64,000 nt of DNA from Terriglobia bacterium (GTDB lineage Bacteria; Acidobacteriota; Terriglobia; Terriglobales; Acidobacteriaceae). Below the pieces are notes generated by a model that saw only the letters and a list, made by a program, of their open reading frames with translations, ran no database searches and was not told the DNA's origin. Every line of letters starts with the position of its first letter. Position 1 is the first letter of the stretch. Position numbers and translations under genes: made by a program. The DNA lies in NCBI GenBank assembly GCA_032252755.1, contig JAVUPY010000010.1, positions 1-64,000 on the forward strand. The letters run 5' to 3'. Shown in pieces: positions 1-64,000 of the stretch.

Positions 1-825
1 CAACAGAGAGAGCACGCTTTGCTGCATCTGGTTGGCCTGAGACAGAGCGGAGATGCCGGTCTGGTTCAGGATGTTGAACTTCGTAAGGTTCGCGACTTCC
101 TGCGCGATGTCGGCGGCGCGGATCCCGTCCTCGGAGGCGGAGAGGTTCTGCACCTGGTTATTCATGACGTTGGTCGCGCTCTGGAGCTGGTTCATGTAGG
201 CGCCGGCCGTGCCGCGGAGGCCGGCTACGGTTCCGATAGCGCTGGTGATCAGGTCGAGTTCTGCGGCGGCTCCCGTCGAGTCCGTGAAACCGGTGGCGGT
301 CAGGCCGAGGCCCGCGGAATCCACGGAGCCAAGAGCGCTGGAGATATCGAGGGAGGTGGCGTTGGCAGCGCCGCTTCCGTCGCTCATGAAGATGGTTGCC
401 GAAGTTCGCCCGAAGATTGCCGATCCGTTGTAGGTCGTCTTGCCGCCGATCTTGTCGATCTGATCCTGGATCTGCGTGTATTCGGCGTTGAGGGCGGTGA
501 TCTGGTCGCTGGTGACGGTGTCACTTGCGGCTTCGGTGGCGAGGGTGACGGCCCGGTTCAGCAGGCTGGTGATCTGTCCCAGGGAACCGTCGGCGACCTG
601 CAACATACCAATGCCGTCGGTGGCATTACGCGCGGATTGTGTCAGCGCGGTGACGTTGGCGTGGAGGCCGTCTGCGATGGCCAGGCCGGCTGCGTCGTCT
701 GCGCCGGAATTGATACGCGAGCCAGAAGAAAGCCGGAAGAGCGTCTTCTGCAGCGAAGCCCCGGTGATCGACAGCTGGTTTTGCGCGGCCAGTGACGGAA
801 TGTTGTTGAGAATGCTGAGTGACAT
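1..825 (-). CDS. fliC: Flagellin, 3' end cut by window edge
   Basis: Filament subunit, exported by the flagellar type III system and polymerised outside the cell. The reading frame starts at 825 with an AAGGAG ribosome site just upstream and runs open to base 1. The N-terminal D0/D1 signature is clear (LSSGSRINSGADDAAGLAIA around residues 32-51) and the last visible residues (QANQMQQSVLSLL) are the usual C-terminal D0 end, so only a few codons and the stop are missing. At about 277 residues it is a minimal flagellin with almost no variable D2/D3 domain. It is divergent from the flbD-mot-che operon and has its own sigma-28 promoter. Confidence 0.95.
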   Translation of the reverse strand, partial: MSLSILNNIPSLAAQNQLSITGASLQKTLFRLSSGSRINSGADDAAGLAIADGLHANVTALTQSARNATDGIGMLQVADGSLGQITSLLNRAVTLATEAASDTVTSDQITALNAEYTQIQDQIDKIGGKTTYNGSAIFGRTSATIFMSDGSGAANATSLDISSALGSVDSAGLGLTATGFTDSTGAAAELDLITSAIGTVAGLRGTAGAYMNQLQSATNVMNNQVQNLSASEDGIRAADIAQEVANLTKFNILNQTGISALSQANQMQQSVLSLL

Positions 826-930
826 AAGTTTCTCCTTGTGCGTGGGGTTCCGCTTGGCAGTCGCTACAAGCGCGAGCTGTGTGCCCGCTGCCGAGTTCCG
901 CTTTTGGAACCTTGGCCGTTTTCAGATATT

Positions 931-957
931 TCATCGGCAGGGCGAGAGAGAGCTTTA
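931..957 (-). promoter_or_regulatory. Sigma-28 (FliA) promoter of flagellin
   Basis: On the minus strand the sequence reads TAAA, 15 bases, GCCGATGA. This matches the sigma-28 consensus (TAAA-N15-GCCGATAA) at all but one position. It lies about 105 bases upstream of the flagellin start, which is the classic late-gene arrangement, and fliA itself is in this window at 43778. Confidence 0.88.
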
Positions 958-980
958 GGGAGATGGTACGGAAGTAATGA

Positions 981-1014
981 ATCGTGCCATCGGACGACCG
1001 GACCATCGTGCCAT
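981..1014. repeat. Direct repeat ATCGTGCCAT x2 in divergent flagellin/flbD region
   Basis: The decamer ATCGTGCCAT occurs exactly at 981-990 and 1005-1014, 24 bp start to start (about two helical turns). The pair lies between the sigma-28 promoter of flagellin and the flbD operon. The spacing suits a protein binding to one face of the helix, but no regulator can be named. Confidence 0.5.
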
Positions 1015-1043
1015 TGAAACCAAAGAACGGACATCGGCGGAAA

Positions 1044-1071
1044 TGAAGAAAAAGGTCTTCGGTGCCGATGA
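1044..1071 (+). promoter_or_regulatory. Possible sigma-28-like promoter of flbD-mot-che operon
   Basis: TGAA, 16 bases, GCCGATGA. The -10 element is identical to that of flagellin, but the -35 is one base off and the spacer one base longer than consensus. Transcription would begin near 1079, upstream of the GTG start at 1107 and its GAGGG ribosome site, so the arrangement is self-consistent. Weaker than the flagellin and flgM promoters. Confidence 0.4.
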
Positions 1072-1106
1072 AAAAGTTTCGTGATGATTTGCGGAGCGAG
1101 GGTGTC

Positions 1107-1367
1107 GTGATTCAGTTGACTCGATTGAACAATCAGCCGCTGGTGGTGAATGCCGACCTGATCAAGCTCGTCGAGCAGGCGCCGGACACCGTCATCACGT
1201 TGGTAACGGGGGAGAAGCTGGTGGTGCGGGAGAGCACGGAAGAGGTGGTCCGGCGGGTGGTTGTGTTTCGGCGGGAACTATTGGCGGACCTGCACGGAGC
1301 GGCAAAGGCGCAAAGTTCGGGAGAGGCCGAGCGTGAACCACCCCACTCAGATCCAAAAAAGGCATGA
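1107..1367 (+). CDS. flbD: FlbD family flagellar protein
   Basis: Small protein of the FlbD/swarming-motility family, usually encoded next to motA and motB in diderms and spirochaetes; its biochemical role is not well defined. The canonical start is the GTG at 1107, giving VIQLTRLNNQPLVVNADLIK, which lines up with the family N-terminus, with GAGGG 5 bases upstream. A longer reading from GTG 1062 is possible but would overlap the putative promoter. The family core (LTRLN, NADLI, PDTVITL, GEKLVVRES) is complete; about 20 polar residues are added at the C-terminus. First gene of the stator and chemotaxis operon. Confidence 0.85.
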   Translation: MIQLTRLNNQPLVVNADLIKLVEQAPDTVITLVTGEKLVVRESTEEVVRRVVVFRRELLADLHGAAKAQSSGEAEREPPHSDPKKA

Positions 1368-1417
1368 ATGGAGCACCGGGTATTTGCTTGTGAACGGAAG
1401 TAGAACGGGGGCATTTA

Positions 1418-2215
1418 GTGGATAAGGCCAGCGTGAGCGGCGTGCTGGTGGGACTGGGCGGAATTACCGCCGGGCTGCTGATCGAGGGAGGGAATCTCGG
1501 CCAGATATTACAGCCTACGGCGGCGATGATCGTGTTTGGGGGGACGTTTGGGGCGGTGTTATTGCAGTTTCCGTTGCCAATCGTGTTGACGGCATTCCGA
1601 AGGTTTATCGACGTGTTTGTAGAGCCGAAACTCAATGCGGGGCAGATGATTACTCAGCTTGTAGGGTATGCGAACCAGGCGCGAAAGAACGGGATCGTGT
1701 CGCTGGATGCGGAGACGGAGAAGATTGGGGACCCCTTCCTGAAGAAGTCGCTGATGCTGGCGGTAGATGGGACGGAGCCACAAGAGCTGCGGAAGATCAT
1801 GGAACTGGAGTTGGACAACATCGGAGAGCGCGATGAGCACGTGCCGAAGGTATTCGAGTCGGCCGGCGGATTTTCGCCAACTATCGGAATTATCGGGGCG
1901 GTGCTTGGGTTGATCCAGGTGATGCAGCATTTGCAGAACATCGATGAAGTGGGACGGGGAATTGCAGTGGCATTCGTGGCGACGATTTATGGCGTGGGAG
2001 CGGCAAACCTCTTTTTCCTGCCGACCGCGGGCAAGTTGAAGCTGCGAATGCGGGAGGAGCAGATGTTGCGCGAGATGACGCTGGAGGGAGTGATTTCGAT
2101 TCTGGAGGGAATGAACCCGCGGATGCTCGAGACGAAGCTGCTGGGGTATTTGCAGGAGACGAAGAAGGAAGAGGCGAAGGAGACGAAGAAAGCGCAGGCC
2201 GAGGCGGAGGCATGA
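1418..2215 (+). CDS. motA: Flagellar stator protein MotA
   Basis: Inner-membrane ion-channel subunit that, with MotB, forms the torque-generating stator. 265 residues from a GTG start. Four membrane segments are visible (about 8-26, 33-50, 150-170 and 180-200), with the conserved proline motifs GFSPTIGIIGAVLGLI and YGVGAANLFFLP lining the channel. The large cytoplasmic loop carries charged residues expected to contact FliG. The C-terminal tail is Lys/Glu-rich. It overlaps motB by 4 bases (ATGA), implying coupled translation and balanced amounts of the two subunits. Confidence 0.95.
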   Translation: MDKASVSGVLVGLGGITAGLLIEGGNLGQILQPTAAMIVFGGTFGAVLLQFPLPIVLTAFRRFIDVFVEPKLNAGQMITQLVGYANQARKNGIVSLDAETEKIGDPFLKKSLMLAVDGTEPQELRKIMELELDNIGERDEHVPKVFESAGGFSPTIGIIGAVLGLIQVMQHLQNIDEVGRGIAVAFVATIYGVGAANLFFLPTAGKLKLRMREEQMLREMTLEGVISILEGMNPRMLETKLLGYLQETKKEEAKETKKAQAEAEA

Positions 2216-3027
2216 GCCGGAGGAAGAAACATCCCGCGCACGAGAACCATGAACGCTGGCTGGTGTCGTACGCCGACTTCATCACGCTGCTGTTCGCGTT
2301 TTTCGTGGTGCTATACGCGTCGTCGCAGGTGGACAAAAAGAAGATGGGGCAATTAGCGTTTGCCATCCAGACGGCCTTTCAGGAAATGGGGGTGTTCCAG
2401 GGGAAAAATATTGGTCCTCCAACGGAGGATGGCGGCGGAGGGCCGGCGCAGCCGCGCTCGGATTTGGAGGAGTTGGCGCGGATGACACCGCCGAAGGTGC
2501 TAGGACCGCCGATGAGCAGTCCGGATCTTGGGACATTGAAGCGCGAACTTGAGGATGCGCTGGCCCAGGAAATTCAAAGGCACGAAATTGCGCTGCACAT
2601 CGGCCCGGATGGTTTGGTCATCAGCCTTCGGGAACTGGGCTTTTTCGATAGCGGGTCGGCGGTAATGCGGAAGGATTCCGAGAAATCGTTCGGGCGTGTC
2701 GCCGGATTAATCAAACAGTATCCGTGCAACGTAAGGATCGAGGGTCATACCGACAACGTCCCGATTCACACAGCGCATTTCAAGTCGAACTGGGAGTTGT
2801 CGACGGCGCGTGCAACGGAAGTGATTCGCAAGCTGATCCAGGAGCACGGCTTTGCGCCCGAGCGGTTGTCGGCATCGGGCTACGGCGAGTTTCATCCGAC
2901 AGCGACCAATGCGACGAAAGAGGGAAGACAGATGAATCGGCGAGTGGATTTGGTCATCCTGGCGAAAGGGACTTCGGGAAGATCCGTTCCTGAGAAGCAG
3001 TGGGAGGCTGAACGGCCGATAAAGTGA
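2212..3027 (+). CDS. motB: Flagellar stator protein MotB
   Basis: Second stator subunit; anchors the channel to peptidoglycan. The single N-terminal membrane helix (VSYADFITLLFAFFVV, residues 18-33) contains the ion-carrying aspartate D22. A Gly/Pro-rich plug and linker region (about 60-110) follows. The C-terminal OmpA-like peptidoglycan-binding domain has EGHTDNVPI and NRRVDLVI motifs. 271 residues, usual length. The gene start overlaps motA; the stop codon lies inside the predicted promoter element before cheA. Confidence 0.95.
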   Translation: MSRRKKHPAHENHERWLVSYADFITLLFAFFVVLYASSQVDKKKMGQLAFAIQTAFQEMGVFQGKNIGPPTEDGGGGPAQPRSDLEELARMTPPKVLGPPMSSPDLGTLKRELEDALAQEIQRHEIALHIGPDGLVISLRELGFFDSGSAVMRKDSEKSFGRVAGLIKQYPCNVRIEGHTDNVPIHTAHFKSNWELSTARATEVIRKLIQEHGFAPERLSASGYGEFHPTATNATKEGRQMNRRVDLVILAKGTSGRSVPEKQWEAERPIK

Positions 3028-3047
3028 AGCCCAATGTGGGTCGATAA
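3020..3047 (+). promoter_or_regulatory. Sigma-28-like promoter between motB and cheA
   Basis: TAAAGTGA followed by GTCGATAA, that is TAAA-N16-GTCGATAA. The -35 matches the sigma-28 consensus at five positions (TAAAG) and the -10 has a single mismatch; the spacer is 16 rather than 15. It spans the motB stop codon, 51 bases before the cheA start. It could give cheA-cheR-HDOD-cheB a late-class internal promoter. Confidence 0.5.
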
Positions 3048-3097
3048 AAGGGGACAGAGCCACCGTCTCACGTCGAACATCACGACTTGGGAAGGGT

Positions 3098-4900
3098 ATG
3101 CCACAAGAAGCTCATATGTCGGATGATCTGGCACAGGACGAGGGTTTGTTAAGGGAATTTGTCACCGAGAGCGAGGAGCAACTGCAGAGCATGGAGCAGG
3201 ACCTCCTCGGGATCGAAGGCGGGAGCGATAACGAGACTCTCAACCGGATTTTCCGCGCGATGCACACGATCAAGGGGACGTCGAGCTTCCTGCAGTTCGA
3301 TTTCATTGTCGAACTGACGCACGAGGCGGAAGACGTTTTGAACGCGATGCGGCGCGAGGAGTGCCGACCGACGGCGGCGATTACCGACGTGATGCTTCGG
3401 GTGTGCGATCGGGTGCGCGCCATGCTTGCCGACGTTGCGAATCATCGTGAACTGCAGTATGACAATGCGTCGCTGATTGTGGCGCTGAAGACGGCGCACG
3501 AGGGGGCGAATCACGTAAAGCTCGGCGGGATATTGTCGACCCAGCCGGTGATCGAGGAAGCGGATCTGAACGCAGCGCTGGCCGAGTCGCAGAGCACGGG
3601 GAAAAAACTCGGGCAAGTACTGGTCGAACACGAGATCGCGACGCCCACCCACATCGAGCAGGCGTTGAGCAAGCAGGGGATCGTGGCGTCGGTGTCGGAC
3701 AACACGACCATGCGTGTGGACGTGCGCAAACTGGATTTCCTGGTGAACCTGGTCGGGGAATTGGTGCTGGAGAGAAACCGCCTGGTGCAGTTAAGCCGAG
3801 AAGTCAGCGGGGGACAGATTTCTAAAGAACAGATGGACGGTGCGCTGAATTCCTCGGCGACGCGGTTGAGTTTCATCACAGATGAACTGCAGACGGCGAG
3901 CCTGCAGACGCGCATGGTGCCGATCGAGACGGTGTTCCGCCGATTGCCCAGAATGGTGCGGGATGTCGCGGGAGCGCTTGGGAAGCATGTCGAACTGGTG
4001 ATTCGCGGTCAGGAAACAGAGATCGACAAGACCATGGTAGAGCAGATCAGTGACCCGCTAGTGCACCTGGTGCGGAACGCGATCGACCACGGGATTGAGA
4101 CGGCGGAGAAGAGAAAAGCTGCGGGCAAGCTGGAGAACGGAACGCTTGTCGTCGAGGCGCGGCCAGAGGGCGATCAGATCGTGATTTGTGTCGCGGATGA
4201 TGGAAAAGGCATCGACCCGGAGTTGGTGTTGGCAAAGACAGTCGAGAAGGGGTTTGTTGCCGCAGAGCGGGCGAAGATGCTCTCGCGGCGGGAAATCCTG
4301 GACTTGATCTTTCTCCCGGGGATGAGTACGGCGGAAAAGGTGAACAATGTGTCGGGCCGCGGCGTCGGGATGGATGTGGTCCGCAGCAATGTGAAGAAGC
4401 TGAACGGGACGGTGGAATTGGAGAGCATGGAGGGAAAGGGCACGACGATCAGGATTCGAGCGCCGCTGACGATGGCAATTCTCCCAGTGCTGCTGGTGGG
4501 TGTCGGAGAGGAGGTGTATGCATTGCCGCTACATGCGGTGCAGGAAACGGTTCGGGTGGAGAACGCGGACCTTCATCTCGTCGATGGACGAGAGGTGCTT
4601 TGCCTGAGCGGTTGCACCGTTTCTGTGTTGCGGCTTGGCGAGATATTTAGCGTCAAAGGGGCACAGATGCAGAACTGCCGGGCGGTGATTCTGGCGCTGG
4701 GGGACATGCGGATTGCGCTGCTGGTAGACCGGTTGCTGGGACAGGAATCGACGGTGATCAAGCCAATGGGCGAGTTCCTACGCGAGGCCCCGAGCATTAC
4801 GGGAGCGACGATTGGCGGAGATGGACGCGTGAGGCTGGTGCTCGATCCGGCATCGCTGGTGGAAACAGCGAAACGTTCATGCGCAGGTCGTGTGCAATGA
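3098..4900 (+). CDS. cheA: Chemotaxis histidine kinase CheA with MshEN-like insert
   Basis: Soluble kinase that phosphorylates CheY and CheB in response to receptors. 600 residues. Domains in order: HPt (about 15-120) with phospho-acceptor H56 in AMHTIKGTSSFL; then, in place of a normal P2 CheY-binding domain, two tandem hairpin motifs of the MshEN/GSPII_E-N type (KLGGILSTQPVIEEADLNAA at 141-160 and KLGQVLVEHEIATPTHIEQA at 170-189); P3 dimerisation helices (about 205-285); HATPase with N-box LVRNAIDHGIE and GRGVGMDVV; and a CheW-like P5 domain at the end. Start is ATG 3098; ATG 3116 is an alternative that keeps the HPt domain. Overlaps cheR by 4 bases. No cheW is present in the window. Confidence 0.93.
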   Translation: MPQEAHMSDDLAQDEGLLREFVTESEEQLQSMEQDLLGIEGGSDNETLNRIFRAMHTIKGTSSFLQFDFIVELTHEAEDVLNAMRREECRPTAAITDVMLRVCDRVRAMLADVANHRELQYDNASLIVALKTAHEGANHVKLGGILSTQPVIEEADLNAALAESQSTGKKLGQVLVEHEIATPTHIEQALSKQGIVASVSDNTTMRVDVRKLDFLVNLVGELVLERNRLVQLSREVSGGQISKEQMDGALNSSATRLSFITDELQTASLQTRMVPIETVFRRLPRMVRDVAGALGKHVELVIRGQETEIDKTMVEQISDPLVHLVRNAIDHGIETAEKRKAAGKLENGTLVVEARPEGDQIVICVADDGKGIDPELVLAKTVEKGFVAAERAKMLSRREILDLIFLPGMSTAEKVNNVSGRGVGMDVVRSNVKKLNGTVELESMEGKGTTIRIRAPLTMAILPVLLVGVGEEVYALPLHAVQETVRVENADLHLVDGREVLCLSGCTVSVLRLGEIFSVKGAQMQNCRAVILALGDMRIALLVDRLLGQESTVIKPMGEFLREAPSITGATIGGDGRVRLVLDPASLVETAKRSCAGRVQ

Positions 4901-5799
4901 CGTCGCCCGCACCAAGGCCGATCGGGGTCGATGCAACGGGAACGGTCGCAGCGACGAGCGCGCAAGTGGGACAGATCCGGAACCTGGTCTACGAAGAATG
5001 CGGGATATTCATACCGGAGTCGCGATTTCGATCGCTCGAGGAACGCTGCATGCGGCGCATGGCGGTGGTGAACGCGACTTCGCTGATGCAGTACTTCAGC
5101 TTCCTGACGTCACGCGCGGGACGAGCGGCGGAGATCAAGAATCTGCTGAACGAGATCACGGTAGGCGAAACCTGCTTCTTTCGGAACCAGTCGCAACTGG
5201 ACGCGCTGCAGAACGTGATTCTGCCGGAACTGGTGGCGCGGAAGATGGGACAGGGGCTGCATCATGTGAGGATCTGGAGTGCAGGGTGTTCGACGGGTGA
5301 GGAACCGTACACGCTGGCAATCCTGCTGATCGAGAACAGTGCCGGTGTGTTAAAGAACTGGACGTTCGAAGTGCTGGCAAGCGATTTGAACGAGAATTCG
5401 CTGGTTAAGGCGCAGGCAGGAATCTATGGCGATTATGCGCTGCGAAACGTGAAGGGGTATTACCTGAATAAGTATTTCGAACGCGAAGGTGATCTGTACC
5501 GGGTAAAACGCGAGGTTCGTTCGCAAGTTCGATTCAGCCGCATCAATCTGCTTGACGATTCGAGGATGGTGTTCATGAAGGGGATGGACGTCATCTTCTG
5601 CTGCAATGTCCTCATTTATTTCGATACCGCGAGCAAAAGACGAGTGGTGCAGCACTTCTATAACAACCTGCTTGCGGATTCGCACCTGTTCCTTGGTCAT
5701 GCGGAGTCGCTGTTTGGAGTTTCAGAGGATTTCAAACTGGTTCACTACCCCACGGCGACCGGGTACCTGAAGTCACAGAAAGTGATGGCAGGACGATGA
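4897..5799 (+). CDS. cheR: Chemotaxis receptor methyltransferase CheR
   Basis: Transfers methyl groups from S-adenosylmethionine to glutamates of chemoreceptors for adaptation. The SAM-binding loop SAGCSTGEEPYTLAILL is intact, preceded by the N-terminal helical domain containing ITVGETCFFRN. I chose ATG 4897, which overlaps the cheA stop (ATGA), over an upstream in-frame ATG at 4879; this gives 300 residues, close to the usual length. The pairing with cheB in the same operon completes the adaptation system. Confidence 0.93.
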   Translation: MTSPAPRPIGVDATGTVAATSAQVGQIRNLVYEECGIFIPESRFRSLEERCMRRMAVVNATSLMQYFSFLTSRAGRAAEIKNLLNEITVGETCFFRNQSQLDALQNVILPELVARKMGQGLHHVRIWSAGCSTGEEPYTLAILLIENSAGVLKNWTFEVLASDLNENSLVKAQAGIYGDYALRNVKGYYLNKYFEREGDLYRVKREVRSQVRFSRINLLDDSRMVFMKGMDVIFCCNVLIYFDTASKRRVVQHFYNNLLADSHLFLGHAESLFGVSEDFKLVHYPTATGYLKSQKVMAGR

Positions 5800-6701
5800 G
5801 CACGATGCATGCGATTTCGGTGGATGAGATGGCGGCAAAGATTGGGGCGCTGGATCGAATTCCGAGCATCCCGGCGATATTGGTGCCGTTGCTGAAACTG
5901 CTGCAGGAGCCGCCGGAAACAGTGGACGTGCAGAGGGTTATTGAACTGCTTGGACACGACAAGTCATTGGCCGCACAAATTTTGCAGATGGCGAATTCGC
6001 CGCTGTTCGGGCGGTACAAGAATGTGTCGACGATCCGGGGCGCGGTTCTGGCACTGGGAATCGACCGGGTCAGGCAGATGGCGACTACGTGCTCGATCCT
6101 GAAGATGGCTCCAAACCAGGGGGACGGCTTCGATGTGAAGACGCTTTGGGAGCACTCGTTGGGAGTGGCCCTGGTGAGCCGCAGGTTCGCGCGCAGGATC
6201 GGATTCCAGGGACCAGAGCGGGCGTACCTGTCGGGATTGCTGCACGACATCGGGTTGATCGTGAACATGACCGTGGTCCCGGAGCTGTTTCTCGAATCGG
6301 CGCGAATTGCGCGAGAAGAGGGCCGGGGGTTCGACGAAACGGAGCCGATGGTGATCGGCTTCGGACACGGTGTGACGGGGGCACTACTGGCAGAACGGTG
6401 GGGCCTGGATGCGGAATTGAAAGAAGTAATCCGGCGGCATCACGAGTTCGAGCGGGCCACGGTAGCACGGGAGTCGGTGGCTCTGGTGAGTGTCGCCGAT
6501 CAACTGTGCCGGTTGCGGGGCTTGGGATACGGCTTTGCTGAGAAGCGTTGCGTGTGCCTGACCGAGGAAAGCGCATTTCAGTTCCTGGCGGAGAAGTTTC
6601 CGGTGCTGTGGCGCACAGACCTGGAGAGGTTCACGTATGAACTCGACGGTTACATCAACGAGGTTCGGGAACTGGTGACGGTTCTGTTTCGTTTGCGATG
6701 A
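5796..6701 (+). CDS. HDOD domain protein in chemotaxis operon
   Basis: 301-residue protein whose first two-thirds (about 15-215) is an HDOD domain: the cyclin-like start IPSIPAILVPLLKLLQ is followed by LLGHDKSLAAQILQMANSP and by LLHDIG, an HD-type pair. HDOD proteins are signalling proteins related to HD-GYP but usually without phosphodiesterase activity; they often occur near chemotaxis or c-di-GMP systems. It overlaps both cheR and cheB by 4 bases, so it is translated as an integral member of the operon. Specific function here is unknown. Confidence 0.85.
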   Translation: MSTMHAISVDEMAAKIGALDRIPSIPAILVPLLKLLQEPPETVDVQRVIELLGHDKSLAAQILQMANSPLFGRYKNVSTIRGAVLALGIDRVRQMATTCSILKMAPNQGDGFDVKTLWEHSLGVALVSRRFARRIGFQGPERAYLSGLLHDIGLIVNMTVVPELFLESARIAREEGRGFDETEPMVIGFGHGVTGALLAERWGLDAELKEVIRRHHEFERATVARESVALVSVADQLCRLRGLGYGFAEKRCVCLTEESAFQFLAEKFPVLWRTDLERFTYELDGYINEVRELVTVLFRLR

Positions 6702-7819
6702 GAGAGGAAGCAAAAGCCCGGACTGTACGAGTGCTGGTCGTGGATGACAGTTCGTTCATCCGGCTGGCACTGAAGCGAATAATCCAGTCGGACTCCGAAC
6801 TGGAAGTCGTGGGTTGTGCGCATGGCGGATACGAGGCGCTTGATATGGCAGCAGAACTCGATCCCGACGTGGTCACAATGGATATCGAAATGCCGCGAAT
6901 GAACGGCTTGGAAGCCGTACAGGCGTTGATGGCGAGCAATCCGAGACCGGTGATCATGGTGAGTTCGCTGACGCAAGACGGAGCCGATGCCACGTTTCAG
7001 GCTTTGGAATATGGGGCGTTCGACTATGTCGCGAAGCATGGCGCGGGGGGACTGGATGTAACACAGATCCGGAGAGAGTTGATCGCGAAGATCAAGGCGG
7101 CGGCGGAGAGCCGGCTCCGGAACAGGCGTAAGAACGGGAGCATCCACAATGAGGTCTGGCGCCAGACCAGGGATCCGCGCGCGATGGGAGTGGCGCCCTC
7201 GTTGGTCTGTATCGGATCGTCGACGGGGGGACCGAGGGCGCTGCAGCAAATTCTACCGGTGCTTCCGGGGAATTTGCCGGTAGGCATTGTAATCATTCAG
7301 CACATGCCGCCTGGGTTCACCGCACCTTTCGCGGCGCGGTTGGACGGTATGTGCAGCATTCACGTGAAAGAAGCGGAGATGAATGACTTGATCGAGCCCG
7401 GAACGGTTCTGATTGCCCCCGCGGGGTGGCACGTCGCGATCCAACAGAAATCGTATTCGCGGTACGCTGTGCGGTTGACGAAGACTCCGAGCGACACGTT
7501 GCACATGCCTTCGGTGGACGTGACGATGTTGAGCGCGGCAGAAGTGCTGGGGCCTCGCGCAATGGGAGTCGTCCTGACGGGAATGGGAAACGATGGCGAG
7601 GCAGGGATGACCGCGATTCATGCGGCGGGCGGTTATACGGTGGCGCAGGACGAGGAGACGAGCGTCGTCTATGGAATGCCGAAGGCGTGCGCCACGGCGG
7701 GAGTGGTGAGCAAGGTCTTGCCGCTGCCGGAGATCGCGAATGAAATTATCGCCGCCGTGACACGGTGCTCTCACGGTGCAAGGGACGGCATCGGCATTGG
7801 GTCGCAGGTTGAGGTATGA
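6698..7819 (+). CDS. cheB: Chemotaxis methylesterase/glutamine deamidase CheB
   Basis: Response-regulator-controlled esterase that removes receptor methyl groups. The receiver domain (residues 10-125) has VVDDSS, the phosphorylation aspartate in VTMDIEMPRMNG and a lysine in the FDYVAKHG loop. The C-terminal methylesterase domain shows the catalytic Ser in IGSSTGGP, His in IIQHMP and Asp in GMGNDGEAG. 373 residues, normal length. Overlaps the HDOD gene by 4 bases. The last 49 bases overlap, tail to tail, the response-regulator gene on the other strand. Confidence 0.95.
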   Translation: MREEAKARTVRVLVVDDSSFIRLALKRIIQSDSELEVVGCAHGGYEALDMAAELDPDVVTMDIEMPRMNGLEAVQALMASNPRPVIMVSSLTQDGADATFQALEYGAFDYVAKHGAGGLDVTQIRRELIAKIKAAAESRLRNRRKNGSIHNEVWRQTRDPRAMGVAPSLVCIGSSTGGPRALQQILPVLPGNLPVGIVIIQHMPPGFTAPFAARLDGMCSIHVKEAEMNDLIEPGTVLIAPAGWHVAIQQKSYSRYAVRLTKTPSDTLHMPSVDVTMLSAAEVLGPRAMGVVLTGMGNDGEAGMTAIHAAGGYTVAQDEETSVVYGMPKACATAGVVSKVLPLPEIANEIIAAVTRCSHGARDGIGIGSQVEV

Positions 7820-8217
7820 GGTGGCGTTTGCTCCAGCACGTGCCGGACTTTGTCGGCGAGAGTGTCGAGCGTGAAAGGTTTTTGCAAGTAGTTGAGGTTG
7901 GGATCGGAAAAGCTTTCGCGCACGACGGCACGGTCGGTGTAGCCGGACATGAAGATGACCTTCAGCCCGGGTCGCAGGGCGAGCAGTTGATTCGCGAATT
8001 CACGGCCGTTTCTGCCGGGCATCACGACATCGGTGAGGAGAAGGTCGATGATGTCAATGTTCTCCCCATAGAGTTCCAACCCCTCATCGGCGTCGATGGC
8101 TTCAAGGACTTGATACCCGTGGAGTTCGAGGACTTCACGAGTGACGTTGCGAACAAAATCTTCGTCTTCGACGAGGAGGATGGTCTTGGGCGGCGCGGGT
8201 TCGGTGCGAGTTTCCAT
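7771..8217 (-). CDS. Single-domain response regulator (receiver only)
   Basis: 148-residue protein consisting of one receiver domain (residues 11-130): acidic pocket LLVEDED, phospho-acceptor in LLTDVVMPGRNG, the T/S position in FMSGYTDRAV and the conserved lysine in LQKPF. The sequence style (LRPGLKVIFMSGYTD) is that of receivers found at the end of hybrid kinases rather than CheY. It has a GGAG ribosome site and is convergent with cheB, overlapping it by 49 bases. Its cognate kinase is not evident; the short Pro-rich tail is of no known function. Confidence 0.88.
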   Translation of the reverse strand: METRTEPAPPKTILLVEDEDFVRNVTREVLELHGYQVLEAIDADEGLELYGENIDIIDLLLTDVVMPGRNGREFANQLLALRPGLKVIFMSGYTDRAVVRESFSDPNLNYLQKPFTLDTLADKVRHVLEQTPPHTSTCDPMPMPSLAP

Positions 8218-8619
8218 TCGGAGCTCCGTCAGAAGAAAAGCAAACGGAGTTCCAAACGAATTTGTGGCGAATGCGACTGGGATCAGGGATTTAGGCGCGG
8301 ATCGAGCGGGCTCACGACGGTTGCGGGTTCAGCTTCACTTAGGTTGATCCATTTTGGGAATCCAAAATAGGAAACGGAACTGGCGAAGATCGTCGCGCGT
8401 CCTTATGGAGAAGGTAGAACCACGATGCTCCGCGTCTCTTTGGAGCCTCGAGAGCTACTGAACTTCTTCAGAATTCTTTACAGTGAGAAGGCACGCGAGT
8501 GAATGATTTCACGGGAGGCGCATGGCACGCAGGTGCTACACTCCGTCCGCACATTCTTACTCATTTTTGCAGTTCGATCTGAGAGGCGCGGATCGAGCTG
8601 TTTCTGAAAGGATTCACTG
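8218..8619. other. 402-bp non-coding region with a 15-bp direct repeat and a small hairpin
   Basis: No gene is supported here. The 15-mer AGGCGCGGATCGAGC occurs exactly at 8293-8307 and 8584-8598. A perfect 7-bp inverted repeat, ATTTTGG-GAAT-CCAAAAT, lies at 8351-8368. The region must hold the divergent promoters for the response regulator (minus) and the M28 peptidase (plus), but no convincing -35/-10 pair could be picked. Confidence 0.6.
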
Positions 8620-10317
8620 GTGATGAGAAGCGGCCGAGTAGTGAACTCTGTGGTTATTGCTGCAATTGCATTGATATGCGCGGCGTGCGCGGTCCCGGTT
8701 GCGGCACAGAATTCTAGCGACAAGCCGGATCTTCAGATGGTGACGAAGATTCGAAATGAGGGTTTTCATAATTCCAAGGTGATGGAGATCATGGAGGACA
8801 TGTCGGACCGGTTGGGGCAGCGGCTTACGGGTTCGGCGAACCAGAAGCGAGCGAATGAATGGGCTCGCGACACCATGGCAGGCTGGGGATTGCAGAATGC
8901 GCACCTGGAGACGTTTCCGTTCGGGCGCGGATGGGAGACGGATGGAGCGACGGTGGAGATGATTTCTCCGGACCGTGCGCAACTTTATGTAATTCCCAAG
9001 GCGTGGACGCCTGGAACGAATGGGGTGGTGAAGGGCGAGGTTGTGCACCTCAATGCCACGACGAAAGAAGATCTGGAGAAACTGAAGGGCGCGCTCGCCG
9101 GCAAGATCGTGCTGCTGGGCGAAGTACGTGATTTGAAGCCACAGAACGAAGCAGCGCTGAAGCGCTACGACGATAAGGGTCTGTCGGAGATCGGCGCTTA
9201 CAACGTTCCAGGCGCGCGGTTTACGGATCCGACCGGGCGGGTCTTTTCACGCGAAGATATCATTCGACGGTTTGCGTTCCAACGCGAGCTGCAGAAGTTC
9301 ATTGCCGATGAGAAACCGGCGCTGGTGATCGAAGGCAGCCGCGGAGACGAGGGTTTGATCTTCGTTGGCGGCTCACAGGCATACAAGAAGGGCGAGGCTG
9401 AAGGAGTGCCGTGGGTATACATGGCGGCGGAGCATTTCAACCGGCTGGCGCGGCTGGCGGATCGCAAGGTGCCGGTGACGGTCGAGGCTGAGGTCAAGGC
9501 GAAGTTCGACGACAGCAATGACGGGAACTCGTGGAACACGGTCGCGGAAATCCCCGGCACCGATAAGAAGGATGAGATCGTAATGTGCGGAGGGCACATC
9601 GATTCGTGGCACGCAGGTACGGGCGCCACGGACGACGGCGCGGGCGTGGCGGTCACGATGGAGGCGATGCGGATTCTGCAATCGCTGGGAGTAAAGCCGC
9701 GTCGGACGATCCGGATCGGGTTGTGGGGCGGCGAAGAAGAAGGCCTGCTCGGCTCGCGCGCGTATGTTTCCGATCACTTTGGAAAGCGTGAAGCTCCGCC
9801 GCAACGGCCGGGGCAGGACAACGGTTTGCCGAGTTTCATGCGCGGCGAGCAGGGCACGCTGATGCTGAAGCAGGACCAGACAAAGGTCGCGGCATACTTC
9901 AACATCGATAACGGGACGGGGAAGCTGCGCGGGATTTATACGCAGGAGAATCCGATGGTGGCGCCGATCTTCGAGGCGTGGGGCGAGCCGTTCCGCGATC
10001 TTGGGTTCACAACGATCACGAACCGGAACACGGGCGGGACGGATCACCTGTCGTTCGATGCCGTCGGGATTCCGGGATTCCAGTTCATCCAGGACCCGGT
10101 GGAATACTTCTCGCGAACGCATCACTCGAACATGGACGTGTACGATCGCATTCAGCGCGAGGACATGATGCAGGCATCGGTGATCCTGGCATCCTTCTTA
10201 TATAACGCTGCGATGCGTGATGAGATGCTGCCACGGAAAGCTCTTCCAAAAGATACGAAGATGGAAGAGGCACCGAAGCCGCCCGAGCCGGTGAAGGCAG
10301 GGAAGAAGAAGAAATAA
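8620..10317 (+). CDS. Secreted M28 family zinc peptidase
   Basis: Predicted exported aminopeptidase or carboxypeptidase of family M28. The N-terminus has a signal peptide (hydrophobic SVVIAAIALICAACAVPVAA, then AQNSS). A PA-like inserted region precedes the catalytic domain. Di-zinc motifs are visible: GGHIDSWHAGTGATDDGAG (His and Asp ligands), LWGGEEEGLLGS (catalytic Glu and Glu ligand), and a late YFSRTHHSNMD (His ligand). 565 residues with a Lys-rich tail. GTG 8620 sits 7 bases after AAAGGA; ATG 8623 immediately follows and is equally possible. Single-gene unit ending at a clear terminator. Confidence 0.92.
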   Translation: MMRSGRVVNSVVIAAIALICAACAVPVAAQNSSDKPDLQMVTKIRNEGFHNSKVMEIMEDMSDRLGQRLTGSANQKRANEWARDTMAGWGLQNAHLETFPFGRGWETDGATVEMISPDRAQLYVIPKAWTPGTNGVVKGEVVHLNATTKEDLEKLKGALAGKIVLLGEVRDLKPQNEAALKRYDDKGLSEIGAYNVPGARFTDPTGRVFSREDIIRRFAFQRELQKFIADEKPALVIEGSRGDEGLIFVGGSQAYKKGEAEGVPWVYMAAEHFNRLARLADRKVPVTVEAEVKAKFDDSNDGNSWNTVAEIPGTDKKDEIVMCGGHIDSWHAGTGATDDGAGVAVTMEAMRILQSLGVKPRRTIRIGLWGGEEEGLLGSRAYVSDHFGKREAPPQRPGQDNGLPSFMRGEQGTLMLKQDQTKVAAYFNIDNGTGKLRGIYTQENPMVAPIFEAWGEPFRDLGFTTITNRNTGGTDHLSFDAVGIPGFQFIQDPVEYFSRTHHSNMDVYDRIQREDMMQASVILASFLYNAAMRDEMLPRKALPKDTKMEEAPKPPEPVKAGKKKK

Positions 10318-10350
10318 ACGGCAAAACGGCTAAGGGAAAAACGGCAAAAC
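10318..10350. repeat. ACGGCAAAAC short repeats, locus 1
   Basis: The decamer ACGGCAAAAC occurs at 10318-10327 and 10341-10350, directly after the M28 stop codon. The same decamer occurs twice more at 16020-16045, also in an intergenic gap. It is a short dispersed intergenic repeat of unknown role. Confidence 0.5.
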
Positions 10351-10361
10351 TAAATCACACG

Positions 10362-10389
10362 GGGCGCGGCGCGGGCTGCGCCCTTTTTT
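10362..10389 (+). terminator. Rho-independent terminator after M28 peptidase
   Basis: GGGCGC (10362-10367) pairs with GCGCCC (10378-10383) across a 10-base GC-rich loop and is followed directly by six Ts (10384-10389). Confidence 0.85.
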
Positions 10390-10401
10390 GTGCGCGCAAG
10401 T

Positions 10402-10417
10402 TGGCACGTGGGTGGCA
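10402..10417 (+). promoter_or_regulatory. Orphan sigma-54-like -24/-12 element
   Basis: TGGCACG-N4-TGGCA, with GG and GC separated by exactly 10 bases as in sigma-54 promoters. The -24 box is perfect; the -12 box has one mismatch. No plus-strand gene follows; the next genes are on the minus strand. It may drive an untranslated RNA, belong to a decayed gene, or be chance. Confidence 0.35.
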
Positions 10418-10471
10418 GTGAAACGTATCCAGCACCTTGGGATAGATTATGTTACGCCGATTTCTCATCAA

Positions 10472-10792
10472 CTAACGAAGAGTGGGTGTACGCAGCAACT
10501 CGGCGATTCCAGCGTGATGCAGTTCCTGCGCTAACGACAATGCTGACCTTCCCGATTTGTTAGTCACGGTCGTGTTCGCGCCCGCGGCGAGAAGCATCCG
10601 AACTGCGGTCGCATCGTCCGCAGAGACAGCATCCATCAGTGGAGTCATGCCGATGTAATCAGCATCATTTACGTCCGCTCCCAAGTCCAACAACACCCTT
10701 ACACTCTTGTCATGCCGACCTAATGCTGCTATTGCTAACGCTGATTGCCTAGAGGGCAGTTCTCGTTGGTTCACGTTGCCGTATCGGCGCAC
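10472..10792 (-). CDS. Short ankyrin-repeat protein, possibly truncated
   Basis: 106 residues with about two and a half ankyrin repeats (VRVLLDLGADVNDADYIGMT, PLMDAVSADDATAVRMLLAAGANTTV, then SALSLAQELHHAGIAELL). The GTG start at 10792 has no good ribosome site, and the frame is open for only 12 more codons before a stop, so the protein seems to begin inside a first repeat. No signal peptide. It follows the gene at 10840-11223 by 47 bases on the same strand and could be a fragment. Role unknown beyond likely protein binding. Confidence 0.55.
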   Translation of the reverse strand: MRRYGNVNQRELPSRQSALAIAALGRHDKSVRVLLDLGADVNDADYIGMTPLMDAVSADDATAVRMLLAAGANTTVTNKSGRSALSLAQELHHAGIAELLRTPTLR

Positions 10793-10839
10793 GAAAGCCC
10801 GTATTTGTTCGGTGTTCTCCTGCTCAACTCAATGCTCAA

Positions 10840-11223
10840 TTACGAAAAGTCTGGCGTTGTAATCGTCACCGGAGCGACCTGCACAAAGTAAGGCGGACGA
10901 CCGGAAACCGCAATCCGAATTGATCCGCTGGCAACGTCGAGGTTAGCTGCTCGCACGGTATCGGCGATGTATGGCTCCGACAACTCTGTGATAGTCTCCT
11001 TCTGCAACGCCGACGGGGTGAGGGTTCGCTCGACAGGTTGAACCGTTGCAGATTGCAGTTGCCGGTCGCGCCAAACAAACGAGAGGTCGAACGTGCCATT
11101 TATTTCAGGGGCACGATTGCACTCCACGCAGATCAGCGTCATTACAAGAACAATGACCGTCGTTATTGCAGTGGGTAGCCGCACAAATCTATAGACACCT
11201 AACAAAGGTTTGAGGTTCCGCAC
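10840..11223 (-). CDS. Hypothetical membrane-anchored or exported protein
   Basis: 127 residues, not recognised. One hydrophobic segment at about 18-32 (TAITTVIVLVMTLIC) after a positively charged start suggests a signal anchor; two cysteines (C32, C35) sit just behind it, but a lipobox is not convincing. The rest is a small beta-rich domain with FDLSFVWRD and SIRIAVSGRPPYF. It lies just upstream of the ankyrin fragment on the same strand. Confidence 0.5.
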   Translation of the reverse strand: MRNLKPLLGVYRFVRLPTAITTVIVLVMTLICVECNRAPEINGTFDLSFVWRDRQLQSATVQPVERTLTPSALQKETITELSEPYIADTVRAANLDVASGSIRIAVSGRPPYFVQVAPVTITTPDFS

Positions 11224-11310
11224 TTAAGGAGCGAGGGCTTCTCATTCATTGATTGTATTGATAGAAATCCCCAACGGCATTAGCCAGCATCCTGCTTCAG
11301 CTTTCAGGGC

Positions 11311-12246
11311 TCAGAACCTGTAGCCTGGTTTCGCGGCGCCGGTGGCGAATTTGGCGGCACGGAAGACGTTTTCGGTGAGAGCGGCGACGGTGACGGGGCC
11401 GACTCCGCCGGGGACGGGCGTCATGTAGGCGGCGAAAGAAGCGACGTCTTTCTTGATGTCGCCGTGGAGTTTGCCGGCTTCGTCGACGCGGGTGGCGACG
11501 TCGAAGATGGCTACGCCGGGTTTCACCATTTCCTTCGTAATCGAATAGTGTTCGGAGCCGACTGCGGTGACGAGGATGTCGGCGTCGCGGATGAGGCGCT
11601 CCTGGTCGGCCTTGGAGACGTAGCGGTGGCACCAGATGGCGGCGGCGTTGCACATGCGTCCGCCGAGCATGTGGAGGATGGGCTTGGCGGTGATGTCGTT
11701 GCGGCCGACGACGACGGCGAGTTTGCCCTGGGTTTTGATTCCGTAGTGGGCCATCATGCGGCGGACGGCGAGAGCGGTGGCGGGAAGGAAGCGGATTTTT
11801 TCGGCGCGGGCGCGGTAGAGAGAAGCGATGGCAGCGCGGCCGACGCCGTCGACGTCCTTCTCGTCTCCGATGGCGTCGAAGATATCGAACTTGTTGGTGC
11901 GGGCGGACTCGTGCTCCTCGATGTGGCGCGGCAGCGGGAGTTGAACGAGGATGCCGTGGAATTCGGGTGAGGTGCTGAGGCGGGCGACTTCGTTCTTGAG
12001 GGAGTCGGCATCGATGTCATCGGGGAACAGCCGTAGCTGCGCGTTCATGCCGAGTTTGGCGCAGGCCTCGATCTTCTTCTTTATATAGCGCTCGGAGGCG
12101 GCGTTATAGCCGACCTGGACGATGGCGAGCGAGGGGACAACCTTGTATTTGGCGATGAATTCGGGGACTTCCGCGCGCAGGTGAGCCTGGATTTCTTCCG
12201 CGACGGGCTTGCCGTACATGAGCACGGCGGAATGCTGGGTGGACAA
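11311..12246 (-). CDS. folD: Methylenetetrahydrofolate dehydrogenase/cyclohydrolase (FolD), divergent
   Basis: Bifunctional enzyme interconverting 5,10-methylene-THF and 10-formyl-THF in cytosolic one-carbon metabolism. The catalytic Y54-x3-K58 pair, VQLPLP and KDVDG motifs and the C-terminal TPVPGGVGPVT are all present. Two usually strict motifs are altered: the PCTPxG segment reads LPATALA (154-160), and the NADP-site GRSxIVGxP reads GRNDITAKP (181-189). 311 residues, slightly long. The start is a TTG with AGGAG upstream. The changes may alter cofactor use; identification as a FolD-family member is firm. Confidence 0.85.
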   Translation of the reverse strand: MSTQHSAVLMYGKPVAEEIQAHLRAEVPEFIAKYKVVPSLAIVQVGYNAASERYIKKKIEACAKLGMNAQLRLFPDDIDADSLKNEVARLSTSPEFHGILVQLPLPRHIEEHESARTNKFDIFDAIGDEKDVDGVGRAAIASLYRARAEKIRFLPATALAVRRMMAHYGIKTQGKLAVVVGRNDITAKPILHMLGGRMCNAAAIWCHRYVSKADQERLIRDADILVTAVGSEHYSITKEMVKPGVAIFDVATRVDEAGKLHGDIKKDVASFAAYMTPVPGGVGPVTVAALTENVFRAAKFATGAAKPGYRF

Positions 12247-12415
12247 AGGGAGTTTCTCCTGGGTGGGGACAGATCAGTTTATCAGGAAGGAAACCACGAA
12301 GGCACGAGGGCACTAAGGATCAGGAGTTGCTTCTGGCGTCGCGCATTCGCGCGACGAGAGGAACACTGCGATTCGTTTTCCCCGCACTCACGTGGGCTGC
12401 ATTCTCGGACCAAGC

Positions 12416-14137
12416 TCAGGCGCTGAAGGTGACCTCGACGAGGGTGATGTCGTCGTTCTGGGCGGCGGAGCCGCGGAAGTTGGCGACCTGTTCCATGATG
12501 TTGGTGAAGGCGTCATCGCACTGGCAGGCGCCTTCGAGGCGCTCTTCACCGAAGAGATCATCAACGGGGTTTTCGGCCTCGGTGATTCCGTCGCTCACGA
12601 CGATGAAGCGGTCGCCCGGTTTGAGTTGGCCTGTGTGCATCTCGAAATCAGCGATCGGAATAAGCCCTACGGGCATGGACCCCTCTTCCCAGCGCTCGAT
12701 GGATTTGTCGGGCTGGATACGGACCGGTGGGACGTGGCCGCAGCGAATCCATTCCATGTTGCCGTCGGGATGAATACGCCCTAGAAAGAAGGTGGCGTAC
12801 TTGCCGCCGAGATCGCGGGAGCAAAGGAACTGGTTAATCGCGCTAGCGGCATCCGCGAGCGTGCGCTCTTCCATCAGTTGCGAATAGATGAGGCCTTGCA
12901 AGATGGCAGCGAGCAAAGCCGCAGAGACACCTTTGCCGCTCACGTCGGCGAGGACGATGTTGAGCTTGCCATTGATGTAGAGCACGTCGTAGAAGTCTCC
13001 GCCGATTTCGCGGCAGGAAACGTTTCGAGCCCGCACGCGCGCGAAAGGCACATCAGGCAGGCGTGCGGGCATGAGGCCCTGCTGAATGCCGGCGGCGATG
13101 GAAAGCTCCTGCTGGTAGCGGCGGCGGGCTTCTTCGGCCTGCATGAGGACCGCGTTTTCGAGCAGCATCGCGGCTTCGCCGGCAATGGCCTTTAGGATCT
13201 GGTGATCGACTTTGGAGAGGTCGCCGGAGATGAATTGGCTGTCGAGATAGAGAACGCCGCGGATTTCGCTGCTCTGCGGGCCTTCGCGATTCTGCTGTAC
13301 GGTCATGCGTAGCGGGACGGAGATCACGGAGCGCAGATCGTGGGCAACGATCGATTGGCGCGCGGCCATGTCGCTGAGCTTGGTGGTGTCGGCGACGATG
13401 AACTCGTCTGCCGATGAAACGGTGTCGCGCAGTATGGAATGCGAGATGCCCTTGTCCGTGGTGATGGGCTCTTTCTTGTTGTTACGGCCGACTGCCAGTT
13501 TCATCTCGCCGCCTTCGGCATCGCGCAGGAAGACGAATCCCCGCTCGGCACCGGTCAGGGCGAGGCAGGTGTCGAGCAGTACGCTCAGGACATCGGTGAG
13601 GACGTTTGAGGAACTGAGGGCACGGGCGGCTTCGAGGAAGAGCGTGAGCTTTTCGAGTTCCGAACTCTTGCTGTTCGTCGGGACATGGATCTGGCTGAGG
13701 AGTTCGAGGACCTGCTGGTTGCTGGCGCTGGCGGTCTGCAGCGCGGCGGTTACGCTCGGGCCGAACTGGATGTGGTCGCCAGGGTGGATCTCGATGCGGC
13801 CATTGATGCGCTGTCCATTGACGTAGGTTCCGTGACGGCTGCCCTCGTCTTCGATGAAATAGATCCCTTCCTCGCAACTAAACCTGGCGTGGTCGCGCGA
13901 GACGCGAGCGTCCTTGAGGACGATGTCCTTTTCGGGTTTGCGGCCTACAGTGACGGGGAAGCGCTCAAGCGGTACGGTGTGCTCGTCAAGGCCATCGCGC
14001 AGATGGAGTACGAGGCCGGGCGAGAGCTTCGAGGTCGATTTGGCGGATAGTCCAATTGAGCTTTGCACGGTCGGTTCGAAAGAAGTAGCAGGATTGTAGT
14101 CCAAAAGCGGGGGTTTGGGACAGGGGGAAGAATGCAA
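12416..14137 (-). CDS. FHA-GAF-PP2C (SpoIIE/RsbU-type) serine phosphatase
   Basis: 573-residue cytoplasmic signalling protein. The FHA domain (about 60-125: VTVGRKPEKDIVLKDARVSR, then SRHGTYVNG) binds phosphothreonine peptides. A GAF domain follows (about 165-330). The C-terminal SpoIIE-type phosphatase (about 345-573) has metal-binding EIGGDFYDV, LADVSGKGVSAALL and QNDDITLVEV. Such proteins control anti-anti-sigma pathways or oppose serine/threonine kinases. No partner gene is adjacent, so the target is unknown. Confidence 0.9.
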   Translation of the reverse strand: MHSSPCPKPPLLDYNPATSFEPTVQSSIGLSAKSTSKLSPGLVLHLRDGLDEHTVPLERFPVTVGRKPEKDIVLKDARVSRDHARFSCEEGIYFIEDEGSRHGTYVNGQRINGRIEIHPGDHIQFGPSVTAALQTASASNQQVLELLSQIHVPTNSKSSELEKLTLFLEAARALSSSNVLTDVLSVLLDTCLALTGAERGFVFLRDAEGGEMKLAVGRNNKKEPITTDKGISHSILRDTVSSADEFIVADTTKLSDMAARQSIVAHDLRSVISVPLRMTVQQNREGPQSSEIRGVLYLDSQFISGDLSKVDHQILKAIAGEAAMLLENAVLMQAEEARRRYQQELSIAAGIQQGLMPARLPDVPFARVRARNVSCREIGGDFYDVLYINGKLNIVLADVSGKGVSAALLAAILQGLIYSQLMEERTLADAASAINQFLCSRDLGGKYATFFLGRIHPDGNMEWIRCGHVPPVRIQPDKSIERWEEGSMPVGLIPIADFEMHTGQLKPGDRFIVVSDGITEAENPVDDLFGEERLEGACQCDDAFTNIMEQVANFRGSAAQNDDITLVEVTFSA

Positions 14138-14312
14138 GGCAAGGGGTGGAGGGAAAAGGGGAAAAACGAGTTGCGGGAGATGGACACCGAGGCGGCGCTG
14201 GCGGCCTGGATACCGGCGGCACGTTTCGGCACACCATCTTAGACCAGAATTCCGTTGACGAATACCAATACGTCAGGCAATGTTCTGCGAACACAAAGCA
14301 GGGGGGTGTGGG

Positions 14313-15089
14313 GTGACAACAGCGGCGGCCGCAGTGCAGAGGCAGCGAACCCAGTGGCATGTTCGCGGATCGTGGAGCACACGGGAGGACCGGAAAGCCT
14401 CGGTGGTCTGGCTCGGAATTCTATGGGTGGGGATGATCGCAGGATTCGGCGTGGATATCTCGCGCTATTTGCACGAGAAACCCACACCGCCGATGGTTGT
14501 AAATGTACACGCTGCGGTATTCGTAATCTGGCTCTTCGTGATAACGGCGCAGGTGCTACTGGTTGAGAGCGATCATGTCGCCTGGCATCGAAAGCTGGGC
14601 TGGTTCGCCGCGGGATGGGCCTGCCTTATGGCGGTCATGGGACCGTGGGCGGCAATGGCATCGCAGATAGTGGATCTGCACACACCGGCAAGTGATCCGC
14701 CATTTATTTCGGTGAACATCGTTGACATCGGCGGGTTTCTCATTTTGCTGGCGTGGGGGCTTACGCTCAGGAAGAATCCGGCTGCACACCGGAGAATGAT
14801 GATACTTTCTACGGTCGCGCTGGCCGACCCGGGATTCGCGCGGTTCACAGGGAATCTCGTTCCCCAGCCAACATCCGCGATTCCCTGGTTCTTCTACATG
14901 TTTTATGGAAATGTGCTGTTGATCCTGCTTATGGCTGGGTGGGATTGGTGGCGCGGGCGACTGATGCGTCCCTTCGCGATCGGAGCAACGGCTCTGCTGA
15001 CAGCGATGTTCGTTGCCTCACTGCTGTACTTCTGGGGACCGTGGAGGGTGCTCACGACCGGATGGGTGCAGGCTTTAGCGAGAATCTAG
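14313..15089 (+). CDS. Integral membrane protein of unknown function
   Basis: 258 residues with about six or seven hydrophobic helices (for example VVWLGILWVGMIAGFGVD, AAVFVIWLFVITAQVLLVE, IVDIGGFLILLAWGLTL, YMFYGNVLLILLMAGW). Conserved-looking histidines (NVHAAVF, HRKLGW, HRRMMIL) resemble DUF2306/haem-copper-like small membrane families, but I cannot assign one. GTG 14313 is preferred because AGGGGG lies 7 bases upstream; an ATG at 14280 is in frame without a ribosome site. Divergent from the phosphatase gene. Confidence 0.65.
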   Translation: MTTAAAAVQRQRTQWHVRGSWSTREDRKASVVWLGILWVGMIAGFGVDISRYLHEKPTPPMVVNVHAAVFVIWLFVITAQVLLVESDHVAWHRKLGWFAAGWACLMAVMGPWAAMASQIVDLHTPASDPPFISVNIVDIGGFLILLAWGLTLRKNPAAHRRMMILSTVALADPGFARFTGNLVPQPTSAIPWFFYMFYGNVLLILLMAGWDWWRGRLMRPFAIGATALLTAMFVASLLYFWGPWRVLTTGWVQALARI

Positions 15090-15271
15090 ATCACCCAAAC
15101 GACCGCGGACCGGGCGATATGAAGAACAGAAATGCAAGGGTGACAACAACAGCCCGGCGAGTTTGCTCGCCTGCCCTGACGACCACCACCAACGCGGTTC
15201 GCGTGGATCCCGATGAGGGCGTCTGGGCCAACATTAAGACGGGCATCGTGGCGGGCGCGTCGCCGGTGCTC

Positions 15272-15973
15272 CTATAACTCTATCGTCGCGGGCGGGTTGA
15301 TTTCGTAGGGTTGTTGGCCACGGCGGAAGATGCGGGCGGCGCGGCCCTTGAGCCAGATTTCGCCGTTCTGCACACGCAGGTAACTCCCTTCACGGATCGC
15401 AACGACCGGGGTTTCGTTTTCCTCCAGATATTGCAACAGGCGTTCCTCGCGGGTCTCGCCCATATGGGTGGAGGCCGGGTCGGGGTCGAGGTAGTGCGGA
15501 TTGATCTGGTAAGGAAAAAGGTTAAGCGCGGCGAGCGATGGTGGTTCGACTATTGGCATGTCGTTGGTTGTGCGGATTGTGGGGCCGGCGACGTTCGATC
15601 CGGCGCTGGCGCCCATGTAGGGCATGCCTGCGACAACGCGTTCGCGGATGGGATCGAGGAGTTGCAGGTCGTAAAGGGCTTTGAGGAGGCGGAAGGTGTT
15701 GCCGCCGCCGATAAAGATAGCTTGGGCATCGGAAACCGCGCGGCAAGAGTTGGCGGCGGTGTGGATTGAAGTCAGGTCAAGGCCCATCAGGATGAAGCGC
15801 TCGCGGGCTTTGGAAAAATACGCTTCGTAGTCGGCGAGGGCATACGGTACGAAAAGAACCCGGTCGACCCCGCGGAAGTGATCGCGGATTTCGGATTCTG
15901 CATGGTCAAGATAGCCGGTACCGGCGACCGTGGAACTGGAGATCAGGAGCAGGCGGTAGGTGGTGGGAATCAT
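15272..15973 (-). CDS. pepE: Peptidase E (alpha-aspartyl dipeptidase, S51)
   Basis: Cytosolic enzyme that cleaves dipeptides with N-terminal aspartate. The nucleophile serine is in MGASAGSNVAGPTIRTTNDM and the His in INPHYLDP, both family signatures; IFIGGGNTFRLL is the usual glycine-rich strand-loop. 233 residues from ATG 15973, close to the known length. An in-frame extension of 56 residues upstream (to 16141) is hydrophobic and runs into the divergent gene; I reject it as the start. Confidence 0.88.
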   Translation of the reverse strand: MIPTTYRLLLISSSTVAGTGYLDHAESEIRDHFRGVDRVLFVPYALADYEAYFSKARERFILMGLDLTSIHTAANSCRAVSDAQAIFIGGGNTFRLLKALYDLQLLDPIRERVVAGMPYMGASAGSNVAGPTIRTTNDMPIVEPPSLAALNLFPYQINPHYLDPDPASTHMGETREERLLQYLEENETPVVAIREGSYLRVQNGEIWLKGRAARIFRRGQQPYEINPPATIEL

Positions 15974-16019
15974 GGCGGAATGATTGTACGGCGCGAAACC
16001 GAAGAACAGAAGAAGGCGA

Positions 16020-16045
16020 ACGGCAAAACCGGAAAACGGCAAAAC
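16020..16045. repeat. ACGGCAAAAC short repeats, locus 2
   Basis: Exact copies at 16020-16029 and 16036-16045 in the gap between pepE and the M64 peptidase, matching the pair at 10318-10350. Confidence 0.5.
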
Positions 16046-16146
16046 GAAAACCGAAACCCCGAAGCAAACTACAAAAGCAATGACGATGCGACTTTGCGCT
16101 CGCCTGCGAAAACATTGCGTGGCAGTTCTGAAGATCGACATCTACA

Positions 16147-17550
16147 ATGCGGGGCATGAGAAAAGCACTGATACTGGCGTTTTTGTTTTTTGCTACGTGC
16201 GCGGTGGCGGCGACGCCCCGGACTATGCGGGTGGACTACTACCACACGGGAAATAGCTCGACGGAGATGTTCAGCCTGGATGAGGTGGTAATTGAGCCGC
16301 TGCCGTGGCCGGGAAATCCGGACAAGCCGATCGATGATACGAACCTCGGGAAGTATTACTTCGAGGTGCGGGATCGGGCGACGAACAATTTGCTGTATTC
16401 GCGTGGGTTCTCGTCGATTTATGGCGAGTGGGAGACGACAGACGAGGCGAAGAAGATGAATCGCACCTTTAGCGAGTCGCTGCGATTCCCGGCGCCGGAG
16501 AAACCGGTGCAGATCATCTTGAAGAAGCGAGACAAGGAGAATACTTTCCGCGAGGTCTGGTCGCTGAATATCGATCCGAAAAACATGTTCGTGAACACGG
16601 CGAAACCGCCCGAGGTTGGGGCAGTGGTCGAGATTGAGAAGCATGGCGACCCGGCGAATAAGGTCGATTTCCTGATTCTTGGGGACGGGTACACGGCGGC
16701 GGAGCGCGGGAAGTGCGAGAAGGACGCGCATCGGTTGACAGAGATTCTGTTCGCGACGGAGCCGTTCAAGTCGCGGCGAACGGATTTCAACGTGTGGGCG
16801 ATTTGCGCGGCGTCGCAGGACTCGGGGATTTCGCGGCCTTCCACGGGTGTGCATCACCGGACGGCGATCGGGGCGAGCTATGACGCGTTCGGTTCCGAGC
16901 GATACGTGCTCACTTTCGAGAACAAGAAGTTCCGCGAGGTTGCGTCGTGGGCGCCATATGAATTTGTGGAAATATTGGCGAACAACAATACATATGGAGG
17001 TGGCGGAATCTTCAATTTGTACAGTACGGTGGCGGCGGACAGCTTATGGGCACCTTATGTGTTTGTGCACGAGTTCGGGCATCATTTCGCGGGACTGGCG
17101 GATGAGTACTACACATCCGATGTGGCATATGAGTCGCCGACGGAAAAGGTGGAGCCTTGGGAGCCGAATGCGACGGCGTTGTTGAATCCGGAGTTGCTGA
17201 AGTGGAAGAGTTATGTGACGCATGGGGTGCCGATTCCGACGCCGTGGAGCAAGACGGAGTTTGAGAATTACGAGCGGGATATCCAGAAGCGCCGGCGGGA
17301 ATTGCGGAAGGAAAACCGGCCGGAGTCGGAGATGGATGCGCTCTTCAAGGAAGAGAAGGCGCACGAGGACAAGATGTTCGCGGAGGAGAAGTATGCCGGG
17401 AAAGTCGGTGCATTCGAGGGGGCGAACTATGAGGCGAGGGGGTACTACCGGCCGGAGGTGAATTGCATCATGTTTACCCGGACGAATTACTTCTGCAAAG
17501 TGTGCCAAGGTGCCATAGACAGGGTTATTGACCTGTATTCGAAACCGTAA
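16147..17550 (+). CDS. Secreted M64 family metallopeptidase (IgA peptidase M64)
   Basis: 467 residues with a signal peptide (RKALILAFLFFATCAVAA). The N-terminal half is a beta-rich M64 N domain; the C-terminal half is the zincin domain with HEFGHHFAGLADEYY, giving the HExxH zinc site and the downstream Asp. VDFLILGDGYTAAE is the usual start of the peptidase domain. A Lys/Glu-rich helix (about 375-415) and a C-terminal Cys pair (FCKVCQ) are present. ATG 16147 and ATG 16156 are both possible starts. Ends before a strong terminator. Confidence 0.88.
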   Translation: MRGMRKALILAFLFFATCAVAATPRTMRVDYYHTGNSSTEMFSLDEVVIEPLPWPGNPDKPIDDTNLGKYYFEVRDRATNNLLYSRGFSSIYGEWETTDEAKKMNRTFSESLRFPAPEKPVQIILKKRDKENTFREVWSLNIDPKNMFVNTAKPPEVGAVVEIEKHGDPANKVDFLILGDGYTAAERGKCEKDAHRLTEILFATEPFKSRRTDFNVWAICAASQDSGISRPSTGVHHRTAIGASYDAFGSERYVLTFENKKFREVASWAPYEFVEILANNNTYGGGGIFNLYSTVAADSLWAPYVFVHEFGHHFAGLADEYYTSDVAYESPTEKVEPWEPNATALLNPELLKWKSYVTHGVPIPTPWSKTEFENYERDIQKRRRELRKENRPESEMDALFKEEKAHEDKMFAEEKYAGKVGAFEGANYEARGYYRPEVNCIMFTRTNYFCKVCQGAIDRVIDLYSKP

Positions 17551-17594
17551 GCTGTTGATTCGGTGGCATTTAGTCTAGACCAGAAGGGACTAAG

Positions 17595-17632
17595 GGGCGC
17601 TCCGTGACATATATAGAGGATGCGCCCTTTTT
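17595..17632 (+). terminator. Terminator after M64 peptidase
   Basis: GGGCGC (17595-17600) pairs with GCGCCC (17622-17627) and is followed by TTTTT (17628-17632). It partly overlaps the next, stronger hairpin. Confidence 0.7.
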
Positions 17633-17654
17633 GTTCCGGAAACGGAACAAAAAG
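17627..17654. terminator. Perfect 12-bp hairpin with GAAA loop
   Basis: CTTTTTGTTCCG (17627-17638), GAAA loop, CGGAACAAAAAG (17643-17654): a perfect inverted repeat with a GNRA-type tetraloop on the plus strand and A/T-rich flanks on both sides. It could act as a terminator or an RNA-stabilising element; it sits 58 bases before the winged-helix/TPR gene. Confidence 0.7.
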
Positions 17655-17711
17655 CAGCTTGTCGAAAAAAAGTGGGAATTGACTGTTACTGTGGCCTGAA
17701 CCGGGGCCACA

Positions 17712-19493
17712 GTGATGGACACAGCAAGGCCAATTCGATTTCGGTTTGGGCCGTTTGAACTCGACGTTACTACCGAAGAGGTTTTCGAGCACGGCGAGCC
17801 TGTATCTCTCCAGAGCAAACCCTTCCAATTTCTGGTGATGCTTCTCCAGCACCAGGGCTCGTTGGTGACGCGCGAGGAGATGTCGCATGTACTGTGGCCC
17901 GACATCTATGTCCAGGTTAACCAAGGCTTGAATGCAGCGGCGCGCAAGGTGCGTATTGCGCTCAAGGATGAGTTCGCAACCCCAATGTATTTCGAAACGG
18001 TTGGCAGTGACGGATACAGGTTTGTCCACCCGGTCGAGGTGCTTGCGTGGTCGCAGTGTGAGGAGACGAAAGAGGAGCAACTATCCCGGATAGCAGTGAT
18101 TCCGTTGCAGGTGGAAGAGAACGAAGAAGAGGCTCTTGGAAATGGTTTTGCGGGCGAGTTGATCTCGATGCTGGGGAGTTTACATCCACGGTTGAAGGTC
18201 GTCGCGCCAACGTCTGTGCAAGGCTATTGCGGGACCCATGTCTCTGCGCGAGCAATTGGACACCACCTGGGGGTTCAGTACGTTCTGAAGGGAAGCATCG
18301 CACAGCAAAAGGAACGATTTTCGGCCGGAGTGCGGCTCCTCGAACTGCCCGAAGAAAGAGTGCTTTGGGAGAGCAAAACGGAACGCGCGGGTTTGCCGGA
18401 GATACTGGACGATGTGGCAGGGCGAGTTGTACAAGCGATACTGCCGGGAGTGTCGCCGAAACACTCTTCGCCGGGACCGTGGTGGAAGCTGAAGGCGAAG
18501 AGGGCTCGGGAGTATTTCTCTGCGCAGCAGTTGTGGTTCCGGAGAACGGGTTCGAACCTGGGAGTAGCCCTGGCGGCGTACCAGCGGCTGTGCGAACGCG
18601 AGCCGGAATTCGCCCAAGCTCACGTCGGTGCCGCGAACGTCTGGATCATGCTTGCCGCTCACGATCTAGTGGTGCCGCGCCCTGCTTACCAGGCGGCACT
18701 GGCCGCAGCAGAAAGAGCACTGGAACTGAGTGCCGATCTGCCGCAGGCGTTGGTGGCTCAAGCATGGGCGAAACTTGCACTGGACCATGACTGGGCGAAC
18801 TCGACGCGATTGTTCGAACGCGCTTTGCAATTGAATTCGAGCTACGCGTTTGGCTACGCAGGCTATGGGCACTTGCTCTTGTCGCGGGGCAGAGTGGATG
18901 AAGCGGTTTCGGCGATGGAGCAGGGGTATTCCCTCGATCCGCTTTCGAGTCTCATGGCCGCTAACTACGCGATGGCATGTTATTACGCGCGCCGTTTCGA
19001 TGAGACGATTCGAGTGGCACGGCGAACGCTGGAAATGGATTCAGCGAACTGCGCAGCGAGGGCATTGTTGGGTAGCGCCTATCTGGCACAAAGGCGGTTT
19101 GGTGACGCATTGCTGCAGTTTGAAACAGGAGCGAAGTACGCGAATGGCGAGGCAGCAGTTATGGACGCACATCTCGCGCACGCATATGCGCAGGCGGGCA
19201 AGACCGCGAATGTTGAGCCAATTTTACGAAGATTAGAAACCGGACAGGACCACGCTCCGCAACCTGCATACCAGATTGCGCTGGTGCGATTGGGCCTGGG
19301 CGATGTGAATGGCGCGGTACGCTGGCTCGAAAGAGCGTGCCAGGAGAGATTTCAGAAAACATTGTTCCTCGGGGTGGATCCTCATTTGGACATTCTGCGA
19401 GGCACCAAGCACTTTGACGAGATGTGCAAACGGGTGCGGGAGCCGGATTTTAGACAGGCAAGCCTGGGACGGCGAAGGAGTGGTTTCGCATAA
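17712..19493 (+). CDS. Winged-helix DNA-binding protein with TolB-like domain and TPR repeats
   Basis: 593 residues. An OmpR/CadC-type winged helix (about 8-108: FRFGPFELDVTTEEVF, then ETVGSDGYRFV) is joined to an FlgO/TolB-N-like domain (about 120-245: RIAVIPLQVEENEEEALGNG and VQYVLKGSIAQ), then tetratricopeptide repeats (about 265-570). No membrane helix is seen between the parts, unlike CadC. Proteins of this layout are abundant in Acidobacteriota and of unknown targets. The start is GTG 17712 or ATG 17715. Confidence 0.82.
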   Translation: MMDTARPIRFRFGPFELDVTTEEVFEHGEPVSLQSKPFQFLVMLLQHQGSLVTREEMSHVLWPDIYVQVNQGLNAAARKVRIALKDEFATPMYFETVGSDGYRFVHPVEVLAWSQCEETKEEQLSRIAVIPLQVEENEEEALGNGFAGELISMLGSLHPRLKVVAPTSVQGYCGTHVSARAIGHHLGVQYVLKGSIAQQKERFSAGVRLLELPEERVLWESKTERAGLPEILDDVAGRVVQAILPGVSPKHSSPGPWWKLKAKRAREYFSAQQLWFRRTGSNLGVALAAYQRLCEREPEFAQAHVGAANVWIMLAAHDLVVPRPAYQAALAAAERALELSADLPQALVAQAWAKLALDHDWANSTRLFERALQLNSSYAFGYAGYGHLLLSRGRVDEAVSAMEQGYSLDPLSSLMAANYAMACYYARRFDETIRVARRTLEMDSANCAARALLGSAYLAQRRFGDALLQFETGAKYANGEAAVMDAHLAHAYAQAGKTANVEPILRRLETGQDHAPQPAYQIALVRLGLGDVNGAVRWLERACQERFQKTLFLGVDPHLDILRGTKHFDEMCKRVREPDFRQASLGRRRSGFA

Positions 19494-19520
19494 AGTTCTT
19501 GTCCAGGAATCTCGTCTCGA

Positions 19521-21374
19521 TCATTTTTGGGAAGGGGCAATAAAACCTGGTTGGCCCACGAGTTTCGGACCGGAGGAGGACGCCGCCTGAGCGGCGCTTT
19601 TTTCTGTCTGCATGAGGTGTGCCCTGGCTTCGCTGAGATCGGCCGTGATCATGTTCAGACGGCCCTGACGCATCACGAGGACAATATCGCATTTTTCGAG
19701 CGTGCTGAGGCGATGAGCAATCACGATGGTAGTGCGCTCGTGCATTAATTTCTCAACCGCTTCCATGATCATGGTTTCTGTCCTGATGTCGACCGCGCTG
19801 GTGGGCTCGTCCATGATGACGAGGGGAGCATCCTTGAGAAATGCGCGGGCGATGGCGATGCGCTGACGCTCTCCCCCAGAGAGACTGGCAGACGCTTCGC
19901 CAATGGGTGTGTCATATCCGTGCGGCAGGCGCTCAATAAACGCATGAGCGTTGGCTTTCTTCGCGGCATCGATGATTTCGGCACGACTTGCGTTGGGACG
20001 TGCGTAGGCGATGTTGCCGGCTACGGTGGTTGAGAAAAGCATTGGCTCCTGCATGACGATGGAGAACTGGGCACGCAGGTCGGAGAGGCGGTAGTTGCGA
20101 AGGTCGAGGCCGTCGAGAAGAATTTGTCCCGAGATCGGTTCGTAGAACCGGGTGAGCAGGTTGAGAAGAGTACTTTTGCCGGAGCCGCTGGGACCGACGA
20201 TTCCGACCGAGGAGCCGGCAGGAATTTGGAAACTGATGTCATCAAGAACCCGACAGCCCTGCGTGTATTGAAACGAGACATGCTGGAATTCGATGCTTCC
20301 CTTGATGCGGTGCGAGGGGATCGTTTCACCGATGTTGACGGCTTCAGGCGACTCGTCGAGCAGGGACAAAGCGCGCTGCGCGCTGACCAAAGATGATTGC
20401 AACTCGGGGATCTTGCCGCTGACCGTACGCAGAGGTTCGTAGAGTTGCGCCATGTAAGCCATGACCAGCAAGAGGTCTCCCACGGTAATCCGGTTTTCCA
20501 TCACCTGCGAGACGCCGATGATGAGGGCGGCAGCGGTTCCCAGTGCGATAGTGATGCCAACAACAACGTGGAATCCGGCCTGGATGGAGGCGAGCCGGAC
20601 CTGCTCCTTCATTCTCATGCGGGACTTGCGGCGAAAGAGCTCGTCCTCGTAGTTCTCCTGGCCAAAGGCTTTGACGGCACGCACGGAAGCCAGGGCCTCG
20701 TGCATTACCAGCATGGCGGAACTGTCGAGTTGCTTGACCTCGTCGTAACCGGCACGTACTTTGCGGCTGGAGTGACGCGCGAGCACGAAGAGAACCGGCG
20801 AGAGGGAAAGGGCGATGAGGGAAAGAGTCCCGTTGATGCGCGCTGTGACATAGAGCATCGCGAGAAAGCCGAAGGCAGAGGTGACGATGGGTACGAGACC
20901 TTGAATGAGGATGTTCTGGACGGCAGGGGCGTCATGCTGGATGCGGTAACTGGTATCGCTTGGCCCACGGCGGTCGTGGAAGGCCAACCCGACGCGCTGG
21001 ACGTGCCATAGGAGTTGCCCGCGCAGGTCGTGGACGAGTTTTTCGCCGGTGTAGGTTTGCAGTAGCCAACTGGCGAGAGACTGCAGGCTGGCCAGAAGGG
21101 CGATTGCAAGCAGGAGGGCACCGGCAAGGAAAAGTTCCGACCGCTTGCTGGCCTCGAAAGAAGCGGGAACCATGGCACGCAGCCAGTTGGGCAGGGCCTG
21201 ATTGCCGAGGACGCTATCAATGGCGATTTTAAGAGGGAGCGGCATGAGGAGAGCCAGCGGAGTTGCGAGCAGGCTCAGCAGAACGATGCCGGTCAGATGG
21301 GGGGCATTGGGACGCGCCAGTTCGAACAGGCGACGCCAAAGCATACGCCGATTCTTTTTGGGAGGAGATTGCAT
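19521..21374 (-). CDS. ABC transporter, fused permease and ATPase (exporter type)
   Basis: Homodimeric type-IV ABC exporter resembling MsbA-like lipid/drug exporters. Six membrane helices (about 20-300) precede an ATPase domain with Walker A GPSGSGKST, signature LSGGERQRIAIARAF, Walker B LVIMDEPTSAVD and H-loop IAHRLST. I chose ATG 21374 (MQSPPKKNRRMLWRRLFELA); the frame is open to 21488 without a better ribosome site. Substrate cannot be told. Its 3' end contains, on the other strand, the terminator of the convergent gene. Confidence 0.85.
   Translation of the reverse strand: MQSPPKKNRRMLWRRLFELARPNAPHLTGIVLLSLLATPLALLMPLPLKIAIDSVLGNQALPNWLRAMVPASFEASKRSELFLAGALLLAIALLASLQSLASWLLQTYTGEKLVHDLRGQLLWHVQRVGLAFHDRRGPSDTSYRIQHDAPAVQNILIQGLVPIVTSAFGFLAMLYVTARINGTLSLIALSLSPVLFVLARHSSRKVRAGYDEVKQLDSSAMLVMHEALASVRAVKAFGQENYEDELFRRKSRMRMKEQVRLASIQAGFHVVVGITIALGTAAALIIGVSQVMENRITVGDLLLVMAYMAQLYEPLRTVSGKIPELQSSLVSAQRALSLLDESPEAVNIGETIPSHRIKGSIEFQHVSFQYTQGCRVLDDISFQIPAGSSVGIVGPSGSGKSTLLNLLTRFYEPISGQILLDGLDLRNYRLSDLRAQFSIVMQEPMLFSTTVAGNIAYARPNASRAEIIDAAKKANAHAFIERLPHGYDTPIGEASASLSGGERQRIAIARAFLKDAPLVIMDEPTSAVDIRTETMIMEAVEKLMHERTTIVIAHRLSTLEKCDIVLVMRQGRLNMITADLSEARAHLMQTEKSAAQAASSSGPKLVGQPGFIAPSQK
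19581..19603 (+). terminator. Terminator of winged-helix/TPR gene, inside convergent ABC gene
   Basis: CGCCGC (19581-19586), loop CTGA, GCGGCG (19591-19596), then C and TTTTTT (19598-19603). It lies about 90 bases after the plus-strand stop at 19493, inside the last codons of the minus-strand ABC gene. Confidence 0.7.
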
Positions 21375-21509
21375 CCAGGCTATCCGCGCGGAGGTTATCG
21401 AGTGCGTTATGAGGTTAGGGCGGGCGGTAGACCGAAACAATCGAACAGAGGTAGTAATCCTCTGCACAGAGCACCTTAGTTCTACCAAGGAACGGTTTCA
21501 AAATGGGAG

Positions 21510-23159
21510 ATGAAAACGGAACAGGAAAGAAATTCCTGCGAGGCGCCTGCGACCGTGGTTAGGCTGAGAAGCAGGAGTGACATTGCTATGGGCAGGAACA
21601 TGGAGAATCGGAAAGGTTCCGGTGAGGTATTGGCGGATAGCACCCAGAAATGGCAGGCAATCTTCGAGGCGGCTTCGGAGGGAATGATCATCCTGGATGA
21701 TGAACTGCGGTACGTTGAGGTTAATCCAGCAGCCTGCAGGATTATGGGACGAGCGAGGGAAGAAATCGTAGGTCGGGAAGTCGGCGTATTCAGCGAAGAC
21801 ACAAAAGCAGCAAGAGAGTTACTGCAGATGGTGCTGGACCCGAACACCAGCATGGCTACAGGCGAGATTCAGCTGCGCGACGGTAAACCGCAGCACCTTG
21901 AGTACACGGCCAAGGCGCATGTGCTGCCGGGGATACATCTGGCAGTTGTGCGGGATGTGACGGAGAGAAAACGGTTACAACAGCAATTAGAGCAGGCCCA
22001 GAAGATGGAAGCCGTCGGACTATTGGCCGGGGGAATCGCGCATGACTTTAACAACCTACTGACGGCCATAAGAGGTTATGGAGAATTGCTCAAACTGAGA
22101 TTGCCACCGGAAAGCGAGTATCGCCGTTACGTGGACAACATCCTGAATGCTTCGGAGAGGGCCACGATGACGACGCAGCAGCTGCTGGCGTTCAGTCGGG
22201 GCCAGGTCGTCAAGTCGCGCGAGATCAATATCAACAGTACTGTGCGGGAAATGGGGAAGCTGCTCCAGAAACTGATAGGCGAAGACATCCAGTTGACGAC
22301 CTTGCTGGACGAGGAACTGGGAACCATCATGGCGGATGCGGGACAGGTGGGACAGATACTGCTGAACCTGGCGGTGAACGCGCGGGATGCAATGCCGAAC
22401 GGAGGAACGATTACGCTTGAGACCAGGAACGTAAAGCTTGATGAAAGTTACGCTCGCACGCACCTGAAGGTGGCCCCGGGCGATTACGTGATGCTGAGTT
22501 TCACAGACACGGGTTGCGGTATGTCACGCGAGGTTTTGTCACGAATTTTCGAGCCGTTCTTTACGACGAAAGCTGCGGGAAAAGGTACGGGATTGGGACT
22601 GTCCACTGTCTACGGGATCGTTGAGCAGGCAGGTGGGGCTGTGTATGTGTATAGCGAACCCGGGGAAGGGACGTCATTCAAGGTTTACTTTCCGAGAGCG
22701 GATAGGGTATCGGAGGAAGTCGAGGCGGTAGAAACAGAGATTTCCGGTGCGTGCGTCTTGGTTATTGATGATGAGCTAGATTCCAGGCAATTAGTCGAGG
22801 AGTTGCTGCGAACTCATGGGTACGGAGTTCTAAGTGCCCGGAGCGGCGGCGAAGCGTTGCAAATCTGTAAGCAGGAACAGCGGAAAATCAGCCTAATCAT
22901 CAGCGATGTCACGATGCCGGGAGCGGATGGCATGGATATCCAAGGTTATTTCGGAATCGAGCATCCTGAGGCGAAGGTCATCTATATCTCGGGCTACCCA
23001 AGGATGGTGCTGTGCGAGCGCGGTATTTTGGCAGCCGACGCGGCGTTCCTGCAGAAACCGTTTCGGTGGGAAGACCTGCGAGTCCTGATGGATAAGGTGA
23101 TGGGAGACCTGCAGCAATTCCAAAATGGGAAAGCAAATGTAGGAGTAACCAGCGAGTAG
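21510..23159 (+). CDS. Hybrid sensor histidine kinase (PAS-HisKA-HATPase-REC)
   Basis: 549 residues, no membrane helix, so a cytosolic sensor. The PAS domain (about 48-150) starts WQAIFEAASEGMIILDDELR. The H-box is GGIAHDFNNLLTAIRGYGE; the ATPase has NLAVNARDAMPNGG, DTGCGM, and GTGLGLSTVYGIV. The C-terminal receiver (about 420-535) has VIDDELDSR, an Asp in IISDVTMPGADG and LQKPF. Lies upstream of the OmpR-type regulator on the same strand, separated by 39 bases, and just before the flagellar regulator block; a link to flagellar control is only suggested by position. Confidence 0.9.
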   Translation: MKTEQERNSCEAPATVVRLRSRSDIAMGRNMENRKGSGEVLADSTQKWQAIFEAASEGMIILDDELRYVEVNPAACRIMGRAREEIVGREVGVFSEDTKAARELLQMVLDPNTSMATGEIQLRDGKPQHLEYTAKAHVLPGIHLAVVRDVTERKRLQQQLEQAQKMEAVGLLAGGIAHDFNNLLTAIRGYGELLKLRLPPESEYRRYVDNILNASERATMTTQQLLAFSRGQVVKSREININSTVREMGKLLQKLIGEDIQLTTLLDEELGTIMADAGQVGQILLNLAVNARDAMPNGGTITLETRNVKLDESYARTHLKVAPGDYVMLSFTDTGCGMSREVLSRIFEPFFTTKAAGKGTGLGLSTVYGIVEQAGGAVYVYSEPGEGTSFKVYFPRADRVSEEVEAVETEISGACVLVIDDELDSRQLVEELLRTHGYGVLSARSGGEALQICKQEQRKISLIISDVTMPGADGMDIQGYFGIEHPEAKVIYISGYPRMVLCERGILAADAAFLQKPFRWEDLRVLMDKVMGDLQQFQNGKANVGVTSE

Positions 23160-23198
23160 ATTGACGCGGCGCATGGCCCCACCCAGAATTTCGACTAG

Positions 23199-23873
23199 AT
23201 GCGAATACTGGTTGTGGAAGACGATTTGCCGCTGTGCTCGTTCCTGCGGAAGGGTCTGGAGTCGGAGCACTACGCCGTGGATGTCGCGAATGACGGCGAG
23301 CAGGCGCGCTTTATGCTGCGCGAGACCGACTACGACCTGGCAGTCCTGGATTTGAATCTGCCCAAAATGGATGGGATCGAGGTGTTGAGGTATATCCGGC
23401 CGCTGAAGCCGAATTTGCCTGTTTTGGTACTCACGTCGAGAAGCCGGATTGAAGACCGCGTCCAGGGATTGGATACGGGTGCAGATGACTACTTGAGCAA
23501 GCCGTTTTCGTTCAGCGAATTGTCGGCGCGGGTGCGCGCGATTCTGCGGCGTGGACGAACTTCGGCACCGTCGCTACTGCGGGTTGCGGACTTGGCACTG
23601 GATCGAGTGGAGCGGCGAGTCGAGCGGGCAGGGCAAAAGATTGAACTGACCTCAAAAGAGTTCGCCCTCTTGGAGTACCTGATGCGCAACGCTGGACGAC
23701 GCATTACGCGAACGATGATCGTGGAGCATGTGTGGAATATTGGGTTCGATACTTCGACCAACGTCGTGGACGTATATATAAATTACCTCCGCAAAAAGGT
23801 GGACGGCCCGTTCTCGCCGAAGCTGATTCACACGATTCGAGGTGTGGGTTATGAATTGCGGGAAACGGGGTAG
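23199..23873 (+). CDS. OmpR/PhoB-family response regulator
   Basis: 224 residues. Receiver (1-115) with VVEDDLPL, phospho-acceptor in AVLDLNLPKMDG, T in VLTSRSR and K in LSKPF; winged-helix DNA-binding domain (about 125-222) with LTSKEFALLEYLMRNAG and the wing YINYLRKKVDG and IHTIRGVGYEL. DNA-binding transcription factor. It precedes by 13 bases a kinase-like protein that lacks a recognisable ATPase domain, so phosphorylation may come from the hybrid kinase upstream. Confidence 0.92.
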   Translation: MRILVVEDDLPLCSFLRKGLESEHYAVDVANDGEQARFMLRETDYDLAVLDLNLPKMDGIEVLRYIRPLKPNLPVLVLTSRSRIEDRVQGLDTGADDYLSKPFSFSELSARVRAILRRGRTSAPSLLRVADLALDRVERRVERAGQKIELTSKEFALLEYLMRNAGRRITRTMIVEHVWNIGFDTSTNVVDVYINYLRKKVDGPFSPKLIHTIRGVGYELRETG

Positions 23874-23886
23874 GCCGCCGGGATTA

Positions 23887-24531
23887 GTGGTGAACTGCGC
23901 ATACGTGCAGGCGGTCATCGACGACCTGCTGCATGACCTCGGGCAGCCTTTGACGGCGCTTCGCTGCTCCCTGGACCTTGCCTTGAGGAGGAAGGCCACA
24001 GAGGAGCAATTGCAGGAAGCGCTGAACCAGGCAGCCGTCCTCACGGATCGATTGCTGAAAATTGTGTCGTCGGAGCGGCAACTACTCGACGCGGAAAGCG
24101 CCAGCAAAGCTGTGCGGATGGATTTGTCCGAAACAGTGCGCGCGGTTGCGGCCGATTTCGAGCCAGTAATCGACAGTTGTGGCAGGACAATGTTGGTTGC
24201 AACCGGGGAGGCTGCGATGATTTGTGCCGACCCGGAGCGGATTTCACGGGCTCTGTTTGTCGCGGTGGACCTCGCGCTGTACCGGTTGCGAGATCGGAAA
24301 AGGCTTTTGCTGGCAACGTACCGCTGTGGGCGCGATGCGGTCTGCTATATCGGCGAAGATCGCGCGCCGTTGCCGGGAACGATCAGCAGTATGGATTTAC
24401 GTGCATCTGAGCCGGGTGGGGCATCAGAAATTGTGGCGAGGATGGTGGGTGCGGCTGGGGGATCCGCTTGGCAAGTATTTCTGCAGAACTACACTGCGTT
24501 CTTGTTTTCTTTTCCAGGGGCAGCGATCTAG
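23887..24531 (+). CDS. Histidine kinase-like protein with DHp domain and no recognisable ATPase motifs
   Basis: About 214 residues. The N-terminus carries a HisKA-like dimerisation helix with a phosphorylatable histidine (DLLHDLGQPLTALRCSLDLA). The following region is the length of an ATPase domain and keeps some of its order (ADPERISRALFVAVDLALYR where an N-box would be) but lacks the N-box asparagine, the DxGxG and the GxGLGL motifs. This resembles phosphotransferases such as ChpT or Spo0B in layout. The start is GTG 23887 or 23890; an earlier in-frame GTG at 23842 overlaps the regulator. Sits between an OmpR-type regulator and a sigma-54 activator. Confidence 0.65.
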   Translation: MVNCAYVQAVIDDLLHDLGQPLTALRCSLDLALRRKATEEQLQEALNQAAVLTDRLLKIVSSERQLLDAESASKAVRMDLSETVRAVAADFEPVIDSCGRTMLVATGEAAMICADPERISRALFVAVDLALYRLRDRKRLLLATYRCGRDAVCYIGEDRAPLPGTISSMDLRASEPGGASEIVARMVGAAGGSAWQVFLQNYTAFLFSFPGAAI

Positions 24532-24603
24532 GGGAAAGCGTATCGGACGGAGCGGCTGAAAACTTTAGGATTCTGAGAAAACTCTAATCCTTTCCTATCT
24601 TCC

Positions 24604-24628
24604 TTCTAATCTTCCCGCGTTAGTTTCG
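24604..24628 (+). promoter_or_regulatory. Conserved element TTCTAATCT-N8-TAGTTTCG before sigma-54 activator
   Basis: TTCTAATCT at 24604-24612 and TAGTTTCG at 24621-24628, ending 4 bases before the ATG at 24633. Nearly the same pair, with 9 bases between, occurs at 48154-48179 upstream of flgF. A second CTAATC lies at 24584-24589, and an imperfect inverted repeat AGGATT...AATCCT lies around 24567-24591. Likely a regulator binding site or promoter; which is unknown. Confidence 0.5.
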
Positions 24629-24632
24629 GGAC

Positions 24633-25748
24633 ATGATCACGAGCACCGGCAGCCTGTTTCCCGAACCGCCGACGATTCTGGTGGCGAGTTCCAATGACAA
24701 CTTCAGAAGGCAGGTGATTAATGACCTGCAGACCGATGCGCGACTGATCGGCGAAGCCGTAGGCGGCGCGGACGCGCTCAGCAAGTTGGAAACAGGCGCC
24801 TGCCAGGTTCTGTTTCTGGACCGGTGTCTTTGGGACCTGGACGCTGAGGAACTGAAGGAACTGATTAATTCGCGTTTTCCGGCGGTTGAAGTTGTCCCAC
24901 TGGATTCGGCGAATCAGAGTGCGGCGGCGGGATGGAGTAAATCGCACCGAGACGTTGGCGGGGCTCCGTGGATTGTCAACGATCCAGAGGAATCGGACGG
25001 CGCGCTACCCGGGGTGATTGGGAACTCTCCGCAGATGCAGCGGGTGGTGAGCCTGGTTCGCCTGGTGGCGCGCAAGAACACGTCGGTTCTGCTGACGGGA
25101 GAGACGGGAACGGGAAAGGAAGTAATTGCGCGCGCGATTCACGAGTCGAGCGCAAGGGCCTCGCGACCGCTGGTGATTGTGAATTGCGCGGCAATTCCGG
25201 AGGCTCTGCTTGAAGCGGAGTTGTTCGGACACACACGCGGGGCGTTCACGGGAGCGGTGCAATCGCGGGTGGGACGAGTGCAGGCCGCGCAGGGCGGAAC
25301 CCTATTGCTGGATGAGATCGGCGACATGCCGATAGGGCTACAGGCCAAGTTGCTGCGGTTCCTGGAAAACGGTGAAGTGCAGCGCTTGGGAAGTTCGGAG
25401 TCGTTGCATGTTGATGTGCGGGTGGTCGCTTCGACGAACGCAAACCTGACGCTCCGCGTGGCGGAGAAGCTGTTTCGCGAGGATCTCTACTACAGGTTGT
25501 CGGTCTTTCCGATCGAGTTACCGCCGTTGCGGGAGCGGGGCGGAGATGCGGTTCTCTTGGCGAAGTACTTCCTCCGACGGTTCTGCGGCGCAAACGCGCG
25601 TTTGGGTGGAGAGGCGATGCGGTGGATCGCGGAGCAACCCTGGCGAGGAAATGTGCGTGAGCTTCGGCACTGTATGGAACGGGCGAGCATTTTGTGGGAC
25701 GAAAAGTCGGAGGTCGGCGTCGCAGAGCTGAACCCTAGAGGTTTCTAA
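24633..25748 (+). CDS. Sigma-54 activator without DNA-binding domain (FleQ/FlgR-like)
   Basis: 371 residues. The N-terminal 110 residues look like a degenerate receiver (ILVASSNDN in place of the acidic pocket; no conserved lysine), as in FleQ. The AAA+ domain (about 125-350) is intact: GVIGNSPQMQ, Walker A GETGTGKE, GAFTGA loop, Walker B GGTLLLDEIGDM, and arginine region FREDLYYRLSVFPI. The protein ends right after the AAA+ helical subdomain, with no Fis-type HTH. Epsilonproteobacterial FlgR also works without a DNA-binding domain. Probably activates sigma-54 flagellar promoters from solution or with the second activator. Confidence 0.85.
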   Translation: MITSTGSLFPEPPTILVASSNDNFRRQVINDLQTDARLIGEAVGGADALSKLETGACQVLFLDRCLWDLDAEELKELINSRFPAVEVVPLDSANQSAAAGWSKSHRDVGGAPWIVNDPEESDGALPGVIGNSPQMQRVVSLVRLVARKNTSVLLTGETGTGKEVIARAIHESSARASRPLVIVNCAAIPEALLEAELFGHTRGAFTGAVQSRVGRVQAAQGGTLLLDEIGDMPIGLQAKLLRFLENGEVQRLGSSESLHVDVRVVASTNANLTLRVAEKLFREDLYYRLSVFPIELPPLRERGGDAVLLAKYFLRRFCGANARLGGEAMRWIAEQPWRGNVRELRHCMERASILWDEKSEVGVAELNPRGF

Positions 25749-25766
25749 CATTCCCTTTGTGAAAGT

Positions 25767-25782
25767 TGGCACGGTTCGTGCA
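25767..25782 (+). promoter_or_regulatory. Sigma-54 promoter of the FlrB-FlrC-flgB... operon
   Basis: TGGCACG-N4-GTGCA: the -24 box is perfect, the -12 has one mismatch, and GG and GC are 10 bases apart as required. Predicted transcription start is near 25793, only about 5 bases before the ATG at 25798, so the first gene would be nearly leaderless. Confidence 0.72.
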
Positions 25783-25797
25783 TTTGGAGATAGGCAT

Positions 25798-26688
25798 ATG
25801 TTGCCCAGTACCGATCTAGCTATTCCGGCAATGCCGCCGGTGGTGGCGGCAAGTGAAACCCGGGAGCAGTTGCAGGACGCGTTCGCAAAATTCTCGGAGA
25901 CCGCGATTTCGCTGGAGCGCAGCTATCTGCGATTGCGTGAGGAAGTGACCAGGCTGCGGGACGAGTTGAGACGCAAACAGGGTGAATTGGACGCGGAGCG
26001 CGAGCGGGTGCGGCAGGCGAAAGCTCTGGGCGAGTACTCGGCTCTCCTGGCACACGAGGTGCGAAATCCCCTGGCATCGATGGAACTGTTTACCGAACTT
26101 CTGCTGGAATGCGGGGATCTGGAGCAGGACGCACGAGGGTGGGTGGAGCAGTTGCAGGCCGGTTTGCGAACGCTAGCCATGCTGACGAACAACGTCCTCC
26201 GGATTCACGAAACGACGGGGACGGGAGCTATGTCGACGCTGCAGGTCGGAAATGTGCTGGCATCGACGGTTCAATTTCTGGCGCCCGTCGCTAACCAGAA
26301 CTCTGTGCAACTGGCGTATGAGGATCGGAGCGAGGGGGCGACCGTTGCGGCAGATCTGTCACGGTTGCAGCAGTTATTCCTCAACCTGACGCTCAACGCC
26401 TTGCATGTGAGCCAACCCGGCGGGCAGGTCAACTTCTCAGTAGAGCAAATCGAAGGCGCTGATCGTCTTGAAAAGTGTGTGCGAGTTATGGTCCAAGATT
26501 TCGGGCGCGGCATCTCGCCGGAGCATCGGGCTCGAATCTTCGAACCCGGCTTCACAACGCGGCCGGGCAGCGTGGGACTGGGGCTCGCCGTGTGCAAAAA
26601 GATCGTCGATCAGCATGGCGGAAGGATCCTGGTGGACACTGTGGTTGGCAGGGGATCGAAGTTCATCGTGGAGCTTCCGGCGCTGTGA
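25798..26688 (+). CDS. Soluble histidine kinase, FlrB/FleS-like
   Basis: Likely kinase partner of the FlrC-like activator encoded next. 296 residues, no membrane helix. A coiled coil (about 25-70, Glu/Arg-rich) leads to the H-box SALLAHEVRNPLASMELFTE; the ATPase has NLTLNALHVSQPGG, DFGRGI and SVGLGLAVCKKIVDQHGG. I chose ATG 25798; the GTG at 25759 lies upstream of the predicted sigma-54 transcription start. GGAG lies 9 bases before the ATG but would be outside a transcript starting at 25793. Overlaps the next gene by 4 bases (GTGA). Confidence 0.87.
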   Translation: MLPSTDLAIPAMPPVVAASETREQLQDAFAKFSETAISLERSYLRLREEVTRLRDELRRKQGELDAERERVRQAKALGEYSALLAHEVRNPLASMELFTELLLECGDLEQDARGWVEQLQAGLRTLAMLTNNVLRIHETTGTGAMSTLQVGNVLASTVQFLAPVANQNSVQLAYEDRSEGATVAADLSRLQQLFLNLTLNALHVSQPGGQVNFSVEQIEGADRLEKCVRVMVQDFGRGISPEHRARIFEPGFTTRPGSVGLGLAVCKKIVDQHGGRILVDTVVGRGSKFIVELPAL

Positions 26689-28025
26689 CTTCGTCCGCAA
26701 AAATCTCGGTCGCTGATCGCGTTCTCGTAGTAGAGGACGATTGCGCGGTACGTGCGGGACTGGCGGAGTCCCTGCGACGGGATGGCTGGCAGGTGCTGTG
26801 CGCAGAGACCTGCGGGCGAGCGCGCGAGTTGGCGGAGTTGACTCCGAAACTGGTGATCAGCGACGTGCGATTGCCGGACGGAAACGGGATCGAGTTGATG
26901 CGAGAACTGAAATCGAGAGTTCCGGGCACTTCGATCCTCCTGCTCACCGCGTTCGGGAATGTTTCGCAAGCGGTGGAGGCGATGCGCGATGGGGCATTCG
27001 ATTACCTGCAGAAGCCTGTTCCATTTGCGCAACTGCGCGAGGCGGCCAAGCGCGTTCTGAACGGTGGCGGCCCGGCACGAGTACAGGATGCGCGACAAAT
27101 AGCAATTGTCGGGCAAAGCCCGGTCCTACTCGATGCAATTGAGAAGGCGCGGCAGGCGGCGACGAGTGATGCCGACATCCTGATTGAAGCGGAGAGTGGA
27201 ACCGGGAAGGAACTGCTGGCGCGGTTGATTCACCACGAGAGCGCGAGACGGTGCCAGCCTTTTGTGGCAGTCAATTGCGCGGCGGTTCCGGAAAGTTTGC
27301 TGGAGAGCGAGTTGTTCGGGCACATAAAGGGTGCGTTCACTGGTGCGCTGGCCTCGCGAATTGGAAGTATGGCAGCGGCGGATGGTGGAACGCTGTTGCT
27401 GGACGAGATAGGAGAAATGCCGCTGGCGCTGCAACCGAAGTTGTTGAGGGCTTTGCAGGAGCGCGAAGTAAAACGCCTCGGGGAGTCATGTCCGCAAAAG
27501 GTGGACATTCGCGTGATCGCGACGACAAACCGGTCGCTGCTGGAGAGGGTCGAGGAGGGCGCATTCCGGCTCGATTTGTACTATCGGCTGAATGTTATTC
27601 CGCTGACTCTGCCGTCGCTGAAGGATCGGGGTGAGGACGTTCCGTTGTTGGCGGAACATTTCCTGAAGAGTTTTCGACCTGAGCCCAGGCCGAGATTGTC
27701 CGAGGGATTTGTGGAGGGCCTGCGGCGACATTCGTGGCCGGGAAATGTTCGCGAACTGGCGAACCTGATGCGACGGATCGCGGTGTTATGCACAAAAGAC
27801 GAAGTCGGGCCGGATTTCCTTGAGACGATTGATCGGCAAGAAAAGGCAATGCCGCGGATCGCGCCGGGAGTTTCATTGCGCGACGCTGAGCGCCACCTGC
27901 TTGAGGTAACGCTGCGAGCTACAGATGGCAACCGGACCCGTGCGGCGGAGTTGATGGGCGTGAGCCTGCGAACGATTCGAAACAAAATTCGTGATTACGG
28001 GCTGCCGCCAAGGAGGTATGCATGA
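26685..28025 (+). CDS. Sigma-54-dependent response regulator, FlrC/FlbD(NtrC)-like
   Basis: 446 residues. Complete receiver (about 10-125: VVEDDCAV, phospho-acceptor in VISDVRLPDGNG, TAFG, YLQKPV), AAA+ domain (about 145-370: EAESGTGKE, GAFTGA, GGTLLLDEIGEM) and a Fis-type HTH at the end (EVTLRATDGNRTRAAELMGV, then SLRTIRNKIRDYG). In the Walker A loop a Glu (EAESGTGKE) replaces the usual Gly before ESGTGKE. GTG 26685 overlaps the kinase stop; a longer open frame upstream is shadow. Probably the phosphorylation-controlled activator of the sigma-54 flagellar promoters. Overlaps flgB by 4 bases. Confidence 0.88.
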   Translation: MTSSAKISVADRVLVVEDDCAVRAGLAESLRRDGWQVLCAETCGRARELAELTPKLVISDVRLPDGNGIELMRELKSRVPGTSILLLTAFGNVSQAVEAMRDGAFDYLQKPVPFAQLREAAKRVLNGGGPARVQDARQIAIVGQSPVLLDAIEKARQAATSDADILIEAESGTGKELLARLIHHESARRCQPFVAVNCAAVPESLLESELFGHIKGAFTGALASRIGSMAAADGGTLLLDEIGEMPLALQPKLLRALQEREVKRLGESCPQKVDIRVIATTNRSLLERVEEGAFRLDLYYRLNVIPLTLPSLKDRGEDVPLLAEHFLKSFRPEPRPRLSEGFVEGLRRHSWPGNVRELANLMRRIAVLCTKDEVGPDFLETIDRQEKAMPRIAPGVSLRDAERHLLEVTLRATDGNRTRAAELMGVSLRTIRNKIRDYGLPPRRYA

Positions 28026-28375
28026 GTTTTCTCGACACTCCGAATATCCAGGCAATTTCGCACGCGCTGGACCGGGCGGCATACCGCCAGATGGTGATCG
28101 CGCAGAACGTAGCCAATGTCGATACGCCGGGATATCGCACGGTGGATGCAGATTTCCGCACGCATCTGGCGAACGCGGCGGGGCAGGAAGAGGCGTCGTT
28201 TCACGCGCGCGAGGTCCAGGGGCTGTTGCAGCGTCCGGATGGAAATAATGTGAGCCTGGAGCGCGAGGGATTGCTGATGGCGGAGACGCAGTTGAAATTC
28301 CGGACGGGCGTCGAGTTGTTGCGGGTAGAGTTCCGAAGATTGCAGACGGCGATCCAGGGTGGAGGCGGCTCATGA
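28022..28375 (+). CDS. flgB: Flagellar proximal rod protein FlgB
   Basis: Periplasmic rod component. 117 residues with the rod-family N-terminal motif (ALDRAAYRQMVIAQNVANVD, then TPGYRTVDADF) and the C-terminal helix KFRTGVELLRVEFRRLQTAI. Overlaps the activator gene upstream and flgC downstream by 4 bases each, which places the first structural gene directly under its regulator. Confidence 0.93.
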   Translation: MSFLDTPNIQAISHALDRAAYRQMVIAQNVANVDTPGYRTVDADFRTHLANAAGQEEASFHAREVQGLLQRPDGNNVSLEREGLLMAETQLKFRTGVELLRVEFRRLQTAIQGGGGS

Positions 28376-28812
28376 ATTTGTTTGGCGTGATGGAACTCAG
28401 CGCGTCGGCATTGGCGGCGCAGCGAGTGCGAGCGGAAGTGGCGACAGCGAATCTAGCCAATGCGGAAACGACGCGAACCGACGAAGGCGGCCCGTACAGG
28501 CGGAAACTCGTCGTGTTTGGATCGCGGACGCCACGGTTTCAATTGGCGCTGGGCAATGCGGGATTCCCGCAAGTTGCGTCGATGCGCGGGGTTGAGGTGC
28601 GGCAGGTAGTGGAAGACACCACTCCGCCGGTGCTGCGGTATGAACCCGGACATCCGGACGCAAATGCGGAAGGATATGTCGCGTATCCGAACATGAACCC
28701 CGCAACCGAGATGGTGGACCTGATGAGCGCGGTGCGCTCATACGAGGCGAGCGCCGCCGCGGTGAACGCGAGCAAGCAGATGATCCAGAGTTCGATGGAC
28801 CTGGTGCGGTGA
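28372..28812 (+). CDS. flgC: Flagellar proximal rod protein FlgC
   Basis: Rod component following FlgB. 146 residues. N-terminal motif AQRVRAEVATANLANAETTR with GPYRRKLVVF, and the C-terminal PNMNPATEMVDLMSAVRSYE and NASKQMIQSSMDL helices that are the FlgC hallmark. Confidence 0.95.
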   Translation: MNLFGVMELSASALAAQRVRAEVATANLANAETTRTDEGGPYRRKLVVFGSRTPRFQLALGNAGFPQVASMRGVEVRQVVEDTTPPVLRYEPGHPDANAEGYVAYPNMNPATEMVDLMSAVRSYEASAAAVNASKQMIQSSMDLVR

Positions 28813-28826
28813 TACGAAAGGCAGGT

Positions 28827-28851
28827 CACATCTGCTCACTACGCAGATGTG
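28827..28851 (+). other. 9-bp perfect hairpin between flgC and fliE
   Basis: CACATCTGC (28827-28835) pairs perfectly with GCAGATGTG (28843-28851) across a 7-base loop. There is no T tract after it, so it is more likely an mRNA processing or attenuation structure than a full terminator. Confidence 0.6.
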
Positions 28852-28874
28852 GGGTATTGAGAAGGGAGTCGTGA

Positions 28875-29165
28875 ATGAATCCGATTCAGGGATTGCCGTC
28901 GCTGAACACGCAAGTGCCGCTCTCGCCGGAGACGTCCGGGAAGGACGGTGGATTTTCTTCGACGCTGGAAGATGCGATGGGGAAAGTTCAGGAATTACAG
29001 TCCGACGCGGACCAGAAGGTGCAGGCGCTGCTGGACGGTAATGGACAGGACATTCATGGAGCGATGATCGCGGTGGAGAAGGCGGATTTGTCATTCCAAC
29101 TGATGATGCAGGTGAGGAACAAGATCGTGAGCGCATACCAGGAAGTGGCGCGCATGCAGTTCTAG
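28875..29165 (+). CDS. fliE: Flagellar hook-basal body protein FliE
   Basis: Links the MS ring to the rod. 96 residues, usual size; C-terminal region VEKADLSFQLMMQVRNKIVS and AYQEVARMQF matches the family. GGGAG lies upstream of ATG 28875. Confidence 0.92.
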   Translation: MNPIQGLPSLNTQVPLSPETSGKDGGFSSTLEDAMGKVQELQSDADQKVQALLDGNGQDIHGAMIAVEKADLSFQLMMQVRNKIVSAYQEVARMQF

Positions 29166-29233
29166 AGTTTTGCGCTATACCCATGTCGGCTAGTCACGCC
29201 AGACGTGGGACTCGGGCAGTTCTGAGATAAGCA

Positions 29234-30856
29234 ATGGCTGAAGCCGCCAATTCGTTGAGCCAGGGACTTGGGCAGGTAGTGCAGTTCGTGCGCGAACTGA
29301 CGGCGCGACAGAAAGCGCTGATGGCGATTGCCGCAGTGGCAGTAGCGGCGACGCTGTTTGGGTTCGTGCGACTGATGGCGAAACCGGAGATGAAGCCGCT
29401 GATGTCGGGAATGGAACCGCAGGACGCGCAGGCGCTGGCGTCGCAACTGGCAGCGAAAAACATGAAGTACGAGATTTCGCAGGATGGGCGCTCGGTGCTG
29501 ATCGAGGCGGATGAACTCGACCGCGCGAGATTCGAAACCGCATCGCAGGGCGTACCACGCAGCGGACGCTTGGGATTTGAATTGTTCGACAAAATGAATT
29601 GGGCAGGCAGCGACTTCAGCGAGAAAGTGAATTATCAGAGAGCGCTCGAGGGCGAACTGGAGAGGACGATTCAGACGCTGCGGGGAGTCCAGGCGGTCCG
29701 GGTGCACCTGGTGATGCCGGAGGATTCCGTATTCGTGGACCGGGAGCAGCCGGCAAAGGCGTCAGTGGTATTGCGGTTGCGCAGCGGATTGGACGCTCAG
29801 GCGCAGATGGCGATCGCAAACCTTGTGGCAGGAGCGGTCGAGAGATTGCGTCCGGAAAATGTGGCAGTCATTGATGCAGACACGAATCGCCCGTTGGACG
29901 ATCGGAATGAACGCGATCCGTCATCGCAAGCGATGAGATCCGAGGACCAGCTCGCAGCGAAGCTGGTGCAAACGCTGGAACCGGTTGCAGGACGCGGCCG
30001 CGTGCGAGCGACGGTCCATATGGATCGGGACATCACCTCAGGCGAGGAGACACAGGAGACGTACGATCCCGCTACGACGGTAGCGCTTGCGGTGCAGAAA
30101 AGCGAAGAGCGCGTAGGGTCGTCGGCGCCCATGGGTATCCCGGGAACGGCGAGCAATGTGCCGGGAGCGGGCAGTCCGGGAGCGGCAAAGGCGGTGGTGG
30201 CGGATGATTCGCAGAGTTCGAAATCCGAGAGTAGCACCTATGCGGTGAACAAGACGGTGAGGCACACGCTGGTTCCGGCTGGCCGAGTACGCAGGATTAC
30301 GGCGGCGGTGCTGGTCGACGACGCAATTGAAAAGAGGACAAGTAACGGACAGATTACAGAGACACGCCGGAAACGGACACCGGGAGAATTGAAGCAGATT
30401 GAGGAGTTGGCGCGGGCATCGTTGGGACTGGATACCTCGCGCGGCGATGTGCTGACGGTGGAGAGCCTCTCGTTCCAGGTGGAACCCGTGGAGGTACCAC
30501 TCGCGCCATCGGTTCCGCAGCGGGTGCAGACGATCGTGCAGCAGTGGTCGGGTGTGCTTCGTATTGCGGCGCTGGGCGCGATATTCATGGCGGTATACCT
30601 GATGTTCCTGCGGCCGCTAAAGAAGCAACTCGTGTTGTCGTTTCACGAAATGGCGCAGCGGACACGATTGAAAGCCGCGGCGAAGTCGACCACGATCGAG
30701 GGTGGCACTCCGGGAGCCCAGAATACGCTGGAGGTTGAAGCGGAGACTCCGGATTCGATGCGGTTGAAGCGGCAGGTACTGAACAAGGTCAAGGCGGAGC
30801 CGGTGTCGACGAGCCGATTGTTGCAAACCTGGATTCGCGATGGAGCTGCTAAGTGA
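29234..30856 (+). CDS. fliF: Flagellar MS-ring protein FliF
   Basis: Inner-membrane ring that forms the base of the motor and houses the export gate. 540 residues. TM1 at about 27-45 and TM2 at about 445-463 (LRIAALGAIFMAVYLMFLRP) flank the periplasmic ring-building motifs (FDKMNWAGSDFSEKVNYQRA, then LEGELERTI). A Ser/Gly-rich insert (about 290-330) corresponds to the variable beta-collar loop. The C-terminal tail (SRLLQTWIRDGAAK) is the expected FliG-binding segment. Overlaps fliG by 4 bases. Confidence 0.96.
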   Translation: MAEAANSLSQGLGQVVQFVRELTARQKALMAIAAVAVAATLFGFVRLMAKPEMKPLMSGMEPQDAQALASQLAAKNMKYEISQDGRSVLIEADELDRARFETASQGVPRSGRLGFELFDKMNWAGSDFSEKVNYQRALEGELERTIQTLRGVQAVRVHLVMPEDSVFVDREQPAKASVVLRLRSGLDAQAQMAIANLVAGAVERLRPENVAVIDADTNRPLDDRNERDPSSQAMRSEDQLAAKLVQTLEPVAGRGRVRATVHMDRDITSGEETQETYDPATTVALAVQKSEERVGSSAPMGIPGTASNVPGAGSPGAAKAVVADDSQSSKSESSTYAVNKTVRHTLVPAGRVRRITAAVLVDDAIEKRTSNGQITETRRKRTPGELKQIEELARASLGLDTSRGDVLTVESLSFQVEPVEVPLAPSVPQRVQTIVQQWSGVLRIAALGAIFMAVYLMFLRPLKKQLVLSFHEMAQRTRLKAAAKSTTIEGGTPGAQNTLEVEAETPDSMRLKRQVLNKVKAEPVSTSRLLQTWIRDGAAK

Positions 30857-31872
30857 ACGCCCAGCCTCACCAACTGACTGGGATCAGGAAGGCGGCGATT
30901 CTGCTGGTTGCCCTGGGCGAGGAGGCAGCCAGCACGGTCTACCAGCATTTCGGTGAGCGCGATCTTCAGCAAATTACGCAGGAGATCGCGGAGTTGAAAG
31001 TCATTCCGCCAGACATGGTGGAAAGGGTGCTGCGCGAGTATCACCAGTTGATGCTCACGCAGGATTACATGGCGCAGGGCGGCGCGGAGTACGCGACGAA
31101 GCTGCTGGTGAAAGCGTTCGGGGAAGAAGGTGCGAAGGAGCTTCTCGAGCAGGTTTCGCGGGCACAGGAGTTGAGTACGAGCAAGCTGGATTCGCTGCAG
31201 AAGGCGGATCCCCAGCAGCTGGCAAAATTCCTTGAGTCGGAGCATCCGCAGACGATTGCGCTGATTCTGGCGCACCTGGATTCGAGGCAGGGATCCATGT
31301 TGTTGATGAAACTGCCAGAAAAGACGCGGGCGGAGGCAGTAACGAGGCTGGCGAATTTGCGGCAGTTCTCGCCCGAGATGGCGCAGAAGGTTTCGATGAT
31401 TCTGCACCGGAAATTGCAGGCGTTAGGCGAGCAGAGCCGGCGCGCGTATGCAGGCTTCAAGGGAGTGGCGGACTTGTTGAACCGACTGGAGCCCTCGGCC
31501 TGCAAAGTGATCCTGGAGAACATTGAGCAGGACGATCCAAAGCTGGCGTCGAGCATCCGCAACCTGATGTTTACGTTCGACGACCTTCTGAGTGTGCCGG
31601 AGGCCGGGATTCGCGAGTTGCTATCTCACCTCGACAAGAAAACGTTGTCGCTGGCGCTGAAGGGGGCGGCGGAGGAGCTGAAAAATCACATTTTCAAAAC
31701 CATGTCGTCGCGGGCGGTGGAGATGTTGAAAGAAGACATGGATGTGCTGGGGCCGGTAAGGTCGCGCGATGTGGCCAAGGCACAGCAGGAATGTGTCGGA
31801 GTGGCAAGACAATTGGAGTCGCAGGGCAAACTGATTCTGAGGACGGAGGGCGAAGATGAGTTCGTGGTCTGA
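30853..31872 (+). CDS. fliG: Flagellar motor switch protein FliG
   Basis: C-ring protein that contacts FliF and the MotA stator. 339 residues from a GTG. Three domains are visible: FliG_N (LTGIRKAAILLVALGEEAAS), FliG_M with the EHPQTIALILAHL motif, and FliG_C with the torque helix (MFTFDDLLSVPEAGIRELL, LALKGAAEELK, LEDMDVLGPVRSRDV-like KEDMDVLGPVRSRDVAKAQQ). Overlaps fliF and fliH. Confidence 0.97.
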   Translation: MNAQPHQLTGIRKAAILLVALGEEAASTVYQHFGERDLQQITQEIAELKVIPPDMVERVLREYHQLMLTQDYMAQGGAEYATKLLVKAFGEEGAKELLEQVSRAQELSTSKLDSLQKADPQQLAKFLESEHPQTIALILAHLDSRQGSMLLMKLPEKTRAEAVTRLANLRQFSPEMAQKVSMILHRKLQALGEQSRRAYAGFKGVADLLNRLEPSACKVILENIEQDDPKLASSIRNLMFTFDDLLSVPEAGIRELLSHLDKKTLSLALKGAAEELKNHIFKTMSSRAVEMLKEDMDVLGPVRSRDVAKAQQECVGVARQLESQGKLILRTEGEDEFVV

Positions 31873-32506
31873 ATCGCTGGAACATTTTGACAGCAGAATG
31901 CCGATTGGCATGGGTCCGCTGGAGAAGCTGTGGCAGTCGGAAGGGAACGAAGCAGTCATGCTGCAGTCTGGGGAATTGGCGCGACGGGAGCGGGAGGCGC
32001 ATATTCGCGGCGTGCACGAGGCCGAGGGGCGGTTGCATCGTGAGTACGAAACGGCGCTGACAGGCGCCCGTGCGGAGTTCATGCGTGCATTGGTCACCTT
32101 GCAGCAGGAGCGTTCGAAGTATTTTCGTGACATGCAGAACGAGGTAGTGCGATTGGCGCTGGCCGTAGGACGGACAGTAATCGAACGGGAATTGGAGACG
32201 CGCCCAGTGCTGCTGGAGACAGCAGTGCAGGAGGTTTTGAATAGGGTCGATCGCGGGTCGAAGATCCGGTTGCGCGTCCCGCAAGGTGTGGTCCCGGCAT
32301 GGGTTGCGGCGTTCACGAAAGAAATTGGAAATTTTCCCGGTCTTGAGATCGCTGGAGATGAGGAATTGGGCATTGGGCAATGCGCTGTGGAAACCATTCT
32401 GGGCGTGACTGATTTCAATATCACCGAGCGACTGGATGAGATTGAGCGAGGACTCATCGGTACGGCGGGGAAATCGCGCACGGAAACTGCGGTTGCGGTG
32501 CAATGA
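31856..32506 (+). CDS. fliH: Flagellar export stator protein FliH
   Basis: Regulator of the FliI ATPase and its tether to the C-ring. 216 residues. A Glu/Arg-rich coiled coil (about 35-85) precedes the conserved C-terminal domain (MQNEVVRLALAVGRTVIERE, then ELGIGQCAVETILGVTDFNI). Overlaps fliG by 17 bases and fliI by 4. Confidence 0.9.
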   Translation: MSSWSESLEHFDSRMPIGMGPLEKLWQSEGNEAVMLQSGELARREREAHIRGVHEAEGRLHREYETALTGARAEFMRALVTLQQERSKYFRDMQNEVVRLALAVGRTVIERELETRPVLLETAVQEVLNRVDRGSKIRLRVPQGVVPAWVAAFTKEIGNFPGLEIAGDEELGIGQCAVETILGVTDFNITERLDEIERGLIGTAGKSRTETAVAVQ

Positions 32507-33813
32507 GCGAATTGTTAACTCTTCAGCCGCAGATCGATCGGCTGAACGGAATTCCCTGGCGACGATCAAGCGGGCGCGTGGTGCAGGTTTTGGGATCGAT
32601 TGTTTGCTCCGAGGGCCCACTGTGCTCGGTGGGCGAGGAGTGCTGGATTCAGTCTGCCAGTGGAGCGGAAATTGCGGGGGAGATCGTAGGTTTTCGCAGC
32701 TCTCTTGTACTTTCGATGCCACTCACGTCGCCGGAAGGTGTTCGCTATGGCGATAAGGTGGTGACGCGTGGAGTCTTGCCCGCCTTCGAAGTCGGCGAAC
32801 ACGTGCTGGGCAGAGTGCTGGATGCCAGAGGGGAACCGCTGGACGGTATGCCTCTTGGGCGCGGTACCGCTTCGATTCCGTTGCAAGGATGCGTGCCCCA
32901 GGCATTGTCCCGGCGGCCAATAACCGAAAAGCTCGCATGCGGGGTTCGTGCGATTGATGCGCTCCTGACGTGCGGGCGAGGACAACGTATCGGAATCTTC
33001 GGCGGCAGTGGTGTAGGAAAGACGACGCTGATTGGGATCATGACGCGTGCGACCTCGGCGGATCTGACGGTGCTGGCGCTGGTCGGCGAACGTGGGCGCG
33101 AGGTGCGCGAATTCTTGGAGACGCTCGGCGAAGAAGGCCGGCGGCGGTCCGTGGTGGTTGCAAGCACGTCGAATGAGTCTCCACTGCTGCGCTTGCGGGC
33201 GGCCTCGACCGCGACGGCGATTGCGGAGTACTTTGCGGCACGAGGAAAAAACGTTCTGCTGGTCGTGGATTCGTTGACGCGCTTCGCCATGGCGCAGCGA
33301 GAGATTGGGTTGGCCGCCGGCGAGCCACCGACGGCGAAGGGCTACACGCCATCGGTATTCAGCCTGCTGGCAAAATTGGTAGAGCGTGCCGGGAATTTCA
33401 GCAACGGAAGCATAACGGGGTTCTACACCGTACTGATGGAAGGCGACGATCAGCAGGACCCGATTGTCGATGCGGTACGGTCGCTACTGGATGGGCACGT
33501 AATGCTGGACCGCAAACTGGCGAATGCGAACCACTATCCGCCGATTTCGATTTCCGAAAGCTTGAGCCGACTGATGCCCGCTGTTTGCGCGGCAGACCAT
33601 CTGGCGCACGCTGGACAGGTACGGCGCGTGCTGGCGCTTTATCAGCGCTCGGAAGACCTGCTGCGCGTTGGGGCGTATCAAACAGGGAGCGATCCGGAAC
33701 TGGACCTCGCTATTGCCGCTTACCCGGGGATCATGAAGTTCCTGCGACAGTCGAAGGATGAACTTCCGTCGATCACGGAGACCATTCAAGCACTCTCCGC
33801 CTTATCACTCTAA
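32503..33813 (+). CDS. fliI: Flagellum-specific export ATPase FliI
   Basis: Cytosolic hexameric ATPase that energises export. 436 residues. Walker A GIFGGSGVGKTTLIGIM, Walker B NVLLVVDSLTRFAMAQREIG, with PPTAKGYTPSVFSLLAKLVE typical of the family. The N-terminal beta-barrel is complete. Stop overlaps the fliJ start (TAATG). Confidence 0.97.
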   Translation: MSELLTLQPQIDRLNGIPWRRSSGRVVQVLGSIVCSEGPLCSVGEECWIQSASGAEIAGEIVGFRSSLVLSMPLTSPEGVRYGDKVVTRGVLPAFEVGEHVLGRVLDARGEPLDGMPLGRGTASIPLQGCVPQALSRRPITEKLACGVRAIDALLTCGRGQRIGIFGGSGVGKTTLIGIMTRATSADLTVLALVGERGREVREFLETLGEEGRRRSVVVASTSNESPLLRLRAASTATAIAEYFAARGKNVLLVVDSLTRFAMAQREIGLAAGEPPTAKGYTPSVFSLLAKLVERAGNFSNGSITGFYTVLMEGDDQQDPIVDAVRSLLDGHVMLDRKLANANHYPPISISESLSRLMPAVCAADHLAHAGQVRRVLALYQRSEDLLRVGAYQTGSDPELDLAIAAYPGIMKFLRQSKDELPSITETIQALSALSL

Positions 33814-34334
33814 TGCGATTTCCGCTTGCAACCCTGCTACACCTGCGGAGGCTGCGGGATGAGCAGGAGCGACTGAAATTGGCTACGGCGAATCTCAGAA
33901 AGGCAAAAGCACAGCAGGATGCGCAGCGGATTGAGTTGTTGCGAAAAGAGTCGCTAAGCTCAAACGCTCAGCCAAACGGTACGTGGGGGGCGCAGATGAG
34001 GTTTGTCCGGGAGTGCTGCGCGGTATTAGGGATTCACGAGAGACGGGCGAAGCAGCGTGCCGAGGAGGCAAACGCTGCAGCGGGGAAGCAGGAGCAAGTG
34101 TATTTGGCAACGCGGCAAGAATGTGAAGTGCTGGAGAAATTCCGCGAAAAGCAGATGGAAATATTTCGTACCCAGGAAATACGCAGAGAGCAGCGAGACC
34201 TGGATGCGGCATACCTGCTGACGCGCGCGCAGCGAAGTGGGCAAGCGTTGCCTATCTACTCGGCAGAGGCTGCCCAGGGCACGCCTACAACGGATGAAGC
34301 GGTGTGCCGAAAGAATATCGGCAGTGATGGATAA
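33813..34334 (+). CDS. fliJ: Flagellar export protein FliJ
   Basis: Coiled-coil stalk protein of the export ATPase. 173 residues; long Arg/Glu/Gln-rich helices with no other domain, and the N-terminal FPLATLLHLRRLRDEQERLK is typical. Assignment rests on composition and on its position directly after fliI. Confidence 0.8.
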   Translation: MRFPLATLLHLRRLRDEQERLKLATANLRKAKAQQDAQRIELLRKESLSSNAQPNGTWGAQMRFVRECCAVLGIHERRAKQRAEEANAAAGKQEQVYLATRQECEVLEKFREKQMEIFRTQEIRREQRDLDAAYLLTRAQRSGQALPIYSAEAAQGTPTTDEAVCRKNIGSDG

Positions 34335-34385
34335 AAGCTTTAGCCTTCGTTGGTTGAGGGTGGGGCTGTAGTCGCATGCGAGAAA

Positions 34386-34401
34386 CGGGCTGACGATTGC
34401 A
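34386..34401 (+). promoter_or_regulatory. Weak sigma-54-like element before fliK
   Basis: CGGGCTG-N4-TTGCA; the -12 box is perfect and GG-N10-GC spacing is right, but the -24 box is poor. The 14-mer CGATTGCAGTGTGT spanning the -12 region is shared exactly with the fliL promoter at 37756-37769. Predicted start near 34412 is 3 bases from the ATG at 34415. Confidence 0.35.
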
Positions 34402-34414
34402 GTGTGTTCTTGCG

Positions 34415-36085
34415 ATGGTAGGCACAATCCAGGCCGCACCGGTGGAAGTCGAGAACTCAGCGACGAGCGCGCCAACTTCTCCAGGTTCCGTGTTTGCAGA
34501 CGTTTTTTCCGAGGTTGCGTCACGCCCGTCAGGAGAACGCAATAATGTGCAACTCGCGGCAGAGAAGATTAGCGAGAAGGGCAAAGAAGGACTGCCGAAA
34601 GGACCCGCGGGGAAGAAACCAGATCTGGGTGAAAGTACGCCGGCATCCGTGGCATCCCCGGTAACTCCAGTTGCAGTGCCAGTACAGATAATCTCCGCAG
34701 AAAACTCAGTTCTGGATGTAATGCGGGTGGCGGTTCCTGCCGGTACGGCAGAGAAGCATCCCCCCACTGTGGATACAACCGCAACTGGGACGTTGCGAAG
34801 GGGAGGATCCTATAAGTGCGCTGAATCAGCCGCCCCCACCGATTCGAACCAGTGCGCTGTGGAACGTGAGCCGTTGGTTTCCGAGGCGAACCCTATAACG
34901 AAACCTCGGGGGGCGGAAGAGGCGCAGAACACCGACCCAGCGAGATCTGACGAGAAGGTTGCAGAAAGATTGATGAACAAGGGTACGAAACCGGGGGGTG
35001 CCAGTTCCCCGGCCCTCGAAGTCAGGGACTCAAGCGAGGACAACTATCAAAGGCAGGAGATGGGTGCGGAGTTTCCGAAGCCGGAGTTAACGTCGACTAA
35101 GGAGGCGCGCGTACAGGTTTCTGTACAACGGAGCATGGATAATGTCGCGAACGCAGACTTAACGACTACCGCTACCGATGCGGAGCGAACGGCAAATCCA
35201 GACGCTGCGAAACCCGTCGAAGGGACTCCGAAGCCGACAGCGAACACCGCGGACTTGGCACGAGCGGCCGAACAAGTGCGCCAGCGCGCGAGCGGAGAGC
35301 AAGCCGCCGTAAAGGGATATCGCGAGCCTGTTTTGACACAAGATCGCAAGACCTCGAAGCCGCAGTCCGTGCAGACCGCAATGAAGAAGGCAGCATCGAA
35401 AGTCGATGCCAACACAGACGACAGTTCATTGCCCACGCAGACGAACCGCGAACGTACGACGGAGTCTCACCTGGAAAGGCACGTAACAAATCAGAGCGGA
35501 GCGACCAGGGTGGACTCCGTCGCGCTTGAGTCAGGCCCTCATAAGAATGCGAATGCCGAAAGGTCGGTTGGCCTCACGAGAGCCGCGGTGATCACCTGCG
35601 GGGACGTTCCGGGATCGGCGCGGAGTCATGAACCACCCGTGCCAAGCGGGACCGTAACGTCACGTCCTGTGGAGGCCGAGTGGCGCCTGCCGGAGAGTTT
35701 TGTGCCGGGTGCGAGTCAAATGCTGTCGCGGCTTTCGCACCAGGAGATGCGGTTTGGATGGGATACGCCGGATTTCGGGCGTGTCGAGATTCGGGCGATG
35801 GTGGACCACGATCGCGTTGGAGCGGTGGTGTCGGCGGATGCGCGTTTGTGCGATTCATTACACGCGGACTTGGCAAGCTTGAGCCGATCATTGGCCAACC
35901 AGTCGTTGGAACTGGCGCATTTTCAGACTTCCAGCTCCGGGTCTGACGGTGGTGCAGGGAGAGGCCAGGATACGGGTGGGAGAAGCGAGAGGGACGCAAG
36001 TAGCGATGGTGAGAGCTGGCGGCCTCTCGAAATCCGGAAATCGGTTTTATCAATTCACCAGGGTGCGCTCGATCTGCGTGCCTGA
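34415..36085 (+). CDS. fliK: Hook-length control protein FliK
   Basis: Exported molecular ruler that ends hook growth and switches export specificity. About 556 residues. The first 400 are low-complexity, polar and charged, as in FliK rulers; the C-terminal Flg_hook domain includes RFGWDTPDFGRVEIRAMVD and SLSRSLANQSLELAHFQTS. ATG 34415 is chosen; a TTG at 34397 is in frame but overlaps the -12 element. No strong ribosome site is seen. Position between fliJ and flgD supports the call. Confidence 0.83.
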   Translation: MVGTIQAAPVEVENSATSAPTSPGSVFADVFSEVASRPSGERNNVQLAAEKISEKGKEGLPKGPAGKKPDLGESTPASVASPVTPVAVPVQIISAENSVLDVMRVAVPAGTAEKHPPTVDTTATGTLRRGGSYKCAESAAPTDSNQCAVEREPLVSEANPITKPRGAEEAQNTDPARSDEKVAERLMNKGTKPGGASSPALEVRDSSEDNYQRQEMGAEFPKPELTSTKEARVQVSVQRSMDNVANADLTTTATDAERTANPDAAKPVEGTPKPTANTADLARAAEQVRQRASGEQAAVKGYREPVLTQDRKTSKPQSVQTAMKKAASKVDANTDDSSLPTQTNRERTTESHLERHVTNQSGATRVDSVALESGPHKNANAERSVGLTRAAVITCGDVPGSARSHEPPVPSGTVTSRPVEAEWRLPESFVPGASQMLSRLSHQEMRFGWDTPDFGRVEIRAMVDHDRVGAVVSADARLCDSLHADLASLSRSLANQSLELAHFQTSSSGSDGGAGRGQDTGGRSERDASSDGESWRPLEIRKSVLSIHQGALDLRA

Positions 36086-36096
36086 GGAGAGATGCC

Positions 36097-36366
36097 ATGC
36101 AGGTAGATGGGAGTTCGGGAACAAGTACGGATGCAAGTTCAAACGCGATGGGCTTAACAGGAGAGAGCGGAGACATGTTCCTGCAACTCCTGACGACGGA
36201 ACTGAAGTCGCAGGATCCGATTTCGCCCATGGACCCGACGCAGTTTGTCGGTCAACTGGTGCAATTCAACACCTTGGGAGAAATCATGCAGATCCGGCAG
36301 CTGTTGGGCTCAACAACGGATGCGTCCACGAGTTCGGCCGCGAACGCCGCGGCAGGAGGCCGATAA
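36097..36366 (+). CDS. flgD: Minimal FlgD hook-cap protein
   Basis: Scaffold for hook assembly. Only 89 residues, consisting of the conserved N-terminal FlgD region (FLQLLTTELKSQDPISPMDP, then TQFVGQLVQFNTLGE). The C-terminal Tudor-like and Fn3-like domains of typical 220-residue FlgD are absent and the gene ends in an Ala/Ser-rich tail directly joined to flgE (TAATG overlap). The ribosome site GAGGAGAG precedes the ATG. Confidence 0.9.
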   Translation: MQVDGSSGTSTDASSNAMGLTGESGDMFLQLLTTELKSQDPISPMDPTQFVGQLVQFNTLGEIMQIRQLLGSTTDASTSSAANAAAGGR

Positions 36367-37601
36367 TGCCGATCTTTTCGATTCCACTTTCCGGGCTGAC
36401 GGCGAGTTCCACGGCGCTTTCCGCCATCAGTAATAACTTGGCGAACCTGAACACGGTTGGCTACAAACAGTCGCGGGTGACGTTTCGCGACCTCTTCTAC
36501 CAGACGTTGGGTACGAATGGCGCTGGCGATGCGATCCAGACCGGGGCAGGAGCAACGGTGGGAAGCATCGGAACGATTTTCACTGGCGGCAGCACAGAGT
36601 CGAGCGGCGTAAAGACGGACGTGGCGATTAGCGGCGATGGCTTCTTCGTCGTCGAGAAGGACGGAGCATTGCAGTACACGCGCGCCGGCAACTTCACGCA
36701 AGATCCTGAAGGATACCTGACGACACAAGACGGGCAGCGCGTGCTCGGCTACCAGGCCATCGATGGGGTGATCGACACAAGCCTGGACCTCGGCCCGATT
36801 CAGCTGGGCAAGGGTCAGATTAACTCGCCGAGCCCGACCAGCTATCTTCAAATGAAGACGAATCTTGACGCGAATACAAATATCGGCGACACGCCGTTTA
36901 CTAGCCCGTTGACCGTGTACGACTCTCTCGGGGCAAGCCACGTTTTGCAGTTCCAATTCTCCAAAACGGATCTCAACCAGTGGGGCTATACAATCACGAT
37001 TCCCGCAGAGGACTTGGGCCAGACCGGTAATCCCGTAACGCTGGGAACGGGGACGGTGCAGTTCGACGGCAACGGGCAACTGATCTCTCCGGCCACAGAC
37101 GTAACCGGCCTGACGATTAGCGGATTTTCGAACGGCGCTGCGGATCTACTGTTGGATTGGCGGCTCTACGACAAGGGGCAGCCGATGCTCACGCAGATGG
37201 CGTCGGCCAGTAACACATCCTCTACGTACCAGAATGGGTTCAGCAGCGGATCGCTACTTGATTTTGATATAGGCAGTGACGGCGTTATCCTGGGCTCGTT
37301 CACCAATGGGACGAAGGTCCTAGGGCAGATCGCGCTGGCGAACTTTGCGAACCTGCAGGGCCTCCTGCGCGATGGTCACAACTGCTTCACCCCAACCCTT
37401 TCCTCGGGCCAAGCAGTAGTTGGAAAGCCGGGGACGGGCGGACGTGGAACGTTATCCGGCGGCGCACTGGAACTCTCCAATGTGGATATCGCGAGCGAGT
37501 TTGCGAGACTGATCTTGGCGCAGCGCGGATTCGAGGCGAACGCGAAGGCGATCACAACCTTCGACGAAATTACTCAAGATACGATTAACTTGAAACGATA
37601 G
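36366..37601 (+). CDS. flgE: Flagellar hook protein FlgE
   Basis: Hook subunit. 411 residues from ATG 36366. The N-terminal rod/hook motif (SALSAISNNLANLNTVGYKQ) and C-terminal motif (LSNVDIASEFARLILAQRGF, then EANAKAITTFDEI) are intact; the FlgE beta domains (DVAISGDGFFVV, YTRAGNFTQDPEGYL, LTVYDSLGASHVLQFQF) are in order. An in-frame open stretch upstream of the start is the shadow of fliK and flgD. Followed by a hairpin terminator. Confidence 0.97.
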   Translation: MPIFSIPLSGLTASSTALSAISNNLANLNTVGYKQSRVTFRDLFYQTLGTNGAGDAIQTGAGATVGSIGTIFTGGSTESSGVKTDVAISGDGFFVVEKDGALQYTRAGNFTQDPEGYLTTQDGQRVLGYQAIDGVIDTSLDLGPIQLGKGQINSPSPTSYLQMKTNLDANTNIGDTPFTSPLTVYDSLGASHVLQFQFSKTDLNQWGYTITIPAEDLGQTGNPVTLGTGTVQFDGNGQLISPATDVTGLTISGFSNGAADLLLDWRLYDKGQPMLTQMASASNTSSTYQNGFSSGSLLDFDIGSDGVILGSFTNGTKVLGQIALANFANLQGLLRDGHNCFTPTLSSGQAVVGKPGTGGRGTLSGGALELSNVDIASEFARLILAQRGFEANAKAITTFDEITQDTINLKR

Positions 37602-37608
37602 GTATAGA

Positions 37609-37645
37609 GAAGGGTGCCGGAATGCCGACGGCGCCCTTCTAATCT
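37609..37645 (+). terminator. Hairpin terminator after flgE
   Basis: GAAGGGTGCCG (37609-37619) pairs with CGGCGCCCTTC (37629-37639) over 11 positions with one G-T wobble. The downstream TAATCT is only moderately T-rich. The right arm overlaps the TTCTAATCT element at 37637-37645. Confidence 0.65.
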
Positions 37646-37747
37646 CCCTCATTAAAGCGTTCCAATCTTCGGACGCGTGCGCGATGCCCTGTCGCGATAA
37701 GTGATTTGTTTCTGCGCATATTTCTCCACAAAAACTCGCTTTGAACT

Positions 37748-37763
37748 CGGCACGCCGATTGCA
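37748..37763 (+). promoter_or_regulatory. Sigma-54 promoter of fliL-fliN-fliO-fliP... operon
   Basis: CGGCACG-N4-TTGCA, one mismatch to the consensus (C for the first T) with exact GG-N10-GC spacing. Predicted start near 37774, 21 bases before the GTG of fliL. A TTCTAATCT element lies about 105 bases upstream of the -24 box. Confidence 0.78.
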
Positions 37764-37794
37764 GTGTGTGTCTACGGTTTTTCAGGAGCTTGCA

Positions 37795-38205
37795 GTGACG
37801 AAGAAGGTGCTGAGTTTGACGATGGCGCTGGGAATAGCGCTGACTGTGAGCGGCTGCAAATGGCTGCACGCTAAAGAAGCAAAACAAGAGAAGCCCGTGC
37901 TCGCGGTAATTCACCTTGAGACGTTCGTGGTGAACCTGGCAGATGAGGGTCAGCGCACATTCTTGCGGGCAGGGATTGATCTGGGAGTGGTCAGCGAGAA
38001 AACGACGAAAGAAAGTGAAACGAAACCGGTTGCGCCGATCCGTGATGTGATCCTGGGAGTGCTGATGGCGACGAAGTCCGAGGATATGGCGACCAGCGAT
38101 GGCAAGAAAAGACTGAAAGAAGAAATTCTCAAAGCATTGAACGACAAACTGCCGGAACTTCAGACCAGGGAAGTGTACTTCACGGAATTCCTACTGCAGC
38201 AATGA
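37795..38205 (+). CDS. fliL: Flagellar basal-body protein FliL, lipobox-bearing form
   Basis: FliL helps the stator at the basal body. 136 residues. The family core is clear (ETFVVNLADEGQRTFLRAGI, PIRDVILGVLMATKSEDMAT, VYFTEFLLQQ). Instead of the usual single transmembrane helix, the N-terminus is a short signal sequence ending in a lipobox (ALTVSGC), so it may be a lipoprotein. GTG 37795 with AGGAG 6 bases upstream is downstream of the predicted sigma-54 start; a longer in-frame start at 37741 would overlap the promoter. Overlaps fliN by 4 bases. Confidence 0.88.
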   Translation: MTKKVLSLTMALGIALTVSGCKWLHAKEAKQEKPVLAVIHLETFVVNLADEGQRTFLRAGIDLGVVSEKTTKESETKPVAPIRDVILGVLMATKSEDMATSDGKKRLKEEILKALNDKLPELQTREVYFTEFLLQQ

Positions 38206-38489
38206 ACTCGTCTACTGAAGACGCGGTGGCAAGTATTTCGGCCGGGATTCTACATGACCCTCGGCAATGGGGGCCGATGCTGAACCTGCCATGCGAGGTC
38301 ACGTTGGAGTTGTCGATACCCCATTTCACAGTGGCGGATCTGTTAAGCCTGGAACCGGGAGAGATTCTGGACACGAGGTGGACGCAGGGAGAAGACGTGC
38401 CGCTGAGGATCAATGGCGAACTGGCTGCGTGGGCGGAATTTGAGGTGGTTTGCGGGAAACTTGCGATACGAATCACGGAGTGGGCATGA
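38202..38489 (+). CDS. fliN: Flagellar motor switch protein FliN (short)
   Basis: C-ring protein. 95 residues forming one SpoA domain (LNLPCEVTLELSIPHFTVAD, LLSLEPGEILDT, then VPLRINGELAAWAEFEV and LAIRITEW). It is one of two FliN-type proteins in the locus; the other is the two-domain FliY-like protein at 45558. Overlaps fliL and fliO by 4 bases each. Confidence 0.88.
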   Translation: MNSSTEDAVASISAGILHDPRQWGPMLNLPCEVTLELSIPHFTVADLLSLEPGEILDTRWTQGEDVPLRINGELAAWAEFEVVCGKLAIRITEWA

Positions 38490-38818
38490 AGCGGGAATCG
38501 GCAGTGGTGACCATGGAACCGAAGAAGAAGCGGCGTCTCCGCAAGAACAGGAAGAGCGCACCGCCGGTGAAGAACTGGTGGACAAAACTTGCGCGCTGGT
38601 TCTCCTCTCGTTGGCGGGCGCGCACACCGCGACAGCTGCGATTGCGCGAGACGGTGCCGTTGGGAGAGAAGCGATTCGTTGCACTGGTCGAGTTTGAGAA
38701 GAGGCGATTCCTGATTGGGGGGGCGTCGAACTCGGTGAACCTGCTGACGGAATTGCAGGACCAAAGATTCTCCGCAGGCCTGGCGGAGAAGATGGCCACG
38801 CCCGTGGAGACTCTTTAA
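38486..38818 (+). CDS. fliO: FliO-like protein lacking a transmembrane segment
   Basis: 110 residues. The C-terminal half matches FliO (RQLRLRETVPLGEKRFVALV, then RRFLIGGASNSVNLLTEL), and position directly before fliP is the normal place of fliO. The N-terminal half is strongly basic (PKKKRRLRKNRKSA) with Trp residues (NWWTKLARWF) but has no hydrophobic helix, which FliO normally has. It might bind the membrane surface. ATG 38486 overlaps the fliN stop (ATGA); the stop overlaps fliP (TAATG). Confidence 0.72.
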   Translation: MKRESAVVTMEPKKKRRLRKNRKSAPPVKNWWTKLARWFSSRWRARTPRQLRLRETVPLGEKRFVALVEFEKRRFLIGGASNSVNLLTELQDQRFSAGLAEKMATPVETL

Positions 38819-39564
38819 TGCAGTCTCGCGACTGGGGCGGGTTGGCCATGTTGCTGCTTCCCGGCAGCGCCTGGGCGGGACCGATTCCGGCGGTGCAAAA
38901 TCCGCCGGCGGGATTGAACTGGAATGCTTACGGGAATTCGGGTTCGGTGCCGTGGTCGATTGTGATCCTTCTCACGCTGCTGACGCTTCTGCCGGCGGTG
39001 CTGCTGTCCATGACGCCGTTCGTTCGCCTGCTGGTCGTTTTCCACTTCTTGCGACAGGCATTGGGAACCCAGACCGCGCCGAGCAACCAGACGCTGATCG
39101 GGCTCTCCCTGGTGCTGACCTGGTTCCTGATGCAACCGGTGGGCGTGGCGATCCAGCAGCAGGCAATCGTTCCATTTCAGCAGAACCGGATGACAGCGAT
39201 GCAGGCAATTGATGCGGGCTCGGTGCCATTGAAGCGATTCATGCTGCGGTATGTCCGCGAGAAGGACGCGGCTCTGTTCGTGGAACTGAGCAATACACCG
39301 CGGCCGAAGCGGCCGGAAGACCTGCCGATGCGGGTGGTGGCTCCGGCCTACTTGCTGAGCGAGTTGAAAGCGGGATTTCAGATCGGTGCGGTGCTGTTTC
39401 TCCCATTCCTTGTTGTCGATCTGGTCGTCGCGGCGATTACGACATCGATAGGCATGCTGCAACTTCCACCGGTAGTAATTTCTACCCCGCTGAAGATCCT
39501 GCTGTTTGTGATGGTGGATGGATGGAACCTGCTGATTGGTTCGCTGATGCGAAGTTATGCGTGA
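38818..39564 (+). CDS. fliP: Flagellar export gate protein FliP
   Basis: Core of the type III export gate. 248 residues: N-terminal signal-like segment (AMLLLPGSAWA), then four membrane helices with family motifs MTPFVRLLVVFHFLRQALGT and VVISTPLKILLFVMVDGWNL. Complete. Confidence 0.96.
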   Translation: MQSRDWGGLAMLLLPGSAWAGPIPAVQNPPAGLNWNAYGNSGSVPWSIVILLTLLTLLPAVLLSMTPFVRLLVVFHFLRQALGTQTAPSNQTLIGLSLVLTWFLMQPVGVAIQQQAIVPFQQNRMTAMQAIDAGSVPLKRFMLRYVREKDAALFVELSNTPRPKRPEDLPMRVVAPAYLLSELKAGFQIGAVLFLPFLVVDLVVAAITTSIGMLQLPPVVISTPLKILLFVMVDGWNLLIGSLMRSYA

Positions 39565-39571
39565 GGAAGAG

Positions 39572-39841
39572 ATGCCGGTAGAGAGAGTGGTGGAACTGGG
39601 GCGGATCACGATGCAAACAACGCTGCTGATTGGCGCCCCGATATTGGCGATTGCGACGGTGATCAGCCTGGCGATCAGCATCGTGCAGGTGCTGACCTCG
39701 GTTCAGGATGCGACAGTCGCCACCGTTCCGCGACTGCTGGCGGCGGCCGTAGCGGCCGTCCTGCTTATGCCCTGGATGTTGCGGAGGCTGGCCGGTTTTA
39801 CGGTGCAGTTGTTTTCGGATTTTCACCCTTTTCTGCACTAG
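39572..39841 (+). CDS. fliQ: Flagellar export gate protein FliQ
   Basis: 89 residues with two membrane hairpin helices (TTLLIGAPILAIATVISLAI and LLAAAVAAVLLMPWMLRRLA) and the family motif SIVQVLTSVQDATVATVPRL. ATG 39572, behind GAGGAAG, is preferred over an in-frame ATG at 39557 that would overlap fliP. Confidence 0.93.
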   Translation: MPVERVVELGRITMQTTLLIGAPILAIATVISLAISIVQVLTSVQDATVATVPRLLAAAVAAVLLMPWMLRRLAGFTVQLFSDFHPFLH

Positions 39842-39849
39842 GAGCGAGG

Positions 39850-40617
39850 TTGCTGAACCTGGAACAACTCGTGCTGGGATTTGCAGTATCGGGGCTGCGC
39901 ATTTCGGGGCTGCTGCTGTTCGCGCCGTTCTATGGAAGCGCGTCGATGCCGGGGCGGATCAAGGTGGGGCTGGCGATCCTGCTGATGTGGTTGTTGTATC
40001 CGCTGGGGATTGCACCGAAACCGGCGATCGCCACGCCTGGAGAATTTGCCGTAGTGGCAAGCAGCGAACTGATGTTGGGACTGCTTCTGGGATTGTCGGT
40101 GCAATTCGTGTTCGAGGCCTCGCAACTGGCGGGACAGATTCTCGGAGTGCAATTGGGATTTTCGCTCGTCCATGTGCTCGATCCGCAGACCCAGGCGGAC
40201 ACGCCGGTATTTGGACTATTGCAGCAGACCATCGTGATGCTGCTCTTTCTCGCGTTGGATGTGCCGAATTGGATGCTGCGCGGACTCGCGCACAGTTTCG
40301 CATATGTGCCGCCGGGTGAAACGGTTCTCAATAGTGCGGTTGTGGGGGCCCTGATGCATGAGGCGGGCTATCAATTCTTTGCCGGGGTTCAGATTGCCGC
40401 GCCGGCGCTGGCGGCTACGATGCTCGCGGATCTCGCGCTGGGATTCCTGGGCAAAGCCTCGCCGCAATTGCCAGTGCTGTTTGTTGGACTTTCGGTGAAG
40501 AGTGTGTTGGGGCTGCTTGTAATGACAGCGGCGATCGTGAGTTGGCCGCGATGGTTTGAGCACGCGTTTGCCGGTGCGGTTGAGCACGGCGAGCGCTTGT
40601 TGCATCTGGCGCACTGA
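39850..40617 (+). CDS. fliR: Flagellar export gate protein FliR
   Basis: 255-residue multi-spanning gate component. TTG start behind GGAGCGAGG. Six or so membrane helices; motifs RISGLLLFAPFYGSASMPGR and GVQLGFSLVHVLDPQTQADT fit FliR. Confidence 0.94.
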   Translation: MLNLEQLVLGFAVSGLRISGLLLFAPFYGSASMPGRIKVGLAILLMWLLYPLGIAPKPAIATPGEFAVVASSELMLGLLLGLSVQFVFEASQLAGQILGVQLGFSLVHVLDPQTQADTPVFGLLQQTIVMLLFLALDVPNWMLRGLAHSFAYVPPGETVLNSAVVGALMHEAGYQFFAGVQIAAPALAATMLADLALGFLGKASPQLPVLFVGLSVKSVLGLLVMTAAIVSWPRWFEHAFAGAVEHGERLLHLAH

Positions 40618-40625
40618 GGAAAACG

Positions 40626-41693
40626 ATGGCGGATCACAAGACCGAACAACCGACACCGCGAAGACGGCAGAAGGCGCGCGAACAGGGGCAGGTGGCGCGC
40701 AGCCGTGAACTGTCGTCGGCACTCGGCGTGTTCGCTTTGCTGGTAGTGGTGCATTGGCGGTCTCAGGCAGACGTGCGCGATTGGGGAGACGCGATGCATT
40801 CATGGCTTGATGCGGCTGGAGCCGGGGAAAGGCTGAACGTTACTTCAATGATGCTGTGGGCGGCGACTGGAATGTTTCGATGGGCGCTGCCCGGAGTCGT
40901 TGCCGGCTGGGCCATGGTGCTGGCGGGATCGTTTGTGCAGGCAGGGTTCACGTGGGCTCCAGAGGTGTTGAACTTTCGGCCAGACAGGATGAATCCTGCG
41001 GAACGGTTCAAGCAGCTGTTTTCGATCAACTCGGTTGCGAGTCTCCTGAGATCGCTGGTTCCAGGAACTGCGATTGTTTATCTCACAATCGGCGTGCTTG
41101 CGCGCGAGTGGAGCCAGTTGAAGGTGGCATCGTTTCGAACGGGCGCGGGGTCGGCGCTGTGGATATTCGCATTGCTGTACGAGATCGCGTGGAAGTGCGG
41201 CCTGGTGATGCTGGTGTGGTCGATGGCGGACTACCTGCTGGTGCGGTATCGGGTAGAAAGCGACCTGAAGATGAGCCGGGAAGAGTTGCGGCAGGAGCAC
41301 AAGGAGAGCGAAGGCGATCCGATGGTGAAGGGCAAGATTCGTCGGCTGCAGCGCCAAGCGCGGCGCCGCAAGATGCTGGCCGACGTGGCGAAGGCGGCAG
41401 TGGTCGTTACCAATCCGACGCACTATGCGATTGCGCTGGCGTATTCGGGCGAGATGCCGTCGCCGGTGGTGGTCGCGAAGGGACGAGACCGGCTAGCGGA
41501 ACGAATAAAAGAAGAAGCTCGGTGGAACGAAGTTCCGACGGTAGAGAATCCGCCGCTGGCGCACGCGTTATATCGGGCTGTGCCGATTGGGAACGCGATA
41601 CCGCCCAAACTCTATCTCGCCGTGGCTGAGGTGCTGGCATACGTGTATCGTGCCCAGGCGCGGGCGCGAGCCATGGCGGAGGCACTGCGATGA
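40626..41693 (+). CDS. flhB: Flagellar export switch protein FlhB
   Basis: Export-specificity switch. 355 residues. N-terminal EQPTPRRRQKAREQGQVARS is the family start; four membrane helices; the autocleavage site is present as NPTH in VVVTNPTHYAIALAYSGEM. The C-terminal tail (RAQARARAMAEALR) is basic. Overlaps flhA by 4 bases. Confidence 0.97.
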   Translation: MADHKTEQPTPRRRQKAREQGQVARSRELSSALGVFALLVVVHWRSQADVRDWGDAMHSWLDAAGAGERLNVTSMMLWAATGMFRWALPGVVAGWAMVLAGSFVQAGFTWAPEVLNFRPDRMNPAERFKQLFSINSVASLLRSLVPGTAIVYLTIGVLAREWSQLKVASFRTGAGSALWIFALLYEIAWKCGLVMLVWSMADYLLVRYRVESDLKMSREELRQEHKESEGDPMVKGKIRRLQRQARRRKMLADVAKAAVVVTNPTHYAIALAYSGEMPSPVVVAKGRDRLAERIKEEARWNEVPTVENPPLAHALYRAVPIGNAIPPKLYLAVAEVLAYVYRAQARARAMAEALR

Positions 41694-43762
41694 GCGTCCC
41701 GGCGCAGGCGCCAACGAAGCTCTCCGCGGCCGCGGAGTGGATCATTCCATCGGCGGCGGTATCGCTCGTATTCGTGATGCTGGTGCCGATGCCGTCACTG
41801 CTTCTCGATTTGCTGCTGGCACTGAGCATCACGGCTTCCGTGCTGGTGTTGTTATCAGCGGTGCACATCCTCCGTCCCGTGCAGTTCTCTGTATTCCCCA
41901 GCCTGCTTTTGTTGCTGACGTTGTTCAGGTTGTCGCTGAACCTGGCGAGCAGCCGGCGAATTCTGCTGCATGGGAACGAGGGCGTCTCGGCGGCTGGAAG
42001 CGTAATCCAGGCGTTCGGACAATTCGTGGTCGGCGGTAATTATGTTGTTGGATTCGTGTTGTTCCTGGCGCTGATCGCGATCCAGTACATGGTAGTCAGC
42101 CACGGTGCGGTGCGTACGGCGGAAGTGACGGCGCGCTTCACTCTCGATGCCATGCCGGGCAAGCAGATGGCGATCGATGCCGACCTGAATGCGGGGCTGA
42201 TCGATGAGGCTGAGGCGCGGAGCCGGCGTGAGTCGGTGGCGCGGGAATCGGAATTCTATGGCGCAATGGATGGCGCGGCCAGGTTCAACCAGCGCGATGC
42301 GCTGGCAACGGTCCTGATCACGGCGATCAACATTATCGCGGGATTCCTGATCGGTGTTTTCCAACTCGACATTCCATTTCGCGAGGCGCTGAAGACTTAC
42401 ACCGTGCTCACCGTTGGCGATGGGTTGGTGACGATGATTCCGTCGCTGCTTGTATCGATTGCGGGTGCGATCGTCGTGACACGGGCTTCGTCGCAGAGCA
42501 GCCTGGGCACAGATGTGGGAGAGCAGTTGCTCGGGCGCAGCCGTCCGCTGTGGATCGGCGCCGGGACAATGCTGCTGCTGGCGCTGGTGCCGGGGCTGCC
42601 GAAAGTTTCGTTCATCGCGATGGCGGTCGGAGTCGGGTTCCTGGCGCGACGCGCCAAGAGGCAGCAGGACGCAACCACGGCGGCAAAGGCTAAGGCGACG
42701 GAACCGGAGGGTAAGCATCCGGTTGGAGACATTGCGGATGCATTGCCACTACTGGATGAACTCAGCCTCGAAGTTGGATATGGGTTGGTTCCGATCGTCG
42801 ACACGCGACAGGGTGGACAGTTGCTGTCGCGGGTGCGAGCGTTACGCAAACATTTGGCACAGCAGTTGGGATTCGTAGTCCCCCCTGTACACATTACCGA
42901 CAACCTTCGACTGAAACCGCACGAGTACGTGATCTGCCTCCGCGGGGTGGAAGTGTCGCGCTGGGAGATGCAGGCGGACCGTTTGCTGGCGATCAGTTCG
43001 TCCGCGGAGGAGCCCGCGATTCCAGGTATCGAAACGAAAGAGCCCGCGTTTGGCGTAAGTGCTCGATGGATTGTGCCGGCGGCGCGCGACCAGGCTGTCG
43101 CGGCGGGATTCGCAGTCGTAGACCAGACATCGGTTCTGGCGACACATCTGGCGGAGGTAATTCGGCAGAACGCGCACGAGTTGCTGACGCGCCAGGAGGC
43201 GAAGCGGCTCCTGGATCGGTTGAGCGAGAGTCACCCGAAACTGGCCGAAGAACTTGTTCCGAAACTGCTGAGCCTCGGCGAGGTGCAGCGCGTGCTGCAA
43301 CAGTTGCTCCGGGAGCAGGTGTCGATCCGCGACCTCGGGACAATTCTGGAGAGCATGGTGGAGATGGCGGCGATCAGCAAGAACCCGGTGCTGCTCGTGG
43401 AGTCGGCCCGGCAATCGCTGAGCCGGGCACTGGTAAAACCGCTGCTTTCGGGCGACGGCACGCTCAAGGTGCTGGCGCTTGACGCGGAGATCGAAGAAGA
43501 ACTGACGCGGGCATTCGACCCCCAGGCTGCCGCACCGGCGCAGTTGCCGCTACAACCGTCGTTCGCACGGCGATTGCTGGAGGGAATGAAACGACTGGCG
43601 GGAGAGCAGTTGTCGCTGGCCTCGCCCGTCCTGTTGTGTCCGACACCGGCCAGGTTCCATCTGCGGCGGTTGCTGGAGCCGTTTATTCCGAAATTGGTAG
43701 TGCTGTCGCCGGGAGAGGTCCCGCCGACTGTGCCGGTGCAAACGTTAGGAATGGTGCGATAG
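41690..43762 (+). CDS. flhA: Flagellar export gate protein FlhA
   Basis: Largest gate protein; its cytoplasmic ring docks substrates and chaperones. 690 residues. Eight N-terminal membrane helices (about 20-320), with the FHIPEP-like ARFTLDAMPGKQMAIDADLN and FYGAMDGAARFNQRDALATV motifs, then the cytoplasmic domain (about 345-690) with GYGLVPIVD and LGTILESMVEMAAISKNPVL. Followed directly by fliA; flhF and flhG, often found here, are absent. Confidence 0.97.
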   Translation: MSVPAQAPTKLSAAAEWIIPSAAVSLVFVMLVPMPSLLLDLLLALSITASVLVLLSAVHILRPVQFSVFPSLLLLLTLFRLSLNLASSRRILLHGNEGVSAAGSVIQAFGQFVVGGNYVVGFVLFLALIAIQYMVVSHGAVRTAEVTARFTLDAMPGKQMAIDADLNAGLIDEAEARSRRESVARESEFYGAMDGAARFNQRDALATVLITAINIIAGFLIGVFQLDIPFREALKTYTVLTVGDGLVTMIPSLLVSIAGAIVVTRASSQSSLGTDVGEQLLGRSRPLWIGAGTMLLLALVPGLPKVSFIAMAVGVGFLARRAKRQQDATTAAKAKATEPEGKHPVGDIADALPLLDELSLEVGYGLVPIVDTRQGGQLLSRVRALRKHLAQQLGFVVPPVHITDNLRLKPHEYVICLRGVEVSRWEMQADRLLAISSSAEEPAIPGIETKEPAFGVSARWIVPAARDQAVAAGFAVVDQTSVLATHLAEVIRQNAHELLTRQEAKRLLDRLSESHPKLAEELVPKLLSLGEVQRVLQQLLREQVSIRDLGTILESMVEMAAISKNPVLLVESARQSLSRALVKPLLSGDGTLKVLALDAEIEEELTRAFDPQAAAPAQLPLQPSFARRLLEGMKRLAGEQLSLASPVLLCPTPARFHLRRLLEPFIPKLVVLSPGEVPPTVPVQTLGMVR

Positions 43763-43777
43763 GGACAAGGAGGACAG

Positions 43778-44587
43778 ATGGGATCCGCCGACACTGCTTA
43801 CAAGATGATGGACCAGCACGAGCGAGACCGCCTGATCACGGAACAATTACCGCAGGTGCGCTACATCGCGCGGCGAATCCATGAGCGCTTGCCGCAGCAC
43901 GTGCAACTGGAAGACCTGGTGCATGCGGGAGTACTGGGACTGATTGACGCGGTGCACAAGTACGATTCGACCAAGCAGGTTCAGTTCAAGTCGTATGCGA
44001 AGTTCCGCATTCGGGGCGCAATCCTCGATAGTCTGCGCGAATTGGATTGGAGTCCGCGAGACCTTCGACGGAAGGCGCGGCGGATCGAAGAGGCGACGGC
44101 AAGTTTGAATTCAAAGCTGGGACGCGCGGCGAGCGAAACGGAAATAGCGGCAGAATTACACATCGACGTGGAAGAACTCCACCATATCCTCGGGGAACTC
44201 GGCGGACTCGACTTGGGGAGCTTGCAGATCGAATCGGCGTCGGGAGGTGAGATGGAGGACTTATGCGAATATGTGGCCGGAAATCCTGAAGAGAGCCCGT
44301 ACTTCTTGTGCCTGCAGTCGGAGATGAAGTCGGCGCTGGCGCGAGCAATTGGCGAGCTAGGTGAGAAAGAACAGCAGGTTTTATCGCTCTACTACTTCGA
44401 AGAGCTGACGATGAAAGAAGTGGGCGAAGTGCTTGGTGTCGGCGAGTCTCGAGTTTCACAAATTCATTCGCTTGCGTTGGTTCGGTTGCGTGCGCGAATG
44501 CAGGAGTTGCTGGTTTCCAAGATGATGCCGGGGCAGACGGGTCATTTAGTCGATGCGTTGCTGGAGGCGTCATGGAAAAGGTGCTGA
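43778..44587 (+). CDS. fliA: RNA polymerase sigma-28 factor FliA
   Basis: Directs transcription of late flagellar genes. 269 residues; ATG behind AAGGAGG. Regions 2 (LEDLVHAGVLGLIDAVHKYD, FKSYAKFRIRGAILDSLREL), 3 (ARRIEEATASLNSKLGRAAS) and 4 (LSLYYFEELTMKEVGEVLGV, ESRVSQIHSLALVRLR) are intact. Its promoters are visible at flagellin and flgM in this window. Overlaps fliM by 16 bases. Confidence 0.97.
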   Translation: MGSADTAYKMMDQHERDRLITEQLPQVRYIARRIHERLPQHVQLEDLVHAGVLGLIDAVHKYDSTKQVQFKSYAKFRIRGAILDSLRELDWSPRDLRRKARRIEEATASLNSKLGRAASETEIAAELHIDVEELHHILGELGGLDLGSLQIESASGGEMEDLCEYVAGNPEESPYFLCLQSEMKSALARAIGELGEKEQQVLSLYYFEELTMKEVGEVLGVGESRVSQIHSLALVRLRARMQELLVSKMMPGQTGHLVDALLEASWKRC

Positions 44588-45534
44588 ACCAGGATCAAAT
44601 CGATGCGATGGTCAGGGCAGCGCGTGGTCGCCCGACAGAAGGCATTGCAAATGAAGAACGTGTAAAACCATGGAATTGTGCCGAAAGCGGACAGATCGGG
44701 AGGGAATCGCTGCGTGCGATCACGCAACTGCATGAAGCATTTGCCCGCAATCTTACGCACTCATTGGGAGCATATCTGAGAGTGGTATTCGACGCGAATC
44801 TGGTTTCGGTAGAACAGCTGCCGTACAGCGATGTACTGACGCGGTTTCCGGAACTGACTTATCTCGCAACAGCACACATCGAACCAGCGAATGCGAGCGT
44901 TGCGTTTCAAATGGACTTGTCTCTGGCATTTCCGATCATCGATCTACTGCTGGGCGGCATCGGCGAGGCGGAGGCGGAAGTGCGCGAGATCACGGAAATC
45001 GAGGAGCAGATCCTGGATGGAGTGGTGCGAATCGTCTGCAAGGAATTGGAAATATCGTGGCAGCCTGCAGGGCTGGCGGTGTCATTCGAGCATAGGCAGA
45101 CGCCGGGGCAAATGCAGCAACTGATGGCGCCGAACGAAAAGACACTGGCTCTGAGCTTCGAGATTCGCATGGCTGAGAGCCGGGGAGTATTCAACGTGGT
45201 CTGCCCGTCATCTGTCTCGAACATTCTGTTGCGGAAGCTCGCGGACAACTGGGCATACCGGCGGCCCAAAGAACTATCCGAGTGTAGCCAGCAACTGATC
45301 GCCCGTTTGCTGGAGTGTCCGTTCCTGGCGGAACTCTCGCTCGAACCGCAGCCGATGGATGCGCGGCGATTGGTGGAACTTGTGCCAGGGGAGACCGTTC
45401 AATTCGAGCGGCAGGTGGAACAACCGGTCCGGTTGCTGGTTGCAAATCAATCTTGTTTCGAGGCAGACGTGGTGCGAATAGGTTCGCGAAGGGCGGGCCA
45501 TATCGGCGCCCGGATTGTGCCCTTGCAGAGCTAG
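44572..45534 (+). CDS. fliM: Flagellar motor switch protein FliM
   Basis: C-ring protein that receives CheY-P. 320 residues. The N-terminal CheY-binding helix reads VLNQDQIDAMVRAA; the CheC-like middle domain (about 45-235) contains DLLLGGIGEAEAEVREITEI; the C-terminal SpoA domain (about 245-318) binds FliN. Start lies inside the end of fliA. Confidence 0.95.
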   Translation: MEKVLNQDQIDAMVRAARGRPTEGIANEERVKPWNCAESGQIGRESLRAITQLHEAFARNLTHSLGAYLRVVFDANLVSVEQLPYSDVLTRFPELTYLATAHIEPANASVAFQMDLSLAFPIIDLLLGGIGEAEAEVREITEIEEQILDGVVRIVCKELEISWQPAGLAVSFEHRQTPGQMQQLMAPNEKTLALSFEIRMAESRGVFNVVCPSSVSNILLRKLADNWAYRRPKELSECSQQLIARLLECPFLAELSLEPQPMDARRLVELVPGETVQFERQVEQPVRLLVANQSCFEADVVRIGSRRAGHIGARIVPLQS

Positions 45535-45557
45535 AAGTTGCGAAATGAGGAAAATTT

Positions 45558-46325
45558 ATGGAACGGTTTGTTGAGACATTTTGCCAGGCAGCGGCTTCGG
45601 TGCTATCGCAGTGTTCCGGGCAGGAATGGAAAGTGCGGTCGGACGTATCCGTGATTGAGAACAGAGAGATTCGTGCGGTGCTTGCGACCTCAGGAGGACT
45701 CAATGGCGAGCTGATGGTTGAGTTCAGCCACAAGATTGCGCACGAACTGGCGCTGGCACTGTTAGGCCCGGAAGCCCAGGTCGCAGAAGCCGAAGAACGC
45801 GAAGCATTGACGGAATTATTGCGGCAGGTCTGCGGAACAGCTGCGACGGCGCTGCGACCGAGATTCTCGGAAGTGTCGTTCGCGGTTGCTCTTGAGGATC
45901 CGAAATGGACCCCTCAGGCGTTTGCGAGTCTTGTGCTCGAGAAACCGGAGTGGTCGGGAGCGGCAAGGTTGTGCTTCAGCGAGGAACTGCTGGCCGGGAT
46001 GCGCGACCTTGTGATCGAGACGGACCGTCCGGCGCTGGAAGGGGCACAAAGTAGCGGGAATCTTGATCTGCTCATGGATGTGCAACTGGGCGTTCGGCTG
46101 CGATTCGGGAGCCGCCGAATGCGTTTGCGCGAAATCCTGGAACTCCAACCGGGATCAGTGGTGGAACTAGATCGGCAAGTGCAGGAACCGGTGGACCTGC
46201 TGGTGGACAAGAAACTGATTGGACGGGGTGAAGTCGTGGTGGTGGACGGTCGGTATGGATTACGAGTAGGAGAAGTCGTAACCGCGCGCGAGAGAGTTGA
46301 ATCCCTGAGAAAGGATCCCAGATGA
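45558..46325 (+). CDS. FliY-like switch protein (CheX/CheC-like domain plus FliN domain)
   Basis: 255 residues. The C-terminal SpoA/FliN domain (about 165-240: LLMDVQLGVRLRFGSRRMRL, SVVELDRQVQEPVDLLVDKK) is clear. The N-terminal 150 residues resemble the CheC/CheX/FliY phosphatase fold. The catalytic E-x2-N appears as E86-L-L-R89, so the Asn is lost and phosphatase activity is unlikely. ATG behind GAGGA; overlaps the next gene by 4 bases. A second FliN-only protein is encoded at 38202, so the C-ring may use two FliN forms. Confidence 0.82.
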   Translation: MERFVETFCQAAASVLSQCSGQEWKVRSDVSVIENREIRAVLATSGGLNGELMVEFSHKIAHELALALLGPEAQVAEAEEREALTELLRQVCGTAATALRPRFSEVSFAVALEDPKWTPQAFASLVLEKPEWSGAARLCFSEELLAGMRDLVIETDRPALEGAQSSGNLDLLMDVQLGVRLRFGSRRMRLREILELQPGSVVELDRQVQEPVDLLVDKKLIGRGEVVVVDGRYGLRVGEVVTARERVESLRKDPR

Positions 46326-47164
46326 TTACAGAGTTGATGAATACCGCGCGTCGAATGGGTTCAAAAATCAATTGGGATGAACTGGCGCCAAGATGCAGAT
46401 GGGAGCGTTGCAGGCGGCGAACGCGATGGCAGGGAGTGCTGCGTAAGTCCGTGGGCGTGCGCTTTGCCGATCAGTGGTACTGCGGGGCAGAGTGCCTACG
46501 GGAGGAATTGGAACGCCGATTCGAAGCATTACTCGGCGAGCGACGAGGAGCGGGAAATCGTAAGCACCGAACGCCTGTTGGCCTTCTTTTGCTGTCGCGC
46601 GGCATTCTCGACGAGCCTCAGCTCTACGCGGCGTTGCAGGCGCATCGGGAAACCGGAGCGCGCGTTGGAGAGTGTCTGCGGCGTCTTGGAATCGCCAACG
46701 AAGGCCAGATAACGGCGGCGCTGGCCGTGCAATGGGGCTGTCCGGTGTATCCCGCTGGAGAACATCAGGGTTGTGAGCGACTGGTGCCGCGACTCCTTCA
46801 GCTGAAACACCGAATGACTCCGGTTCATTTGGCTGACTCCGGGAATTGCATGTTTGTCGGTTTTGCCCAGGACGTAAATTACACGGTGCTGCTGGCGATT
46901 GAGCAGATGCTGGATTGCCATGCCGAGCCGTGCATGATTGATGAGAGCGAACTCGAACGTCGACTCGGTAGTGACGCCGGCAACCGCGATGACGAGGTGG
47001 CCTTCACGACGGCGTTGACGGCAAAGGAAATGGCAATGAGTGTCGCGGGATATGCGGAGCGACTAGGTGCGGACCGGGTGCGCGTACACGGTTGTCTTGA
47101 CCACATTTGGGTTCGGGTGGAGAGAGCAGCCGGGAAGTTCGACCTGTTCTTCCAGCGGCCGTAA
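46322..47164 (+). CDS. MshEN-like domain protein with N-terminal cysteine cluster
   Basis: 280 residues, unknown function. A C25-x4-C30-x23-C54-x3-C58 arrangement suggests a small zinc site. Next (about 83-137) are two tandem MshEN/GSPII_E-N hairpin motifs: VGLLLLSRGILDEPQLYAAL and RVGECLRRLGIANEGQITAA, the second followed by LAVQ and matching the c-di-GMP-binding consensus well. The C-terminal half (about 140-280) keeps PilB/GspE-N-like features (WGCPVYP, CMFVGFAQDVNYTVLLAIEQ) but no ATPase. It overlaps the FliY-like gene (ATGA), so it is a bona fide member of the fliM operon. Confidence 0.75.
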   Translation: MITELMNTARRMGSKINWDELAPRCRWERCRRRTRWQGVLRKSVGVRFADQWYCGAECLREELERRFEALLGERRGAGNRKHRTPVGLLLLSRGILDEPQLYAALQAHRETGARVGECLRRLGIANEGQITAALAVQWGCPVYPAGEHQGCERLVPRLLQLKHRMTPVHLADSGNCMFVGFAQDVNYTVLLAIEQMLDCHAEPCMIDESELERRLGSDAGNRDDEVAFTTALTAKEMAMSVAGYAERLGADRVRVHGCLDHIWVRVERAAGKFDLFFQRP

Positions 47165-47192
47165 TAAAGCCGGCGCGCAATATCGCCGATGA
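47165..47192 (+). promoter_or_regulatory. Sigma-28-like promoter of cheY-cheX
   Basis: TAAA-N16-GCCGATGA directly after the stop of the MshEN protein and 53 bases before cheY. The -10 is identical to that of flagellin; the spacer is one longer than consensus. Confidence 0.6.
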
Positions 47193-47245
47193 AGAGAATG
47201 TACGTTGGACGCAAGGACTACTTCGCAGTTCCGAGGTAAGAGGCC

Positions 47246-47629
47246 ATGAAAGTTCGGGCCATGATAGTAGACGATTCGTCGGTCATGAGAAAGATCGTGG
47301 AGAGATCGTTGCGGCAGGCTGGGATCGAGATATCCCAGGTTGTGGAAGCGGGCAATGGTTCCGAGGCGCTTGGTCTTCTGCAAACTCAATCCGTGGATCT
47401 TATACTGTGCGACATCAACATGCCGGTAATGGACGGGTTAGAGTTTGTGCGGCGAGCTGCGAAGCTTGAGAATGGCCCGCGAGCCCCGATCGTGATGATT
47501 ACAACCGAAGGCAGCGAGTCGAATGTTGTGCACGCATTGCAGGCGGGAGCGAAGGGATACATTCGCAAACCATTTACAGCCGACCAGGTGAAAGAGCAGG
47601 TCACTCCTCTGCTGGAAAGGACCATATGA
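47246..47629 (+). CDS. cheY: Chemotaxis response regulator CheY
   Basis: Single receiver of 127 residues that carries the signal from CheA to FliM. Acidic pocket IVDDSSVMR, phospho-acceptor in LILCDINMPVMDG, T in ITTEG, and lysine in YIRKPFTADQV. It overlaps cheX by 4 bases and is adjacent to the switch genes, which supports CheY over a general regulator. Confidence 0.9.
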   Translation: MKVRAMIVDDSSVMRKIVERSLRQAGIEISQVVEAGNGSEALGLLQTQSVDLILCDINMPVMDGLEFVRRAAKLENGPRAPIVMITTEGSESNVVHALQAGAKGYIRKPFTADQVKEQVTPLLERTI

Positions 47630-48120
47630 GCGCGGCATCCGCGATAGATGCGAACTGGGAAACCGTCGAGCACTGGCGCTCCATGCTGGAAGTGGCCACA
47701 TGCGAGGTGTTCGAGATCGTGTTGGGTAGCAGCCTGGAGGCAACCAATAAGGTGTCAAACGGAACCGTTCACGAATACACAGCCATCGTTGGATTGGCGG
47801 GCTCAATGTGCGGAGTCATCACCCTGCGTTGCACAGCAGGTTCGGCTGCATTGATGGCTTCGAAGATGCTGGGCGTTCCAATTGTGGAAGCTGGTGGCCA
47901 GAGCCGCGATGCAATCGGGGAAGTCTGCAACATGATCGCGGGAAACTTTAAGACCAAGCTCACGAACCTCGCCAGCCAGTGCATGCTTTCTGTGCCAACC
48001 GTAATTACGGGGGCAGATTACCAACTGCATTCGCTCTCCGAAGGGGCCACGGCGGAAGCGACTTTGCGATTTGAAGATGAAATCCTTTGCGTCACTCTAG
48101 AGGTGACTGCGACGGTATAG
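47626..48120 (+). CDS. cheX: CheY-P phosphatase CheX
   Basis: 164 residues of the CheC/CheX/FliY family. The catalytic pair is present as E99-V-C-N102 in DAIGEVCNMIAGNFKTKL. Translationally coupled to cheY, so it most likely dephosphorylates that protein, in place of CheZ, which is not seen. Confidence 0.9.
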   Translation: MSAASAIDANWETVEHWRSMLEVATCEVFEIVLGSSLEATNKVSNGTVHEYTAIVGLAGSMCGVITLRCTAGSAALMASKMLGVPIVEAGGQSRDAIGEVCNMIAGNFKTKLTNLASQCMLSVPTVITGADYQLHSLSEGATAEATLRFEDEILCVTLEVTATV

Positions 48121-48153
48121 TTCGGCCATCTTTCTGCAATCCTCATTAATCTT

Positions 48154-48179
48154 TTCTAATCTCGGCGGCGCTAGTTTCG
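48154..48179 (+). promoter_or_regulatory. Conserved element TTCTAATCT-N9-TAGTTTCG before flgF
   Basis: TTCTAATCT at 48154-48162 and TAGTTTCG at 48172-48179, about 30 bases upstream of the sigma-54 -24 box. A related TTAATCTT lies just upstream (48146-48153). Nearly the same composite occurs at 24604-24628. Candidate activator binding site. Confidence 0.5.
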
Positions 48180-48209
48180 CAAACCACTCATTCCAAAGGA
48201 TGCCTTCGC

Positions 48210-48225
48210 TGGCCCAGAACCTGCA
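48210..48225 (+). promoter_or_regulatory. Sigma-54 promoter of flgF-flgG-flgA-flgH-flgI-flgJ
   Basis: TGGCCCA-N4-CTGCA with GG-N10-GC spacing; two mismatches in the -24 and one in the -12. Predicted start near 48236, just before the GGAGG ribosome site at 48237-48241. Confidence 0.6.
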
Positions 48226-48249
48226 GGGGTTCTAACTGGAGGCATCGTC

Positions 48250-48981
48250 GTGGATAGTGGTTTTTATGCTGCATGTGCGGGATTGATCGCGAAGATGCAA
48301 GCGCTCGATCTTGCGGCGAACAACCTGGCGAACAGTGGCACCGCCGGCTACCGAGGACAACGCGAAGTGTTTCGGCAGTTGCTGGCCGGCACCGTACCCG
48401 TCGGACAACTCAATCGGGTGGTGAATGCCTACGGGGTTATGGGCGATACGACCACCGACTTCAGTCAAGGGTCGCTGCAGAAAACCGACAATCCCCTGGA
48501 TTTTGCCATCGAGGGCCGCGCGATGTTTGCGGTGAAAACTTCCGAAGGCGTGCGTTACACGCGGGCAGGCGATTTTGACCTGGGGGCCGATCGCAAGTTG
48601 GTTACGCAAGATGGGGACGAGGTGCTGGGTGAGCAAGGTGCGATTCGGATTCCCGAAGGCAAACTGACGGTGAGCGACGACGGAACACTCTCGATCAATG
48701 GCGCGGTTGCGGGACGCTTAAAGCTGATTGAGTTCAACCCCGCAACCAGGCTCACGCCGGTTGGAGACGCTTACTATTCCGCGCCAACCGCCGCTGCTCA
48801 GCCGGCGAAGGGTTCGGTGCTACGCCAGGGGATGATCGAGGGCTCCAACGTACAGCCCCTCACGGCGGCAGTAAACCTGATTGCGATACAACGAAATTCG
48901 GAGAGCTTGCAGCGCGCGCTGTACCTATTTCATAACGAATTCAACAGGATTGCGGCGCAGGAATTGCCGCGAATCGGTTAG
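48250..48981 (+). CDS. flgF: Flagellar rod protein FlgF
   Basis: Proximal rod protein. 243 residues from a GTG behind GGAGG. N-terminal ALDLAANNLANSGTAGYRGQ and C-terminal IEGSNVQPLTAAVNLIAIQR are family motifs; central YTRAGDFDLGADRKLVTQDG shared with FlgE/FlgG. First gene of the distal rod and ring operon. Confidence 0.94.
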   Translation: MDSGFYAACAGLIAKMQALDLAANNLANSGTAGYRGQREVFRQLLAGTVPVGQLNRVVNAYGVMGDTTTDFSQGSLQKTDNPLDFAIEGRAMFAVKTSEGVRYTRAGDFDLGADRKLVTQDGDEVLGEQGAIRIPEGKLTVSDDGTLSINGAVAGRLKLIEFNPATRLTPVGDAYYSAPTAAAQPAKGSVLRQGMIEGSNVQPLTAAVNLIAIQRNSESLQRALYLFHNEFNRIAAQELPRIG

Positions 48982-48990
48982 GGAGAAGCT

Positions 48991-49782
48991 ATGTTCCGTG
49001 CACTGTATACGGCCGCGAGCGGTATGTCGGCGCAGCAGATGAACCTGGACAATGTTGCGAACAACCTCGCGAATTCGAGTACGGCGGGGTTCCGGAGGCG
49101 GAGAATCCAGTTCCAGGATTTGATGTATCAGAACCTGATCTCTCCCGGTGCGGCAGCCACGCAACAGACCACGCTTGCCGCGGGATTACAGGTGGGCCTC
49201 GGGACGCGGTCGGCGGCGTCAGAGGTGATTCAGAGTCAGGGGGACTTCACGCAAACGGGAAACCCGCTGGATCTCACCATCAAGGGCCAGGGATTTTTCC
49301 AGGTGCGCCTGCCGAGCGGCGACCTGGCATATACGAGAGCCGGGACTTTCCACCTCGATGCGCAGGGAAACATTGTCACTTCTGAAGGCAATCCACTGGA
49401 ACCTGCGATCACGATTCCTCCTGATGCGCAGTCGATCACGATCGGCAGCGATGGAACGGTTTCTGTCGTGCAGCCCGGGCAAAGCCAGGCGCAGCAAGTG
49501 GGGAGCATCCAGTTAGCGATGTTTCCTAATCCTGGCGGCTTGAACAGCATCGGCGGAAACCTTTTTCTTGCAACCACTGCATCTGGGGATCCGATCGTGG
49601 CGAATCCCGGTGGTTCGGAAGGACTGGGAACACTCGAGCAGGGATTCCTGGAGAGTTCGAACGTGAATGTCGTAGAGGAATTTGTACAGATGATCCTGGC
49701 GCAACGCTCGTACGAGGCAAACTCGCGGGTGGTTCGCGCGGCAGACGATATGTTCCAGCAGATCAACTCGTTGACACGTTAG
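48991..49782 (+). CDS. flgG: Flagellar distal rod protein FlgG
   Basis: 263 residues. MFRALYTAASGMSAQQMNLD and NVANNLANSSTAGFRRRRIQ at the N-terminus, the FlgG-specific extension that follows, and ESSNVNVVEEFVQMILAQRS at the C-terminus. Behind AGGGAGA. Confidence 0.97.
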   Translation: MFRALYTAASGMSAQQMNLDNVANNLANSSTAGFRRRRIQFQDLMYQNLISPGAAATQQTTLAAGLQVGLGTRSAASEVIQSQGDFTQTGNPLDLTIKGQGFFQVRLPSGDLAYTRAGTFHLDAQGNIVTSEGNPLEPAITIPPDAQSITIGSDGTVSVVQPGQSQAQQVGSIQLAMFPNPGGLNSIGGNLFLATTASGDPIVANPGGSEGLGTLEQGFLESSNVNVVEEFVQMILAQRSYEANSRVVRAADDMFQQINSLTR

Positions 49783-49788
49783 CGCGAT

Positions 49789-50310
49789 ATGCGACGAAAC
49801 CTGATTCTGATTTCGATGCTGCTTCTGCTCGGCTCCGGCGCGAAAGCGGCGGATGCGAGAGAAGCAGTATTGGCAGCATTACACAGGTGGGGCACCGCAG
49901 CCGGCGTTGCAGTAGCCCGGATTGAAGTTCCGGTCGCGCCTTCATGCGCAGAGACTGCCGATGGGTTGAGGGTGAAGCGTGTGCATTTCGATGCCATGCT
50001 TCGGTCGTGGGTGGTGGAGGTGAGTTGTGCCGGCTTCACAGTCCCAGTTTTGGCGATCGTCCACGTGAATGATCCGCAATGGCTGTCGGTTGATGACAAG
50101 AGCCGGGTCACGACTCCGCTTCTGGTGCGCGCTGGTGAGACGAGGCGGCTGACGGTGGAACTTTCGGGGGTTCGCATTGCAGAAACTGTCATTTGTCTCA
50201 AGGCTGGAAGAGCAGGAGACATCATTCGGGTGCGGTCGCGGGATAGAAAAATGACGAGACGAGCGCTGGTTAGTGAAACGGGAGAACTGGTCCTGGCGGG
50301 TGGGCGATGA
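49789..50310 (+). CDS. flgA: P-ring assembly chaperone FlgA (short)
   Basis: Periplasmic helper for P-ring assembly. 173 residues with a signal peptide (LILISMLLLLGSGAKAADAR) and a C-terminal SAF-like region (VRAGETRRLTVELSGVRIAE, AGDIIRVRSRDRKMTRRALV) typical of FlgA. Shorter than the usual 210-230 residues. Position between flgG and flgH supports the call. Overlaps flgH by 4 bases. Confidence 0.82.
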   Translation: MRRNLILISMLLLLGSGAKAADAREAVLAALHRWGTAAGVAVARIEVPVAPSCAETADGLRVKRVHFDAMLRSWVVEVSCAGFTVPVLAIVHVNDPQWLSVDDKSRVTTPLLVRAGETRRLTVELSGVRIAETVICLKAGRAGDIIRVRSRDRKMTRRALVSETGELVLAGGR

Positions 50311-50999
50311 TGCGACGATGCTTCATTTTCGCAGTGGCTCTGTTGCTCCTGGTTCAGGCATCGTTCGGCCGGAATCGAAAGGCGAAGAGTAAGAGCCTGG
50401 AGGATTATTTGACAAGAGTACGCGCGACAGCGAGTGCGGAAAAGAGTGAGCTTCCGAAGGGTAGTTTGTGGGACGCTTCCGGGCTATACGGGGATTTGAG
50501 TTCCGATCATAGGGCGCGCGGCGTCGGTGACTTGATCGTCATTCGCATCACCGAGCAGATGCTGGCCCAGTCCAGTGCCGCCGTCGCCAGCCAGCGAAAA
50601 CTGGAGGCGGATTCCGGAATCAGCGCACTTCCCGGGAAGATCAATACCAGCGGGATCGAGAACCTGTTTTCTCCGCATTCCAACCAGAGTCTGCAAGGGC
50701 AGGGACAGACGTCGTCGAAGTCACTGCTGCAGACATCGATTTCCGGAAGAGTTGTCGCGGTGCTCCCGGGCTACAGTCTGGTAGTGGAAGCGGAGCGCAC
50801 GGTACTGGTGAACAATGAGCGGCAGAACGTGACTGTGCGCGGCGTCGCGCGTATGGCGGATGTTTCGCAAGACAACGCCATTCTTTCGACGCAGTTGAGC
50901 AATCTTGAGGTGGAGGTGGCGGGGAAGGGCGTGATAAGCGACAGCACGCATCCGCCGAATTTCATTGTTCGCTTCTTGCTCAGGATCCTGGGCTTCTGA
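50307..50999 (+). CDS. flgH: Flagellar L-ring protein FlgH without lipobox
   Basis: Outer-membrane ring. 230 residues; FlgH motifs SLWDASGLYGDLSSDHRARG, VGDLIVIRITEQ and FLLRILGF end are present. Most FlgH are lipoproteins; here the signal sequence (FIFAVALLLLVQASFG) is followed by RNRKAK with no cysteine, so it is probably not acylated. ATG 50307 or 50310. Confidence 0.9.
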   Translation: MMRRCFIFAVALLLLVQASFGRNRKAKSKSLEDYLTRVRATASAEKSELPKGSLWDASGLYGDLSSDHRARGVGDLIVIRITEQMLAQSSAAVASQRKLEADSGISALPGKINTSGIENLFSPHSNQSLQGQGQTSSKSLLQTSISGRVVAVLPGYSLVVEAERTVLVNNERQNVTVRGVARMADVSQDNAILSTQLSNLEVEVAGKGVISDSTHPPNFIVRFLLRILGF

Positions 51000-51006
51000 G
51001 GGACAC

Positions 51007-52116
51007 ATGCTTCGCCGAGTGACAATTCTGGCGCTGTTAGCGGTCGCACAACTCACGTCTTCCCAGGATGCGACTTCGCGCAAAGTTCGAATTCGCGATA
51101 TTGCCACAGTAGAAGGGGTTCGCGAAAACCCGCTGATTGGATATGGACTCGTAGTGGGGCTGAACGGGACTGGAGATCGTCGGCAGACACTGTTTACGAC
51201 GCAACTGCTCGCCAATGTCATGCAAAAAATGGGCCTGCAGATTCCTGCTTCGGCTGTGCGTGTCAACAATATTGCCGCGGTATTCGTGACGGCGAATCTG
51301 CCGCCATTCGCACGGTCGGGAACGCAACTGGATGTAACAGTATCGTCGATTGGAGACGCCAAGTCGCTGGAGGGCGGGTTGTTGTTGCTGACGCCCCTGC
51401 GTGCTGGCGACAGCCAGGTGTATGCCGAGGCGCAGGGACCGCTCACTCTCGGCGGGTATACGGCTGGAGTATCAGGAAATTCGAAGCAGGTGAACCATCC
51501 GACGGTCGGGCGCATCCCGGGCGGCGGGACGGTGGAGCGGGACTTTGCGGTGGACATGCAGTCCATGAAGAACGTCGCGCTTTTGTTGCGCGAACCTGAT
51601 TTTTCGACCGTCAAGGATATGGCGGATGCAATCAACCGCGAGGTTGGAAAACCAGCGGCCCAGGTGCGCGACGCACGTCGAATTGAAATCGATGTTCGGG
51701 AAAGTGGTTCGGCGAGCGCTACGGCGCTGCTGGCGCGAATCGAAGATGTAATGGTGGAGACGCAAGTCCCGGCCCGAGTGGTCGTAAATGAACGTACGGG
51801 AACGATTGTGCTCGGCAAGAACGTTCGTTTGAGTGCGGTCTCGATCTTGCATGGGACTTTAGCAATTGAGATTTCGACGCAATACGAGGTATCGCAGCCG
51901 CAGTCGTTCAGCCAGGGAACGACGACGCCAGTTGCGCAACCCGACGTTCGAGCGCGCGAATCGGCGGCCCGAAAGGTTGAGTTGAGCGAAGGAGCGACGG
52001 TCGAAGAATTGGTAACGGGGTTGCAAAGCATGGGAGCGACAGCCCGAGATGTGATTGCGATACTCCAGGCAATCAAGGCGGCCGGAGCCCTCCAGGCGGA
52101 ATTGGAGGTGTTGTGA
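51007..52116 (+). CDS. flgI: Flagellar P-ring protein FlgI
   Basis: Periplasmic ring around the rod. 369 residues from ATG 51007, with a signal peptide (VTILALLAVAQLTSSQ). Family motifs RIRDIATVEGVRENPLIGYG, GLVVGLNGTGDRRQTLFTTQ, and the C-terminal VEELVTGLQSMGATARDVIA. An open stretch upstream to 50965 overlaps flgH and is not used. Confidence 0.96.
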   Translation: MLRRVTILALLAVAQLTSSQDATSRKVRIRDIATVEGVRENPLIGYGLVVGLNGTGDRRQTLFTTQLLANVMQKMGLQIPASAVRVNNIAAVFVTANLPPFARSGTQLDVTVSSIGDAKSLEGGLLLLTPLRAGDSQVYAEAQGPLTLGGYTAGVSGNSKQVNHPTVGRIPGGGTVERDFAVDMQSMKNVALLLREPDFSTVKDMADAINREVGKPAAQVRDARRIEIDVRESGSASATALLARIEDVMVETQVPARVVVNERTGTIVLGKNVRLSAVSILHGTLAIEISTQYEVSQPQSFSQGTTTPVAQPDVRARESAARKVELSEGATVEELVTGLQSMGATARDVIAILQAIKAAGALQAELEVL

Positions 52117-52427
52117 TGGTGGGATTCGATGCAAAACTCACCGACACTTCAATTCAAGCCGACGCCAATGAGCGACTGCTCCGCGAGAAGGCCTCGGAGT
52201 TTGAGGGCATTCTGATTGCGCAGATTCTGCAGAAGCTCAACCAATGCTATCGACTGGACGAGAGCGAAGACTCGGATTCGGCAAACGAGAGCTTCGGGTC
52301 CCTGGCGACATCGGCTGTGGGTGGCGGATTGGCGCGGTCCGGCGGACTGGGAATCGGCGAGATGATCGTGCGCTCTCTCCAACGGAGCGGCGTGCCGGGT
52401 ACTGCTCAAGTGATTGATTCGCAATGA
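52116..52427 (+). CDS. flgJ: FlgJ-type rod-binding protein, N-terminal domain only
   Basis: 103 residues, containing the rod-binding domain (LREKASEFEGILIAQILQKL, then GGGLARSGGLGIGEMIVRSL) and lacking the muramidase domain of enterobacterial FlgJ. ATG 52116 is 7 bases after GGAGG and overlaps the flgI stop (TGATG); GTG 52113 is also possible. Confidence 0.88.
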   Translation: MVGFDAKLTDTSIQADANERLLREKASEFEGILIAQILQKLNQCYRLDESEDSDSANESFGSLATSAVGGGLARSGGLGIGEMIVRSLQRSGVPGTAQVIDSQ

Positions 52428-52462
52428 CATGGGACCGGAGCGGATAAAGTACAGCAGCACAT

Positions 52463-52489
52463 TAAAGTGTTCTTATGATTTGCCGATGT
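52463..52489 (+). promoter_or_regulatory. Sigma-28 promoter of flgM-flgN-flgK-flgL
   Basis: TAAAG at 52463 and GCCGATGT at 52482-52489, that is TAAA-N15-GCCGAT, matching the consensus spacing exactly. It lies 29 bases upstream of the flgM ATG. Sigma-28 control of its own inhibitor is the standard feedback. Confidence 0.85.
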
Positions 52490-52517
52490 AAGAGTCGGTG
52501 GGTGTAACGAGGTGGCT

Positions 52518-52799
52518 ATGAGAATTGATCTACAGTTCGGGAACGTGCATTCGATTGAGACGCAGAAGACGAATCGTGCGGATTCTGCACCAGCGGACCG
52601 ATCCGTACGGCGGGAGCGGCAAGACGAGGCTAGTCTCTCTTCTGCAACCAGCAACATTTCGGTGCTGGCGGCACGGGCGATGTCAGAACCGGATGTGCGA
52701 ACGGTTCGGGTAAATGCGCTTCGCGCCTCGATAGCGGATGGCAGTTATGCAGTGCAGCCGCAGGCAATTGCCGACGCCATGCTGAAGGACATCTTCTAA
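52518..52799 (+). CDS. flgM: Anti-sigma-28 factor FlgM
   Basis: Holds FliA inactive until it is exported through the completed hook. 93 residues. The C-terminal helices (DEASLSSATSNISVLAARAM, VRTVRVNALRASIADGSYAV, QAIADAMLKDIF) match FlgM. ATG 52518 behind GAGG is preferred to an in-frame GTG at 52512. Confidence 0.9.
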   Translation: MRIDLQFGNVHSIETQKTNRADSAPADRSVRRERQDEASLSSATSNISVLAARAMSEPDVRTVRVNALRASIADGSYAVQPQAIADAMLKDIF

Positions 52800-52805
52800 G
52801 CGCCA

Positions 52806-53183
52806 ATGCGGGAACAGCGTTCAATGCGAGTGGGTATGATTGACGGCAACTGGCTGAGAGCCATGTCCGAGTCGGTCGAGAGCGCTACGTCCGCACTTGC
52901 GCGCAACGATCTGCAGGGATTGGAATCTGAAACTTCCCGGCAACTGGCGTTGCTCCGGAAAATCCCGTTCGACGGTCCTCAAATCGACGTGAGAGTTGCG
53001 GGCGACGATGGCTCGGAGGCTTGTGCTCCTGATCAGCATGAACTCCGTGCTGTCCTCGCCCACCAGCTTGCAGTGCTGCGATGCGCGGTGACCCGCGGCA
53101 TTCGCTCGGTAATTGCGCTGCGCTCGCTGTTGCCCCATGCAGACGGAACGTACTCAGCGCTGGTGGCGCAGAGGAGGTCCTGA
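52806..53183 (+). CDS. flgN: FlgN-like export chaperone
   Basis: Predicted chaperone for FlgK and FlgL. About 119-125 residues, all helical, with conserved-like LARNDLQGLESETSRQLALL. Identity rests on length, composition and position between flgM and flgK. The start is uncertain: ATG 52806, 52824 or 52836 (none with an ideal ribosome site). Stop overlaps the flgK start. Confidence 0.72.
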   Translation: MREQRSMRVGMIDGNWLRAMSESVESATSALARNDLQGLESETSRQLALLRKIPFDGPQIDVRVAGDDGSEACAPDQHELRAVLAHQLAVLRCAVTRGIRSVIALRSLLPHADGTYSALVAQRRS

Positions 53184-54550
53184 TGTCTGGACTTTTTGGT
53201 AGCCTCGACACTGCGTTGCAGTCTCTGTTAACGCAACAGGGAGCAATGCGGGCGACCACCGATAATATCGCGAACGTAAATACGCAAGGTTACACGCGGC
53301 GGAGACCAGTTATAACCGAACAAGTACCGACCTACGCGTCCGGCGTGTTGATGGGCCGAGGGGTACAACTCTCGTCGATCGAGAGCATACGCGATCGCGT
53401 GCTGGAATTGCGGATAGCTGCCGAGCACCAACAGCAGAGCGGAATTGAATCTTTCATCAATTCGATGAGCGGGGTAGAGACTCTGTTTGGAACCGGAGAC
53501 GACAGTTTGGGTTCTCAGGTGCAGAACTTTTTCAACAGCCTGAACGAACTGTCGACGAACCCGACAGACGGATCGCTGCGCCAGGGTGTGCTGACCTCTG
53601 CGGGAGACCTCGCGCGGACCCTCAATAATCTTTCCCAGAACCTGCAAAACGAAAGCGCGGCGATCGACCTGTCTGTTGTGCAGTCGTTAAGCGAAGTAAA
53701 CCGGTTGACAACGCAAATCGCGAACATTAACCAGGAAGTCGCCAACAGAACTGCGATTGGAGAAGAGCCCGGTGCATTGGAAGATCAACGGACGGAATTG
53801 ATTAACGAACTGGCGTCCAAAATTGACGTATTCGTAACCGATACACCCGACGGTCTGACGTTAACTACAGTGCACGGGGAGCCGTTGGTGGTTGCGGGAA
53901 ATTCGTATTTGCTGGAGACGTCGATCGGCAGCGATTTAAAGACGCGCGTGCTCGCGAATGGAACAGACTTGACCGCGGATATTCAGGGTGGGGAACTGGG
54001 TGGAATGTTGCGGGCACGGGACCAGGACTTGGCTTCTATGCAGTCCAGTGTGGACGCGTTTGCGTATCAGTTTGCCACCGCCGTGAACCAGGTGCATCGA
54101 AGTGGATTTGATCTGGACGGAAACGCCGCCGGTGATATGTTCACGATCGGAGCAGCGCAGTCAGGCGCCGCGAGCAGAATCGCACTGGCGAGCGCGAACC
54201 CGAATGCCGTAGCGGCCAGCTCCGACGGCGCCGCGGGTGGCAACGCGAATCTGCTTGTGCTAATGGCTCTGCGAAATTCGCAGTTGATCGACGGGCAGAC
54301 GCCAGCGGAAGCCTATTCGGCAATGGTGTTCCTGGTAGGTAGCGCAATCGCAAACGCCAAGGCGGACGAACAGGCGGGCGAAATCGTATTGGGTCAGTTG
54401 AAGGATCTGCGGGGTGCCGTCTCAGGAGTGTCGCTCGATGAAGAAGCCGCAAACCTGATTCGGTTTCAGCAAGCATATCAAGCGGCGGCAAGGGTGATCG
54501 CCACCATAAACGAGATGCTGGATATCGCCGTGAATCTGGGGGCACGCTAA
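53183..54550 (+). CDS. flgK: Hook-filament junction protein FlgK
   Basis: 455 residues, from ATG 53183 behind GGAGG. N-terminal SLDTALQSLLTQQGAMRATT and DNIANVNTQGYTRRRPVITE; C-terminal VSLDEEAANLIRFQQAYQAA. These are FlgK signatures. Shorter than enterobacterial FlgK because the central region is reduced. An open stretch upstream to 53081 is shadow. Confidence 0.95.
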   Translation: MSGLFGSLDTALQSLLTQQGAMRATTDNIANVNTQGYTRRRPVITEQVPTYASGVLMGRGVQLSSIESIRDRVLELRIAAEHQQQSGIESFINSMSGVETLFGTGDDSLGSQVQNFFNSLNELSTNPTDGSLRQGVLTSAGDLARTLNNLSQNLQNESAAIDLSVVQSLSEVNRLTTQIANINQEVANRTAIGEEPGALEDQRTELINELASKIDVFVTDTPDGLTLTTVHGEPLVVAGNSYLLETSIGSDLKTRVLANGTDLTADIQGGELGGMLRARDQDLASMQSSVDAFAYQFATAVNQVHRSGFDLDGNAAGDMFTIGAAQSGAASRIALASANPNAVAASSDGAAGGNANLLVLMALRNSQLIDGQTPAEAYSAMVFLVGSAIANAKADEQAGEIVLGQLKDLRGAVSGVSLDEEAANLIRFQQAYQAAARVIATINEMLDIAVNLGAR

Positions 54551-54553
54551 TCG

Positions 54554-55447
54554 ATGCGAATTAATCCTGATTCGACCACATACCTGTTGAACGTACTGTC
54601 GTCAGCCCAGGAAGAGGAGCAGGTCGCTATGCGGCAGATGTCCACCGGTCGCCGCGTACAGGTCGCCTCAGATGATCCGGCAGCGAGCGCCGCAGTCTCG
54701 GTGAACCTGCAGGAGCAGTCGCGGCAAGATCAGTATTTGCAAAGTATTTCCAGCGTGCGCGAGATGTTGAGCGCTTCGGACTCTGCCCTGAGCGGTGTTG
54801 TTGAGGCTTTAACGCGCGCGGTGACTGTCGGCGTGCAAGGCGCTACAGGGACACTCTCCGGTGATGAACGTACCTCGCTCGCGAATGAGGTCGATGGGAT
54901 ACGCGACCAGGTGCTGAGCCTGGCGAACGCCAGCTTTCAAGGTGTTTTCCTGTTTTCTGGTACGAAACTGACGACAAAGCCGTTTTCTGCAGATGAGAAC
55001 AGCGCATCGGTGGTGGCATACAGTGGCAATCAGCTGGTGAACAGCGTTTATGTCGGCGACGGCCATTTAGTTCCGACTGCGGTCGCCGGTGACAGTCTCT
55101 TCATGGATCCTGCGGCGAACGTCTTCGGATCGCTGCAAGGTCTCGTAAATGCTCTGAAGAAAAATGACGCTGATGGAGTTGCCACCGCGACGGGGCAGGT
55201 TCGGGATGCGCTATCGCACGTCAGCGGGTTGCGAGTGACGTATGGCAGCGGGTTGAGCCTGCTGGATTCCGATGAGCAGTTTTTGCAATCGGCAAAATTA
55301 CAGGCCCAGGCACGTGAAACCGAGCTGGTTGGGGTGGATCCCGCCGAAGCCATAACCCGAATGCAACAGGCACAGTACGCGCGCGATGCGACGCTCGCCG
55401 CTGTGGCGCGAACACAGCAGAAGACTCTGCTCGACTACTTGCCGTAG
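54554..55447 (+). CDS. flgL: Hook-filament junction protein FlgL
   Basis: 297 residues. Flagellin-like N-terminus (EEEQVAMRQMSTGRRVQVAS, then DDPAAS) and C-terminal helix (ITRMQQAQYARDATLAAVAR). Last gene of the flagellar locus on this side; no strong terminator is visible in the 32-base convergent gap to the GH43 gene. Confidence 0.95.
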   Translation: MRINPDSTTYLLNVLSSAQEEEQVAMRQMSTGRRVQVASDDPAASAAVSVNLQEQSRQDQYLQSISSVREMLSASDSALSGVVEALTRAVTVGVQGATGTLSGDERTSLANEVDGIRDQVLSLANASFQGVFLFSGTKLTTKPFSADENSASVVAYSGNQLVNSVYVGDGHLVPTAVAGDSLFMDPAANVFGSLQGLVNALKKNDADGVATATGQVRDALSHVSGLRVTYGSGLSLLDSDEQFLQSAKLQAQARETELVGVDPAEAITRMQQAQYARDATLAAVARTQQKTLLDYLP

Positions 55448-55479
55448 CACATCCGGAGAGGCACGACACAAAAGCACTG

Positions 55480-57264
55480 CTAATTTAGAAGGTCGTAAAC
55501 GCGAACGTAATCGAAGTAATTTGAGAATCCCGCGCGCCCCATCGAAACCAGACCTATCCTTGCGCCCGTGCCCAGCGAATGGGTCCAGGTTCCACCGCGT
55601 TCCCAATTCACGCCGTCATGGCTGGAATAAGCGGTATACAATTCCTGCGAAGTGCCGCTGATCGTATGCCTCACGATGCGTAAATACGTCGTATCGGCGG
55701 GAGAGGCAAGGAAAGTGCTGCCGTATCGGGGGTTGCCCGCGAGCGGATACTGCTTGGCGAACTCAATCTGGCGCGTACCGTTGATCGCGACCGTCACGAG
55801 TTTTACGTAGTTGGAATCGTCTTTGTAGATAAGGACGCCTCCCTGTACGAAATTCAGTTGACCATCGATCGGCACGTTATTCGACAGTTTGACTTCGACC
55901 ATGAAGTCGCCTACCGGTGCGGGTTCAGTCAGAAGCGAAGCGCTGTGCTGGCCTGCGAAGATATCGCCCGCTTCAGAGTCGAACCGCAACACGCCGTCAG
56001 CAACAGCGAATGTACTCGGCGAGGGTTGGCGAATCCATTCCCATTGCGGCGACAAGGAATTCCCATCGAAATCGTCCGAGAGCGAAGTAATAATTGGGCC
56101 AGGACTGTCAATCGGGATGGGGAGCGACGGTGCGGTAGCGGTCGGCGATGTGGTCATTCCCGTAATGGGCGCGGTTTGCTCCGAATCGGATGGGCCCGCC
56201 CCGTTTCGAACCACAGGCCAGTCGTCCACCCAGTCGAGACGGTCGATCATTGCAGGCCGTCGCGTCCAACTCCCGGCAAAGTACGGCTTGCCTGCGTCAA
56301 TAGCGTGATAAATCATCCAATCGGTTCCGGCGGAGTCGGTGATCACCGCATTGTGCCCGGGGCCAATCCAGCGATTCCCGTTCATCCCTACCACGGGCGT
56401 GCCGCCGATGCGTGATTCGAGCAGGGAATTGCCGTCCTTATCGATGTAAGGTCCTAGTGCGTTCGGTGAACGAGCGACAAAAACTCCGTAGCCGCTCAGC
56501 GGGCCTTCGCAACAGGCGCCCGCAGAGACGAACAGGTAGAAATAGTCGTTTCGCTTGATGACGTACGCGGCCTCATAGCGATCCGGGAGAGCGATCTGGA
56601 CCTGGCTGGCGCGGTTGGAAGTCAGGCCATCCGACGAGAGCGCTCGCGCAGAAATCCCTCCATTAAAGCTGCCGTAAAAGATGTAGCGCTGATCGCCATC
56701 GGTCACGATCGCGGGATCGATGGTAGAGCGCATGCCACGGCCGGGAACCGGTTCGGGTTCGACCACTGGCGTGGAGGAAGCATCCCACGGGCCAGTGGGG
56801 GTGTCGCTCGTCGCGACAAAAATCGCGGCGCCGCCGGCCTGCGTATCGGAGACGGAGTAATAAAGGTAGTACTTGCCGTTGAAGAACTCGATATCCGGTG
56901 CCCACAGATAGCCGTCGGAAGCGACGAACGATGGCTTGCTCGAGAACACGTCGCCTACGTACGTCCAGTTCACCAGGTCTTGTGATTTGGAGGTTGCCAT
57001 CCAGTGGAGCGCCGCGCGGTCGGTGAACCTCTCCGCGGTGCAATAAAGGTAGAAATTGTTGTCCCCGGGCAGCTGTCCGCGAATAACGGAGGGATCGGGG
57101 CAGCTTTCCATCAAGGTTCCGCCAGGGACGGTGATGCGCAGCGGGTTCCGATACGTTCCGGCCTGTTCCTTCGCGAGCGAGGAGTGGATCGATGTCCCGC
57201 CGCTTCCGCAGGCTGTGAGCGCCACGGTAAGCAGCGCGAGCGTGATGGCGAAAATGCGCACCAT
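55480..57264 (-). CDS. Glycoside hydrolase family 43 lipoprotein
   Basis: 594 residues. N-terminal lipobox (LTVALTACGSGG) predicts a lipoprotein. The five-bladed propeller (about 40-345) has the GH43 triad: Asp in SCPDPSVIRG, Asp in STIDPAIVTDG and Glu in RYEAAYVIKR. A Ser/Thr/Pro linker (about 355-395) leads to a C-terminal concanavalin-like domain (DUF1349-type, about 400-594: SLSDDFDGNSLSPQWEWIRQ). Likely arabinan or xylan side-chain hydrolase; the exact substrate is unclear. Confidence 0.88.
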   Translation of the reverse strand: MVRIFAITLALLTVALTACGSGGTSIHSSLAKEQAGTYRNPLRITVPGGTLMESCPDPSVIRGQLPGDNNFYLYCTAERFTDRAALHWMATSKSQDLVNWTYVGDVFSSKPSFVASDGYLWAPDIEFFNGKYYLYYSVSDTQAGGAAIFVATSDTPTGPWDASSTPVVEPEPVPGRGMRSTIDPAIVTDGDQRYIFYGSFNGGISARALSSDGLTSNRASQVQIALPDRYEAAYVIKRNDYFYLFVSAGACCEGPLSGYGVFVARSPNALGPYIDKDGNSLLESRIGGTPVVGMNGNRWIGPGHNAVITDSAGTDWMIYHAIDAGKPYFAGSWTRRPAMIDRLDWVDDWPVVRNGAGPSDSEQTAPITGMTTSPTATAPSLPIPIDSPGPIITSLSDDFDGNSLSPQWEWIRQPSPSTFAVADGVLRFDSEAGDIFAGQHSASLLTEPAPVGDFMVEVKLSNNVPIDGQLNFVQGGVLIYKDDSNYVKLVTVAINGTRQIEFAKQYPLAGNPRYGSTFLASPADTTYLRIVRHTISGTSQELYTAYSSHDGVNWERGGTWTHSLGTGARIGLVSMGRAGFSNYFDYVRVYDLLN

Positions 57265-57484
57265 CGCAATCGTATGTTGCCGAATCGAGCAACTCTCCCT
57301 GCGAAAGCCCTAAGGAACTGGCGGAAAAACTACTTACTTCCAGGGTATTGACGGACCAACCTTGTGAGAGGTCGCAACTGGCGGGTGTTACAGGGGAATT
57401 GCGGAGTAAAACATTCTGCAAGACTCGCGGGGCAGTTCGTTCTACTATCGGCGTGAAAAATCCACAGGCATTGCCCGGACACCT

Positions 57485-60400
57485 ATGCTTGAGCTCGTAT
57501 TGCTCATTGTTTCTCTGCTGTGCCTCTCCTGGTCTGTCGAAGCAGCCGTCGCATTTCTCTTGCTGACTGTTGGTGTCAGTGTTTATCGGCGGCGGGCGTT
57601 AACCGGCGAAATTGAGAAACTTCGCGCGTCATTCGCCGGCTTGAACGAAAACCTTCATCGAGTCCTGCTGCAGAATAATGAAAAAGTGGAGCAACTGGCT
57701 CGCGAGATGAGCGAGTTGCGAGGCGCCGGAGGCATTGCGCCGACGCCCACTCCGCCGAAAACTTCGGTCGAGACAACAGCTGCTCTCAGGCCCATTGAAG
57801 GGCTGCCGGTGGTTTCTGCCAAACCCGTGATCGAGGTACCGAGGCCGGCGGCCCCTGCAGTGGCGAGTTCGGGGGTTGTGCCTGATGCGGGCAAACCGGT
57901 GTCGGCTCCTGGGCCGGTCGTGCCGCCAAAGCCGGTTCCACAGGTGCCGCTGGTACCTGTGGCGAAGCCAGCGGAGGTTACACCACGTCCGATTCCGGTT
58001 CATACAGTCGGTCCGGTCCTGCCGCCCCCGGCGCCAGTTATGCCACCGCGCCCGTCAGTGTCGTACACCGCTCCCACCCCGACTGTGCCGCTGCGCTCAG
58101 TTCCAGCAAAGCCGCGAAGAACCTTACGAGAGTTGGCGGTATCGGTGTTCGCGTTCGAAGAGATCCTTGGGAAGCGCTGGCTCAGCAAGATTGGGATCAT
58201 CCTGGTGGTTCTCGGGCTCGCCTCGTTCGGAATTTATCAATTGGGCAGTACGCCCTCTGGGAAAGTCACGCTGCTGCTGACCGGATCACTCGTTCTCCTG
58301 GTTGGCGGAATCTACTTGGAACGGAAGGAGCGCTACCAGGTTCTGGGGCGAGCCGGTATCGGCGGCGGATGGGCGTTGCTGTTCTTTAGCGCGTATGCGG
58401 TGCACCACGTGCAGGCGATGGCGGTGCTGCCATCGGAGAGCACTGACCTGCTGCTTATGCTCGGCGTCGCTGTAGCGATGGCGCTGCACACGTTGCGATA
58501 CAAGTCGCAAGTAGTCACGGGCCTTGCATTTCTGCTTGCGTACTCGACCGTCTCGCTGAGCCACGACACGGTCTATGCGCTCTCGGCCGGAGCGGCTCTC
58601 GCGATTGGACTGGTGGTCATCACGGTTCGGATGCGGTGGTATGAACTGGAGATCTTCGGAATCCTCTCCAGCTATCTGAATCACTTCTACTGGCTGTACA
58701 AGATACTGGGACCCGGTGGCGCGAATCACAGGGCGTTTCCGGAGTTCTGGGCAAGCGTCGGTATCCTGCTGGTTTACTGGGCGGCGTATCGCGCGTCGTA
58801 TGTGGTCCGCAGAATTTCCTCGGCGAACGAAGAGAACGTTTCGTCCATCGCCGCGATTCTCAACACGCTGCTGCTCCTGACGGTAATGAAATTCCAGTCG
58901 GCGCGACCGGAGTTGGCGTTTTATGCATTGCTGGCGCTCGGCGCGCTGGAGTTTGCCTTTGGACAACTTCCCATTACGCGATGGCGCCGGACGGCATTCG
59001 TGCTGCTGAGCGTTCTCGGTGCGGTGTTGATGGTAATGGCGGTACCGTTCAAATTCTCGGGGAACAACGTCGCCATTCTGTGGTTCGTGGGTGCGGAAGC
59101 ATTCCTGGTAGCGGGGATATTTGCCAAGGAAAGCGTGTTCCGGCGTTTGGGACTGGTAACGGGAATCCTGGTCGGTTTGCATGTGCTCGCGATGGATTGC
59201 TTCCACCTGTACGAAGAGAGACTCGGGGGCGACAGAGCGGTTATTACCGGCGGGACGTTGCTTCTCACCTGCGGCGTGCTGTTTTACCTCAACGCACATT
59301 TCGTTCGCAAACGCTGGCCCGACCTGTTCGCGCCAGGTCTCGATGAGCGGCTGACGATTGCGCACTCTTACTTCGGCGCGGTAACGGTAACGTTCGCCGC
59401 ATGGGCCCTGGTAGTGCTCGACTGGACAGCGGTGGCATGGGTGGCCGTGGTCGCGGTGCTCGCGTGGCTTAGCCGGCGGCTGCGGGCGCAGGAGTTGGCG
59501 GTTCAGTGCTCGGCGCTTGCCGCACTGACATTGTTGCGGACGTTTGCGATCAATGTGCACGTCAACCAGATGTTTGGAGGCACGATCACGCATGTTTTCG
59601 GTCGGTACGCCACGGTGCCGATCGTAGCCGCAGGTTTTTATCTCGCGGCGAGATGGATCGGCCTCAAAGGCTGGACGAGAATGGCGCGCCATCTGCTCGC
59701 GGCAGCCGGGACACTGGTGCTGATATTCCTGATCTGGGGAGAGGTGCCGTATCACTGGCAGAGCGTTGCGGTCATTGGGTTGGCGCTGGTGCTCGCCGAA
59801 TGTGCGCTGCTGCTGAGGTACTCGCCGCTGGCGTGGCATGTGCATGTCCTGACGGTGATTGCGACCGTGATGGTGGTGGGATACGGCTGGCCGAACCACC
59901 ATGGATGGCATGGACTGAACCAGGAAACGCTCGCGCTGTCCCTTGTGGCAGTGAGCGCGTATTGGCTAGCGTGGCGATTGAAGGACGCGGCAGGTGCATT
60001 CGCGCCGCTTACACGCGACGCCTACACGTGGGTGGCTTCTTTTGTTGTCGCGTGGATGCTCTGGCGGCAGTTGCCCGAGACCTGGGTGGCGGTCGCATGG
60101 GTGGCGTTTGGAATGTCGCTGGCGCTTGCCGGTCGGCGCTGGAAAGTGTCGAGCCTGTGCCACCAGGAGCATGTGCTCGCCCTGAGCTCGATCATCGCTC
60201 TTTTCTCCTACAACTATCCGCTGGCGGTAACGCGTGCGCTCAATCTCAGGCTGCTGACGGTAGCGCTCGTCGCCGCGGGCATGTATGGAATTTCGCGCAA
60301 ATGTGCGCTGCGCGATGCGGGCCATGGCCGGTTGGCAGCATTCGCACATACATGGGCTGCGACGGCGTTGATTACGCTGTTGGCGTGGTATGAGGCTCCG

Positions 60401-61699
60401 ACGGCGGCGCTTGCGATGGTGTGGGCCATGTTTGCTCTGGCGCTGGGAGCGGCGGCGAGATACTTCAGTCTCGAGGAGTTTCCGTGGCAGGCGCATGTGC
60501 TGGCCGGGTTGACGGTGGTGCGTGCGCTTTCGGTGAATGTTTATTCGACGGCAAACTTCCACGGGATGAGCCAGCGGCTGATCTCGCTCTCAGTCGTGAT
60601 CCTCGCGCTGTATTCGCTGACGCGGCTGATCCCCATGCGGGAAGAGTTGCGCAGGCGAGATTTTCATCACGTCTATACGTGGGTCGCTTCATTCCTGACT
60701 TTGCTGCTGCTGTGGTATGAGTTGCAGCCCGCGAGCGTGGCGGTAGGGTGGGCTCTGGCATCGCTGCTGCTGTTCGAACTGGGACTGCTCCGGAATATCC
60801 GGCAGCTGCGATTACAGGCATATTCGGGTCTGATCGCCTCATTCGCGCGTATTTTCTTCGTGAATCTCGGGGCATCTCCGCAGGGAGGCGAATTGTTCGG
60901 GACACGAATGACGACCGTCGTTCCACTTGCGCTGATCTACTTCTTCGTATACTCACAAATCCGAGTGACGGAAAAGGAACAGGAATCACGGTGGAGCGTC
61001 GACCTCATCATGGCCTACGTCGGTTCGCTCACGGTGGCGTCGTTGCTGTATTTCCAGGTGCCGGGACCGTGGATTGCGACGGCATGGGCCGTGCTGGTGT
61101 TCGTGTTATTTGGCATAGCCACATGGTTTGATCGCGAAGTATTTTTACATCAGGCGTTGCTCCTCACGCTTGCGACGTTCTTCCGCGGGGTCATGCACAA
61201 CCTGTACGGCTCCAGTTACTTCACCAAAGGTAATTGGACGGGACAATACCTGGAACTGGGCTCGGCGGTGCTCGTAATGTTGGCCGCGTTGCCGTTTGCG
61301 TATCAGTCGCGAGAACGGTTTAAGGCGCGGGCTGAGCACGGGCGTATGAGGCGACTGATGGCTCAGTTGTCCAGCTATCCGGAACAAGTAATGTTCTTTG
61401 TTCCGGTGCTGCTGTTGACGATGATGCTCGCGTTGAAAATGCGCTCCGGAATGGTAACCGTGGCCTGGGGGATCGAGGGCGTGCTGGTAATGATCCTTGC
61501 GCTGGTCGCGAAAGAACGGAGCTTCCGGCTGAGCGGATTGTTTCTACTATTGCTCTGTGTTGGAAAGATCCTCGTAATCGACGCATGGCGGCTCGCGCCA
61601 CGCGACCGTTATCTCACCTTCATCGTCCTGGGATTGGCCCTGCTTGGTGTGTCATTCCTTTACAGCAGGTATCGCGAGGCGATCCGGCAATTCTTATGA
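57485..61699 (+). CDS. Giant DUF2339 membrane protein
   Basis: 1404 residues. An N-terminal helix (LELVLLIVSLLCLSWSVEAA), a coiled coil (about 35-80) and a Pro/Val-rich linker (about 85-210) precede the DUF2339 start (EEILGKRWLSKIGIILVVLG) and then about thirty or more hydrophobic helices to the end, with repeated units of the type YTWVASF followed by WAATA or WVAVAWVA. Family function is unknown. ATG 57485; the stop overlaps the M48 gene (ATGA), so the two are co-translated. Confidence 0.85.
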   Translation: MLELVLLIVSLLCLSWSVEAAVAFLLLTVGVSVYRRRALTGEIEKLRASFAGLNENLHRVLLQNNEKVEQLAREMSELRGAGGIAPTPTPPKTSVETTAALRPIEGLPVVSAKPVIEVPRPAAPAVASSGVVPDAGKPVSAPGPVVPPKPVPQVPLVPVAKPAEVTPRPIPVHTVGPVLPPPAPVMPPRPSVSYTAPTPTVPLRSVPAKPRRTLRELAVSVFAFEEILGKRWLSKIGIILVVLGLASFGIYQLGSTPSGKVTLLLTGSLVLLVGGIYLERKERYQVLGRAGIGGGWALLFFSAYAVHHVQAMAVLPSESTDLLLMLGVAVAMALHTLRYKSQVVTGLAFLLAYSTVSLSHDTVYALSAGAALAIGLVVITVRMRWYELEIFGILSSYLNHFYWLYKILGPGGANHRAFPEFWASVGILLVYWAAYRASYVVRRISSANEENVSSIAAILNTLLLLTVMKFQSARPELAFYALLALGALEFAFGQLPITRWRRTAFVLLSVLGAVLMVMAVPFKFSGNNVAILWFVGAEAFLVAGIFAKESVFRRLGLVTGILVGLHVLAMDCFHLYEERLGGDRAVITGGTLLLTCGVLFYLNAHFVRKRWPDLFAPGLDERLTIAHSYFGAVTVTFAAWALVVLDWTAVAWVAVVAVLAWLSRRLRAQELAVQCSALAALTLLRTFAINVHVNQMFGGTITHVFGRYATVPIVAAGFYLAARWIGLKGWTRMARHLLAAAGTLVLIFLIWGEVPYHWQSVAVIGLALVLAECALLLRYSPLAWHVHVLTVIATVMVVGYGWPNHHGWHGLNQETLALSLVAVSAYWLAWRLKDAAGAFAPLTRDAYTWVASFVVAWMLWRQLPETWVAVAWVAFGMSLALAGRRWKVSSLCHQEHVLALSSIIALFSYNYPLAVTRALNLRLLTVALVAAGMYGISRKCALRDAGHGRLAAFAHTWAATALITLLAWYEAPTAALAMVWAMFALALGAAARYFSLEEFPWQAHVLAGLTVVRALSVNVYSTANFHGMSQRLISLSVVILALYSLTRLIPMREELRRRDFHHVYTWVASFLTLLLLWYELQPASVAVGWALASLLLFELGLLRNIRQLRLQAYSGLIASFARIFFVNLGASPQGGELFGTRMTTVVPLALIYFFVYSQIRVTEKEQESRWSVDLIMAYVGSLTVASLLYFQVPGPWIATAWAVLVFVLFGIATWFDREVFLHQALLLTLATFFRGVMHNLYGSSYFTKGNWTGQYLELGSAVLVMLAALPFAYQSRERFKARAEHGRMRRLMAQLSSYPEQVMFFVPVLLLTMMLALKMRSGMVTVAWGIEGVLVMILALVAKERSFRLSGLFLLLLCVGKILVIDAWRLAPRDRYLTFIVLGLALLGVSFLYSRYREAIRQFL

Positions 61700-62586
61700 A
61701 GCGTGCCTTGGCGTTCATCGTCATCGTCGTGATCGCAGCTCTTGCGATTTACGTTTCGCAACGGCGACAACGAAGTGCTCCGGTATCTGCGAATCCCATT
61801 GTTGATATCGTTGCCGATGTGCAGCGGGATGTGACTCGCGTTCCGATGAAGCTGACGCGAATCTCGGACGAGCAGGAGATCCGAATTGGGGACGAGCTTG
61901 CGGCGCAATATGCGACCGATAGCGGCAGATTCACGCCGGAGCAGGCAGCGCTGCAGCGGTATATCCAGAAGGTCGGCGGTAAACTGGCGGCGAAAGCGCA
62001 TCGGAAGCTGCCTTTCAAATTTCACCTGGTTGCCGACGACAATCTGATCAACGCTTTCGCGCTCCCTGGCGGGCAAGTGTATATCGGAACCGGCATGCTC
62101 AATATGATGACGAGCGAGGACGAACTGGCCGCGGTGCTCGGGCACGAGATTGAGCATGTCGACCACTATCACTGCGCCGAACGAGTGCAGATCGAAGCGC
62201 ACATGCGCAAGGTCAACCTCGAGGTCCTTGGTGAACTGGCAAAGATCCCGCTGGCGGTCTGGCAGACCGGATACAACAAGGACGAAGAGCTGGAGGCGGA
62301 CCGCGAGGGGATCAGGCTGGCGGTGGCAGCCGGTTATTCTCCCTACGGCGCACTGCAGATGTTCGAGCAACTGGCGAAGCTGCACAGCGAATATGTCATC
62401 CACGCAAAATCGCCCGAGCAGGAATTGTCGGAGGTCGCGATCCAGGGATTAACCGGATATTTCCGCTCTCATCCGTTGCCTTCGGAGCGACTGGCGCAAG
62501 CGAAAACCATCATTCGTGAAGGGCACTGGCAAAACCGTAAGGAACTGATGCCCTTCCGGATCGAGTATGAAGTGAAGGCAAAGTAA
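61696..62586 (+). CDS. M48 family metallopeptidase
   Basis: 296 residues; N-terminal membrane anchor (ALAFIVIVVIAALAIYVS). Zinc site HExxH in AAVLGHEIEHVDHYH, third ligand Glu in EELEADREGIRLAVAAGYSP. Similar to BepA/LoiP-type periplasmic quality-control proteases without the TPR domain. ATG 61696, overlapping the DUF2339 stop; an upstream open stretch from 61585 is not used. Confidence 0.9.
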   Translation: MKRALAFIVIVVIAALAIYVSQRRQRSAPVSANPIVDIVADVQRDVTRVPMKLTRISDEQEIRIGDELAAQYATDSGRFTPEQAALQRYIQKVGGKLAAKAHRKLPFKFHLVADDNLINAFALPGGQVYIGTGMLNMMTSEDELAAVLGHEIEHVDHYHCAERVQIEAHMRKVNLEVLGELAKIPLAVWQTGYNKDEELEADREGIRLAVAAGYSPYGALQMFEQLAKLHSEYVIHAKSPEQELSEVAIQGLTGYFRSHPLPSERLAQAKTIIREGHWQNRKELMPFRIEYEVKAK

Positions 62587-62587
62587 C

Positions 62588-63730
62588 CTACTGCTTCTCC
62601 CAGGTCTTCCCGCCATCGGAAGTCTTCCAACTCGGGCCGTCTTTGGTCCGAATGATCCCGTGTAGCTCGTCTGAAAAGTGGATCGACGTGATGGTGTCGG
62701 TCGTGTCAATCGTTATGGGAGTCCAGTTGGTCCCGCCGTCATTCGAAACATAGAGCGCGCCGCGTTCACCGCCTGCCCAGACGGTATTCGCGAGGACCGC
62801 CACGACGTAAAACTTCGCACCGGTCTCAGTCAACACTGGCGTCCAGTCATCCGCGGTATACGAATGCTCGAGGGTGCCGGCTTTGGAGATCCGCCAGTGA
62901 GCGCGCACGGACGCCTGAATCGCGGACTGGATTGGGGCAGCGCCCGCAACGTATCCTGTTGCGAGTCCGTGGAATTCATTGCGTTGCGCCTGCGGTTTCT
63001 TCGCCGCCATGGCTGCCACTGGGGGTGCCTGCGTGGCTTTCTCGTTCGCGACAGGCAACTTGTCGTTCGCCGGATTCGCCTGTTGCGGTATCCGGTTGAG
63101 AGCATTTTGCTGCTGAGGTCCGTTCACATTCTGCTGGCCGACTACACCGCCGACAACTCCGCCCGCGGCAGATGGCAAAGACGCAGATGCGGCAGACGGC
63201 GAGGTCACACGAGCTTCGTCCGCGATCTCTGGTTTGGGAATAATTGGGGCCGAGGCAGGCGTTTTTATCTTGGCTACCTCCTTCGACTTTCCCGCAAATG
63301 TGTGTTCGCGATCCTCCGCAATCGCCGGGGGAGCACTTTCCCCCTGGGACGGATTCTCCGCGAGACTTGTCTCTGGACGCGCCGGAGCGGTTGCCGTAGC
63401 CGGAGTCTCGATCTTTGTGACCTGCTTATGCTGTATAAGCACAGCGGAGCCGACGATTACGACGACGGCAGCGGCGGACACCCAAGCCATGCGGGTGAAG
63501 CGGCGTGGTTTCGGCGCGAGCACGATCTGCGTCTCGACGCTCGCGGGCTGAGCAAGAAAGACAATATCGCGGCATTCAGCGCACACCGAGAGATGATCGA
63601 CAATGTGCTGGCGCGCCTTCCCACTGAGAGCGTTCTCCGCAAAGGCCGTCAGGAGGTCAGCATCGGGGTGGGAAGGGGGCGCTGGAGTGCGTGCCATCTG
63701 GTCGCGAACGGATTTTGGTAAACCGGTCAT
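62588..63730 (-). CDS. Anti-sigma factor with zinc finger, one membrane helix and a YCF48/BNR-like tail
   Basis: 380 residues. The N-terminal zinc-finger anti-sigma motif H-x3-C-x2-C is in IVDHLSVCAECRDIVFLAQ, after a Pro/Asp-rich start. One membrane helix (about 82-99, WVSAAAVVVIVGSAVLI) leads to a Pro/Ala-rich periplasmic linker (about 105-255) and an outer domain resembling photosystem-assembly YCF48 or BNR repeats (VWAGGERGALYVSNDGGTNW and SWKTSDGGKTWEK). Follows the sigma-factor gene on the same strand, so it probably restrains it. Confidence 0.82.
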   Translation of the reverse strand: MTGLPKSVRDQMARTPAPPSHPDADLLTAFAENALSGKARQHIVDHLSVCAECRDIVFLAQPASVETQIVLAPKPRRFTRMAWVSAAAVVVIVGSAVLIQHKQVTKIETPATATAPARPETSLAENPSQGESAPPAIAEDREHTFAGKSKEVAKIKTPASAPIIPKPEIADEARVTSPSAASASLPSAAGGVVGGVVGQQNVNGPQQQNALNRIPQQANPANDKLPVANEKATQAPPVAAMAAKKPQAQRNEFHGLATGYVAGAAPIQSAIQASVRAHWRISKAGTLEHSYTADDWTPVLTETGAKFYVVAVLANTVWAGGERGALYVSNDGGTNWTPITIDTTDTITSIHFSDELHGIIRTKDGPSWKTSDGGKTWEKQ

Positions 63731-63743
63731 TGCTGCTTTCAGA

Positions 63744-64000
63744 CTACTCTTCCGTGCTCTTATAGAACGCGGTTTTGCTCGATTCTTGCTGTAGATTCTC
63801 GCGAATATTTACGTTCAAATCGCGAACGTCGGTTTCCTGCATCAACTCGTCCGCCTGACGACCGCCCATCCCCTGGGCGAGAAGTTGCTTTTTTATCATC
63901 TTGCGGAGAGCCTTGGTCGCCCTTTCGAGTTTTCGGCTGATCGTCGACTCATGCACGTGAAAGACGCGTCCAATCTCAGCCAGCGTGCGGCCGTCGAGGT
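63744..64000 (-). CDS. ECF-type sigma factor, N-terminal part beyond window
   Basis: The last 85 residues are visible; the frame is open to the right edge. LDGRTLAEIGRVFHVHESTI followed by SRKLERATKALRKMIKK is a region-4 helix-turn-helix of sigma-70 factors. A short extra tail (DVRDLNVNIRENLQQESSKT) follows. It precedes the anti-sigma gene by 13 bases on the same strand, a normal sigma/anti-sigma pair. Confidence 0.85.
   Translation of the reverse strand, partial: LDGRTLAEIGRVFHVHESTISRKLERATKALRKMIKKQLLAQGMGGRQADELMQETDVRDLNVNIRENLQQESSKTAFYKSTEE

Follow-up and report, generated by a model that had tools for sequence, protein, structure and literature searches.

The window analysed here, a 64,000-nucleotide stretch of DNA from a Terriglobia bacterium, carries a run of flagellar and chemotaxis genes whose order, read from open reading frames and Pfam matches, is flhA-fliA-fliM-fliY-subject gene-cheY-cheX-flgF-flgG (table 1). 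The subject gene is a complete frame of 280 codons, open throughout in sequence and translation. A sequence-only reading of this DNA had described its product as a stand-alone MshEN-like protein with a four-cysteine N terminus, encoded by a gene that shares an ATGA overlap with a FliY-like gene and lies before cheY and cheX, and this description holds in each of its parts.

Table 1. Coordinates of the subject gene, its parts and its neighbours in the window.
Feature	Position	Strand	Basis
Stand-alone Cys4-MshEN protein, 280 aa (subject gene)	46322..47164	+	ORF; NF053729; AlphaFold model mb9e47f95f740; Foldseek to MshE
ATGA overlap, ATG of subject gene (46322) on TGA of fliY	46322..46325	+	sequence
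Predicted zinc finger, C25-x4-C30...C54-x3-C58	46394..46495	+	conserved Cys; beta hairpin then helix in model
MshEN motif I, residues 85-108	46574..46645	+	alignments; P85 at MshE Arg9 place, H108 at Gln32 place
MshEN motif II, residues 114-137, complete (R114, G116, L134, Q137)	46661..46732	+	NF053729; alignments
MshEN C-terminal subdomain, residues 139-218	46736..46975	+	profile-profile match to PilB until ~220; model
C-terminal beta-alpha-beta-beta-beta domain with W263-x-R265	46976..47161	+	fold prediction in isolation
fliA (flagellar sigma factor), upstream in same gene run	43778..44587	+	ORF; FliA-FliM-FliY-gene order kept in relatives
fliM	44572..45534	+	PF02154, 1.3e-36
fliY, CheX-like N terminus and FliN-type C-ring domain	45558..46325	+	PF01052, 1.9e-22; PF13690, 1.4e-5
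cheY	47246..47629	+	PF00072, 4.6e-30
cheX (CheY-P phosphatase)	47626..48120	+	PF13690, 4.3e-20
MshEN motif inside CheA (3098-4900)	3518..3676	+	NF053729, 9.9e-13; CheA domains by Pfam

The N-terminal region of the neighbouring FliY is itself CheX-like (PF13690, E = 1.4e-5) and, judged by eye, is without the E-x2-N active site of CheC/CheX; a separate CheX is encoded downstream of it.

The profile search for MshEN proposed in the sequence-only reading identifies the central domain: the NCBIfam model of the MshE-related c-di-GMP motif (NF053729) matches residues 87-137 (E = 2.5e-10; 40 bits against a curated cut-off of 38), and its cut-off is also exceeded by the ten relatives tested, members from other classes included. 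A Pfam search of the window protein gave no match, to PF05157 or to any other family; four members of the family (L050, L155, L156 and L162) do exceed the PF05157 cut-off, and the protein as a whole falls into no named family of Pfam or NCBIfam. With phmmer against the PDB, the window protein matches MshE (5htl, E = 9.7e-8) as well as PilB and PilF structures. An AlphaFold model of the 280-residue protein, built with 74 homologues, is of high confidence (pLDDT 91.8, pTM 0.86), and its best Foldseek match in the PDB is Vibrio cholerae MshE with c-di-GMP (5htl; E = 2.6e-8, TM 0.76 by target), the top matches being MshE, PilB-N and PilF-GSPII. Both the model and Foldseek thus place in the protein an MshEN fold, with a four-helix N-subdomain and an alpha/beta C-subdomain. 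Three parts can be told apart in the model: a Cys4 hairpin-plus-helix at the N terminus, a full MshEN domain (approximately residues 84-218) and a C-terminal W-x-R domain.

Among 75 aligned members in the named-record set, the four cysteines are kept in 72, 74, 71 and 72, they recur in aligned members from other classes, and alignments and model together give the knuckle-plus-helix arrangement of a zinc finger, which would bind zinc, although the Cys4 region matched no zinc-finger family in Pfam. The C-terminal domain folds on its own in prediction (pLDDT 86, pTM 0.70), and as a separately folded unit it has no significant match in the PDB, PilB/GspE included. The idea that this domain is a remnant of the start of the PilB/GspE N2 domain, prompted by visual similarity and by a global alignment that was forced, was rejected, as the local profile alignment ends at ~220 and the PDB offers no significant match.

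Kinship of the MshEN region with PilB raises the possibility that the whole protein is what remains of a PilB/GspE ATPase (MshEN and part of N2), preserved in a flagellar locus by chance. The region does align with PilB of the same genomes; however, the homology ends near residue 220 in local profile alignment, the C-terminal domain alone has no PilB/GspE counterpart, conservation of the Cys4 finger and of the W-x-R domain extends throughout the phylum, and PilB forms a separate clade in a tree of the MshEN region (support 100/100). No RecA-like ATPase domain follows MshEN, the protein ending at residue 280. We consider a chance remnant extremely improbable. The topology of the tree is consistent with a single origin of the flagellar family.

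Turning to the relatives, a family profile search of 61 genomes (the window's own and its relatives) recovered homologues in 22 genomes at 23 loci, the additional locus being a second copy in genome G028. In all 23 loci, and hence in 22/22 gene-bearing genomes, the gene immediately follows fliY, which in turn comes after fliA(-fliM). The two genes usually overlap, by 4 bases or slightly more, or are separated by no more than ~25 bases. All 22 gene-bearing genomes are among the 27 that are FliM-positive; the 34 FliM-negative genomes of this set gave PilB-type matches or none. A sample of 250 genomes of the class, in which family matches (E<=3.5e-63) stand clear of PilB-type matches (E>=1e-25) by a wide gap, has the gene in 66/132 FliM-positive against 0/118 FliM-negative genomes, counts that ignore shared ancestry. 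Five families (f1, f3, f5, f7 and f8) together account for these, with the gene in 66/74 of their genomes; families f4 and f6 lack it in the class sample though their FliM is canonical by score.

A wider scan of GTDB genomes, whose query was a 7-row alignment and the pattern A[LV][AG]xQW[GSN]CPV (columns that the pattern fixes, so that conservation there is not counted as evidence), returned 80 loci, nearly all of them with an Acidobacteriota label. In ~72 of the 75 loci that have upstream sequence, the next gene upstream is fliY (70 found automatically and two in which overlapping stop-to-stop frames reversed the order). The sequence-only reading had tied the gene to the motor switch genes, which is borne out, but the constant neighbour is fliY and not the fliM named in its proposed checks: in five genomes (G010, G021, G160, G179 and G199) fliM lies elsewhere and fliA, fliY and the gene are still together. 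Since it is fliY, and not the relocated fliM, that the gene has remained beside, we regard FliY as the more probable partner. Loci L138, L139, L153 and L154 have fliM out of the fliA-fliY run, with fliY remaining beside the subject gene; in L139, fliM sits within a cheB-cheR-cheX cluster.

Additional copies in L042, L077 and L080 are fliM-fliY-gene sets adjoining genes for FlrC/HK/RR-type regulators. Such surroundings (at L042 and L077), together with the presence of fliA in the same gene run, are what would be expected if the protein were a c-di-GMP-responsive regulator of flagellar expression or an export checkpoint (acting, e.g., on FliA/FlgM or sigma-54 regulators), with a finger that binds nucleic acid or a regulator and not the rotor. 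We judge this improbable: fliM and fliY accompany the gene in those very copies, of all neighbours fliY, and not fliA or flgM, is the nearest and the most constant, and a Pfam search detected no DNA-binding family. The second set in L042 (genome G028; 7305-10157) is additional to the main flagellar locus and is a duplicated switch module.

The association extends to the rest of the phylum. Full-length homologues with the same three-part architecture occur in other classes (families f20, f37, f41, f46, f50, f59, f65, f71 and f75), with E-values of 1e-36 to 1e-46 under the class model and up to 1e-102 under a broader one, and fliM-fliY lies upstream in 18 of the 20 loci read; of the remaining two, one precedes flgF and is cut off by the contig edge, and the other (G510) is beside tatD and secDF. 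Across a phylum sample, 56/103 genomes with FliM over the cut-off carry the gene, against 0/293 without (Fisher p ~1e-39, a value that ignores ancestry). FliM-positive families f6, f36, f34, f28 and f22 lack it. Adjacency to fliY and co-occurrence with FliM tie the gene genetically to the switch complex, and it is beside fliM-fliY in nearly all gene-bearing relatives. The finding is larger than first stated, a lineage-wide, switch-linked MshEN protein and not a one-off. The linkage to fliY is tight and ancient, and, like the fold, the architecture and the absence from the FliM-negative genomes sampled, it is a computed result; synteny of this kind is evidence of functional linkage and does not show contact. 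The G510 copy (family f65; L171 6249-7100) is divergent, with tatD, secD, secF and tgt as neighbours and no flagellar genes, and is either a relocated copy or a member of a distinct subfamily.

Whether the protein responds to c-di-GMP depends on its two half-sites. The two motifs of MshE share the ligand, half of the c-di-GMP molecule to each, and the contacts are made by Arg9/Arg38, clusters of Leu, Gly11/Gly40 and Gln32/Gln61 (PMC5013675). Against the full R-L-G...L-x3-L-x2-Q pattern, motif II of the window protein is complete (R114-V-G116...G123...L134-x2-Q137), as the sequence-only reading had noted, and motif I has P85 and H108. In the 75-member alignment, R83 and P85 are each found in 73/75, G116 in 74/75 and Gln at 108 in 70/75, and position 114 is occupied by Arg in 54 members and by Lys in 19; nearly all Terriglobia members have Pro where MshE has Arg9. 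Members from other classes have canonical motifs, K/R-L-G...Q in motif I and R/K-L-G...Q in motif II, both being complete in L161, L164 (RLG...Q and RLG...Q) and L165, and also in L155 with Lys at position 1 (KLG). Work on PilF offers a guide to the departures: c-di-GMP is bound by GSPII-B whether position 1 is Lys (6 nM) or an engineered Leu (2 nM), and GSPII-C, also a binder, carries Pro at that position in one motif (PMC11731258), whereas GSPII-A, with the same Gln-to-His change at the motif end plus other changes, does not bind c-di-GMP (PMC11731258, PMC12002112). On the strength of these comparisons and of the canonical motifs in other classes, c-di-GMP binding is likely for the family; for the window protein itself, with Pro for Arg and His for Gln in motif I, the affinity is uncertain. 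The altered pocket (P85, H108) may give the window's lineage a different affinity or nucleotide preference.

The genome as a whole has 11 GGDEF and 31 PilZ matches, and c-di-GMP can be made, given the 11 GGDEF loci. The MshEN c-di-GMP motif is found in only three of its proteins: PilB, CheA and the subject protein. The sequence-only reading had pointed to CheA as sharing the module. The MshEN-type insert in CheA, between the Hpt and dimerisation domains, is real, but it is ~42 kb away from the subject gene, and in relatives CheA-MshEN is sporadic and not co-inherited with the gene. It also occurs in FliM-negative genomes, and we rejected it as support.

We hypothesize that the subject protein probably lets c-di-GMP act on the flagellar motor of these Acidobacteriota. 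From the genomes and structures we infer binding of c-di-GMP and zinc, contact with FliY and an effect on rotation, and we lean, by a modest margin over even, toward a dedicated c-di-GMP effector of the Acidobacteriota flagellar switch that docks on FliY. The gene would be translated together with that of the C-ring protein FliY, and the predicted zinc finger and/or the C-terminal W-x-R domain would probably dock on it; c-di-GMP, on filling the two-motif MshEN pocket, would alter the shape or affinity of the effector, and the altered effector would change how the rotor switches, how fast it turns or how it is assembled (compare YcgR and the Cle proteins, which have other folds). The sequence-only reading had offered a link between c-di-GMP and the switch as a candidate, and phylum-wide conservation and the canonical motifs of other classes strengthen it. 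A more far-reaching form of the idea, plausible although we would not bet on it, is that a phylum-wide class of Cys4-MshEN-W-x-R switch receptors acts on FliY, is unrelated to YcgR and Cle and predates the split of several classes, with the Terriglobia pocket (Pro at Arg9) re-tuned to another affinity or ligand, e.g., cGAMP.

Overlapping genes and constant adjacency to fliY would also suit a co-translated chaperone or structural adaptor, serving either the C-ring or the FliY-FliH-FliI export side. MshEN would then be a protein-binding scaffold and no more, and the window's lineage would have given up nucleotide binding. Pro where MshE has Arg9 in 73/75 members and His in the window protein fit such a loss, there are domains of MshEN type with no c-di-GMP binding (XpsE, PMC5013675; PilF GSPII-A, PMC12002112), and the PilB N-domain binds a PilZ protein in solved complexes (7lko). 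However, motif II and Gln108 are otherwise well kept (Q in 70/75, G116 in 74/75), both motifs are canonical in other classes, and the gene has been lost where fliM-fliY is kept (L140, L142-L146 and L151), an improbable fate for a protein needed in assembly. The subject gene is not essential for a switch, since some lineages have fliM-fliY without it. An assembly partner is therefore rather unlikely in our estimation, and an effector of the switch is the reading that we retain.

Such an effector would be of a known kind with a new architecture, MshEN as a separate switch-linked protein, which is our best reading of its place among described systems. It shares with V. cholerae MshE (PF05157/NF053729) the fold, the two 24-residue motifs, the 5-residue spacer and, in its other-class members, the full K/R-L-G...Q pattern, but it has no ATPase, carries a Cys4 finger before MshEN and a new domain at the C terminus, has Pro instead of Arg9 in the window's lineage and is encoded in a fliY operon and not a pilus or secretion operon. 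The closest parallels to its proposed role are the flagellar brake YcgR, a c-di-GMP effector on the rotor that binds FliG/FliM/MotA (PMC9303241), and the Caulobacter Cle proteins (CleA, CleD), whose c-di-GMP-dependent docking on FliM tunes the motor (PMC5677366); YcgR, however, is a PilZ fold that is not co-translated with a switch protein, and the Cle proteins have a CheY-like fold with an arginine-rich motif, unrelated in sequence to the subject protein. Fusions of MshEN to CheA and CheX, which likewise couple it to chemotaxis, have already been listed (Wang et al. 2016; PMC5013675), and the window CheA is one such; they are fused to signalling enzymes, whereas the subject protein is separate and tied to FliY. 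Caulobacter FssF, an accessory protein of the C-ring, connects chemotaxis with the response to surfaces (PMC11580411), but is a FliN homologue and is not described as an MshEN protein. A search limited to the open literature yielded no paper describing a Cys4-MshEN switch-linked protein, nor any account of the means by which c-di-GMP influences swimming in Acidobacteriota. The phylum ranks among the most abundant in soil, and the family offers a concrete single-gene candidate with a likely partner, FliY, and residues that can be tested; if the proposal is true, the MshEN fold would join the PilZ and CheY-like folds as routes of c-di-GMP to the rotor.

Two variations on the locus were also observed. 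A truncated form, from motif II onward and with the same YGKIG junction, is found in L091 (2-685), L093 (1040-2065, there fused to a receiver domain) and L097 (4863-5606); it looks like a deletion scar where neighbouring flagellar genes were lost, with the frame still open. In other loci, a gene for an HDOD-domain protein lies between fliY and the subject gene (L155, L157, L161, L162 and L172) or after the subject gene (L058, L063 and L064), suggesting another signalling partner.
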